33,810 nucleotides of DNA, from the IMG/VR virus record IMGVR_UViG_3300024415_000022, positions 1 through 33,810 of that record; one strand, 5' to 3'. The position numbers and the translations under genes were made by a program. Shown in pieces: positions 1 through 33,810 of this stretch. Below the pieces are notes generated by a model that saw nothing but the letters and a program-made list of their open reading frames with translations, was not told the DNA's origin and made no database searches. Position 1 is the first letter of the stretch; every line of letters begins with the position of its first letter. This DNA comes from a virus.

Positions 1-14
1 TATCCCAGTATAAT
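1..14. repeat. terminal direct repeat, left copy
   Basis: The 14 bases TATCCCAGTATAAT are identical to the last 14 bases of the window (33797-33810). Collapsing the two copies joins the ends into an uninterrupted reading frame, so this is most simply the overlap left when a circular or circularly permuted molecule was linearised. It is far too short for a functional phage terminal repeat. Confidence 0.9.
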
Positions 15-107
15 GGGCAAAAGGGTACTGAAAAGCAAATTGATAGGCTTGTTAAATTTTATCCTAATAAAGAGATGATGATTAATTTTCTAATGCCAAG
101 AATATAA
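1..107 (+). CDS. small hypothetical protein, 3' part of a gene spanning the ends of the window
   Basis: This is the C-terminal part of a 49-residue protein whose start is ATG at 33754. Bases 1-2 complete a codon begun at the other end; from base 3 the frame reads SQYNGQKGTEKQIDRLVKFY and on to TAA at 105-107. After joining the ends over the 14-base repeat the frame is continuous, with 19 codons from the right end and 30 from the left. The product is basic, without a signal peptide or membrane segment, and I do not recognise its family. It is the first gene behind the candidate early promoter at 33690-33722, so an early expressed accessory role is likely but unproven. Confidence 0.7.
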   Translation, partial: SQYNGQKGTEKQIDRLVKFYPNKEMMINFLMPRI

Positions 108-111
108 ATCA

Positions 112-291
112 ATGAGCAAAAAACTTAATGCCCTTATCAAGATGATTCAAAAGATTGATACATCAGAAAAGTTATTCTTAGGAGAATTATTAATCGAGAG
201 AATGAGAGAAAATCTTAATGATGATGAATACGCAGAAGCAACATTTACATTAGAATTACAAAGAATTAAAACAGAGATTTTATTTATTTAA
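112..291 (+). CDS. small hypothetical protein (59 aa)
   Basis: ATG at 112 opens a 59-codon frame ending in TAA at 289-291. The start lies 4 bases after the stop of the preceding gene and the stop lies 10 bases before the ssDNA-binding gene, as expected for one early operon. The product is predicted to be all helical, charged and soluble (MSKKLNALIKMIQK at the N terminus, an acidic NDDEYAEAT stretch near residue 37). Spacing, strand and A/T-ending codons match its neighbours. I do not recognise the family and assign no function. Confidence 0.65.
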   Translation: MSKKLNALIKMIQKIDTSEKLFLGELLIERMRENLNDDEYAEATFTLELQRIKTEILFI

Positions 292-301
292 ATTTATTAT
301 T

Positions 302-922
302 ATGATCAAAATTATTGCAACAGAAGGAAACACTACAAAATGGGAACCAGTAGAAGCTGGTACTCACTTAGCAAGATGTGTAAGAATGGTACACATCGGA
401 ACGGTTATGGAAAGCTATGCCAATGAGCCAGCTAAGCCAAAGAACAAAGTATTTTTAACATGGGAATTTCCATCAATGTTAATTGAAGGTGGTGATTATG
501 ATGGTAAGCCAAGAGTTATATCTAAAGAATATACCTTGAGTTTACATCCAAAAACTACCTTATGTAAGCATTTAGTAGCATGGAGAGGTAAATCATTTAG
601 CCCAAAAGAAGCAGAAGCATTTGATATTACTAAACTACTTGGAGTAGCTTGTATGATTACGGTGGTCCACAATGAAGTAGGTGATAAGGTTTATGCTAAC
701 ATTGGAACTATTTCTGGATTACCAAAGGGATTAGAAGCACCAGAGCAAGTATTAGAGAGTTTAGCAGTTAATGCTACTAATATTGATGAGCATACTGATA
801 GCATCCCAGATTACATAGTTGAGAAACTTAAAACATCTACTGAGTTTTTAGCATTGGCCCAAACACCAACAGCTGAAGAGCCAGTAGTTAAAGAAGAAGA
901 AGAGGAAGAATTACCATTTTAG
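302..922 (+). CDS. single-stranded DNA-binding-like protein (OB-fold type, phage)
   Basis: 206 residues. The central part has the pattern of a phage replication protein family predicted to bind ssDNA: a beta-rich N-terminal half (residues 1-80, including KVFLTWEFPSMLIEG), then YTLSLHPKTTLCKHLVAWRG and FDITKLLGVACMITVVH (about 77-122). The C terminus is a classic SSB-type tail: a low-complexity linker followed by about seven Glu and the tip ELPF, comparable to the DDDIPF tip of bacterial SSB that docks partner proteins. The primase-helicase at 3634 ends in almost the same tip, which suggests a common docking partner or a shared replisome. The product should coat ssDNA during phage replication. 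A hairpin with a T-tract follows at 932-959. The binding role is inferred from sequence pattern only. Confidence 0.72.
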   Translation: MIKIIATEGNTTKWEPVEAGTHLARCVRMVHIGTVMESYANEPAKPKNKVFLTWEFPSMLIEGGDYDGKPRVISKEYTLSLHPKTTLCKHLVAWRGKSFSPKEAEAFDITKLLGVACMITVVHNEVGDKVYANIGTISGLPKGLEAPEQVLESLAVNATNIDEHTDSIPDYIVEKLKTSTEFLALAQTPTAEEPVVKEEEEEELPF

Positions 923-931
923 TTAAGCATG

Positions 932-959
932 GGGAAGGGGTTAATCCTCTTCCCTTTTT
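932..959 (+). terminator. intrinsic terminator or attenuator after the SSB-like gene
   Basis: GGGAAGGGG (932-940), loop TTAAT, CCTCTTCCC (946-954), then five T. The 9-bp stem has one G-T wobble. It lies 10 bases after the SSB-like stop and 14 bases before the next ATG at 973. Because the same-strand operon continues, it probably acts as a partial terminator that lowers expression of the genes behind the abundant ssDNA-binding protein. Confidence 0.7.
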
Positions 960-972
960 AAAAAGTAGAACA

Positions 973-1398
973 ATGGAACTAATTAATTTAATAGATGAGC
1001 AGATTATTACCAAGAGTGTAATAGCTGACATAGTACAAGAAGCAGTTAATGCTGTAAAAGAAGGCCACATTGATCCAATAGAAGCAGCCATTAGATTAAA
1101 AGCCAATGAAGAGATTCTAAAGGACATTAGAAAGCAATTAGATGACTTAATCATAGATCAAGCAGAGCAATATGCCAAAGGTGAGAGATTCTTACAAGGT
1201 GTAGAGTTTAATGTGGTTAATGGAAGAAAGGCTTATGATTTCTCTGATGATGCTGAATGGACAGAATTAAAGGCTAAAATAAAGGCCAGAGAAGAATATT
1301 TAAAAGCCAAGCCACAATTTGATCCAGAAACTGGAGAAGCTAATCCAACAAAGATTAAATATGGTAAGGATTATTTAACAATAAAATTTCCAAAGTAA
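973..1398 (+). CDS. coiled-coil early phage protein, Gp157/Gam-like in layout
   Basis: 141 residues. Residues 1-70 form long charged helices (ANEEILKDIRKQLDDLIIDQ), followed by a short beta segment (GVEFNVVNGRKAYDFSDDAE, about 75-95), a second helix and a C-terminal beta strand (YGKDYLTIKFPK). This helix / hydrophobic sheet / helix pattern recurs in early phage proteins annotated as siphovirus Gp157-like or host-nuclease-inhibitor-like, and the position next to the ssDNA-binding protein fits a recombination or nuclease-protection role. The assignment is by layout rather than by any catalytic motif. Its TAA overlaps the next ATG (TAATG), so the two are translationally coupled. Confidence 0.6.
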   Translation: MELINLIDEQIITKSVIADIVQEAVNAVKEGHIDPIEAAIRLKANEEILKDIRKQLDDLIIDQAEQYAKGERFLQGVEFNVVNGRKAYDFSDDAEWTELKAKIKAREEYLKAKPQFDPETGEANPTKIKYGKDYLTIKFPK

Positions 1399-1694
1399 TG
1401 AGAAAGGAAGAATTTTTTGATGCATTAGATAAGGGCTTGTTCAATTTGACAGCCCTTGCTAAGATGATTGGAATTACCAATCCAACAATGTACTCCAAAG
1501 CTACAAGCAAGAAGTTTAAGCAATGGGAGATAGATAAACTAATTGATGCTGGTTTAATTGTACCAGATAACTTATTGAAAGATTGGGGTGATTATGTAAG
1601 GGATGAATTTATGTCCAATAAGACTACTGAACTTAGTGATGATACTATTTATAATTTAGAATTTGATAAATTTTTGCTGTATGCCAAAATATAA
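1398..1694 (+). CDS. small protein with a helix-turn-helix-like segment
   Basis: 98 residues. Residues 15-52 (from FNLTALAKMIGITNPTMYSK onward) have the spacing of an XRE-type helix-turn-helix: a helix, the turn around GITNP, a recognition-like helix, then EIDKLIDAGLI. The C-terminal half is acidic with no clear fold. It starts in a TAATG overlap with the preceding gene and its last 14 bases overlap the next gene. A DNA-binding regulator of early transcription is plausible, but there is no dimerisation domain and no divergently transcribed partner, so it does not look like a lysogeny repressor. Confidence 0.6.
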   Translation: MRKEEFFDALDKGLFNLTALAKMIGITNPTMYSKATSKKFKQWEIDKLIDAGLIVPDNLLKDWGDYVRDEFMSNKTTELSDDTIYNLEFDKFLLYAKI

Positions 1695-1917
1695 AGAAGA
1701 AAGAAGTGGATACATCTTTAATGAGAAAAACCAGTTGCTATTTGTTACTGCTGGATATGATAACATAAAAGATATAGTATGCAGAATCCAATTGTTTCTA
1801 TTAGAATTAGATATGGATTTTGGATCAGAGGCAATAAGAAGAGCCATATATTCACCAAAGTTATTCCAAGACAAATTTTATTTCAGTTTAAAAATATCAG
1901 ATAAATATGAAGGCTGA
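1681..1917 (+). CDS. small hypothetical protein (78 aa)
   Basis: I chose ATG at 1681 (MPKYKEERSGYIFNEKNQ); an upstream ATG at 1663 would add MINFCC and lie deeper inside the previous gene. The 78-residue product alternates beta strands (SGYIFNEKNQLLFVTAGY) with one helix (RIQLFLLELDMDFGSEAIRRA), a small alpha/beta pattern. It overlaps the genes on both sides by 14 and 11 bases. Function unknown; part of the early small-gene cluster. Confidence 0.6.
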   Translation: MPKYKEERSGYIFNEKNQLLFVTAGYDNIKDIVCRIQLFLLELDMDFGSEAIRRAIYSPKLFQDKFYFSLKISDKYEG

Positions 1918-2086
1918 AGTACAAATCCATTATAAGATTTCCACGCAAAAGGATTGGAGATTTGCATCCATTAGGCTAAATAGTTTATCAATGGATTCAG
2001 TAATACTGATTATTGAGAAGAGGCTAAAGATGATGCATCCAGATGAAGAGAAGAAAATTGATTATAAAATTATAGGAATTAGTTGA
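1907..2086 (+). CDS. small hypothetical protein (59 aa)
   Basis: ATG at 1907 overlaps the end of the previous gene by 11 bases; the frame ends at TGA 2084-2086, one base before the next ATG at 2088. The sequence (N terminus MKAEVQIHYKISTQKDWRFA, then a helix SMDSVILIIEKRLKMMHPDE) suggests a compact beta-beta-alpha protein. The exact abutment on both sides and the phage-like codon use support a real gene. No family recognised. Confidence 0.62.
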   Translation: MKAEVQIHYKISTQKDWRFASIRLNSLSMDSVILIIEKRLKMMHPDEEKKIDYKIIGIS

Positions 2087-2087
2087 T

Positions 2088-2330
2088 ATGAAAATAAAAG
2101 AGAAAGCAAAAGATCATGCAAATTATCTCATAAACAAATTTGTTTCAGTAACCATGCATCATCAATTTGAATATATTGTTGATGGAGTTAGATTATCATT
2201 AGCAAAAAAATCAGCATTAATTTTGGTTGATGAAATTATAAGACATCAACGAGAAGGGGGAGATTTATATCTTACTCCTATTGATTTAGAGTATTGGCAA
2301 AAAGTAAAACAAGAGATAAATAATTTTTAA
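2088..2330 (+). CDS. small conserved-type phage protein (80 aa)
   Basis: 80 residues, mainly helical. The segment AKKSALILVDEIIRHQ (residues 39-54) resembles short proteins common in flavobacterial phages and prophages, in which a helix ending in an ALIxVDEII-like motif is followed by a short C-terminal helix (here YWQKVKQEI). The function of that group is not known to me. It starts one base after the preceding stop and is followed by the repeated start-region sequence at 2334. Confidence 0.65.
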   Translation: MKIKEKAKDHANYLINKFVSVTMHHQFEYIVDGVRLSLAKKSALILVDEIIRHQREGGDLYLTPIDLEYWQKVKQEINNF

Positions 2331-2333
2331 ACT

Positions 2334-2355
2334 AAAACAAAGATGAGTAAGGAAA
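2334..2355 (+). repeat. repeated translation-start region, copy 1
   Basis: The 22 bases here begin AAAACAAAGATGAGTAAGGA and are identical to 2685-2706. Both copies contain the start codon (MSKE) of a small gene. A 15-base version recurs at 2822-2836. Confidence 0.8.
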
Positions 2356-2513
2356 CATTATTAGAGTTTAGATTAAGATTAAATAAAGACGTACCAGCGT
2401 ATCACCAAAAGGGTTATGAAGATACTTTCTATATTAGTATTGAAAGTCTAGCAAGATTACCAATAGATGACCACTGGGATATTATTAGTGTTAAAGAATA
2501 TAAAGATGAGTAA
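2343..2513 (+). CDS. small hypothetical protein (56 aa)
   Basis: ATG at 2343 lies in the repeated start region AAAACAAAGATGAGTAAGGA; stop TAA at 2511-2513. The 56-residue product is charged and soluble (MSKETLLEFRLRLNKDVPAY at the N terminus, ending ISVKEYKDE). The last codons form ATGAGTAA with the start of the next gene, an 8-base overlap that suggests coupled translation. Unrecognised family. Confidence 0.62.
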   Translation: MSKETLLEFRLRLNKDVPAYHQKGYEDTFYISIESLARLPIDDHWDIISVKEYKDE

Positions 2514-2697
2514 AGAAGATAACATAACAGTACAATGGGAAAAGGAATATGAAAAATGCAAAGACCCTGTATATTTCTATTCTCATTATCTTATGATAAA
2601 AAATACAGATGGTACTATGTCTGTACCACCACCTCTTAGTGATAAAGCTAAAGAAGATATGAGAAAATGGATAGGATTTAAACCAAAACAAAGATGA
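2506..2697 (+). CDS. small protein with a DPVYF-type motif (63 aa)
   Basis: Start chosen at ATG 2506, which overlaps the previous stop by 8 bases and has the same MSK(E) beginning as its neighbours; a longer frame from 2467 would lie within the preceding gene. Residues 14-27 read EKCKDPVYFYSHYL, similar to the short DPVYFxxxY segment near the N terminus of some large terminases. The large terminase at 13329 lacks this segment. No catalytic residues are present. It may be an independent small protein or a remnant; function unknown. The stop TGA overlaps the next ATG (ATGA). Confidence 0.6.
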   Translation: MSKEDNITVQWEKEYEKCKDPVYFYSHYLMIKNTDGTMSVPPPLSDKAKEDMRKWIGFKPKQR

Positions 2698-2706
2698 GTA
2701 AGGAAA
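2685..2706 (+). repeat. repeated translation-start region, copy 2
   Basis: Exact 22-base copy of 2334-2355, spanning the ATGA overlap between the genes at 2506 and 2694. Confidence 0.8.
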
Positions 2707-2834
2707 AACTTGTTGGTATGATATGTAAAAAGAGGTTGCAAACTCTTGAGGAGAATCCACCCTGTTGCCCGTACAGTAAGGGAATAAAGAAAGTCCTCAC
2801 GCCTTATTCATTTATTAAAACAAAACAAAGATGA
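2694..2834 (+). CDS. small Cys-containing hypothetical protein (46 aa)
   Basis: ATG at 2694 in an ATGA overlap, stop TGA at 2832-2834. The 46-residue basic product has three cysteines, including a CCPY motif near residue 28, too few for a standard zinc site. Codons such as CCC, CCG, CTC, GTC and ACG are concentrated at 2756-2803 and are rare in the rest of this genome, so the segment may be a recent arrival. Start context and overlaps support translation, but the composition leaves room for a non-coding element. Confidence 0.5.
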   Translation: MSKEKLVGMICKKRLQTLEENPPCCPYSKGIKKVLTPYSFIKTKQR

Positions 2835-2836
2835 GT
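2822..2836 (+). repeat. repeated translation-start region, partial copy 3
   Basis: AAAACAAAGATGAGT, matching the first 15 bases of copies 1 and 2. The ATG here (2831) opens only a five-codon frame (MSYEI), so the copy no longer starts a gene; the following gene begins at 2838. Confidence 0.7.
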
Positions 2837-2837
2837 T

Positions 2838-3104
2838 ATGAAATATAGAGGATTATCAAGCATAAGATGGATGTATATGAAAAAGGATTTAAAGAGGAAG
2901 AAGATGGATAAAGAAAAAGATTTAGAATACTGGAGAAATAATGCTGAAGAGGATTATATTACAACACCCATAAGTGTTTTAAGATATATTACAGAACTTG
3001 AAAATGAGATAAAACAAAACAAAGATAATTATTTAGAATTATTAATTGGATTTATTTTAGGATTTTTAGTAATGCAATTAATCCTACATACATTAATCAT
3101 ATAA
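2838..3104 (+). CDS. small membrane-anchored protein (C-terminal transmembrane helix)
   Basis: 88 residues from ATG 2838; ATG 2904 (MDKEKDLEYWRNNAEED) would give a 66-residue form that keeps all recognisable parts and may be the true start, since residues 1-22 are unusually basic. The middle has ITTPISVLRYITELENEI, a motif seen in small Bacteroidota phage proteins of unknown role. Residues 67-88 are one hydrophobic helix (LLIGFILGFLVMQLILHTLI), so the protein is probably C-tail anchored in the inner membrane with its charged part in the cytoplasm. A membrane-linked early function is possible but not shown. Confidence 0.62.
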   Translation: MKYRGLSSIRWMYMKKDLKRKKMDKEKDLEYWRNNAEEDYITTPISVLRYITELENEIKQNKDNYLELLIGFILGFLVMQLILHTLII

Positions 3105-3114
3105 AACAATAGAA
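3103..3114 (+). promoter_or_regulatory. recurrent A-rich start leader AAAACAATAGAA
   Basis: The 12-mer AAAACAATAGAA ends 2 bases before ATG 3117. The same or nearly the same 12-mer stands just upstream of ATG 7190, 12822 and 33754. There is no Shine-Dalgarno sequence. A-rich upstream positions favour initiation in Bacteroidota, so this is probably a translation-initiation leader. Confidence 0.6.
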
Positions 3115-3116
3115 AT

Positions 3117-3233
3117 ATGAAAGAAACAATTAGAATATACGCAGAAGAGATAGTGAACATAGTAAACAAATCAGATAGCAATTTTGATGCAATAGAACAA
3201 TTAGAAGACTTACTATGCAAATTGATCAGATAA
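3117..3233 (+). CDS. very small hypothetical protein (38 aa)
   Basis: ATG 3117 directly follows the recurrent leader AAAACAATAGAA; stop TAA at 3231-3233. The 38-residue product is a single amphipathic helical stretch (MKETIRIYAEEIVNIVNKSD). It overlaps the next gene by 19 bases. The leader is the main support for translation. Function unknown. Confidence 0.55.
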   Translation: MKETIRIYAEEIVNIVNKSDSNFDAIEQLEDLLCKLIR

Positions 3234-3430
3234 TAGAGCATTTTGAAAAGAATGGAATACCTAAAGGCCCAATACGCTATAATCAATGTACGGTAATCCA
3301 AGATCCAGCTAAGATGGTTGAAAACCACATTAGAATCTTAAAAGGAAATCCTAAAAAAAAGCATTTTTTACCATATTATAAAAGACTTTATTTTTTGGTA
3401 GGGATTTCTCCGACAAAAGACAAAGTTTAG
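3215..3430 (+). CDS. conserved-type small phage protein (71 aa)
   Basis: 71 residues. The core IIEHFEKNGIPKGPIRYNQC, followed by an AKMVENHIRILKGN-type helix and HFLPYYKRL, matches a small protein type found in many flavobacterial phages and genomes, usually about 60-70 residues, of unknown function. The tail after YYKRL (YFLVGISPTKDKV) lies where the DNA enters the repeat-rich region and already contains two GACAAA repeats (3412, 3419), so the C terminus may have been altered by that region. It is the last gene of the early cluster. Confidence 0.66.
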   Translation: MQIDQIIEHFEKNGIPKGPIRYNQCTVIQDPAKMVENHIRILKGNPKKKHFLPYYKRLYFLVGISPTKDKV

Positions 3431-3592
3431 TACCGAATTAGTCAAAGCTACAAAAAGCAATATTGAAAAAAATTTTGATTTACTTTTTCGTGGAAAACTT
3501 TGTCTTCTTTGTCTGAAATAAAGGAAAGATAGAGTATCACTGAGTTTCCTTTCCGACAAAGTTGCGCCAATCAAGCGCCAAACTTGACAAAA
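3408..3592. other. repeat-rich intergenic region before the primase-helicase: candidate origin or operator
   Basis: No gene with an ATG start fits 3431-3633. The region holds six GACAAA/TTTGTC copies (3412, 3419, 3555 and 3586 on +; 3499 and 3508 as TTTGTC), three of them as the 9-mer GACAAAGTT (3419-3427, 3555-3563, and as AACTTTGTC at 3496-3504). The pair at 3496 and 3555 frames an inner inverted repeat GGAAAG (3523-3528) / CTTTCC (3549-3554). Next to it GCGCCAA is directly repeated (3564-3570, 3575-3581), GC-rich against the background. Iteron-like repeats beside the initiator/primase gene are typical of replication origins, but binding sites for a regulator would look the same. Confidence 0.55.
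3473..3502 (+). promoter_or_regulatory. weak candidate promoter for the primase-helicase
   Basis: TTTTG at 3473-3477 and AAACTTTG at 3495-3502 are 17 bases apart. The second element differs from the Bacteroidota -7 consensus TAnnTTTG at its first base, and it coincides with one of the inverted repeats. It is the best match between 3431 and 3633, but only a candidate. Confidence 0.22.
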
Positions 3593-3633
3593 GGATTTAT
3601 TATTTAGATATTAGAACAAAATTAGAACAGAAT

Positions 3634-6045
3634 ATGCAAGTAACTATTTTTCGTAACATCCATAGTACATCTACTGGATTTGACAGAACACCAGATTTTA
3701 TCTTTGATAGAATACGAAATGGTGCTTCTAAGGACTTAATTAAAGAAATAAGGGGTAAGACTACCAAAACTGAAAAGAATGCCCTTAAAAAGAATTTACC
3801 GAGCATCTGCTGGAGTGGTAGGTTTAAAAACAGATCAGATATTGGATTGCTTGAGCATTCTGGATTGATATGCTTAGATTTTGATGGCTTTAAAGATGAA
3901 GAGAGCCTTAAAGATTGGAAGCAAATAACAGAAGGTGTAGAGTTTACTTATGCTTCTTTTATTTCTCCATCTGGAGAAGGCTTAAAAGTAATAGTAAAGA
4001 TTCCACAATGTAATAAGGATGATCATAAGCTATACTTTGAGGCTTTAGAAGATTTCTTCCAATCACCACATTTTGATGTATCATCTTCCAACATTAGTAG
4101 AGTATGCTATGAATCTTATGATCCAGAGATATATGTAAATGAAGATTCTACTATATGGGAGAAGATGAAAGAAGAGGATATAATGATTACTGCTGAAGTA
4201 GATCCTCCATTGATTCTTAAATCTACATCCAAGATAATACAGAATATTTTAGTGTGGTTCAATAAGAACTACAATATGCAAGAGGGAGAAAGGAATGAGA
4301 ATCTATTTAAGTTAGCTGCTGCATTATCTGATTATGGAATAAACCAATCAGAAGCAGAGCATTTAGCTTACCAGTATATCAATAAGGATTTTACAGAGCA
4401 AGAAATTAATACCATTATTAGATCAGCTTACAGAAGAGGTAGTGTAAATTTTGGTTCTAAATTCTTTGAGGACAGAAGTACATACAATAAGATAGAGGAT
4501 AAGATTAAGGATGGAAGGACACATAAGGATATTGTTGCATCCTTTACAGACTATACTAAGGTAGAAATAGAAGATGCCATAAGCCAGATTAAAGTAGTAG
4601 CATCTACGGTTGAATTCTGGGATTTTGATAGTAAAGGTAAGATTAGATTAAGGCCACATAAATTTAAAGAGTTTTTAGAGCAGAATGGTTATGCTAAAAT
4701 ATATCCATCTGGTTCTGAGATTCCAGTATTTATTGAGATGGATTCTAATATAGTTGATAATACATCTACACAAAGAATAAAGGATTTTGTACTTAATTAC
4801 TTAATGGATAATTCTGCTGATTTTGGAATGAAGCCTTATGATTACATGGCAGATAATCCTAACTATTTTAGTGAGAAGTATCTATCATTACTTGATTCAG
4901 TAGATATAAACTTCAAAAGAGATACTGCTGATACTTGCTATCTATACTATCAGAATTGTGCATTGGAGGTAACAATGACTGAAGTAAAAGAAATTGATTA
5001 CATGAATCTAAATGGCTTTATCTGGAAGAAACAGATAATACAAAGAGATTATAAAGCTGTTGATCATCATAATGCAGAATATAGGAAATTCATTTGGCTT
5101 ATAGCTGGGCAGAATAATATGAGGTATAATAGCTTTAAATCTGTAATAGGATTCTTTCTACATTCTTACAAATCTGCTGGTAAGAATAGAGCCGTTATCT
5201 GTAATGATGAGGTAATATCTGATAATCCTAATGGTGGAAGTGGTAAAGGGCTATTTGCTCAAGCATTAGGAAAGATGAAGAATCTATCTATATTGGATGG
5301 TAAGCAATTTAATTTTAATAAATCATTTCCATTCCAGACCGTTGGAGTAGATACACAAATACTGGATTTTGATGATGTATCTAAAAATTTCCCTTTTGAG
5401 AATATGTTTAGCCTGGTAACTGAAGGAATAACATTAGAAAAGAAGAATAAGGATGCCATCCACATTCCATTTGCTGATACACCAAAGATACTGATGAGTA
5501 CTAATTATACTATTGGTGGAGTTGGTGGATCATTTGAAAGAAGAAAATTTGAGATAGAATTTAGTAGCTACTTCAATGTAAGATATACTCCAGCAGATGA
5601 ATTTGGTAGGCAATTATTTGATGATTGGGATGATGCAGAATGGCACATATTCGATAACTATATGATCCAATGCTTACATTACTTTTTAGAGAATGGATTA
5701 GTATCTCATGACTTTGTGAATCTTCAGAAGAGGAAGTTTATTAAGGATACATCATTTGATTTCTATGAATGGGCAATGGATGAAGATAATATCAAGGTGG
5801 GCCATAGCTATGTTAAGAAACAATTATACAATGATTTTACTGATGAGTATAATGATTACAAGAAATGGCTTACACAGAATAAGTTTTCTGGATGGGTGCA
5901 GAAGTTAGCTTTATACAAGGGTGTATTCTATGATGGTAAGAAGAAGAATCAATTTGATGAGAGATGCCATATGCTATTAAAGAATGATCCAAATGAAGTA
6001 AGCATAGAAGTACAAGAAGAAGAAATTGATGAACTACCTTTTTAA
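3634..6045 (+). CDS. primase-helicase (VirE-N/BT4734-like primase domain plus superfamily 3 helicase)
   Basis: 803 residues from ATG 3634; the frame is open upstream to a TTG at 3562, but family proteins begin at the MQVTIFRNIH-like segment. Residues 1-180 are a BT4734-like / VirE N-terminal domain, related to archaeo-eukaryotic primases, with the acidic pair in GLICLDFDGF (D82, D84) and ISPSGEGLKVIVKI (110-123). Residues 200-270 resemble a primase C-terminal helical domain. A superfamily 3 / D5-like helicase follows: Walker A GGSGKG (534-539), Walker B ILDFDD (to 581), sensor-like PKILMSTNYT, and an arginine motif FERRKFEIEF. The C terminus EEEIDELPF mimics an SSB tip and resembles that of the ssDNA-binding-like protein at 302. 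It should prime and unwind DNA for phage replication. The repeat-rich region lies directly upstream. Confidence 0.88.
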   Translation: MQVTIFRNIHSTSTGFDRTPDFIFDRIRNGASKDLIKEIRGKTTKTEKNALKKNLPSICWSGRFKNRSDIGLLEHSGLICLDFDGFKDEESLKDWKQITEGVEFTYASFISPSGEGLKVIVKIPQCNKDDHKLYFEALEDFFQSPHFDVSSSNISRVCYESYDPEIYVNEDSTIWEKMKEEDIMITAEVDPPLILKSTSKIIQNILVWFNKNYNMQEGERNENLFKLAAALSDYGINQSEAEHLAYQYINKDFTEQEINTIIRSAYRRGSVNFGSKFFEDRSTYNKIEDKIKDGRTHKDIVASFTDYTKVEIEDAISQIKVVASTVEFWDFDSKGKIRLRPHKFKEFLEQNGYAKIYPSGSEIPVFIEMDSNIVDNTSTQRIKDFVLNYLMDNSADFGMKPYDYMADNPNYFSEKYLSLLDSVDINFKRDTADTCYLYYQNCALEVTMTEVKEIDYMNLNGFIWKKQIIQRDYKAVDHHNAEYRKFIWLIAGQNNMRYNSFKSVIGFFLHSYKSAGKNRAVICNDEVISDNPNGGSGKGLFAQALGKMKNLSILDGKQFNFNKSFPFQTVGVDTQILDFDDVSKNFPFENMFSLVTEGITLEKKNKDAIHIPFADTPKILMSTNYTIGGVGGSFERRKFEIEFSSYFNVRYTPADEFGRQLFDDWDDAEWHIFDNYMIQCLHYFLENGLVSHDFVNLQKRKFIKDTSFDFYEWAMDEDNIKVGHSYVKKQLYNDFTDEYNDYKKWLTQNKFSGWVQKLALYKGVFYDGKKKNQFDERCHMLLKNDPNEVSIEVQEEEIDELPF

Positions 6046-6054
6046 ATTATCGTT

Positions 6055-6705
6055 ATGAAGATATTAAACTTATATGCTTGTTTAGGTGGTAACAGATACA
6101 AGTGGAATGAAGTTAAGGAAGATATAGAAGTTACAGCAGTAGAGTATGATCCAGAATTAGCAAAATTATACCAAGATAGATTCCCAAATGATGAGGTAAT
6201 AGTTGCTGATGCACATCAATACTTATTGGATCATTATAAGGAATTTGATTTTATTTGGTCAAGCCCTCCATGTCCTACGCATAGTAGAGCAAGATATTGG
6301 AATAGTTCAAACTATGAAACTACAACTAAAGCAACATATCCAGATATGAAGTTATATGAAGAGATATTATTTTTACAGCATTATTTTAAAGGTAAATATG
6401 TAGTTGAAAATGTTATACCATATTATACTCCATTAATACCAGCAAAAAAACGTGGTAGACATTTATACTGGACAAATTTCCATCTTCCTTTTGAACTAAG
6501 TAAAAGGAAACCTGAAGGGATATTATGCACTAGAAATGAGCATGAAGTATTACAGAAGTTTCATAAAATTGAAGTTAAAGCAAGTGTTGGAGGATATAGG
6601 GATGTATTAAGAAACCTGGTTGACTATGAAGCTGGTAAAACAATATTTGAAACTGCATTAGGAATTATTAGCAAAAAAAGCACCAATCAATCAGAACTTT
6701 TTTGA
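6055..6705 (+). CDS. DNA (cytosine-5) methyltransferase, compact orphan type
   Basis: 216 residues. Motif I is LNLYACLGGNRYKW (4-17; usual form FxGxGG), binding S-adenosylmethionine, with the acidic AVEYDPE (28-34) after it. Motif IV is SSPPCPTHSRAR (69-80) with catalytic Cys73, motif VI is VVENVIPYY (116-124), and motif VIII is RGRHLYW (133-139). The order I-IV-VI-VIII is that of C5-cytosine methyltransferases, but the target-recognition region is very short compared with the usual 300-400 residues. No cognate restriction enzyme is adjacent, so it is an orphan enzyme that probably methylates the phage genome against host restriction. It lies 9 bases after the primase-helicase; a candidate promoter overlaps its stop. 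Confidence 0.8.
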   Translation: MKILNLYACLGGNRYKWNEVKEDIEVTAVEYDPELAKLYQDRFPNDEVIVADAHQYLLDHYKEFDFIWSSPPCPTHSRARYWNSSNYETTTKATYPDMKLYEEILFLQHYFKGKYVVENVIPYYTPLIPAKKRGRHLYWTNFHLPFELSKRKPEGILCTRNEHEVLQKFHKIEVKASVGGYRDVLRNLVDYEAGKTIFETALGIISKKSTNQSELF

Positions 6706-6730
6706 TTTTAGTAATTTTTTTATATATTAG
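6701..6730 (+). promoter_or_regulatory. candidate promoter for the second early unit
   Basis: TTTG at 6701-6704, 18 bases, then TATATTAG at 6723-6730, one base from the Bacteroidota -7 element TAnnTTTG. It overlaps the methyltransferase stop codon and lies just before ATG 6738, leaving only a few bases of leader. Plausible driver of the genes from 6738 to about 9863. Confidence 0.4.
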
Positions 6731-6737
6731 TAAAACT

Positions 6738-6926
6738 ATGAACAAAGAAGAACTAAAAAGCAAGCTGGATATAGTCAAGGATTATATTAAGTTTAATACA
6801 GATGCAGAGAAGATTGCTGATATCTGTAACAATAATGCACATCAGCAGATAGGATATTATTTAGGGGCTTTAAAGCAGATTAAAGCTGATTTAGAAGTTA
6901 TTAAAGAAATGTTAGATGAGCAATAA
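6738..6926 (+). CDS. small helical hypothetical protein (62 aa)
   Basis: I use ATG 6738 (MNKEELKSKLDIVKDYIKFN) rather than an upstream in-frame ATT at 6702 inside the methyltransferase stop region; the preceding bases AGTAAAACT are the A-rich context normal here. The product is nearly all charged helix (ALKQIKADLEVIKEMLDEQ at the C terminus), likely a coiled coil. It overlaps the next gene by 11 bases. No family recognised. Confidence 0.62.
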   Translation: MNKEELKSKLDIVKDYIKFNTDAEKIADICNNNAHQQIGYYLGALKQIKADLEVIKEMLDEQ

Positions 6927-7080
6927 AGAAATACATTTTGCTGCATATGATGATGCTATAAAGCTATTTGAAATGGCATTAGAATCTGGTGCATCAGCAG
7001 AACAAGCAGTTGAGTTAGTCAAGGAATGTAAATTCATATTTATTAACTGGCAATACAGAATGGCTAATGCAAAGAAATAA
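6916..7080 (+). CDS. small helical hypothetical protein (54 aa)
   Basis: ATG 6916 overlaps the previous gene's end by 11 bases; stop TAA 7078-7080. The product begins MSNKEIHFAAYDDAIKLFEM and continues with ESGASAEQAVELVKE, two amphipathic helices as in small UBA-like or helical-hairpin proteins, and ends in aromatic and basic residues (INWQYRMANAKK). Overlaps on both sides indicate coupled translation. Function unknown. Confidence 0.6.
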   Translation: MSNKEIHFAAYDDAIKLFEMALESGASAEQAVELVKECKFIFINWQYRMANAKK

Positions 7081-7177
7081 CCATCTCAATGAATTTTATA
7101 AGGGTGCTACTGCTGGTGTTTACTATGTGGTATGTACTCTTTTATTTGCCTACATAATCTTAATGGCAGTTATTTAA
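7067..7177 (+). CDS. very small single-span membrane protein (36 aa)
   Basis: ATG 7067 overlaps the preceding gene by 14 bases; stop TAA 7175-7177. A polar N terminus (MQRNNHLNEFYKG) is followed by one strongly hydrophobic helix to the end (VYYVVCTLLFAYIILMAVI). An alternative start at 7089 in another frame gives only 22 residues without a polar leader and is less convincing. Small one-span proteins in early phage regions are often host-takeover factors, but nothing in this sequence shows which role applies. Confidence 0.5.
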   Translation: MQRNNHLNEFYKGATAGVYYVVCTLLFAYIILMAVI

Positions 7178-7187
7178 AACAATAGAA
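7176..7187 (+). promoter_or_regulatory. recurrent A-rich start leader AAAACAATAGAA
   Basis: Exact copy of the 12-mer found before ATG 3117 and ATG 33754, placed 2 bases before ATG 7190 (CA spacer). No Shine-Dalgarno sequence is present. Confidence 0.6.
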
Positions 7188-7189
7188 CA

Positions 7190-7642
7190 ATGAAATTATT
7201 AGATAGAACAAAAGCAAAAACTTACAAAGTTGCATCAGCTGGTGCAGAATTAGTTGAAGGTAACCTATATCATTTTGGATATGTAAACGAACAGAGAAGG
7301 ATGATTGGATCTCGTGGAGTAGTTTATAAAAGGCTAAATAGTGATGAGGTAATCATCAAAACCAAATCAGAAATATCTTATGCAGATCATTTTGTTGATT
7401 TTGGAACTGTTTACGGTGAAGAGCAAGAGGATAATAACCTAAAGGAATATCTGGATATAATAACCATGAATGAATCAGAAAAGACAAGATTTACTTTAGA
7501 AGCTGTAATTTTTGAGAAGGCCAGAATTAAGAACATAGAAGATAAAATTAAAAGGCTTCGATATAAGCTATCTGTTCAAAGTAATAAAAAAGAATTCCCA
7601 CAGATAAAGAAACAGATTGAGCAATTAAAAAGTGAGATATAA
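7190..7642 (+). CDS. hypothetical protein with C-terminal coiled coil (150 aa)
   Basis: Residues 1-75 look like a small beta domain (YHFGYVNEQRRMIGSRGVVY, then EVIIKTKSEISYADHF); residues 108-150 are a basic coiled coil (NIEDKIKRLRYKLSVQSNKK ... QIEQLKSEI). It directly follows the recurrent leader. It sits between the small helical genes and the helicase/nuclease pair, so it may be an accessory to DNA metabolism, but no domain is recognised. Confidence 0.62.
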   Translation: MKLLDRTKAKTYKVASAGAELVEGNLYHFGYVNEQRRMIGSRGVVYKRLNSDEVIIKTKSEISYADHFVDFGTVYGEEQEDNNLKEYLDIITMNESEKTRFTLEAVIFEKARIKNIEDKIKRLRYKLSVQSNKKEFPQIKKQIEQLKSEI

Positions 7643-7643
7643 T

Positions 7644-7874
7644 ATGATGAACTTTGATGAAACAAAAATAAGAGTACTTGATGCTGAAGATGATGATGAA
7701 CTTTGTGATTATGCAGCAGAACAAATTAGAGCATATCTAAAAACATTTGGTCAATTACCAAAAGATAAGCAAGTGTTTACTCATCCAAATACTGATTGTT
7801 ATTATATCCATATTGATATAATTGATCCAATAGAAAATATGATTTCTTGCTTTATAGATTTTAGCGCATCTTAA
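7644..7874 (+). CDS. small acidic hypothetical protein (76 aa)
   Basis: Start chosen at the first of two tandem ATGs (7644), one base after the previous stop; a GTG at 7632 would lie inside the preceding gene. The N-terminal half is strongly acidic (VLDAEDDDELCDYAAEQIRA), followed by beta strands (CYYIHIDIIDPIENMISCFI). Acidic small proteins in phage early regions can be DNA mimics, but the acidic block here is short, so that is speculation. One base separates it from the helicase gene. Confidence 0.6.
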   Translation: MMNFDETKIRVLDAEDDDELCDYAAEQIRAYLKTFGQLPKDKQVFTHPNTDCYYIHIDIIDPIENMISCFIDFSAS

Positions 7875-7875
7875 C

Positions 7876-9294
7876 ATGATCCAATTATATCCATATCAAG
7901 AGCAGTTAGTTACTAATCTTAGACAATCATTCATCAATGGTAATAAAAGAGTAGTGCTAACTGCACCTACTGGTGCTGGTAAAACGGTTATGTTTAGCTA
8001 CATGATAGCCCAGCACATCAAGAAAGGTGGTAAGGTGCTTGTATTAACAGACAGAAAGAAACTACTGCATCAAGCTACATCATCATTCCATCATTTTGGA
8101 ATTGAGCCACAGCATATTACAGCAGATACTAAGGAGATAACCAACAGCAATTGTACCGTAGCAATGGTAGAAACGCTATACAGAAGGAGAGAGGCTTACA
8201 AGGCTTTTATTGAATCTTGTACAATGATCGTAATAGATGAGGCACATAAAACGTGCTTTGAGAAGCTATTTGAGTATTTCAATCCTAATACATTTATCAT
8301 TGGTGCTACTGCTACACCATTTAGAACTGGTCAACAATCTTCAATGGATGTATATTACCAAGATATCATCCAAGATATAGATACAATTGATTTACTAAAA
8401 ATTGGTAAGCTATCTAAGTGCAGAACATTTGGTATAGATGTACCATTAGATAATGTAAAAAAGACTGCTGGAGATTACAATGGTAAATCTTTAGGTCAGA
8501 TGTATGATGAGAATAGAATATATGATGGAGTAGCTGAGAATTATATTAAGCATTCTAATAATACTAAGGCCATCTGCTTTGCATCAAGTATACAATCTGC
8601 TGAGAGGTTATATCATGAGTTGATGCAAAAGGGCCTACAATGCTATCTAATCCATTCTAATAAGCCAGATAAAGTAAATGATGGGATATTAGAATACTTT
8701 GGTAAATGCAAGCCTAATGAAACTAATATACTGATCAATGTAGGAATATTAACTGCTGGATATGACTGCCCAGATATTCAGACCGTTATTCTATACAGAG
8801 CCACAACATCTTTACCTCTTTTCCTACAGATGGTTGGAAGGGGATCAAGAATTACTACTAACAAAGAATCATTCATCTTACTTGATTTTGGTAACAATAT
8901 TAAACGCCATAACTTTTGGGAATCACCAAGAATTTGGGATTTAAAGAAGAAGAGGAAAGCAAAAGGTGTTGCACCAATAAAGGAATGTCCAATGTGCGAA
9001 TCATTTCTACCAGCATCAGCTAAAGAATGTGGTTATTGTGGACATGAGTTTAAGGAAACACCAGAAGAAAAGTTAACTAAAAAGATAGCTGAGTTAAAAG
9101 AGTTATCAAGAAATGATATTTTAGATCAAGACTTAAAAGATAAGGTATTACTATGTAAAGCAAAGGTAATATCTCCATTTTGGGTTTTACACAATCTAAA
9201 GGATATTGAAGAAGCCAGAATTTTTTGTAATTTAATGGGGTATAAAAAAGGTTTTGAATATGCAAACAAAAATAGATTCAAAGTTTTCAAGTAG
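7876..9294 (+). CDS. superfamily 2 DEAH helicase with C-terminal zinc-finger motif
   Basis: 472 residues. Motif I / Walker A APTGAGKT (30-37), motif II DEAH (121-124), motif III-like GATATPFR (143-150), GYDCPD (295-300) in the second RecA domain and motif VI QMVGRGSR (318-325) place it in the SF2 group with type I restriction HsdR- and UvsW-like ATPases. A CxxC...CxxC zinc site follows (C371, C374, C385, C388; ECPMC and CGYCGHEF), then a helical tail. No nuclease domain is fused, but the next gene, overlapping by 35 bases, is a VRR-NUC nuclease. The pair probably acts together in remodelling branched replication or recombination intermediates. Confidence 0.88.
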   Translation: MIQLYPYQEQLVTNLRQSFINGNKRVVLTAPTGAGKTVMFSYMIAQHIKKGGKVLVLTDRKKLLHQATSSFHHFGIEPQHITADTKEITNSNCTVAMVETLYRRREAYKAFIESCTMIVIDEAHKTCFEKLFEYFNPNTFIIGATATPFRTGQQSSMDVYYQDIIQDIDTIDLLKIGKLSKCRTFGIDVPLDNVKKTAGDYNGKSLGQMYDENRIYDGVAENYIKHSNNTKAICFASSIQSAERLYHELMQKGLQCYLIHSNKPDKVNDGILEYFGKCKPNETNILINVGILTAGYDCPDIQTVILYRATTSLPLFLQMVGRGSRITTNKESFILLDFGNNIKRHNFWESPRIWDLKKKRKAKGVAPIKECPMCESFLPASAKECGYCGHEFKETPEEKLTKKIAELKELSRNDILDQDLKDKVLLCKAKVISPFWVLHNLKDIEEARIFCNLMGYKKGFEYANKNRFKVFK

Positions 9295-9622
9295 TGAAGA
9301 TAGAATCCAAGCATCATGTTATACATGGTTTCACAATACATTTCCAGATTACAGAGGATTGCTTTGCTATAATCTTAATAATTCTGCTAATGCTATACAA
9401 GGCAATAAGAATAAAGCAATGGGAGTACAGCCTGGAAGGGCTGATTTTACCTTTTACTTTAAGGGTAGAGCATTCTTTATTGAGATGAAAACACCAAAGG
9501 GAAAACAACAAGAAATACAGAAGAAATGGATGCTGAATATGCTACATAATGGCTTTGAATATCACATCATTAGAACAAAAGAAGATTTTAAAACACTAAT
9601 AAACAATATTACCAATGCTTAA
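9260..9622 (+). CDS. VRR-NUC domain nuclease
   Basis: 120 residues from ATG 9260 (an upstream TTG at 9254 adds only two residues). The fold is the minimal PD-(D/E)XK nuclease: E13 in the first helix, then MGVQPGRADFTFYFKGRAFF (55-73) with D62, the catalytic IEMKTPKGKQQEIQKKW with E75 and K77, and Q84 in the following helix. Single-domain VRR-NUC proteins of about 100-120 residues are common in phages beside replication helicases and cut branched DNA structures. It overlaps the SF2 helicase gene by 35 bases, supporting joint function. Confidence 0.88.
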   Translation: MQTKIDSKFSSSEDRIQASCYTWFHNTFPDYRGLLCYNLNNSANAIQGNKNKAMGVQPGRADFTFYFKGRAFFIEMKTPKGKQQEIQKKWMLNMLHNGFEYHIIRTKEDFKTLINNITNA

Positions 9623-9863
9623 AAATTTATTAACCCTTACAGATTTTATGAACAATAAGGGTGGAGTTACCGTAAAAAGAGGTGAGTATATCTATGGAGA
9701 TTATATATTTATCTTAGAAAATCAGAATGATGTACCATTCTTTGAAACTTGGAACTACTATGTGGCTGTTATACAAAGCTACTTAACAGAAGATACTAAG
9801 TATATAAGAAAGGTAGATATACAAAGAAACAGATTAGAATTAATATTATCACAAAATAAGTAG
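9615..9863 (+). CDS. hypothetical protein (82 aa)
   Basis: ATG 9615 overlaps the VRR-NUC gene by 8 bases. The product appears alpha/beta (MLKNLLTLTDFMNNKGGV, then YGDYIFILENQND and AVIQSYLTEDTKYIRKVDIQ). It is the last gene before the structural proteins start at 9866, so it may belong to the end of the replication unit. No family recognised. Confidence 0.6.
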   Translation: MLKNLLTLTDFMNNKGGVTVKRGEYIYGDYIFILENQNDVPFFETWNYYVAVIQSYLTEDTKYIRKVDIQRNRLELILSQNK

Positions 9864-9865
9864 AA

Positions 9866-10396
9866 ATGGCAAACATTAAATTTTTTAGAAAAGGAAATTA
9901 TGTAGTAATTGAAGATTCAGTTACTGGTTTATATCATGAAGAACACGCATCTAACGTATATGTTAAAAAGAAATTAGCAGCAGATACTTCATATTATATT
10001 ACATTAGGTAGTCAAGTGCAGTATAATGTACAGCCAATTGCAGAAATTCAAGATGAAGCTGGATCAGTTTATTCTCAAGCAGCTTTCGAGAGGCTATATC
10101 AAGAATGTACTGGCCAAGAGTTAACAGATGTATCTACAGCATCATCTAAGGCTTCTGTAACTGCATCTAATTCATCTCAGCAATTAGTAGCAGCGAATCC
10201 AGATAGAAAGGGTGTATGGATTTCAAATTTATCTGATAAGAAAGCATATATCTCATTTGGAAGTGGTGATGCTACTGAAGCAGATGATTCTTTAATTATT
10301 GCTGATGCATCAGCTTATATTGCTACTACTGAAGAGATCAGAGTAATAGCAGAATCTGGAGTAGCTGGTAAGATTGTAGCAAGAGAACTATTATAA
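9866..10396 (+). CDS. putative virion protein with decoration-like C-terminal domain
   Basis: 176 residues. Residues 1-70 form a beta-rich domain (MANIKFFRKGNYVVIEDSV ... SYYITLGSQVQYNVQPIAEI). A Ser/Thr/Ala linker (STASSKASVTASNSSQQL) leads to residues 105-176, whose pattern (NPDRKGVWISNLSDKKAYIS, a glycine-rich turn, then TTEEIRVIAESG) is common in phage head-decoration and tail-accessory proteins. It precedes the lectin-like protein by one base. A surface-exposed virion protein is likely; whether head or tail is not decided by sequence. Confidence 0.6.
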   Translation: MANIKFFRKGNYVVIEDSVTGLYHEEHASNVYVKKKLAADTSYYITLGSQVQYNVQPIAEIQDEAGSVYSQAAFERLYQECTGQELTDVSTASSKASVTASNSSQQLVAANPDRKGVWISNLSDKKAYISFGSGDATEADDSLIIADASAYIATTEEIRVIAESGVAGKIVARELL

Positions 10397-10397
10397 T

Positions 10398-11186
10398 ATG
10401 ATTAAGGGAGATAATATTTTAAACGTAGGTACTCCAGCTGGTGGTGGAATTAGCATTATTGCTAATGATCCAGTTACTTCTGGTGGTGGTGGTGGTGGAG
10501 ATTCTCCTCCTATTACAGAAGAATTACAATTGTATATCAATCCAGATGCTGATGTTTATTCTGATACTGGTACTACATTGGCAGTTGATGGAGATAGTAT
10601 TAGACAAGTTAACGATCAAAGTGGTAATAGTAATACATTAGAACAAGCTACTGCATCTAGCCAATATTTATATGCTACTGATGCTTTAGGGACTGGTAAT
10701 TCAGCATTTCATATACTTGCATATGCAGATCATATGGATTTTGCTAGTACGCTAAGTATTGCTGGGCCAGATTCATCATTAACTTTTTATTGCGTATATT
10801 ATAAAACCAATTCTAGTTCTATAAGTTATCTTTTTGGAACTACTGATGGTAACTTTAATAGGATACTTGAATACAATAACTTTAGATTATATTTTCAAGA
10901 TGATACTGGCGTTACTCATTTTGCTACTATTACAAATACTTCTGATTTAGCAATAAGAACCTTTACATTAGATACTGCTACCGATACTATTGCTGTATAT
11001 GAAAATGGTAGCCTAATAGATAGCTCGACATCAGCTAAAACTTGGGGAGATTTTAACTTTGATAGTTTTTGGGGTGCAGGTTTTATAGGGTATGTTGGTA
11101 ATGTTCTTTTATACTCAGATTTACACGATGCTACACAAGTGGCAGAGGTTTCTGATTGGTTAAATACTAAATATTCAATTTATTAA
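10398..11186 (+). CDS. LamG / concanavalin A-like adhesin, putative receptor-binding or head-fibre protein
   Basis: 262 residues. Residues 1-40 are a flexible Gly-rich segment with a run of six Gly (28-33) before DSPPITEE. The rest has the strand pattern of a LamG/ConA-like jelly roll: LQLYINPDADVYSDTG, VNDQSGNSN, SSLTFYCVYYKTN, RTFTLDTATDTIAVYENG, FIGYVGNVLLYSD, ending in the family-typical EVSDWLNTKYSIY. Such domains bind polysaccharide or glycoprotein. It is encoded before the packaging genes rather than with the tail fibres, so it may decorate the head or be a detached adhesin. The Gly-rich N terminus suggests a tethered, mobile lectin. Confidence 0.75.
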   Translation: MIKGDNILNVGTPAGGGISIIANDPVTSGGGGGGDSPPITEELQLYINPDADVYSDTGTTLAVDGDSIRQVNDQSGNSNTLEQATASSQYLYATDALGTGNSAFHILAYADHMDFASTLSIAGPDSSLTFYCVYYKTNSSSISYLFGTTDGNFNRILEYNNFRLYFQDDTGVTHFATITNTSDLAIRTFTLDTATDTIAVYENGSLIDSSTSAKTWGDFNFDSFWGAGFIGYVGNVLLYSDLHDATQVAEVSDWLNTKYSIY

Positions 11187-11187
11187 T

Positions 11188-11466
11188 ATGAAAGCAATAT
11201 TATTTACACAAGAAGATACAGCTGGATTCAATGAATTACAAGAAAGGATTCATCTCCACATGATTTCTAAAATAGGAGTTGATGATTTCAAATATTCAGG
11301 AAGTTGCTGGGCAGATGCTGCAACAGCTTACGTTTATGAAGATCAGCTTTGTATGCCAGTTAATGAGTATGAGCCAGTTAGATATAATTACATATTGGAA
11401 GTATTAACACAACAAGAAAAAGATTCAATCGTAGATGTACCCATCAGTGACGAAAATATTGAGTAA
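11188..11466 (+). CDS. hypothetical protein (92 aa)
   Basis: Starts one base after the lectin gene and overlaps the nuclease gene by 32 bases. Sequence N-MKAILFTQEDTAGFNELQER, then SGSCWADAATAYVYEDQLCM and an acidic end. Its placement after the adhesin suggests a structural or chaperone role for that protein, but nothing in the sequence proves this. Confidence 0.6.
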   Translation: MKAILFTQEDTAGFNELQERIHLHMISKIGVDDFKYSGSCWADAATAYVYEDQLCMPVNEYEPVRYNYILEVLTQQEKDSIVDVPISDENIE

Positions 11467-11995
11467 AACTAAGGATAAGAAAGGCTTAGAATCTTGGAGA
11501 GCATCAGTTGGTGAGGCTGAAGCTGATAGGATTATACAAGAAGCATTCAAGAGAGGTAGATTATTAGATGAAAACGTACAATTATACGCAGATCAAAACC
11601 AATCTAATAATCCTCTTTTGGATGACTTCTTAGAGCCTTACACTATCAAAAGCACAGAACAGCAAGTAGTATCTGAAAAATACTGCTATGAGGGCCGTTA
11701 TGATGCTATACTGGTTAGAAATGGTATTACCTACATCAATGACTTTAAAACGGCATCAAAGCCAAAGAAATTAGAGTACATTGAAGATTATAAGTTACAG
11801 ATTGGGGCTTACTATGGGGCCTTACTTGAGCAAGGAATAATGATTGATAGAGGGATTATTGCTATATTTACTGATAAAAGCTATCAAGAATTTATATTTT
11901 TAGGGGCTGAAATGAGGCAATTTTATAAAAGGTTCCTAAACAGATTGAAGGAATATTACGTATTAGTAAATATTGAAAATGGGAAACAGAACTGA
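11435..11995 (+). CDS. PD-(D/E)XK nuclease, RecB/Cas4-like
   Basis: 186 residues. The start MYPSVTKILSKTKDKKGLES is the usual N terminus of this phage nuclease group. The core has YEGRYDAILVRNG (D90), ITYINDFKTASK with catalytic D103 and K105, and the helix YKLQIGAYYGAL (Q122, Y126), which is the PD-(D/E)XK / RecB nuclease arrangement. A likely exonuclease in recombination or in trimming DNA for packaging; the genome's only other nuclease of the fold is the VRR-NUC at 9260. It overlaps the terminase small subunit by 17 bases. Confidence 0.82.
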   Translation: MYPSVTKILSKTKDKKGLESWRASVGEAEADRIIQEAFKRGRLLDENVQLYADQNQSNNPLLDDFLEPYTIKSTEQQVVSEKYCYEGRYDAILVRNGITYINDFKTASKPKKLEYIEDYKLQIGAYYGALLEQGIMIDRGIIAIFTDKSYQEFIFLGAEMRQFYKRFLNRLKEYYVLVNIENGKQN

Positions 11996-12377
11996 ACATC
12001 ATAAAAAAGCAATATTAGAAGCATTGGAGAAAACGCTTGGTGTTGTTACTAAGGCTTGTAAATTAGCAAAGGTTGGAAGGACCCAGTATTATACCTGGCT
12101 AAAGGAAGATGAAGAGTTTGCCAAGCAAGTGCAAGAGATTGACAATGTTGCATTGGATTTTGCTGAATCATCCTTGCATGAGCAGATAAAAGATAAGGTT
12201 CCAACATCCACAATCTTCTACTTAAAAACAAAGGGTAGAAAGAGAGGATATATAGAAACTAAAGATATTACCAATAATGGTGGATCATTTACTAATCCAT
12301 TTGAAGGACTTACTTTAGACCAGCTGGAGAAATTATCAAAATTGAATGATGATGATACATCTGAAGATATTGATTAA
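11979..12377 (+). CDS. terS: terminase small subunit
   Basis: 132 residues from ATG 11979 (an in-frame TTG at 11973 adds two residues). The N-terminal half is a helix-turn-helix: LGVVTKACKLAKVGRTQYYT (about 20-39) then WLKEDEEFAKQVQEI, as in phBC6A51-type small terminases; the central DFAESSLHEQIKDK helix and STIFYLKTKGRKRGY are typical of the family. The C terminus is acidic (NDDDTSEDID) and should contact the large subunit. It recognises phage DNA to start packaging. The large subunit lies about 950 bases downstream, separated by an inserted transcription unit and small genes. Confidence 0.85.
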   Translation: MGNRTEHHKKAILEALEKTLGVVTKACKLAKVGRTQYYTWLKEDEEFAKQVQEIDNVALDFAESSLHEQIKDKVPTSTIFYLKTKGRKRGYIETKDITNNGGSFTNPFEGLTLDQLEKLSKLNDDDTSEDID

Positions 12378-12498
12378 TGCTATAACTACTAATAAACCAG
12401 CTTTAATGATGGCAATACTTAAAGGAAAAGAGTATTATCATAGACCTTTCTCTGTCTATTTAGCAATTATAATTTTACAAATAAGAAAGAAATTTTAG
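12346..12498 (+). CDS. possible small hypothetical protein (50 aa)
   Basis: Three tandem ATGs (12346, 12349, 12352) open a frame that overlaps the end of the terminase small subunit by 32 bases and ends at TAG 12496-12498. The product reads MMMIHLKILINAITTNKPAL at its start and has a hydrophobic segment SVYLAIIILQI near its end. Codon use resembles the phage, but there is no recognised family and the overlap is longer than most here. A shorter form from 12406 (30 residues) is possible. Confidence 0.4.
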   Translation: MMMIHLKILINAITTNKPALMMAILKGKEYYHRPFSVYLAIIILQIRKKF

Positions 12499-12515
12499 TT
12501 TTTTATTAAGTTTTA

Positions 12516-12547
12516 TTTGTTATTCTCGTTTACTTGTTATATATTTG
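12516..12547 (+). promoter_or_regulatory. strong Bacteroidota-type promoter
   Basis: TTTG at 12516-12519, a 20-base spacer, then TATATTTG at 12540-12547, a full match to the -7 consensus TAnnTTTG used by the primary sigma factor of Bacteroidota. Transcription should start a few bases downstream, about 25 bases before ATG 12579. It drives the 66-residue gene that ends in the terminator at 12787. Confidence 0.75.
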
Positions 12548-12578
12548 ATTCATCAAAGGACAAGTAAAACTAGAAATT

Positions 12579-12779
12579 ATGACAACTTTATACATCGACA
12601 AAGAAAACTTAATGATTGAATACGTTGCCACTTCAAGAGGTGGACTTAACGGAGCAGAGGTTACAAGAGAAAGAGCATCTATAAAAAAAGATGTTTCTGC
12701 TTATGGTTTAGAAGATTCAATAAACCACTTCACACAAGTTTACAAAGCTAAAGAGGTTGTTTTTTGCGACTTAAAATAA
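12579..12779 (+). CDS. hypothetical protein in its own transcription unit (66 aa), moron-like
   Basis: 66 residues; N terminus MTTLYIDKENLMIEYVATSR, centre GGLNGAEVTRERASIKKDVS, C terminus FTQVYKAKEVVFCDLK. A small beta-rich soluble protein of unknown family. It has a full promoter (12516-12547) about 30 bases upstream and a GC-rich hairpin (12787-12804) 8 bases downstream, and it lies between the two terminase subunits. A self-contained unit inside a late operon is the layout of a moron, a gene carried for its own benefit, or of an independently timed early/anti-host gene. No function can be read from the sequence. Confidence 0.72.
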   Translation: MTTLYIDKENLMIEYVATSRGGLNGAEVTRERASIKKDVSAYGLEDSINHFTQVYKAKEVVFCDLK

Positions 12780-12786
12780 AATAAAC

Positions 12787-12805
12787 AAGGGGCTACGGCC
12801 CCTTT
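12787..12805 (+). terminator. GC-rich hairpin terminator after the 66-residue gene
   Basis: AAGGGGC (12787-12793), loop TACG, GCCCCTT (12798-12804): a perfect 7-bp stem with a stable tetraloop, followed by only three T in total and then an A-run. The T-tract is weak, so termination may be partial, letting some late transcription pass to the large terminase. Confidence 0.6.
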
Positions 12806-12806
12806 A

Positions 12807-12818
12807 AAAACAATAGGA
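12807..12818 (+). promoter_or_regulatory. recurrent A-rich start leader (variant AAAACAATAGGA)
   Basis: One-base variant of the 12-mer found before ATG 3117, 7190 and 33754; ends 3 bases before ATG 12822 (spacer CTT, as at 33751-33753). Confidence 0.55.
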
Positions 12819-12821
12819 CTT

Positions 12822-13100
12822 ATGGAACAATGGATAGTATTTAGCAATGGAGTAAGAGGTATTATGAAAGGAATGGTTGTATATGCTGATAGCATGGATG
12901 ATGCAAAGCATAAAGCCAATATACTAAAGCCAGTTAGCTGGGATGATTTGAACATAATGTGCAGATTTGTTAAGGATGAAACTAATCCTTTTAAATCAAA
13001 GATATTCCAAGTGATTAGAAAGGATGATGGATCAGAATCAATCCTTAATCAAGACTTATTAAGTATAGAAAATTATGAGTATCTTTCATTCGTTGGATGA
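12822..13100 (+). CDS. hypothetical protein (92 aa)
   Basis: Follows the recurrent leader and the terminator. The sequence has a small alpha/beta pattern (MEQWIVFSNGVRGIMKGMVV, a helix DSMDDAKHKANILKP, then CRFVKDETNPFKSKIFQVIR). The stop overlaps the next ATG (ATGA). Located between the terminase subunits; function unknown. Confidence 0.62.
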   Translation: MEQWIVFSNGVRGIMKGMVVYADSMDDAKHKANILKPVSWDDLNIMCRFVKDETNPFKSKIFQVIRKDDGSESILNQDLLSIENYEYLSFVG

Positions 13101-13339
13101 TGAACTTAGAAATTATATATCAATACCTAATTGATTCTGGAACTTATGAGATTGAGTTTTTGGATTATGATGGTAATAAGCAGACCAGAATATTTGAATA
13201 CTGGAGGGTATGGAAGGAAGGGGAGAATACTGAAATCTCCCTTTTTAAATCTGATTGTGCAGAGTATAATATATGGGTAGAAACATCTATGGGAGAAGCT
13301 AATGAAGATTCTAAGATCATTAAGATAGATGACGAATAA
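13097..13339 (+). CDS. hypothetical protein (80 aa)
   Basis: ATG 13097 is in an ATGA overlap (a second ATG follows at 13100). The acidic product appears beta-rich (TYEIEFLDYDGNKQTRIFEY, then EISLFKSDCAEYNIWVETSM). It overlaps the large terminase start by 11 bases, so it is co-translated with packaging proteins. No family recognised. Confidence 0.6.
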   Translation: MMNLEIIYQYLIDSGTYEIEFLDYDGNKQTRIFEYWRVWKEGENTEISLFKSDCAEYNIWVETSMGEANEDSKIIKIDDE

Positions 13340-14705
13340 AGAGATAAGGAGATACGCTAAGATAACAGCTGCACAGAAATCCTTTTGGCATTTCCAGAAG
13401 GCTCTTTATCCTAATTTCTTTACAGATGATAAAGCACATCTAAAGACTTTATCAGATACATTACAAGCAATTTATGAGGGCAAAGTAAAGGATGCAGATG
13501 GCAATCCTATCAAGAGGGTAATGGTTAATATGCCTCCAAGACATGGTAAATCATTTAGCTTAATTAACTTTGCTGCATGGGTATTAGGTAAAAGCCAGAG
13601 CAATAGAGTGATTGCAGTATCCTATAATTCATCATTAGCTGGAAGATTCTCCAAAGGTGTTAGAGATACAATTGATACTGAGAATCTTGAGTTTAAGAAG
13701 ATTGGTATGAATGATATCTTTCCTGGTGTCAATATCAAATATGGTGATTCATCCAATTCAATGTGGAGTTTAGAGGGCCAACATTTCAACTATCTTGGTA
13801 CTGGTATGGGTGGTACTATTACTGGTATTGGTTGTAACATTGGTATTATTGATGATCCAATTAAGAACGATAAGGAAGCATTCAATGATAGGATATTAGA
13901 AGAGCATTGGAAATTCTATACTGATACATTCTTATCAAGATTAGAGCAAGGTAGTATCCAAATCATTAACATGACCAGATGGGCTACTAAAGACTTATGT
14001 GGAAGGATATTAGAAACTGAAGCAGATAGATGGCACATCTTGAAGATGGAGGCTTATAAGGATGGAGAGATGCTATGCCCAGAATTATTAAGCTATGAAG
14101 ATTATGCTGATAAGAAGAGTAAAACATCTCCAGCTATCTTTGGTGCTAACTATATGCAAGAGCCGGTAGATGAGATGGGAAGGATGTATAAAGACTTTAA
14201 AACCTATTCAGAATTACCAGAAGGCCAAAGATTTAACTATACAGATACAGCAGATACTGGATCAGATTACCTTTGTAGCATCAATTATCTGATTAATAAT
14301 GATCAAATTTATATCTTAGATGTGCTATATACCAAGAAATCTATGGAATATACTGAGCCAGCAGTAGCTAAAATGCTTGAAAAGGATGGTATTCAGAGGG
14401 CAAAGATAGAAGCAAATAATGGAGGAAGAGGCTTTGCAAGGAATGTAAAGAGGCTTTTAACCAATAATTTTACGGTTATTAAGACATTTACGCAAACTAA
14501 AAATAAGAAATCTCGTATATGGTCAAATAGTTATTGGATTGAAGAGAATGTATTTTATCCAGAAGGATGGGGAAATATGTGGGGTGAGTTTTACGCTTCA
14601 ATGAAGAATTATAAAAGGGAAGGAACAAATAATCATGATGATGCGCAAGATTGTATTACTGGATGTGCTGAACAAGTTAACAAGCCTAAAAGAATATTCA
14701 AATAA
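13329..14705 (+). CDS. terL: terminase large subunit
   Basis: 458 residues, a full-length two-domain packaging motor. ATPase domain: Walker A PPRHGKS (69-75), Walker B IGIIDD (171-176), and the coupling-like segment NMTRW (214-218). Nuclease domain of RNase H type: acidic residues in NYTDTADTGSDY (D306, D309), KIEANNGG (E361) and NNHDDAQD (D437, D438, D441). It translocates DNA into the prohead through the portal encoded 17 bases downstream and cuts concatemers. Which packaging mode it uses (cos or headful) cannot be read reliably without comparison, though the permuted-looking assembly fits headful packaging. Confidence 0.93.
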   Translation: MTNKEIRRYAKITAAQKSFWHFQKALYPNFFTDDKAHLKTLSDTLQAIYEGKVKDADGNPIKRVMVNMPPRHGKSFSLINFAAWVLGKSQSNRVIAVSYNSSLAGRFSKGVRDTIDTENLEFKKIGMNDIFPGVNIKYGDSSNSMWSLEGQHFNYLGTGMGGTITGIGCNIGIIDDPIKNDKEAFNDRILEEHWKFYTDTFLSRLEQGSIQIINMTRWATKDLCGRILETEADRWHILKMEAYKDGEMLCPELLSYEDYADKKSKTSPAIFGANYMQEPVDEMGRMYKDFKTYSELPEGQRFNYTDTADTGSDYLCSINYLINNDQIYILDVLYTKKSMEYTEPAVAKMLEKDGIQRAKIEANNGGRGFARNVKRLLTNNFTVIKTFTQTKNKKSRIWSNSYWIEENVFYPEGWGNMWGEFYASMKNYKREGTNNHDDAQDCITGCAEQVNKPKRIFK

Positions 14706-14722
14706 ATTTGTAAATTAGTGCA

Positions 14723-15904
14723 ATGAATCTAATACAGAAAGCAATACAATTCTTCCAAACAGATACCAATAGGAAGATAAATTGGAATGAATTCTTTGGC
14801 TTTGATAAGGATAATCCAACAGCAAACTTTACTGAGTTTATTAATCAAGGGTACTCAAGAAGCCCAGATTTAAAGCCAATAGTAGATAAAATTGCTGCTA
14901 CTACATCATCTGTAAAATGGTGTGTATATGAAGAAAGGAATGGAGAGTTAATCAAGGATGAAAGCAGTAAGCTGAATGATTTACTTTATTCTCCTAATCC
15001 TAATCAAACATGGAATGAATTACAATATAGTTTAGTGGTTAATTTAGCATTAACTGGTAATGCATTAGCAAGAGGTATTGATTCAATTGGGCTTGGTACA
15101 GAAGGTGCATTTAGGCAATTAGAGGTGTTATATACTCAAGGAATTACTCCAAATTTAGATAGCAATTATAATATAATTAGCTATGATTATGTGATTGATA
15201 GAATAGATACTACCTATTCAGCAGAAGAAATTATCCACATGAAATACTTTAATCCAACAGAGAAAGGATTAATGAGTGGAATGGGATTATCTCCATTACA
15301 ATCTGCTGTATATCCATATAGAACTTCATTGAATCAATGGGAAGCCAGTAGTAATTTATTGAAGAATAAAGGTGCAATTGGATTTATCTCCAATGAATCT
15401 GATGATGTATTAGATGATCAAGAATTAGAATCAGCACAAAAAGCATTTGATTCTAAGATTGGAGGGGCTTCAAACTTTGGTAAATCAATTATTACACCAT
15501 CTAAGATGAAGTATAATCCTATGGGGATGACTGCAGCAGATATGCAAATTATTGAGATGGGTGTTAAGACATTGAGAGCAATCTGTAATGTATATGGAAT
15601 TGATTCATCTTTATTCAATGATCCAGCTAATAAAACATTCAATAATAGAAGGGAAGCAGAGAAAGCATTATGGACTAATGTTAATATTCCAATCCTTAGA
15701 ATGATGGAAGCATCTTATAATAGATCATTTGTTGAAAGCTATTCTAAAGAGGAAGGTAAAAACTTATACCTTAAGTTTGACGTATCAGATGTTGAGGTTC
15801 TGCATGAGGACAAGGATAAAAAGGTAGATAGAGTAATTAAGCTATTAGAAAGTGGAGTTATAACAATAGAACAAGCACAAGAAATGATTGATATAACTGA
15901 TTAA
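14723..15904 (+). CDS. portal protein, HK97 family
   Basis: 393 residues. The N-terminal region YSRSPDLKPIVDKIAATTSS, then KWCVYEERNGELIKDE, SSKLNDLLYSPNPNQTWNEL and LVVNLALTGNALARG is the standard HK97-type phage portal layout, as is the later EIIHMKYF, GMGLSPLQSA and NNRREAEKALW. Length is normal. It forms the ring at the capsid vertex where DNA enters and the tail attaches. The gene follows the large terminase and precedes the protease by one base. Confidence 0.92.
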   Translation: MNLIQKAIQFFQTDTNRKINWNEFFGFDKDNPTANFTEFINQGYSRSPDLKPIVDKIAATTSSVKWCVYEERNGELIKDESSKLNDLLYSPNPNQTWNELQYSLVVNLALTGNALARGIDSIGLGTEGAFRQLEVLYTQGITPNLDSNYNIISYDYVIDRIDTTYSAEEIIHMKYFNPTEKGLMSGMGLSPLQSAVYPYRTSLNQWEASSNLLKNKGAIGFISNESDDVLDDQELESAQKAFDSKIGGASNFGKSIITPSKMKYNPMGMTAADMQIIEMGVKTLRAICNVYGIDSSLFNDPANKTFNNRREAEKALWTNVNIPILRMMEASYNRSFVESYSKEEGKNLYLKFDVSDVEVLHEDKDKKVDRVIKLLESGVITIEQAQEMIDITD

Positions 15905-15905
15905 G

Positions 15906-16988
15906 ATGAGAATAGAAGATAAGTTAAGCGTTAGATATGCTTGTAAGAATTTAGCTTTAGAGATAAAGGATATAGATGATAAAGAAGGTATAGTATCTGG
16001 ATATTATGCAGCTTTTTATTCTATTGATGCAGATAATGATGTAATTAGAAAGGGTGCATTCAAGAAATCCATCCAAGAAAGAGGCCCTTTATCTGCTGGT
16101 AATAGAAGAATAGCACATCTAAGGAATCATGATTGGGATAGACAAATCGGTAAGATTCTTGAATTAGATGAAGATCAATACGGACTTAGATTTGTTTCTA
16201 AGATGGGAAGAAGCACAGAAGGTAAGGATGCATTACTTGATTATCAAGATGGTATTCTTAGAGAGCATTCTATTGGTTTCAATTATATCGCAGATAAAGT
16301 TAAATATGTAGAAGATTCAGAGTTCTCTGAGAAGGGACATTATGATATTACAGAAGTAAAATTATGGGAAGGTTCTGGAGTTACCTTTGGTAGTAACAGC
16401 CTTACACCAGTTATAGACGCTGCTAAATCAAGTGGCGATTACAATGATCTAATTAGCAAGATACACATATTGGAAGAATCCTTTATGAAAGCCATCAAGA
16501 ATGGTAAGGGTACAGATGCTAGATTAGAGAATATTGAAATGAGATTCAAACAAATTCAACAGCTTAGAGATTCACTGATCATGGAGAAGCCGTCTTTTAA
16601 AGACACTTTTGTTACTGAACAGCCGAATGAAGCACAACAGAAGGCTGAATTGTATGATGATTATCCAAAGCAAGCAATTGCAAATGCTAAGAAGGGAATT
16701 GAACTAAATGAAGCAGTTGGTAATAAATGCGCTACTGATGTTGGAAAACAAAGAGGTAGAGATATTGCTGCTGGAAGAGGGTTCTCTTTGGATGTATTAA
16801 ATAGAGTTTATTCGTACCTATCAAGAGCAGAAGAGTATTATGATGCAAGTGATGAAAAGGCTTGTGGAACAATAAGCTATCTACTATGGGGTGGGAAATC
16901 TATGAAGGCTTGGGCTGGATCTAAATTATCAGAGATTCAATCTGAAGAAAAAAAACAATTATTTTTAAACTTAATATTAAATTCATAA
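15906..16988 (+). CDS. prohead protease (S78/HK97 type) fused to an extra C-terminal domain
   Basis: 360 residues, about twice the size of a plain prohead protease. Residues 1-175 are the protease: GIVSGYYAAFYSIDADNDVI, HLRNHDWDRQIGKI with catalytic His75, and REHSIGFNYIAD with catalytic Ser122. After a coiled-coil linker (180-225) comes a second domain (about 250-341): YDDYPKQAIANAKKGIELNE, VGKQRGRDIAAG, then YYDASDEKACGTISYLLWGG. This domain also occurs in other phage structural proteins. The protease should cleave the capsid delta domain; the extra domain may target it to the prohead or act as scaffold. Confidence 0.86.
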   Translation: MRIEDKLSVRYACKNLALEIKDIDDKEGIVSGYYAAFYSIDADNDVIRKGAFKKSIQERGPLSAGNRRIAHLRNHDWDRQIGKILELDEDQYGLRFVSKMGRSTEGKDALLDYQDGILREHSIGFNYIADKVKYVEDSEFSEKGHYDITEVKLWEGSGVTFGSNSLTPVIDAAKSSGDYNDLISKIHILEESFMKAIKNGKGTDARLENIEMRFKQIQQLRDSLIMEKPSFKDTFVTEQPNEAQQKAELYDDYPKQAIANAKKGIELNEAVGNKCATDVGKQRGRDIAAGRGFSLDVLNRVYSYLSRAEEYYDASDEKACGTISYLLWGGKSMKAWAGSKLSEIQSEEKKQLFLNLILNS

Positions 16989-16990
16989 AG

Positions 16991-18259
16991 ATGTTCGTAG
17001 AAAAAACAGCAGATGAATTAGCATCAATGGATGCTAAGAATTTACAAGAGTATTACGTTGCAAAACTTAAAAACGAAAATACTCTTTTAGAAGAAAGATT
17101 AGTAAAATTAGAAGGTGAAACTAATGATGTAGCAATTAAATCTTTAACTACTGAGGTAGAAGAATTAAAAGCACATAAAGTTAAATCTTTAGAATCAGCA
17201 TTAGAAACACAAGGGATTATCTTGAAGAAATTACAAGATGGTTCTTTATCAGGATCTTCTGTAAGAATGGCTGAGAATTCAGTTAGAAAAGCATTAGCTG
17301 ATAACAGAGAAGACTTCATTAAAGCTAAAGATGGAAGACATTCTTTCAGATTTGAATTGAAGGCTGCTGCTGATATGACTATTGCTGGTAATGTAACTGG
17401 TGGTGATGTACCACAAGCACAAAGATTAGAAGGTATCAATGATATTGCTGAGAGAGAAGCAAAATCTTATGCTTTATTTCCAAAGTTAAGAACAGCAGCA
17501 AACACTATTGAGTGGGTGTATGAAACTGGACAAGATGGTACTATTGATGGTACTGCTGAAGGTGCAGCTAAAGACCAAATCGATAATGATTTCGTTGTTA
17601 CTTCTGTAGCTTTAGTAAAAAGAGCAGCTTATTTCAAAGTATCTACTGAGATGTTAGATGATGTATCTTTCATGGAAGGATGGTTAAGAAACAAGTTAAT
17701 CGTTAGATTATTCTTAGATGTAGATAACCAAGTTTTAAATGGTAACGGTACTGCACCAAACTTAAAAGGTGTTATTGATTATGCTACTGCATTTGCAGCT
17801 GGTACATTCGCTAATACGGTTGATTCTGCTAACGATGCAGATTCATTAGTTGTTGCAGCTAACCAAATCAGATTGGCTAACCATAATGGTGCTTTAACTA
17901 TTATGATGCATCCATCAGATGTTGCAGCTTTAAAATTAGTTAAGTTATCTGCTTCTGATAAGAGATATGTTGAGAGATTAATGATGGTTGGATCACAAAT
18001 GTCTTTAGATGGTATTCCAATTATTGAAAACACTAACATTACTGCTGGTGATTTCTTAATCGGTGATTTCGCTAAAGGAACAATTGTTGAGAAATCTGGA
18101 ATTGAGATTGAGATTGGATTAGATGGAAATGATTTCACTAAGAACATGAGAACAATCTTAGCTGAATGGAGAGGTCAACTTTTCGTACAGAATAACGATA
18201 CTACTGCTTTTGTTAAAGGTACTTTTGCTACTACAAATGCAGCTTTAGAAACACCATAA
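16991..18259 (+). CDS. major capsid protein, HK97 fold
   Basis: 422 residues. Residues 1-120 are a charged coiled coil (KLKNENTLLEERLVKLEGE), the delta/scaffold domain removed by the prohead protease. Cleavage is probably near ELK|AAADMT (residue 124), by analogy with HK97, leaving about 298 residues. The mature part carries the HK97 capsid pattern: LFPKLRTAANTIEWVYETG, VTSVALVKRAAYFKVSTEML, LRNKLIVRLFLDVDNQVLNG and the C-terminal ILAEWRGQLFVQNND. It assembles the icosahedral head. A hairpin follows the stop (18285-18310). Confidence 0.92.
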   Translation: MFVEKTADELASMDAKNLQEYYVAKLKNENTLLEERLVKLEGETNDVAIKSLTTEVEELKAHKVKSLESALETQGIILKKLQDGSLSGSSVRMAENSVRKALADNREDFIKAKDGRHSFRFELKAAADMTIAGNVTGGDVPQAQRLEGINDIAEREAKSYALFPKLRTAANTIEWVYETGQDGTIDGTAEGAAKDQIDNDFVVTSVALVKRAAYFKVSTEMLDDVSFMEGWLRNKLIVRLFLDVDNQVLNGNGTAPNLKGVIDYATAFAAGTFANTVDSANDADSLVVAANQIRLANHNGALTIMMHPSDVAALKLVKLSASDKRYVERLMMVGSQMSLDGIPIIENTNITAGDFLIGDFAKGTIVEKSGIEIEIGLDGNDFTKNMRTILAEWRGQLFVQNNDTTAFVKGTFATTNAALETP

Positions 18260-18284
18260 GCATGGAGTTTATTTAGGGCCAGAA

Positions 18285-18310
18285 CCTCACATCCTTAATT
18301 GGGTGTGGGG
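18285..18310 (+). other. RNA hairpin just after the capsid gene
   Basis: CCTCACATCC (18285-18294), loop TTAATT, GGGTGTGGGG (18301-18310): a 10-bp stem with two G-T wobbles, unusually GC-rich for this genome. There is no T-tract after it, so it is not a normal intrinsic terminator. It may stabilise the capsid mRNA 3' end or reduce read-through into the small gene at 18335. Confidence 0.5.
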
Positions 18311-18334
18311 ATTTGGTGGTAAAAGCATTTGATT

Positions 18335-18496
18335 ATGGCTAAGAAGAAAGCAGTTAAGAAAATAGAGATTCCAGTAGTATGGGATAAGTTAAGAGATATA
18401 GATGAGGTAGAGATCGTAATGGGTGGTAAAGAATTTAAAGTATCTGTAGATCTTGCTAAAGCATTAATTAATAAAGGTAAAGCACAAGCTAAATAA
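18335..18496 (+). CDS. small hypothetical protein (53 aa)
   Basis: ATG 18335 to TAA 18494-18496. N terminus MAKKKAVKKIEIPVVWDKLR is very basic, followed by EVEIVMGGKEFKVSVDLA and a basic helix KALINKGKAQAK. Small basic proteins at this position in HK97-type phages are often head-tail joining or neck accessory factors, but I recognise no family. It ends one base before the connector gene. Confidence 0.62.
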   Translation: MAKKKAVKKIEIPVVWDKLRDIDEVEIVMGGKEFKVSVDLAKALINKGKAQAK

Positions 18497-18497
18497 G

Positions 18498-19013
18498 ATG
18501 AGTGTAAAGATTATACAAGAATCTGATTTTGTTGGAGATGTAGAAATCCCAGTTGGAGAATGGACTGAGGATAAGCTAAATCTTTATATTGATCAAGTAG
18601 AGGAAGATATTCTTACATCATTACTTGGATGGACTTTATACCAGGAGTTAGAATCTAATCTAAATGTACATCCATTTCCAGCTAAGTGGGCCAATCTAAT
18701 TGATGGTGATACTTATACATCTGGAGAGATTACATTTAAGTTTAAAGGCCTAACAGAGATGCTAAAGCATTTTGTATTCTTTTATTATATGAGAGATAAT
18801 GAAATGGAGAATACTCAAATAGGAGTGGTTATAAATAGTGCTACTAATGCAGATAGAGTTACTCCGGTAACATCCAATCTACTAAGAAGGCATTGGAATA
18901 AAGGAATAAAGATCTATAATGATGCTTGTTCTTATATTACCATTACTAATGAGCCAGGAGAGGTTTATGCAGATTTCCATTTCACACAAAGAGAAAAGAT
19001 TAGCATAGTATGA
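18498..19013 (+). CDS. head-tail connector-like protein
   Basis: 171 residues. Helical pattern of gp6-like connectors: EDKLNLYIDQVEEDILTSLL, a WTLYQELESN helix, FKGLTEMLKHFVFFYYMRDN and LLRRHWNKGIKIYNDACSYI. It resembles Bacteroidota phage proteins encoded directly after the capsid gene (DUF6712-type). Position and fold argue for a ring protein joining portal and tail. Its TGA overlaps the next ATG. Confidence 0.6.
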   Translation: MSVKIIQESDFVGDVEIPVGEWTEDKLNLYIDQVEEDILTSLLGWTLYQELESNLNVHPFPAKWANLIDGDTYTSGEITFKFKGLTEMLKHFVFFYYMRDNEMENTQIGVVINSATNADRVTPVTSNLLRRHWNKGIKIYNDACSYITITNEPGEVYADFHFTQREKISIV

Positions 19014-19579
19014 TTACTCAAGTTAAAGATTTCATTAGCACAATTGTAGCAGATGTAAGGACTTCTACTTATGTACAAGGGAAGGTTGATTCTGGTAAGT
19101 GGCTATCTGGTGCACCATATTACTATCATGGTACTCCAATTGAAATCAATAACATTTTATCTAAGCTAAGAAAGGGAAAGGCTAAATTTCCAGCAGTATT
19201 ATTGTTTGAACCTATTACTATGGGTGAAAATGATGATAGAATGAATAATATAGGGGCTACACCACAATTACAGATCTATTTTATGAATGATTGGGCTGGG
19301 CAACAGCAATGGGATACTGATGATCATTATACTAACATCATAGATGATATGGATGCTGTAAAGAGGGAGTTTATAAAGAGCCTAAAGAAAAATAAAAACG
19401 TATTGGATATTTCAGATTATACCACAATAAGACATGCTAAGTATGGCTTATTCTTTAATAATGAGGGGTATAAAACACAAGTTTTTAATGATATGCTAAG
19501 TGGTGTACAATTAAATATAACGGTGGAAATAGACAAGATTATTGATGGTTGTAATTTGTTTGATGAATATAATTTTTAA
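19010..19579 (+). CDS. putative tail terminator / neck protein
   Basis: 189 residues, overlapping the connector by 4 bases. The pattern is alpha/beta with MITQVKDFISTIVADVRTST, FPAVLLFEPITMGENDDRMN, LQIYFMNDWAGQQQ and a C-terminal strand GVQLNITVEIDKIIDGC, reminiscent of tail-terminator or tail-completion proteins that cap the tail tube. It stands between connector and tail-tube genes, where such proteins are normally encoded. Assignment rests largely on position. Confidence 0.5.
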   Translation: MITQVKDFISTIVADVRTSTYVQGKVDSGKWLSGAPYYYHGTPIEINNILSKLRKGKAKFPAVLLFEPITMGENDDRMNNIGATPQLQIYFMNDWAGQQQWDTDDHYTNIIDDMDAVKREFIKSLKKNKNVLDISDYTTIRHAKYGLFFNNEGYKTQVFNDMLSGVQLNITVEIDKIIDGCNLFDEYNF

Positions 19580-19599
19580 AACTTTTAAATTGAAAAAAA

Positions 19600-20505
19600 A
19601 TGGCTAATTGTTGTACTTTATCCAATTCACAAGGGGATGCTTGCCCAAGTATATTGGATATTGCCAAGAGAATAATCATTGTACCAGAGGTAGATGCTGC
19701 TGGGGCAAAGAATGAACTGGCAAACGTAGGAGAAGTAATTAAGTCTACCTTAATAGGTAAATTTGATGCTCCCGACAAGGATGATAGATATTTCCCTCTT
19801 TCTATATTGGAAAATGTAGAAGATGTAAGAGTAGAACCTACATTCTTTGAATTCAATTCTGGAAGAAAAGCTAAGATCAAGGAAGGTACTCGTACTTTTA
19901 CTGGGTTTATTCCTTTTCAAGGGCCAGAATATTTAGGTAAATTAGAAGATTGGGCTTGCTCAAAATTTGGTATTTACGTTATTGACAAATCTGGAAACTT
20001 TGTTTATGCTACTGATGCAAGCACAAAAGTAAAGGTTCAGCCTATTATGGTTGATCAAGAATCTTTTTCTGCTGAGTTAGTTAAGAAAACAGATGCAGAG
20101 CCAGTAATGATTAAGATTACATTTGACTTTAGAGAAACTGAAAAGGATTCTTTAATCAGAGCAATTGATGCTGCTGATTTAGACTTTGATGGTTTATCTT
20201 CAAGTGATGTATATGGACTATATGATATTAAGCATGTAGCTTCTGATGTATCTACTACTGGGTTTACTTCTACTATTACAGAGAATATCTATGGATTTGG
20301 TATTGAAGGTTTAGTAGAGGCTGATTTTGCTATCTACAATAATAATACATCTTCATCCGTAGCTATTTCTGGTTTTGCAGCAGTTGATAACGCTTATACA
20401 TTTACATTTACTGCACAAACAGCAGCAGACAAATTAAAGGTATCTGTATCCAAAGCTGGATATGATGATTCATTGATTGAAGCTGAATTAGTAACAATTC
20501 CTTAA
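19600..20505 (+). CDS. major tail tube protein
   Basis: 301 residues. Residues 1-195 are a beta-rich tube domain (TFFEFNSGRKAKIKEGTRTF, FIPFQGPEYLGKLEDWACSK, SFSAELVKKTDAEPVMIKIT); residues 205-301 look like an appended Ig-like beta domain (STTGFTSTITENIYGFGIEG ... KLKVSVSKAGYDDSLIEAEL) that would be displayed on the tail surface. The ATG follows a run of eight A, a strong start context here, as expected for an abundant protein. Its place before the chaperone-like genes and tape measure supports the call. Confidence 0.78.
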   Translation: MANCCTLSNSQGDACPSILDIAKRIIIVPEVDAAGAKNELANVGEVIKSTLIGKFDAPDKDDRYFPLSILENVEDVRVEPTFFEFNSGRKAKIKEGTRTFTGFIPFQGPEYLGKLEDWACSKFGIYVIDKSGNFVYATDASTKVKVQPIMVDQESFSAELVKKTDAEPVMIKITFDFRETEKDSLIRAIDAADLDFDGLSSSDVYGLYDIKHVASDVSTTGFTSTITENIYGFGIEGLVEADFAIYNNNTSSSVAISGFAAVDNAYTFTFTAQTAADKLKVSVSKAGYDDSLIEAELVTIP

Positions 20506-20507
20506 TT

Positions 20508-20678
20508 ATGGCTAAGTTCATAAAATTAGGAAGGACTTCTTTTAATGTTGATGAGATAAAGAAGCTAACTTTTGAAGAGTTCAAAGGTTTCTTCATGGGT
20601 AAATTGGATGTTGATATGGCTGAAGCCTATGAGCAAATAACCAAAAAGAAAGCTAAATCTAAAGGTAAGAAGAAGTAG
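20508..20678 (+). CDS. small tail-region protein (56 aa), possible first part of a tail assembly chaperone
   Basis: ATG 20508, two bases after the tail-tube stop; TAG at 20676-20678. N terminus MAKFIKLGRTSFNVDEIKKL, then FEEFKGFFMGKLDVDMAEAY and a Lys-rich end (TKKKAKSKGKKK). Its position between tube and tape measure is that of the gpG tail assembly chaperone, though gpG-type proteins are usually longer. The +1 frame is open from 20641 to the end of the next gene, which raises a possible frameshift fusion. Confidence 0.62.
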   Translation: MAKFIKLGRTSFNVDEIKKLTFEEFKGFFMGKLDVDMAEAYEQITKKKAKSKGKKK

Positions 20679-20711
20679 TTTTTCGTATCATGGTTTTAGT
20701 TTTTTTGTCTT

Positions 20712-20741
20712 AAAAGGGGTGCTTTACGGTATCCCTTTTTT
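20712..20741 (+). terminator. hairpin with T-tract upstream of the second chaperone-like gene
   Basis: AAAAGGG (20712-20718) pairs with CCCTTTT (20733-20739), extended inward by GTGC / GGTAT-type pairs with two wobbles, then a T-run to 20741. The stem with T-tract is a standard intrinsic terminator, probably partial because the tail genes continue. If the upstream gene is frameshifted into the next one, the same hairpin could stimulate that event. Confidence 0.6.
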
Positions 20742-20754
20742 GTATATTTATTAT

Positions 20755-21216
20755 ATGAAGTTTTATAGAACAATAGAAGAACTGCCAATCTGGAACTTTG
20801 ATAAGATCAATGAGCAAGGTGATGTACGCTATATGTTGAAGCTGGAAGATTACTTTGATATGCCAGATAAGAATGTTGATTATGATTCATTAGTGGATCA
20901 TTTCATAATGGTAAGTGATGAGTTATTCGAAAGATTTGGTGTTGATGATAGGGCCATTACTAATATGATAGAAGAAAAAGATATATTATTAATGAAATTA
21001 AAGTGGTTATCTGGTGAGACAACATTTAAAACGTCGTATAAGATTAAAAGTAAGATCAAAAATGATCGGGAAGCTATGGTCGCGAATAAGAAACAGACCT
21101 TTGAAGAAAGAATAATAATGCTTGAGAGTTACTTTAAGAAAGATTTTGACGTATATAAGATGAGTGTGGCAAAATTCTACACTTATTTAGATGTATTCAA
21201 GAAGGCTAACAAATGA
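20755..21216 (+). CDS. putative tail assembly chaperone / tape-measure-associated protein
   Basis: 153 residues from ATG 20755; an in-frame GTG at 20719 lies in the hairpin and would add the unlikely hydrophobic stretch LYGIPFLYIYY. The sequence is helical and charged (MKFYRTIEELPIWNFDKINE, YDSLVDHFIMVSDELFERFG, ERIIMLESYFKKDFDVYKMS). Its size and place upstream of the tape measure fit a gpT-like chaperone that coats the tape measure during tail assembly. No diagnostic motif, so the role is inferred from synteny. Confidence 0.55.
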   Translation: MKFYRTIEELPIWNFDKINEQGDVRYMLKLEDYFDMPDKNVDYDSLVDHFIMVSDELFERFGVDDRAITNMIEEKDILLMKLKWLSGETTFKTSYKIKSKIKNDREAMVANKKQTFEERIIMLESYFKKDFDVYKMSVAKFYTYLDVFKKANK

Positions 21217-21644
21217 CAATCTTTGCTAATAAATTAGATAAGTTAATAATTCAATTGGAGGAACTTCCAATATTAGCAGATATTGTAGCTGATGAGGTAA
21301 TGGCTAAAGAATTTCCAGCTAAAGTAAGGCATCAGATAAAAGAAGAAGGTGAAAATGATCAAGGCCAGTTAATACAAGAAGGGTATTCTAATTATTGGGG
21401 TACAATAAGATCAGTTGCTGGATTACAGATTGAATATGTAGATTTGTATTATACTGGTAAGTTTTTGGATGGATTAACTACGGTTGAGAGTGGAGATGAA
21501 TATACATTAGATTCAGATGTGGGATATTTCCAAGACTTAAAAGATAGATATGCTGGTATAATGGGCTTACAAGAAGATAATTTAGCCTTAATTATAGAAG
21601 ATATAAGAAAGAAACTAATAAAAGAGTTTAGAGATGGCAGATAA
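21213..21644 (+). CDS. hypothetical tail-region protein (143 aa)
   Basis: ATG 21213 is in an ATGA overlap and the end overlaps the tape measure by 11 bases. N-terminal helix MTIFANKLDKLIIQLEELPI, middle NYWGTIRSVAGLQIEYVDLY, C-terminal amphipathic helix ALIIEDIRKKLIKEFRDG. It is probably a minor tail or tail-completion protein; no family recognised. Confidence 0.6.
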   Translation: MTIFANKLDKLIIQLEELPILADIVADEVMAKEFPAKVRHQIKEEGENDQGQLIQEGYSNYWGTIRSVAGLQIEYVDLYYTGKFLDGLTTVESGDEYTLDSDVGYFQDLKDRYAGIMGLQEDNLALIIEDIRKKLIKEFRDGR

Positions 21645-24045
21645 GATAAGTAAAAGTGATTTATTTGGTGATTTTAATCTTGGTGCTGAGATAGCAGCAT
21701 TGAAGGAATTGCTTGGATTGGTCACTAAATTGCAGCAAGAAACGCAAAAAATGGCTAAAAATAAGATATCTGATGTATCTAAAATTGATGCATCTACGGT
21801 AGATGGAATGAAAAAGCTAATGACTGCAAAAGAAGATGCTAATAAGATAGAGAAACAAAGCATTGAATTAGATAAAGAAGCCGTTAAACTAAAGAAACAG
21901 CTTACACAAGCAGAAGATTCAGAGGTAAAGGCTAAGATAAGGTATCAGCAAGCCAGTAAGGCCCAGAAGGATGCATTGAAGGATGAAATAGTATTAGCTG
22001 ATCAAAATGCTGGTACATTACAGAAATTAGCTGCATCCAATAGAAAATTAAGAAGAGAAAGAGAAGGATTGAATCTTGAAACTGCAAAAGGTAAGGCTAG
22101 ATTACAAGATATTAATAAGCAATTAGACTTAAACAATAAAAGGATTCTTAGTAATTCAGATGCTTTAAAGAAGCAGAGAATGAACGTGGGTAATTATACA
22201 ACATCAGTTACTCAAGGTATCCAAGCATCTGGATTATTTAGTAGGCAATTGATGATCTTGCAGAGGATTCAAGCCACATTAGCAGTATTTACCAAGAAAT
22301 CTGCACAAGCAACAGAAAGTGCAGCAGCAGCAAATACAGCAGCCGTAGCATCTACTGGAAGATTCTCTAAGGCATTGAAAATATTAAAGATTGCATTAAT
22401 ATCTACTGGTATTGGTGCTATTGTAGTTGCATTAGGTGGATTAATTGCAGCATTTGCATCTACACAAAGAGGAGTTGATGCATTTACTAAGGTTTTAAGG
22501 CCTCTAAAGGCTTTATTTGATGTCTTTATAGGATTCATCCAAGATACTGCATTAAGTACATTTGATAGGCTTAAAGAGGCTATTGCGAATCCAAAAGAGG
22601 CAGTTATTGGTTTAGGAAAGGCAATTAAAGAGAATTTAATCAATAGATTCAAAGCATTAGGAGTATTTGGAGAGGGATTAGCCCAGATATTTAGTGGTGA
22701 ATTAGCTGAAGGATTCAAAACATTAGGGAATGCAGTAATACAATTTAATACTGGTATTACAGAAGGTATTGATAAGATGGCATCTGCTGGTGAAGCAGTT
22801 GGAGAATTTGTAAGTGATGCTATTGATCAAGGTGCTGAATTAGATAGATTATTAAAGCAATTTAGAGATAGGCAAATTGAAACGGTTGTACCATTAGCTA
22901 AAGCAAGATTGGAATTCCAAAAATTAAAAGAAATAGCTAATGACCAATTAGCAACAGATGAAGAAAGAATTGCTGCATTAGAATTAGCTGCTACTAAGCA
23001 AAGATTTATTGCTAAAACTGAAAAAGAATTGATTGATTTAAAGATTCAAGCAATGGAATTAGAGCAATCTTTCAATGATACATCTACAGAGGAATTATTG
23101 GAACTTGAACAGCTAAAAGCAGAAGCATTAAGAGCAGATGAAGCAGCTACAAAAAAGATTGCTGGTTTAGTATCATTAAGAAGTGGTATTGAATTAAGGA
23201 TGCAAAAAAAGATACAAGCTGAGAAGGATAAGAATGATAAGAAGAATGAAAAGGCTGCAGCAGATGCTAAAAAGAAAGCAGAAGAAAACACTAAATTCAT
23301 TATTGAATCTGCACAGAAAGAATTCGCAGAAAGAAAGAAATTATTTGATAAGGCTTTAGATCAAAGAAAGGATTTACTGAATGATGAACTGCAAGAATCT
23401 CAAGACCAAGAGAATGATTTAAAGGCATTGGCCCAACAAAGGGTGCTATTTGCAGATGAATCATTAGCAGCAGAGAAGGCAAGACAAGCAGAAATCCAAA
23501 AGGAATTAGCTAAGACTGAAAAGAGAAAGCAATTATTAGCAGCTACTGAAACTGCATTGGAATTAATGGGAAGCTATGCTGAAGGTGGAAGCCAAACGCC
23601 ATTCCAAGATGCATTTAGTGATATTAGTAAGATGCTTGGTGCATTGAAATCTATTCAATTCTTTGCTGATGGTACTGAATCAGTATCTGGAGGTATTGAA
23701 GGTAAGGATAGTGTACCAGCTATGCTAATGCCAAAAGAAAGAGTTATTGATGTTGCTAATAACATGAAGATTGGAGGAATGAGCAATGATCAATTATCAG
23801 AATTAGCATTTAAGTATAGAACTGGAAGATTAGATCAAGATTTACCATCCATTAAAGTAGAGAAGCAGAGATTTGAAAGTAATAAAGAATTGATTAGTAG
23901 AGTTAAGGATGTAGAAAAAGCAATTAGAAACATCCCAGAAGTATCTATTGATCCTCATGCATTAGCTAACTTTATTACAGAAACGATTAGAAGGCAGAAT
24001 AAGGTGGATAGAAATCATTATAAAACCAATGAAATATTCAAATAG
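21634..24045 (+). CDS. tail tape measure protein
   Basis: 803 residues, overwhelmingly helical with long coiled coils (ETQKMAKNKISDVSKIDAST ... KLRREREGLNLETAKGKARL) and Lys/Glu/Ala-rich repeats near 560-600. Hydrophobic helices at about 245-285 (ALKILKIALISTGIGAIVVA, LGGLIAAFAST) and 290-310 could insert into the host membrane during DNA ejection. The C terminus is compact and rich in Glu/Lys. At about 1.5 angstrom per residue it predicts a tail near 120 nm. It is the largest helical protein in the tail block and precedes the baseplate genes. Confidence 0.88.
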   Translation: MADKISKSDLFGDFNLGAEIAALKELLGLVTKLQQETQKMAKNKISDVSKIDASTVDGMKKLMTAKEDANKIEKQSIELDKEAVKLKKQLTQAEDSEVKAKIRYQQASKAQKDALKDEIVLADQNAGTLQKLAASNRKLRREREGLNLETAKGKARLQDINKQLDLNNKRILSNSDALKKQRMNVGNYTTSVTQGIQASGLFSRQLMILQRIQATLAVFTKKSAQATESAAAANTAAVASTGRFSKALKILKIALISTGIGAIVVALGGLIAAFASTQRGVDAFTKVLRPLKALFDVFIGFIQDTALSTFDRLKEAIANPKEAVIGLGKAIKENLINRFKALGVFGEGLAQIFSGELAEGFKTLGNAVIQFNTGITEGIDKMASAGEAVGEFVSDAIDQGAELDRLLKQFRDRQIETVVPLAKARLEFQKLKEIANDQLATDEERIAALELAATKQRFIAKTEKELIDLKIQAMELEQSFNDTSTEELLELEQLKAEALRADEAATKKIAGLVSLRSGIELRMQKKIQAEKDKNDKKNEKAAADAKKKAEENTKFIIESAQKEFAERKKLFDKALDQRKDLLNDELQESQDQENDLKALAQQRVLFADESLAAEKARQAEIQKELAKTEKRKQLLAATETALELMGSYAEGGSQTPFQDAFSDISKMLGALKSIQFFADGTESVSGGIEGKDSVPAMLMPKERVIDVANNMKIGGMSNDQLSELAFKYRTGRLDQDLPSIKVEKQRFESNKELISRVKDVEKAIRNIPEVSIDPHALANFITETIRRQNKVDRNHYKTNEIFK

Positions 24046-25818
24046 ATGGCACAATTTGATAACGTAAAGTTTAAATTATTAGGAGAATCAGAAGGTGTAA
24101 GGGATTGGCAAGGACTGCAAATCATAGCTACTTTTGACAATGATAATAACCAGCCCAATATAACTACATCTGAATTAACATTCAGCTTGGATATGGGTAA
24201 GAAGCTAATTGAACATATTGATAATGGTGCAGTTGGAATAGGCAATGGAATATTTGAAGGTGTAGACTTTGAGATGAAATTAAATACTCCATCTACTGAT
24301 GTATTTAAAGGGATCGTAGATTTAGCTAATGATATAGAGGTTAATAAAGAGAAGCAAGAGGTAAAGGCTAAACTACTTAAATTGGATGGCTTAAATACTT
24401 TTGCTAACGTATCTGAGGCTATTACTATGGGCTTATTAGAATCAGAAGGTAAATTTAGTGCATCTGATTACGTAGATATTCCTTACATTAAGGAAACACA
24501 ATTCGATTACTTTGGTACAGCAATTCTAACAATATCTATATTCCAGATACAACAGCAATTAGCACAAATGTTTAAAGATGGATTGGATTTAGGTTCTGAT
24601 GTTGGTGGTGAAACTGCTGGTGGTGCATTAGGGCCTCTTGGTGCTGCTGTAATTGGATTTGGTAAAGCAGCATCTAAAGTAATATACTATGGTGCAATGT
24701 TTTTTGTCCTAATAGACATGGTAAAAGAATTAATTGATACTTTATTTCCAATACCAAAGAAGCATAGAGGGATAAAGCTAAAAAGAATATTAGAAGTTGG
24801 ATGTGATTTTGCTGGATATGAATTTATTGCAAGTAGCATGATTCCAGAATTGGATGAGTTGTATATTCTTCCAAGAAAGACAGAAGCTGGTAGAATTAAT
24901 ATTCCTAATTCAGAAACTGGATTACCAGTTAGTGGTGGACCGTTATATACGCTTGGTAAGTGCGTTGGATTGGTGAAGGATTTATTCAACGCTAAAGTTA
25001 AGATTACTGATGATAATAAAGTATATATTGAGCCATTAAAGAATAAAGGCTTTTGGGAATTAGATTCTGCTTATGAGATGCCATCAATAAAAGTAGATAT
25101 TGATAAGTATAATACCAATGAATTAGTTGGTACTAAGGTGATTAGCTTTACTATTGACAATGATAACTACTGGGATTTAGATAATTACAAGGGTACTTCT
25201 TATGAAATCAAGACATTACCAATTGCTAATACTGATTTTAGAAAGGTATTAATAAAGGGATTAACAGAATTAACATTTCCAGTTGCATTAGGTACAAGGA
25301 AGAAACAAGGATCAATACTTGAGAGAACATTTAAAACTTTTGCTAAAGTTGCTGATTCATTATCTGTAATATTTAAGACTAATAATGATTTCTTTGGAAC
25401 GGTTCAAGCAGAAAGCAGAGATAGATTGCTTAGAACAAGTACAGATTTAGTTAATATTCCAAAGTTGTTAAGGCTTACACCAGAATTAAAAATGCAAGCT
25501 AATAATAGAGATATATGGAGTGCAAAATATTTGTATGAAAAGTATCATTATGTAAATTCTTTCGTACAAAAAGTAGCTAATAAGGATAATCAAGATCATT
25601 TGAATCAGTACAAAGTTTATCAGAAGATTAAGATGAATGCATCATTTGAGGACTTTTTAAAGATTATAAACAACAATATTGCTACTGATGAAGATGGTAA
25701 TAGGGTTGTTTTTGATTCAATTTTATATAATTTTGGTGGTGGATATTGGGAAGCTGATTATAGAATTCAATATGAATACACTACTAATTTAAAAGAAACA
25801 TATACAGAGCCAACATAA
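24046..25818 (+). CDS. distal tail / baseplate-type protein with an internal hydrophobic segment
   Basis: 590 residues, starting at the base after the tape measure stop. N-terminal domain is beta-rich (MAQFDNVKFKLLGESEGVRD, TSELTFSLDMGKKLIEHIDN, EGVDFEMKLNTPSTDVFKGI), as in distal tail proteins. Residues 165-245 are unusually hydrophobic and Gly-rich (GGALGPLGAAVIGFGKAASK, VIYYGAMFFVLIDMVKELID), as in a membrane-active helix hairpin. The rest resembles a baseplate hub (GGPLYTLGKCVGLVKDLFNA, VKITDDNKVYIEPLKNKGFW). Assignment is from synteny (next after the tape measure) and size. Confidence 0.6.
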   Translation: MAQFDNVKFKLLGESEGVRDWQGLQIIATFDNDNNQPNITTSELTFSLDMGKKLIEHIDNGAVGIGNGIFEGVDFEMKLNTPSTDVFKGIVDLANDIEVNKEKQEVKAKLLKLDGLNTFANVSEAITMGLLESEGKFSASDYVDIPYIKETQFDYFGTAILTISIFQIQQQLAQMFKDGLDLGSDVGGETAGGALGPLGAAVIGFGKAASKVIYYGAMFFVLIDMVKELIDTLFPIPKKHRGIKLKRILEVGCDFAGYEFIASSMIPELDELYILPRKTEAGRINIPNSETGLPVSGGPLYTLGKCVGLVKDLFNAKVKITDDNKVYIEPLKNKGFWELDSAYEMPSIKVDIDKYNTNELVGTKVISFTIDNDNYWDLDNYKGTSYEIKTLPIANTDFRKVLIKGLTELTFPVALGTRKKQGSILERTFKTFAKVADSLSVIFKTNNDFFGTVQAESRDRLLRTSTDLVNIPKLLRLTPELKMQANNRDIWSAKYLYEKYHYVNSFVQKVANKDNQDHLNQYKVYQKIKMNASFEDFLKIINNNIATDEDGNRVVFDSILYNFGGGYWEADYRIQYEYTTNLKETYTEPT

Positions 25819-25819
25819 T

Positions 25820-26044
25820 ATGGAAGATTTTAATTATATAACTAAGATGGTAGAAAAGGCAATGGCCCAGCTACAAGATAAGATGATGGAAAACTTTGCT
25901 AAGATTCCAGAGGGTTCAATGAAAGATAAATGTAAGATTATCATGGATGAATTGAATAAGGCTATGAGAGAAGGAGATACAGAGAAGTTGGATAGTCTAA
26001 AGAAGGAATTAGTAGAGATACAAAATATACAGAATAATGGCTAA
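25820..26044 (+). CDS. small helical hypothetical protein (74 aa)
   Basis: Starts one base after the previous stop and overlaps the next gene by 8 bases. Two amphipathic helices (YITKMVEKAMAQLQDKMMEN and DELNKAMREGDTEKLDSLKK) suggest a helical hairpin or coiled coil. Small proteins between baseplate genes may act as assembly chaperones, but no evidence beyond position exists. Confidence 0.6.
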   Translation: MEDFNYITKMVEKAMAQLQDKMMENFAKIPEGSMKDKCKIIMDELNKAMREGDTEKLDSLKKELVEIQNIQNNG

Positions 26045-28478
26045 TATCAATGTAATATCAAGAAAGTTTTATAACCAGCTTGATAATGGTTCAGATTATA
26101 CGCTTAACACAAGTACCTTTACTAATTTTATTAAGGGGAATAGTGGAGGAAGATACAAAGCTATTCATGATATTGGAGTAGAATGGTTTAGTACAGCTAC
26201 ACAAATATATAATGGTACATCTTACACAATCATAAATGGTTTTACATTTACTGCTACTGCTGATACAATTACAAGAGATAGTGGAAGTTGGGTTAGTGAT
26301 GGTTTTAAATTAGGTGATACAATCAAAACGGTAACAACATCTGGAACTAATGATGGTACTTTCACAATATCTAATATTACAGATAGTGTTATTACCGTTA
26401 GTGGAACACCACTTGTTAATCAAGTAGATGGTGATGCTATTGTAGTTGGATTTACTACGCTTAATGATGTAGAATTTCAATATGGATTGATTGAGAATGG
26501 AGAACAAATTAACTTTAATAGTAAAGTAGACGGAAACGTTCAGAAATATAGATTACAAGGTGTAAGTGGTACACCAACAGCTATGAATCCAGTTGGTATT
26601 CAGAAAACATGGCAAAATGGTTCTGTTAAGGTATCTACTGGTGCTGGTAATCCAATTAATATAACTAATGGTGCATTAAATTATAGTGCTACACATACAT
26701 CATTTCTGATTGAGCATGAATTTATTTTATTTCCTACCTATTTAGATGGTGAAATAGATAACATGGTTAACGGTAATCCTCCAGATTTATGGGCTACAGA
26801 TAAATGCTTGAAGTATGTATTTAGTATTTACATGGCTGCTACTTTATCTGATCCAAATAGTTTTCATTATGGGCAAGATGAATTGCTATTAGGAAATACT
26901 GGATGGATAGATGAAACTTATAACGGTAATGCTGCTAATTTTAGTATCAATTCTATTAGCTATGCAGATATATCTGGTAATCCATCTTCTGGAATAATTA
27001 GAAGTGGTTCTACAGATGTTACTGTTGTTGTAGATACAGATTTAACCATTAATACATCAACTAAATTTGCATTAACACATTTTATACTTCCAGATGAAGA
27101 TCAATATAAAGGTGCGTCTGTACAATCAAGCACATTAGAAGAAAATTTCTTATTTGAAAACTTTGTTTCTCAATTTGGTGCTACTGATCCAGATGGAGAT
27201 ATAATAAAGGATGTTGTTGGAACGGTTGTTTCTGCATCTCAAGGAAGCATTACTTTTAGAGTGCAGTATAATTCAGCAGATGAATTAGATAAGATTAGGG
27301 CTGGAAATTATTGTTTCTTAGGCTTATTAATCCAAGATGCAAGTACAGCTAATACTCAAATGATGTTGAAGTTGGGTGTAGATGAAATGGTTGCAAGTGC
27401 TATTGGAGATGATGAATCTGGTTTAATATCATTTGCAGACTTCAATTTATACCAACATCCAGAAGATGATGGAGTAGTTACTGATGGTAGTACATCTGTA
27501 CAAGGGTATGTAGAGGATAAATTATTATCATCATTTAGCTTTGATTTAAAAAATGGTTCAGCAGTAGTTGATAAAGTAACTGCAAGACTGGTAGCATATA
27601 ATTCTACTACTGGAGATTTCTTTGATATCCAAAAAGAGGAATATGATTTTACTATTTATCCTCAAGTTGGAGGAATACAACAAATTAATTTAGATACTAC
27701 AAGAGGATTTAAGTTAGCATCTGGATCTGATTTTAATAAGGTAGATTGCTCAATTACTTCTTATGGTGGTAAAGTTACTACTTATGAATTTAATTGGGCC
27801 TTTTCATTTGATTGGGCTGATTATAAAGCATTGGCATCTGCTAATAGTGCATTCTATGATTCATCTTTATTAAACAATGGACTTAATCAGAATTCAAGCC
27901 ATTACTCAATGAATGTGGCGAATTGGGGAGTATATTTATTCTATGATTTTGATATGAATAGTAATGGCAATATTACTACGTATAGACAAATATCTCCAGA
28001 GTTGGATGTTTCTAATTATGATGAATACATTGGTACTAATATATGGAGTGTAACTAAGCAATTAACTAATCAAGTTGGTACAAGTACTAATAATAATATA
28101 TTAGATACTGAGAATACCAAGATTAGTTTTGCATTTACTTCTTCTTTAGGAGATGTTGGAACTGATTACCAGGCTGTAATTAGATTAGAAGAGTATCAAA
28201 ATGGAGGATTAAAGAATATATGGGAGATCTCAAGCTATAAAGATAGATTAGTACGTGGTAATCCATTAATACCTTTAAGTGGAGAAACATTTGCAAAGGT
28301 TACTAAATCTCCAGTAGATACATTAACGGTTGAGGCTGAAATTGATAAAGATTTAATAAATTTAGGTAGACAATACCAAGTTTCTTCAAGAATATGGACT
28401 GGTTTAGCACAAACTTACGTATTTGAAGATGGGGTTAACTATGAATTTGAAGATAGTGTAGATTATGATTTTGAATAA
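26037..28478 (+). CDS. large tail protein, probably baseplate or central fibre component
   Basis: 813 residues, nearly all beta. Residues 60-145 form an extra domain (ITRDSGSWVSDGFKLGDTIK, TVTTSGTNDGTFTISNITDS, VITVSGTPLVNQVDGDAIVV) of a type inserted in phage tail and bacterial surface proteins. The end carries a near-tandem acidic motif FEDGVNYE / FEDSVDYDFE, a short repeat seen at the ends of Bacteroidota phage tail proteins. It lies between a baseplate-type protein and the repeat fibre. A structural role is clear from size, composition and position; the exact component is not. Confidence 0.66.
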   Translation: MANINVISRKFYNQLDNGSDYTLNTSTFTNFIKGNSGGRYKAIHDIGVEWFSTATQIYNGTSYTIINGFTFTATADTITRDSGSWVSDGFKLGDTIKTVTTSGTNDGTFTISNITDSVITVSGTPLVNQVDGDAIVVGFTTLNDVEFQYGLIENGEQINFNSKVDGNVQKYRLQGVSGTPTAMNPVGIQKTWQNGSVKVSTGAGNPINITNGALNYSATHTSFLIEHEFILFPTYLDGEIDNMVNGNPPDLWATDKCLKYVFSIYMAATLSDPNSFHYGQDELLLGNTGWIDETYNGNAANFSINSISYADISGNPSSGIIRSGSTDVTVVVDTDLTINTSTKFALTHFILPDEDQYKGASVQSSTLEENFLFENFVSQFGATDPDGDIIKDVVGTVVSASQGSITFRVQYNSADELDKIRAGNYCFLGLLIQDASTANTQMMLKLGVDEMVASAIGDDESGLISFADFNLYQHPEDDGVVTDGSTSVQGYVEDKLLSSFSFDLKNGSAVVDKVTARLVAYNSTTGDFFDIQKEEYDFTIYPQVGGIQQINLDTTRGFKLASGSDFNKVDCSITSYGGKVTTYEFNWAFSFDWADYKALASANSAFYDSSLLNNGLNQNSSHYSMNVANWGVYLFYDFDMNSNGNITTYRQISPELDVSNYDEYIGTNIWSVTKQLTNQVGTSTNNNILDTENTKISFAFTSSLGDVGTDYQAVIRLEEYQNGGLKNIWEISSYKDRLVRGNPLIPLSGETFAKVTKSPVDTLTVEAEIDKDLINLGRQYQVSSRIWTGLAQTYVFEDGVNYEFEDSVDYDFE

Positions 28479-28489
28479 ATAATATAAAA

Positions 28490-30616
28490 ATGGGAAAATT
28501 AACGGGTAGAAGTGCAATAGTAACAGCAGATGTAGATGAAGATTTATTGATTCACGTAGTAGATACTGATGGAACACCAACATCATTTAAGGCTACATTA
28601 AGCCAATTGTATGCAGTATTTCCAAAGAATAGTAGTGCTGGGGCTGGAGATGTAAATAAAGTTCCTAAATGGACTGCTACTAATGAATTAGGTGCATCAA
28701 TAATAGAAGATGATGGATCAACAGCAACAATTGGAGGAACTATAAAAATTACTGGAGGTTCTCCAAGTGCTGGTAAATTCTTACAATGTGATGGTGCTGG
28801 ATTAGGTTCTTGGGCAGATGTTGTATCTGATGTACAAGTAAGTGGTACTCCAGTTGATAATCAAATAGCTGTATGGACAGCAGCAGATACAATTGAAGGT
28901 GATTCTAATTTTACTTGGGATGCTGGATTGAATATTACAGCTACTGAAGCTACTGCTATAGATTTAATACATAGTCCATCAGGGACTTCTGGTACAATAA
29001 CTGGGTATAATATAGCTTTAACTGGTAATGCATCATCTTCACAGAGTTATGGTGTATCTTCTCTGGTTAATACAGCATTGAATGGAAGTGCTTATGGGGC
29101 GCTTTTAAGAGTTGGAGATTCAGCTGGTGATGCAGTTGGTAGTTACAATCAAGTAAGTGGTGGAAGTGTAGGAAGTACTTCTTATGGATCTTTAAATACG
29201 GTTATTTTTGCAGGAACAGAAACAAGTGTAGGAAATAGCTATGCTTCGCAGAATACTATTACTATTTCTACATCTGGTACACATGGGCCATCAATATTTG
29301 GATCAGCAGTAGATTTAAACTATAATAAAGTAGGTGGTACTTTAACTAATGCTTTTGGATTTTATAGTACTGGGATAGTATGTAATGATTCTGGTGCTAC
29401 AATAACCAACGCTTATGGAGTATATTTAGCTGACAACGCTGGATCTGGAACAATTACCAATAGCTACGGAATATATCAAGCGGGTACTGATGATAAGAAC
29501 TATTTTGGTGCACAGCTTCAGCTTAATCATACTTCAGGTACTGCGGGGCAATTTTTAAAAGCAGTAGATGTTGATGGTAATGCTGAATGGGCAGATGTTC
29601 CTTCAGGTGTTACTGCATCAACTGGATTAGATAATAGAATTGCTGTATTTGATGGTACAGATTCTATTGAAGGAGATGCTAACTTTGTATGGGATGCTGG
29701 ATTAGATATTACAGCAACAGCGCAATATGGTATAGATTTAACACATAATCCATCTACTTTTGGCACAACAGTAGGACATAACTTAGATTTAACTGGAAAT
29801 GCAAGTACTGTTAATGCGTATGGTTTTTATTCTAAAGTAGATACTTCATTAGGTGGAAATGCTTATGGTGGTTGGTTTAGAGTGCTTGGTTCAGATGGTG
29901 AGGCAGTTGGTAATTATGGTTCAGTTGAAGGTAGTGTAGGAGGTGCTGCTTATGGGGCTTACAATTTAGTTAGTATTGCAGGAACAAATACAAGTGGTGG
30001 TAGTATGTATGGTTCGCAGAATATTATTACTGTTTCTACTTCTGGTACACATGGGGCTTCAATGTTTGGCTCTTCAGTAGATTTAAACTATAATAAAGTA
30101 GGTGGTACTTTAACTAATGCTTTTGGGTTCTATAGTACTGGTATAGTGTGTAATGATTCTGGGGCTACAATAACTAATGCTTATGGTATTTATTTAGCTG
30201 ATAACGCTGGAGATGGTACAATAACAAATAGTTATGGGGTTTATCAAGATGGTGCTGATGATAAAAACTATTTTGCTGGGCCAATAGAAAGTAATTCTCA
30301 AGTTTATTCATCAATTGCATCTACCGTTACACCATCTGCTTTAGCAGCCACAATTGATTGGAATAATGGTAATATGCAAGTTTTGGATATGACAAGTAAC
30401 ATAAACACATTAACACTTAATAATCCTAAAGCTGGTGCATCTTACTTTATTAAGATCATTCAAGGTGGAGGTAATACCATTGTATGGCCAGCATCAGTTA
30501 AATGGGCAGAAAATGATGAGTATGTTGGTTCTGCTGTGGCTGGGGATATTGATGCAGTTGCATTAACGTATGATGGTACAAGTTATTTAGCAAATTATTC
30601 ATTAGATTATCAATAG
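28490..30616 (+). CDS. tail fibre protein with a 256-258-residue internal duplication
   Basis: 708 residues rich in Gly, Ser, Thr, Ala and Asn. The N-terminal 90 residues (MGKLTGRSAIVTADVDEDLL) should attach the fibre. Two homologous units follow (about residues 91-347 and 348-603), each with a linker (GKFLQCDGAGLGSWAD / GQFLKAVDVDGNAEWAD), DNxIAV, EGDxNFxWDAGL and a shared NYNKVGGTLTNAFGFYSTGI segment, forming a beta-helical shaft. The last 100 residues (LNNPKAGASYFIKIIQGGGN, TIVWPASVKWAENDE) match a C-terminal domain common in phage tail fibres that probably contacts the receptor. A 52-base stretch is identical between the two units, so the duplication is recent or kept alike by recombination. 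Confidence 0.83.
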   Translation: MGKLTGRSAIVTADVDEDLLIHVVDTDGTPTSFKATLSQLYAVFPKNSSAGAGDVNKVPKWTATNELGASIIEDDGSTATIGGTIKITGGSPSAGKFLQCDGAGLGSWADVVSDVQVSGTPVDNQIAVWTAADTIEGDSNFTWDAGLNITATEATAIDLIHSPSGTSGTITGYNIALTGNASSSQSYGVSSLVNTALNGSAYGALLRVGDSAGDAVGSYNQVSGGSVGSTSYGSLNTVIFAGTETSVGNSYASQNTITISTSGTHGPSIFGSAVDLNYNKVGGTLTNAFGFYSTGIVCNDSGATITNAYGVYLADNAGSGTITNSYGIYQAGTDDKNYFGAQLQLNHTSGTAGQFLKAVDVDGNAEWADVPSGVTASTGLDNRIAVFDGTDSIEGDANFVWDAGLDITATAQYGIDLTHNPSTFGTTVGHNLDLTGNASTVNAYGFYSKVDTSLGGNAYGGWFRVLGSDGEAVGNYGSVEGSVGGAAYGAYNLVSIAGTNTSGGSMYGSQNIITVSTSGTHGASMFGSSVDLNYNKVGGTLTNAFGFYSTGIVCNDSGATITNAYGIYLADNAGDGTITNSYGVYQDGADDKNYFAGPIESNSQVYSSIASTVTPSALAATIDWNNGNMQVLDMTSNINTLTLNNPKAGASYFIKIIQGGGNTIVWPASVKWAENDEYVGSAVAGDIDAVALTYDGTSYLANYSLDYQ
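28757..29530 (+). repeat. tail fibre duplication, unit A
   Basis: About 774 bases, aligned to unit B by matching segments: GKFLQ at 28772 with GQFLK at 29546 (offset 774), and AACTATTTT at 29498 with 30266 (offset 768). Bases 29307-29358 are identical to 30075-30126. The unit limits are approximate. Confidence 0.8.
29531..30298 (+). repeat. tail fibre duplication, unit B
   Basis: The second copy of the unit, in frame with the first; differences are scattered third-position and conservative changes plus a two-codon length change. It is followed directly by the C-terminal fibre domain. Confidence 0.8.
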
Positions 30617-30619
30617 ACT

Positions 30620-31270
30620 ATGCAATTTCAAAAGCAAATGATGGGCATCCCAGCAGCAAGGGGAAAGGAATATGAGCCAATTCCACAATCTGGATCATTA
30701 GATAGTGGTGATGATGCAATACCAGTAGCACAATACTTTAGGCAAAGTTTTGGCGCATGGATATTGCTTCGTGACAGCATAACTGGAGGAACTATGGGCA
30801 ATAGAAAAACAATTACTGGATTATCTTTATATAAAGAAAATAGAAGTGGAAGTGGTTCTGTAGCTATGACAAATCAATATATTAAGATAGCACATTGTAC
30901 TAATGTAGCTTTTCCAAGTGGATCGCTTGATCCTACTGGTGCTACTGCTGCTGATGTAAGTTTATCCAATATCTTAACACTAACAGATGAAACTACGGTA
31001 TATTCTGGTAATATTACTTTTACTGGCCCTACTGGTGAATGGACTGATAAGATCACATTTGATACTCCATTTGAATATAATGGTGCAGATAGTGTTGCCA
31101 TTCTATGGATTAATGCAGATGGTAATTATTTCTTAAATAGATTTGAATGGGGTGTTGTAAATGTTGCTACTGGTTCAAGAATGTTACATCAAGAATCAGA
31201 TTCTATTGATGTTGAAGATATGACAGCTTTTAGATCATCTATTCTTCCACAAACTAAATTATACTACTAA
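30620..31270 (+). CDS. putative tail-associated beta protein
   Basis: 216 residues. The middle and C-terminal parts (TVYSGNITFTGPTGEWTDKI, TFDTPFEYNGADSVAILWIN) have the pattern of beta domains frequent in secreted and surface proteins of Bacteroidota. It follows the fibre by three bases and overlaps the next start (TAATG). Likely a fibre-tip or adhesin partner of host origin; the function is not demonstrable from sequence. Confidence 0.6.
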   Translation: MQFQKQMMGIPAARGKEYEPIPQSGSLDSGDDAIPVAQYFRQSFGAWILLRDSITGGTMGNRKTITGLSLYKENRSGSGSVAMTNQYIKIAHCTNVAFPSGSLDPTGATAADVSLSNILTLTDETTVYSGNITFTGPTGEWTDKITFDTPFEYNGADSVAILWINADGNYFLNRFEWGVVNVATGSRMLHQESDSIDVEDMTAFRSSILPQTKLYY

Positions 31271-31494
31271 TGATTGATTTAACACAATTAGAAGCTGCAT
31301 TAGCAGAAAAAGGTACTAAAGTTTTATTATATGAAACTGAAGGAAGAAATAGAATTGATGGCATGTATTCTGATATAAATGATACAAAAGAGGCTATTGA
31401 TCAAGTAATTATAGATATTTATTCTACTGCATCGGTAAGGAGTAGAGTAGATGATGGTACTTACAGAGCAAAAATTAGCCTAACTTTAGAGTAA
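31270..31494 (+). CDS. hypothetical protein (74 aa)
   Basis: TAATG overlap with the previous gene. N terminus MIDLTQLEAALAEKGTKVLL, then YETEGRNRIDGMYSDINDTK and a short beta end (TYRAKISLTLE). Possibly a small fibre chaperone or tail accessory. No family recognised. Confidence 0.58.
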   Translation: MIDLTQLEAALAEKGTKVLLYETEGRNRIDGMYSDINDTKEAIDQVIIDIYSTASVRSRVDDGTYRAKISLTLE

Positions 31495-31529
31495 ATTTTT
31501 ACGTATATTCAACAAAAAAAAAGGTTAAC

Positions 31530-31697
31530 ATGAACAAGAATATTGAATTAACGGCAGAAGAAGCTAATGGATTGATTGAAATGATGCATATTGCAGTAAA
31601 GGCAGAAGGGCTAAATGTAGCTGGATTTTGCTCTGCAATGCAGATTAAATTAAAAGAGGCTTTTAAAGTTGAAGAAACTGAGGAAGTAGAAGCATAG
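31530..31697 (+). CDS. small helical hypothetical protein (55 aa)
   Basis: ATG 31530 after an A-run and GGTTAAC; stop TAG 31695-31697. All-helical, acidic end (MNKNIELTAEEANGLIEMMH, then KLKEAFKVEETEEVEA). The 35-base gap upstream is AT-rich and contains TATATTC, a poor promoter match. Function unknown. Confidence 0.6.
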   Translation: MNKNIELTAEEANGLIEMMHIAVKAEGLNVAGFCSAMQIKLKEAFKVEETEEVEA

Positions 31698-31699
31698 TA

Positions 31700-32620
31700 A
31701 TGATTATAGGTAATTTCACAGATACTGATCCAGCTTTACAAGGTGGATACTTGGATAGGTTAATAGCTACAGCAATAGAATTACCTACACAGCCATCATC
31801 TCCAACATTATCATTAACAATACCAGAAACTTGTTGTGATTGTTTAGGTGTATTCGGAGGTGGTTCTGAGGATTACCAGAATGATAAATCCACATTCTTT
31901 TATAGAAGGTCACAAGCAACAGATACAATTACGCTAAAGCTAAAGAAAGATGGTGTTGAAGTAGCTACAATTACAGATAATACTTATGGTACGCTGTATG
32001 ATTTTGGTACTTGGACAACAAAGCCACAGAAGAATTACAAGATATTTATTATTGATTGGGATGATGTTTATACAGCTTTTGGTAATGGAGTATATTTAAT
32101 TAATGCTGAGTATGTAATAACTTCTGGAGGCACATTTGATATAGCAAGCCAAGAGTTTAAGCTACAAGAGTATAGTGATTACAGAGCAGATGGAACGGTA
32201 TCTTTTGCATGGACACAGAATGGAAGGATTAGAAATTCTGAATTTGATTATACTGGTTTAGATATTACTCAATACATTAGATTAGATGGTAAATTTGGAG
32301 GATGGGAGCCAGCATTAGAAAAGGATGAAATAATCTATTCTAATTATGAGAGAAAGCAAGTACAAGATGAAATAGTAAATAGCTATTCATTCCAATCTAA
32401 ATTAGTAGATAGCTATATCTCTAAGCTACTGATCAATGATATGATGTTGGCAGATTCAATCAATGTAACAGATTTTAATTTATACAATCACAGAAAAGAT
32501 TATATTAACTTCCAATTAAGACAAGATGAGGTATCAATTGAGGAATTTCCATCAAGTGATAAGGCAGTTTTAGATTTGAAGTTTACTGATAAAGTTAAAA
32601 ATCATTTAAAACAGCAATAA
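31700..32620 (+). CDS. hypothetical structural protein, probably tail-associated (306 aa)
   Basis: 306 residues, mostly beta-rich, with a Cys-containing motif ETCCDCLG near residue 45 and SFAWTQNGRIRNSEFDYTGL in the middle; the C-terminal third (NDMMLADSINVTDFNLYNHR, KDYINFQLRQDEVSIEEFPS) ends in a basic stretch. The length and gene position in Bacteroidota siphophages suggest a baseplate or tail-tip protein. It overlaps the holin-like start (TAATG). Confidence 0.55.
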   Translation: MIIGNFTDTDPALQGGYLDRLIATAIELPTQPSSPTLSLTIPETCCDCLGVFGGGSEDYQNDKSTFFYRRSQATDTITLKLKKDGVEVATITDNTYGTLYDFGTWTTKPQKNYKIFIIDWDDVYTAFGNGVYLINAEYVITSGGTFDIASQEFKLQEYSDYRADGTVSFAWTQNGRIRNSEFDYTGLDITQYIRLDGKFGGWEPALEKDEIIYSNYERKQVQDEIVNSYSFQSKLVDSYISKLLINDMMLADSINVTDFNLYNHRKDYINFQLRQDEVSIEEFPSSDKAVLDLKFTDKVKNHLKQQ

Positions 32621-32886
32621 TGGAAGCACCAAAGAATTCAATGGCATGGTTGCCAATTATAATACCAGCATTAACTTCATTCATGGTAATGTATTACGGT
32701 GCTAATCTGCAAGATGAGAAGGAAACGGATGAGAAATTATTAGAAGAAGTGCAAAGTATTAACAGAGAATTGCATGAAACTAATGTAACATTCAAAGGAA
32801 TCCAAGTGGAGGTAAAGCATTTATCTGAGGGCCAGAAGAAGATGGAAGAAAGGATTGATAGAATTGAGCAAAGGATTAGAAGATGA
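32620..32886 (+). CDS. holin-like or spanin-like membrane protein (one transmembrane helix plus coiled coil)
   Basis: 88 residues. One N-terminal transmembrane helix (AWLPIIIPALTSFMVMYYGA, residues 9-28) is followed by an acidic then basic coiled coil (VQSINRELHETNVTFKGIQV, EGQKKMEERIDRIEQRIRR). This layout and its place directly before the candidate endolysin (4-base overlap) suggest a lysis protein, either a pinholin/holin or a u-spanin-type factor. No lipobox is present, so a membrane-inserted holin is preferred. Confidence 0.62.
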   Translation: MEAPKNSMAWLPIIIPALTSFMVMYYGANLQDEKETDEKLLEEVQSINRELHETNVTFKGIQVEVKHLSEGQKKMEERIDRIEQRIRR

Positions 32887-33548
32887 GGCTGGAATTAATA
32901 AGGCATAAAGATAATGGTGTTCAAACTATTGGTACTTTATCAATTTGGGATGAAGATCTAATTCTTTTTAGTTGTAAAACGCTTGAATTACCTTATAAGG
33001 ACAATGCTAAGAACATAAGTTGTATTCCAGCCGGTAAGTATCCAGTTAAGCACAGAGAGAGCAAGAAATACGGTAAGCATCTACACATACAAAAAGTACC
33101 TGGAAGGACTTATATCTTAATGCATTCTGCTAATTTCTTTCATCAGCTGGAAGGATGTATAGCAGTTGGAAAGGAATTTATGCATATAGATGATGATCAG
33201 CAGATTGATATAAATGCATCCAAATTAACATTAAAAAGAATTGTATCTTTATTAGAAAGTGATGAAGAGCATAAAATTGTAATTAAAGACAAGATCATGA
33301 TGGATAAAAAACAATTATTTACAAGTATTAAAAAAGGTGCAAAAGAAGGATTACTTTCTTTTAGTCTTAATATTGGTAAAAATAAAGCAGATGGTGGAGA
33401 AAATCCAAAAGGCAAATTAAATAAGCCAAGACTTATAGCTATGGTAATAAGCCAAGTAGCTAAATACTTTTTAGCCTATAAAGGTGTAGAGTTTATTGCA
33501 CCAGAAGAAGTGGATGTGATAGTAAATGGTATTTTAGGCTTGTTCTAA
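32883..33548 (+). CDS. DUF5675-type candidate endolysin with an extra C-terminal domain
   Basis: 221 residues. Residues 1-135 match the DUF5675 pattern: LELIRHKDNGVQTIGTLSIW, CKTLELPYKDNAKNISCIPA, GKYPVKHRESKKYG and the likely active-site segment ILMHSANFFHQLEGCIAVG, with His115 and Cys126 in an arrangement like L,D-transpeptidase-fold enzymes. The family is encoded in lysis cassettes of Bacteroidota phages and probably acts on peptidoglycan. Residues 138-221 form an additional basic and hydrophobic domain (LLSFSLNIGKNKADGGEN, KPRLIAMVISQVAKYFLAYK) not needed for the core. No signal peptide is present, so it needs a holin; the gene before it supplies one. Confidence 0.7.
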   Translation: MRLELIRHKDNGVQTIGTLSIWDEDLILFSCKTLELPYKDNAKNISCIPAGKYPVKHRESKKYGKHLHIQKVPGRTYILMHSANFFHQLEGCIAVGKEFMHIDDDQQIDINASKLTLKRIVSLLESDEEHKIVIKDKIMMDKKQLFTSIKKGAKEGLLSFSLNIGKNKADGGENPKGKLNKPRLIAMVISQVAKYFLAYKGVEFIAPEEVDVIVNGILGLF

Positions 33549-33569
33549 TATATACTTTGTTCAACCTTT

Positions 33570-33603
33570 AGGGCCTTTTCTTTATAGTTAAGGCCCTTTT
33601 TTT
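33570..33603 (+). terminator. intrinsic terminator of the late operon
   Basis: AGGGCCTT (33570-33577), a 12-base loop, AAGGCCCT (33590-33597), a perfect 8-bp stem, with T-run to 33603. It lies 22 bases after the lysis gene and should end the late structural transcript. Confidence 0.85.
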
Positions 33604-33656
33604 GTATATTGCTAAAGGTGGTTGTTTCAATGGGATGACTATTTTGTTCTATTGGG

Positions 33657-33692
33657 AGAGGGATAATTTTCGGATTATTCCTCTTTTTTTTT
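33657..33692 (+). terminator. second intrinsic terminator
   Basis: AGAGGGATAAT (33657-33667), loop TTTCGG, ATTATTCCTCT (33674-33684): an 11-bp stem with one G-T wobble, followed by a run of nine T to 33692. Back-up terminator separating late from early transcription; its T-run overlaps the early promoter's -33 element. Confidence 0.82.
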
Positions 33693-33722
33693 GTTTTATT
33701 TAGAAACTTTTTTATATATTTG
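33690..33722 (+). promoter_or_regulatory. early promoter, Bacteroidota type
   Basis: TTTG at 33690-33693, a 21-base spacer, then TATATTTG at 33715-33722, matching TAnnTTTG. It fires across the end of the window into the first small gene (ATG 33754) and the early cluster. The T-run of the terminator forms the -33 side, so terminator and promoter are packed together. The spacer is one base longer than at 12516. Confidence 0.72.
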
Positions 33723-33738
33723 ATGTATAACAAAGAAC

Positions 33739-33750
33739 AAAACAATAGAA
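33739..33750 (+). promoter_or_regulatory. recurrent A-rich start leader AAAACAATAGAA
   Basis: Exact copy of the 12-mer at 3103 and 7176, here 3 bases before ATG 33754 (spacer CTT). It lies directly after the early promoter and so is part of the early mRNA leader. Confidence 0.6.
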
Positions 33751-33753
33751 CTT

Positions 33754-33810
33754 ATGAACTTACAGAAATTATCAGAAAGAGAATTAGCAAAGTTAATATC
33801 CCAGTATAAT
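33754..33810 (+). CDS. small hypothetical protein, 5' part of a gene spanning the ends of the window
   Basis: ATG 33754 follows the leader AAAACAATAGAACTT. The 19 codons here (MNLQKLSERELAKLISQYN) continue, over the 14-base terminal repeat, into the 30 codons ending at 107, making a 49-residue protein. The continuity is strong evidence that the ends of the window join. First gene of the early operon; function unknown. Confidence 0.7.
   Translation, partial: MNLQKLSERELAKLISQYN
33797..33810. repeat. terminal direct repeat, right copy
   Basis: TATCCCAGTATAAT, identical to bases 1-14. Joining the ends over this repeat gives a circular sequence of 33796 bases. Confidence 0.9.

Follow-up and report, generated by a model that had tools for sequence, protein, structure and literature searches.

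Is the short unit that lies between the two terminase genes of an uncultured Bacteroidota phage an accessory gene with its own means of expression? The unit consists of a predicted promoter, a gene for a 66-aa protein (hereafter the cargo) and a hairpin, and it raises the questions (i) whether the unit comes and goes between genes that otherwise stay together, (ii) whether its promoter is genuine and when it would be active, and (iii) what its product may do. We consider it probable, with appreciable room for doubt, that the locus is a moron-type cassette slot in which the cargo changes behind a promoter frame that, like part of the terminator, stays in place, and whose cargo would be expressed early and act on the host.

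The phage and its terS-terL interval

The window (the whole stretch of DNA analysed, 33.8 kb) encodes a primase-like protein, a helicase, an exonuclease, TerS, TerL, a portal, a head protease, a major head protein and tail proteins, with all recognisable genes on one strand. Its ends share a 14-bp overlap, by which the record appears to be circular. The nearest relatives of the replication genes (helicase, primase) belong to Flavobacterium, Cellulophaga and Nonlabens phages, a kinship that agrees with the Bacteroidota type of the cassette promoter, and the host is probably a flavobacterial member of the Bacteroidota. The ORFs scanned, among them every plus strand ORF longer than 150 aa, contained no integrase family. 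The match of an ORF at 6055-6705 to C5 cytosine methyltransferases (PF00145) is confined to their first ~80 residues, and the ORF looks truncated or fused; a related contig (L181) has in its place an unrelated gene, by eye for a PAPS-reductase-type protein.

Besides the unit, three conserved ORFs lie between TerS and TerL (Table 1), and the stop codon of the first, of 50 aa, forms the left edge of the variable slot. The initial annotation had the unit splitting the terminase subunits. Its position between them is right, but the subunits stand apart also in close relatives with an empty site, so the unit does not itself separate them.

Two further kinds of variation were seen in this region. 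The N-terminal (helix-turn-helix) half of TerS (window 11979-12170) occurs in two very different versions (alignment A2), although the phages concerned are almost alike in TerL and in the C-terminal half of TerS; this pattern suggests that the domain recognising the packaging site has been exchanged. Relatives also carry inserted DNA methyltransferase genes (PF01555) at two other points of the interval, in L011 at 5129-5764 and in L012 at about 1115-2052; the interval thus gathers accessory genes at more than one place.

Table 1. Features of the slot, its neighbours and the early promoter, in window positions.
Feature	Position	Strand	Basis or remark
Source	1-33,810		IMGVR_UViG_3300024415_000022; 33.8 kb window, uncultured Bacteroidota phage
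TerS, terminase small subunit	11979-12377	+	PHROG terminase small subunit, E 6e-8; aligned in 7 relatives; outside the cassette
Conserved 50-aa ORF overlapping the TerS end	12346-12498	+	74-100% aa identity in all close relatives
Bacteroidota sigma-A promoter (predicted)	12516-12547	+	Pattern hit; -33 TTTG 12516-12519, N20 spacer, -7 TATATTTG 12540-12547
Untranslated A-rich leader	12548-12578	+	blastn breakpoints, leader alignment
Cargo gene, 66-aa orphan protein	12579-12779	+	ATG at 12579, stop at 12779
Hairpin AAGGGGC-UACG-GCCCCUU	12787-12804	+	7-bp stem, UACG; right slot edge at about 12805
Conserved 92-aa ORF, right neighbour of the slot	12822-13100	+	75-96% aa identity in close relatives
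Conserved 80-aa ORF between slot and TerL	13097-13339	+	85-96% aa identity over the aligned part in close relatives
TerL, terminase large subunit	13329-14705	+	PHROG terminase large subunit, E 7e-124
Early promoter of the phage (predicted), TTTG-N21-TATATTTG	33690-33722	+	Directly 3' of the terminator 33654-33687

The slot in close relatives

Several IMG/VR contigs supplied relatives with a TerL protein 95-99% identical to that of the window. Wider terminase searches (A1, A2) yielded as useful additions only L085/L019 and the distant L018 and L091. Two contigs were left out as too distant (L010 and L091); they carry a larger gene after the position of the 50-aa ORF, which in L010 resembles the exonuclease families phrog_22398 and phrog_284.

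Nucleotide similarity between the window and its relatives is lost exactly at the unit. Four relatives have a different cargo at the same spot (L005, 124 aa; L006, 101 aa; L011, 66 aa; L012, 79 aa), and the five cargos found at this site show no clear sequence relation to each other (best E 0.16 over 14 residues). A single intact ORF of 66-124 aa, starting shortly 3' of the leader, is present in all five filled sites, as in a moron with its single coding region. The site is empty in L007, L008, L009, L178 and L085, where 57-58 bp separate the neighbouring genes; the insertion thus lies between genes that are adjacent in relatives.

By their flanks the contigs fall into two clades, clade I with the window, L005, L006, L012 and L085 and clade II with L011, L007, L008, L009 and L178, each of which has filled and empty members. 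On the right flank L005 matches the empty site of clade I and L011 that of clade II, up to the same point (TTAGCC). Since both keep the empty-site sequence of their own clade from TTAGCCGTATCA onward, the two clades have the slot at one and the same site. The comparison of terminase regions called for in the initial annotation therefore finds that, between the same neighbours, close relatives may have the unit, lack it or carry another cargo in its place; it is not a gene that is always there.

The place of the cargo between TerS and TerL, together with the variation of the TerS N-terminal half among relatives, could also suit a lineage-specific accessory packaging or terminase-associated factor. 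The type of cargo does not track the type of TerS, however: the window and L085 have a common TerS (98% aa), yet the site of L085 is empty, and L005 and L006 combine the same TerS with different cargos. We regard such a factor as very improbable.

The cassette promoter and its proposed early counterpart

The motif TTTG-N20-TATATTTG ahead of the cargo is an exact match to the Bacteroidetes sigma-A consensus (-33/-7, TTTG/TAnnTTTG; PMC6847099, PMC9723704). The strict motif occurs three times in the window against 0.95 expected by chance, and since chance alone should produce the bare motif about once per window, the consensus match alone is weak evidence for a promoter. Strong evidence is that four relatives conserve it and that it resembles the early promoter of the phage, so that the near-perfect promoter of the initial annotation can be taken as real, at the level of the predicted motif. 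It is homologous in L005, L006, L011 and L012, with 82-95% identity across filled sites, and is lost in all empty sites (L007, L008, L009, L085, L178), so that a predicted promoter of its own accompanies the filled slot and not the empty one. Promoter and leader are kept together in L005, L006 and L012, and L011 has a more diverged version. The identity of the leader with those of L005 and L006 stops at 12570, just 5' of the cargo start codon (blastn). No RNA structure was predicted in the leader, and an Rfam search for a known RNA family gave no match.

When the cassette promoter and leader were compared with the rest of the window, the best match was the promoter at 33690 (score 61; next best elsewhere 39), a similarity reached by none of 2000 shuffles. 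The label 'early' for that promoter is inferred from its position directly 3' of a terminator and 5' of the replication block. The cargo thereby has a feature of early anti-defence genes, a promoter shared with the early genes of the virus, and as a near copy of the early promoter the cassette promoter predicts early expression and not the constitutive expression of a prophage. The initial annotation had allowed for early or constant expression; early expression gains indirect support from the promoter copy, and constant, prophage-type expression is not supported, with no integrase family among the ORFs scanned.

The alternative that the cargo acts in lysogeny or superinfection exclusion, constantly expressed from a host-type promoter, fits the promoter type and the moron layout. 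It is at odds with the missing integrase family among the ORFs scanned, with a promoter that copies the early promoter of the phage itself, and with the hydropathy of the cargos, which is negative for all five, so that none looks like an integral-membrane exclusion protein. We consider it unlikely compared with early expression from the slot.

Exchange behind a constant promoter was also seen at the start of the early operon. L180 and L181 have an early promoter and leader almost identical to those of the window but a different first gene, an unrelated 55-aa gene taking the place of the 49-aa gene of the window (33754-33810, continuing at the window start to 107). Together with the relatives of the slot, this makes two places where the first gene changes behind a fixed promoter and leader. 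The early-type promoter has a third, weaker counterpart, TTTG-N18-TATATTAG, which lies at 6701-6730, is conserved in L181 and precedes a conserved 62-aa ORF (about 6738).

The hairpin and transcription into the packaging genes

The hairpin 3' of the cargo has a predicted fold energy of -13.6 kcal/mol (z = -3.7). As a GC-rich hairpin it was correctly recognised in the initial annotation; as an intrinsic terminator it would be weak in the window, because the U run that comes after it on the plus strand is short (three U, counting the end region of the stem), which also makes the transcriptional insulation that it provides uncertain. Homologous hairpins, with ACAAGGGGC...CCCC common to all three, are found in L005 and L011, there with the full U-tract AUUUUUUA. 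Compared with L005 the window is without the U-tract and about 50 bp, and through this loss its terminator has probably become leaky. The filled sites of L006 and L012 have no hairpin match at all.

These features bear on a second role for the promoter, in which it would mainly serve the packaging or late operon through TerL and beyond, with the hairpin as an attenuator and the ORF as a dispensable leader gene. Read-through is likely at the short U run, L006 and L012 are filled without any hairpin match, and TerL and the structural genes follow directly downstream of the unit. The five empty-site relatives, however, whose flanks are closely related to those of the window (TerL 96-98% identical where present), manage without a promoter at the site; no strict match was found on the plus strand of the four that were scanned (L007, L008, L009 and L085), and the hairpins of L005 and L011 have their full U-tract. 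A promoter for the packaging operon is therefore given a low probability, and a promoter that belongs to the cassette is preferred.

The cargo gene and its product

The initial annotation's 66-residue gene of unknown kind is borne out as an ORF, and its product is an orphan in every library searched. The 66-aa protein had no match in Pfam, PHROGs, NCBIfam, PADLOC, the PDB sequences or phage records, and no relatives in 84,980 species genomes; in IMG/VR the gene was found only in near-identical contigs. The idea of a widespread protein was dropped on this distribution, with IMG/VR relatives limited to near-identical contigs and none in genomes or phage records. A lone marginal match among 396 Bacteroidota genomes, with E 0.006 and covering 30 residues of an open frame of 380 codons, was judged to be due to chance. 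The other four cargos are orphans too, with no relatives in phages or 391 Bacteroidota genomes and no family match in searches that included PADLOC, Pfam, PHROG and NCBIfam; these searches gave no defence or anti-defence family for any of the cargos.

AlphaFold, run on the single sequence, gave a confident model of the 66-aa protein (pLDDT 90.1, pTM 0.74) with the predicted order E-E-E-H-H-E (three strands, two helices, fourth strand). Foldseek returned no significant structural match for this model. An RNase H-like fold was considered, and the hits to pieces of PPX/GppA, hexokinase and RuvC were not significant (E above 0.001, TM about 0.4-0.5). In its succession of strands and helices the model is reminiscent of one half of that fold, a similarity that is not significant either and was not taken to indicate a function. 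The model of the L005 cargo (pLDDT 51) was too poor for a fold search.

In composition the cargo has an ordinary GC content (0.34) and, as in morons, a codon usage unlike that of its neighbours. C is the last letter in 10 of its 14 NNY codons and in 382 of 2226 (17%) in the other genes of the window (p = 1e-5, for a statistic picked after the sequence had been viewed), and the contrast with the capsid gene is weaker (p = 0.015). This excess suggests another source or strong expression.

Could the filled sites be neutral recombination scars, with short random and non-functional ORFs behind a drifting promoter? In favour of this, the cargos have no homologues in any library and no diverged copies for a test of selection. 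Against a scar stand the probability of only 0.0066 for a plus strand ATG ORF this long arising by chance in the 323-bp gap, the confident folding predicted from a single sequence, the conservation of promoter and hairpin where a cargo is present, and the one intact ORF shortly after the leader at each filled site. We consider a scar very improbable, and the slot with exchanged functional cargos is followed below.

Proposed role of the slot

In the proposed mechanism host RNA polymerase would transcribe the cargo upon DNA entry, in step with the early operon whose promoter is copied, and the hairpin would limit read-through into the packaging genes. Cargos may be exchanged by recombination between the conserved promoter and leader on one side and the hairpin or the start region of the next gene on the other. 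The 66-aa product, like the other cargos, would be an early protein acting on the host. With less confidence, we suggest that its most likely task is to counter a host defence or to help take over the host, since genes of that sort are small orphans that can replace each other locally; this anti-host reading draws on an analogy with archaeal virus genes found via their shared early promoter (PMC11065993).

More tentatively, the portable copies of the early promoter may be landing platforms, in which case the five cargos, and the first early genes that are swapped, would represent new families of early proteins for anti-defence or host takeover; we rate this as possible and somewhat short of probable. 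If true, new families could be found by promoter similarity and not by protein homology. Few early anti-host genes are known from Bacteroidota phages, owing to their small size and lack of common sequence, and a fixed slot behind a recognisable early promoter allows candidates to be selected by position and promoter. The present slot offers five small candidate proteins, with empty alleles as natural controls.

Comparison with known systems

The moron layout proposed in the initial annotation is upheld by an ORF with its own promoter and hairpin that is present, absent or replaced in close relatives. As defined in lambdoid and Mu-like phages (PMC4378225), morons are likewise single coding regions with a promoter of their own between genes adjacent in relatives and have atypical codon use. 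The definition also includes a terminator, for which the window offers a stable hairpin with a short U run. What sets the slot apart from phage morons is that its ORF changes at a site where the promoter, and partly the terminator, stays in place, that the promoter copies the early promoter of the phage itself, and that no integrase family was found among the ORFs scanned.

In archaeal viruses (SIRV2 and others) early anti-defence genes share one conserved promoter (PMC11065993). Like the cargos of the slot, these genes are small, unrelated orphans behind copies of one promoter, are accessory and vary between close relatives. The slot differs in being located in a bacterial tailed phage with a Bacteroidota sigma-A promoter and in having cargos that are candidate anti-defence genes; only two clear promoter copies and one weaker copy are present per genome here, and no associated regulator was identified.

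The hotspots of antiviral systems in P2 and P4 (PMC9122126) hold known defence systems in temperate phages or satellites, whereas the slot holds single genes of 66-124 codons without a defence-family match. A fixed genomic position, conserved flanks and an exchanged cargo are common to both.
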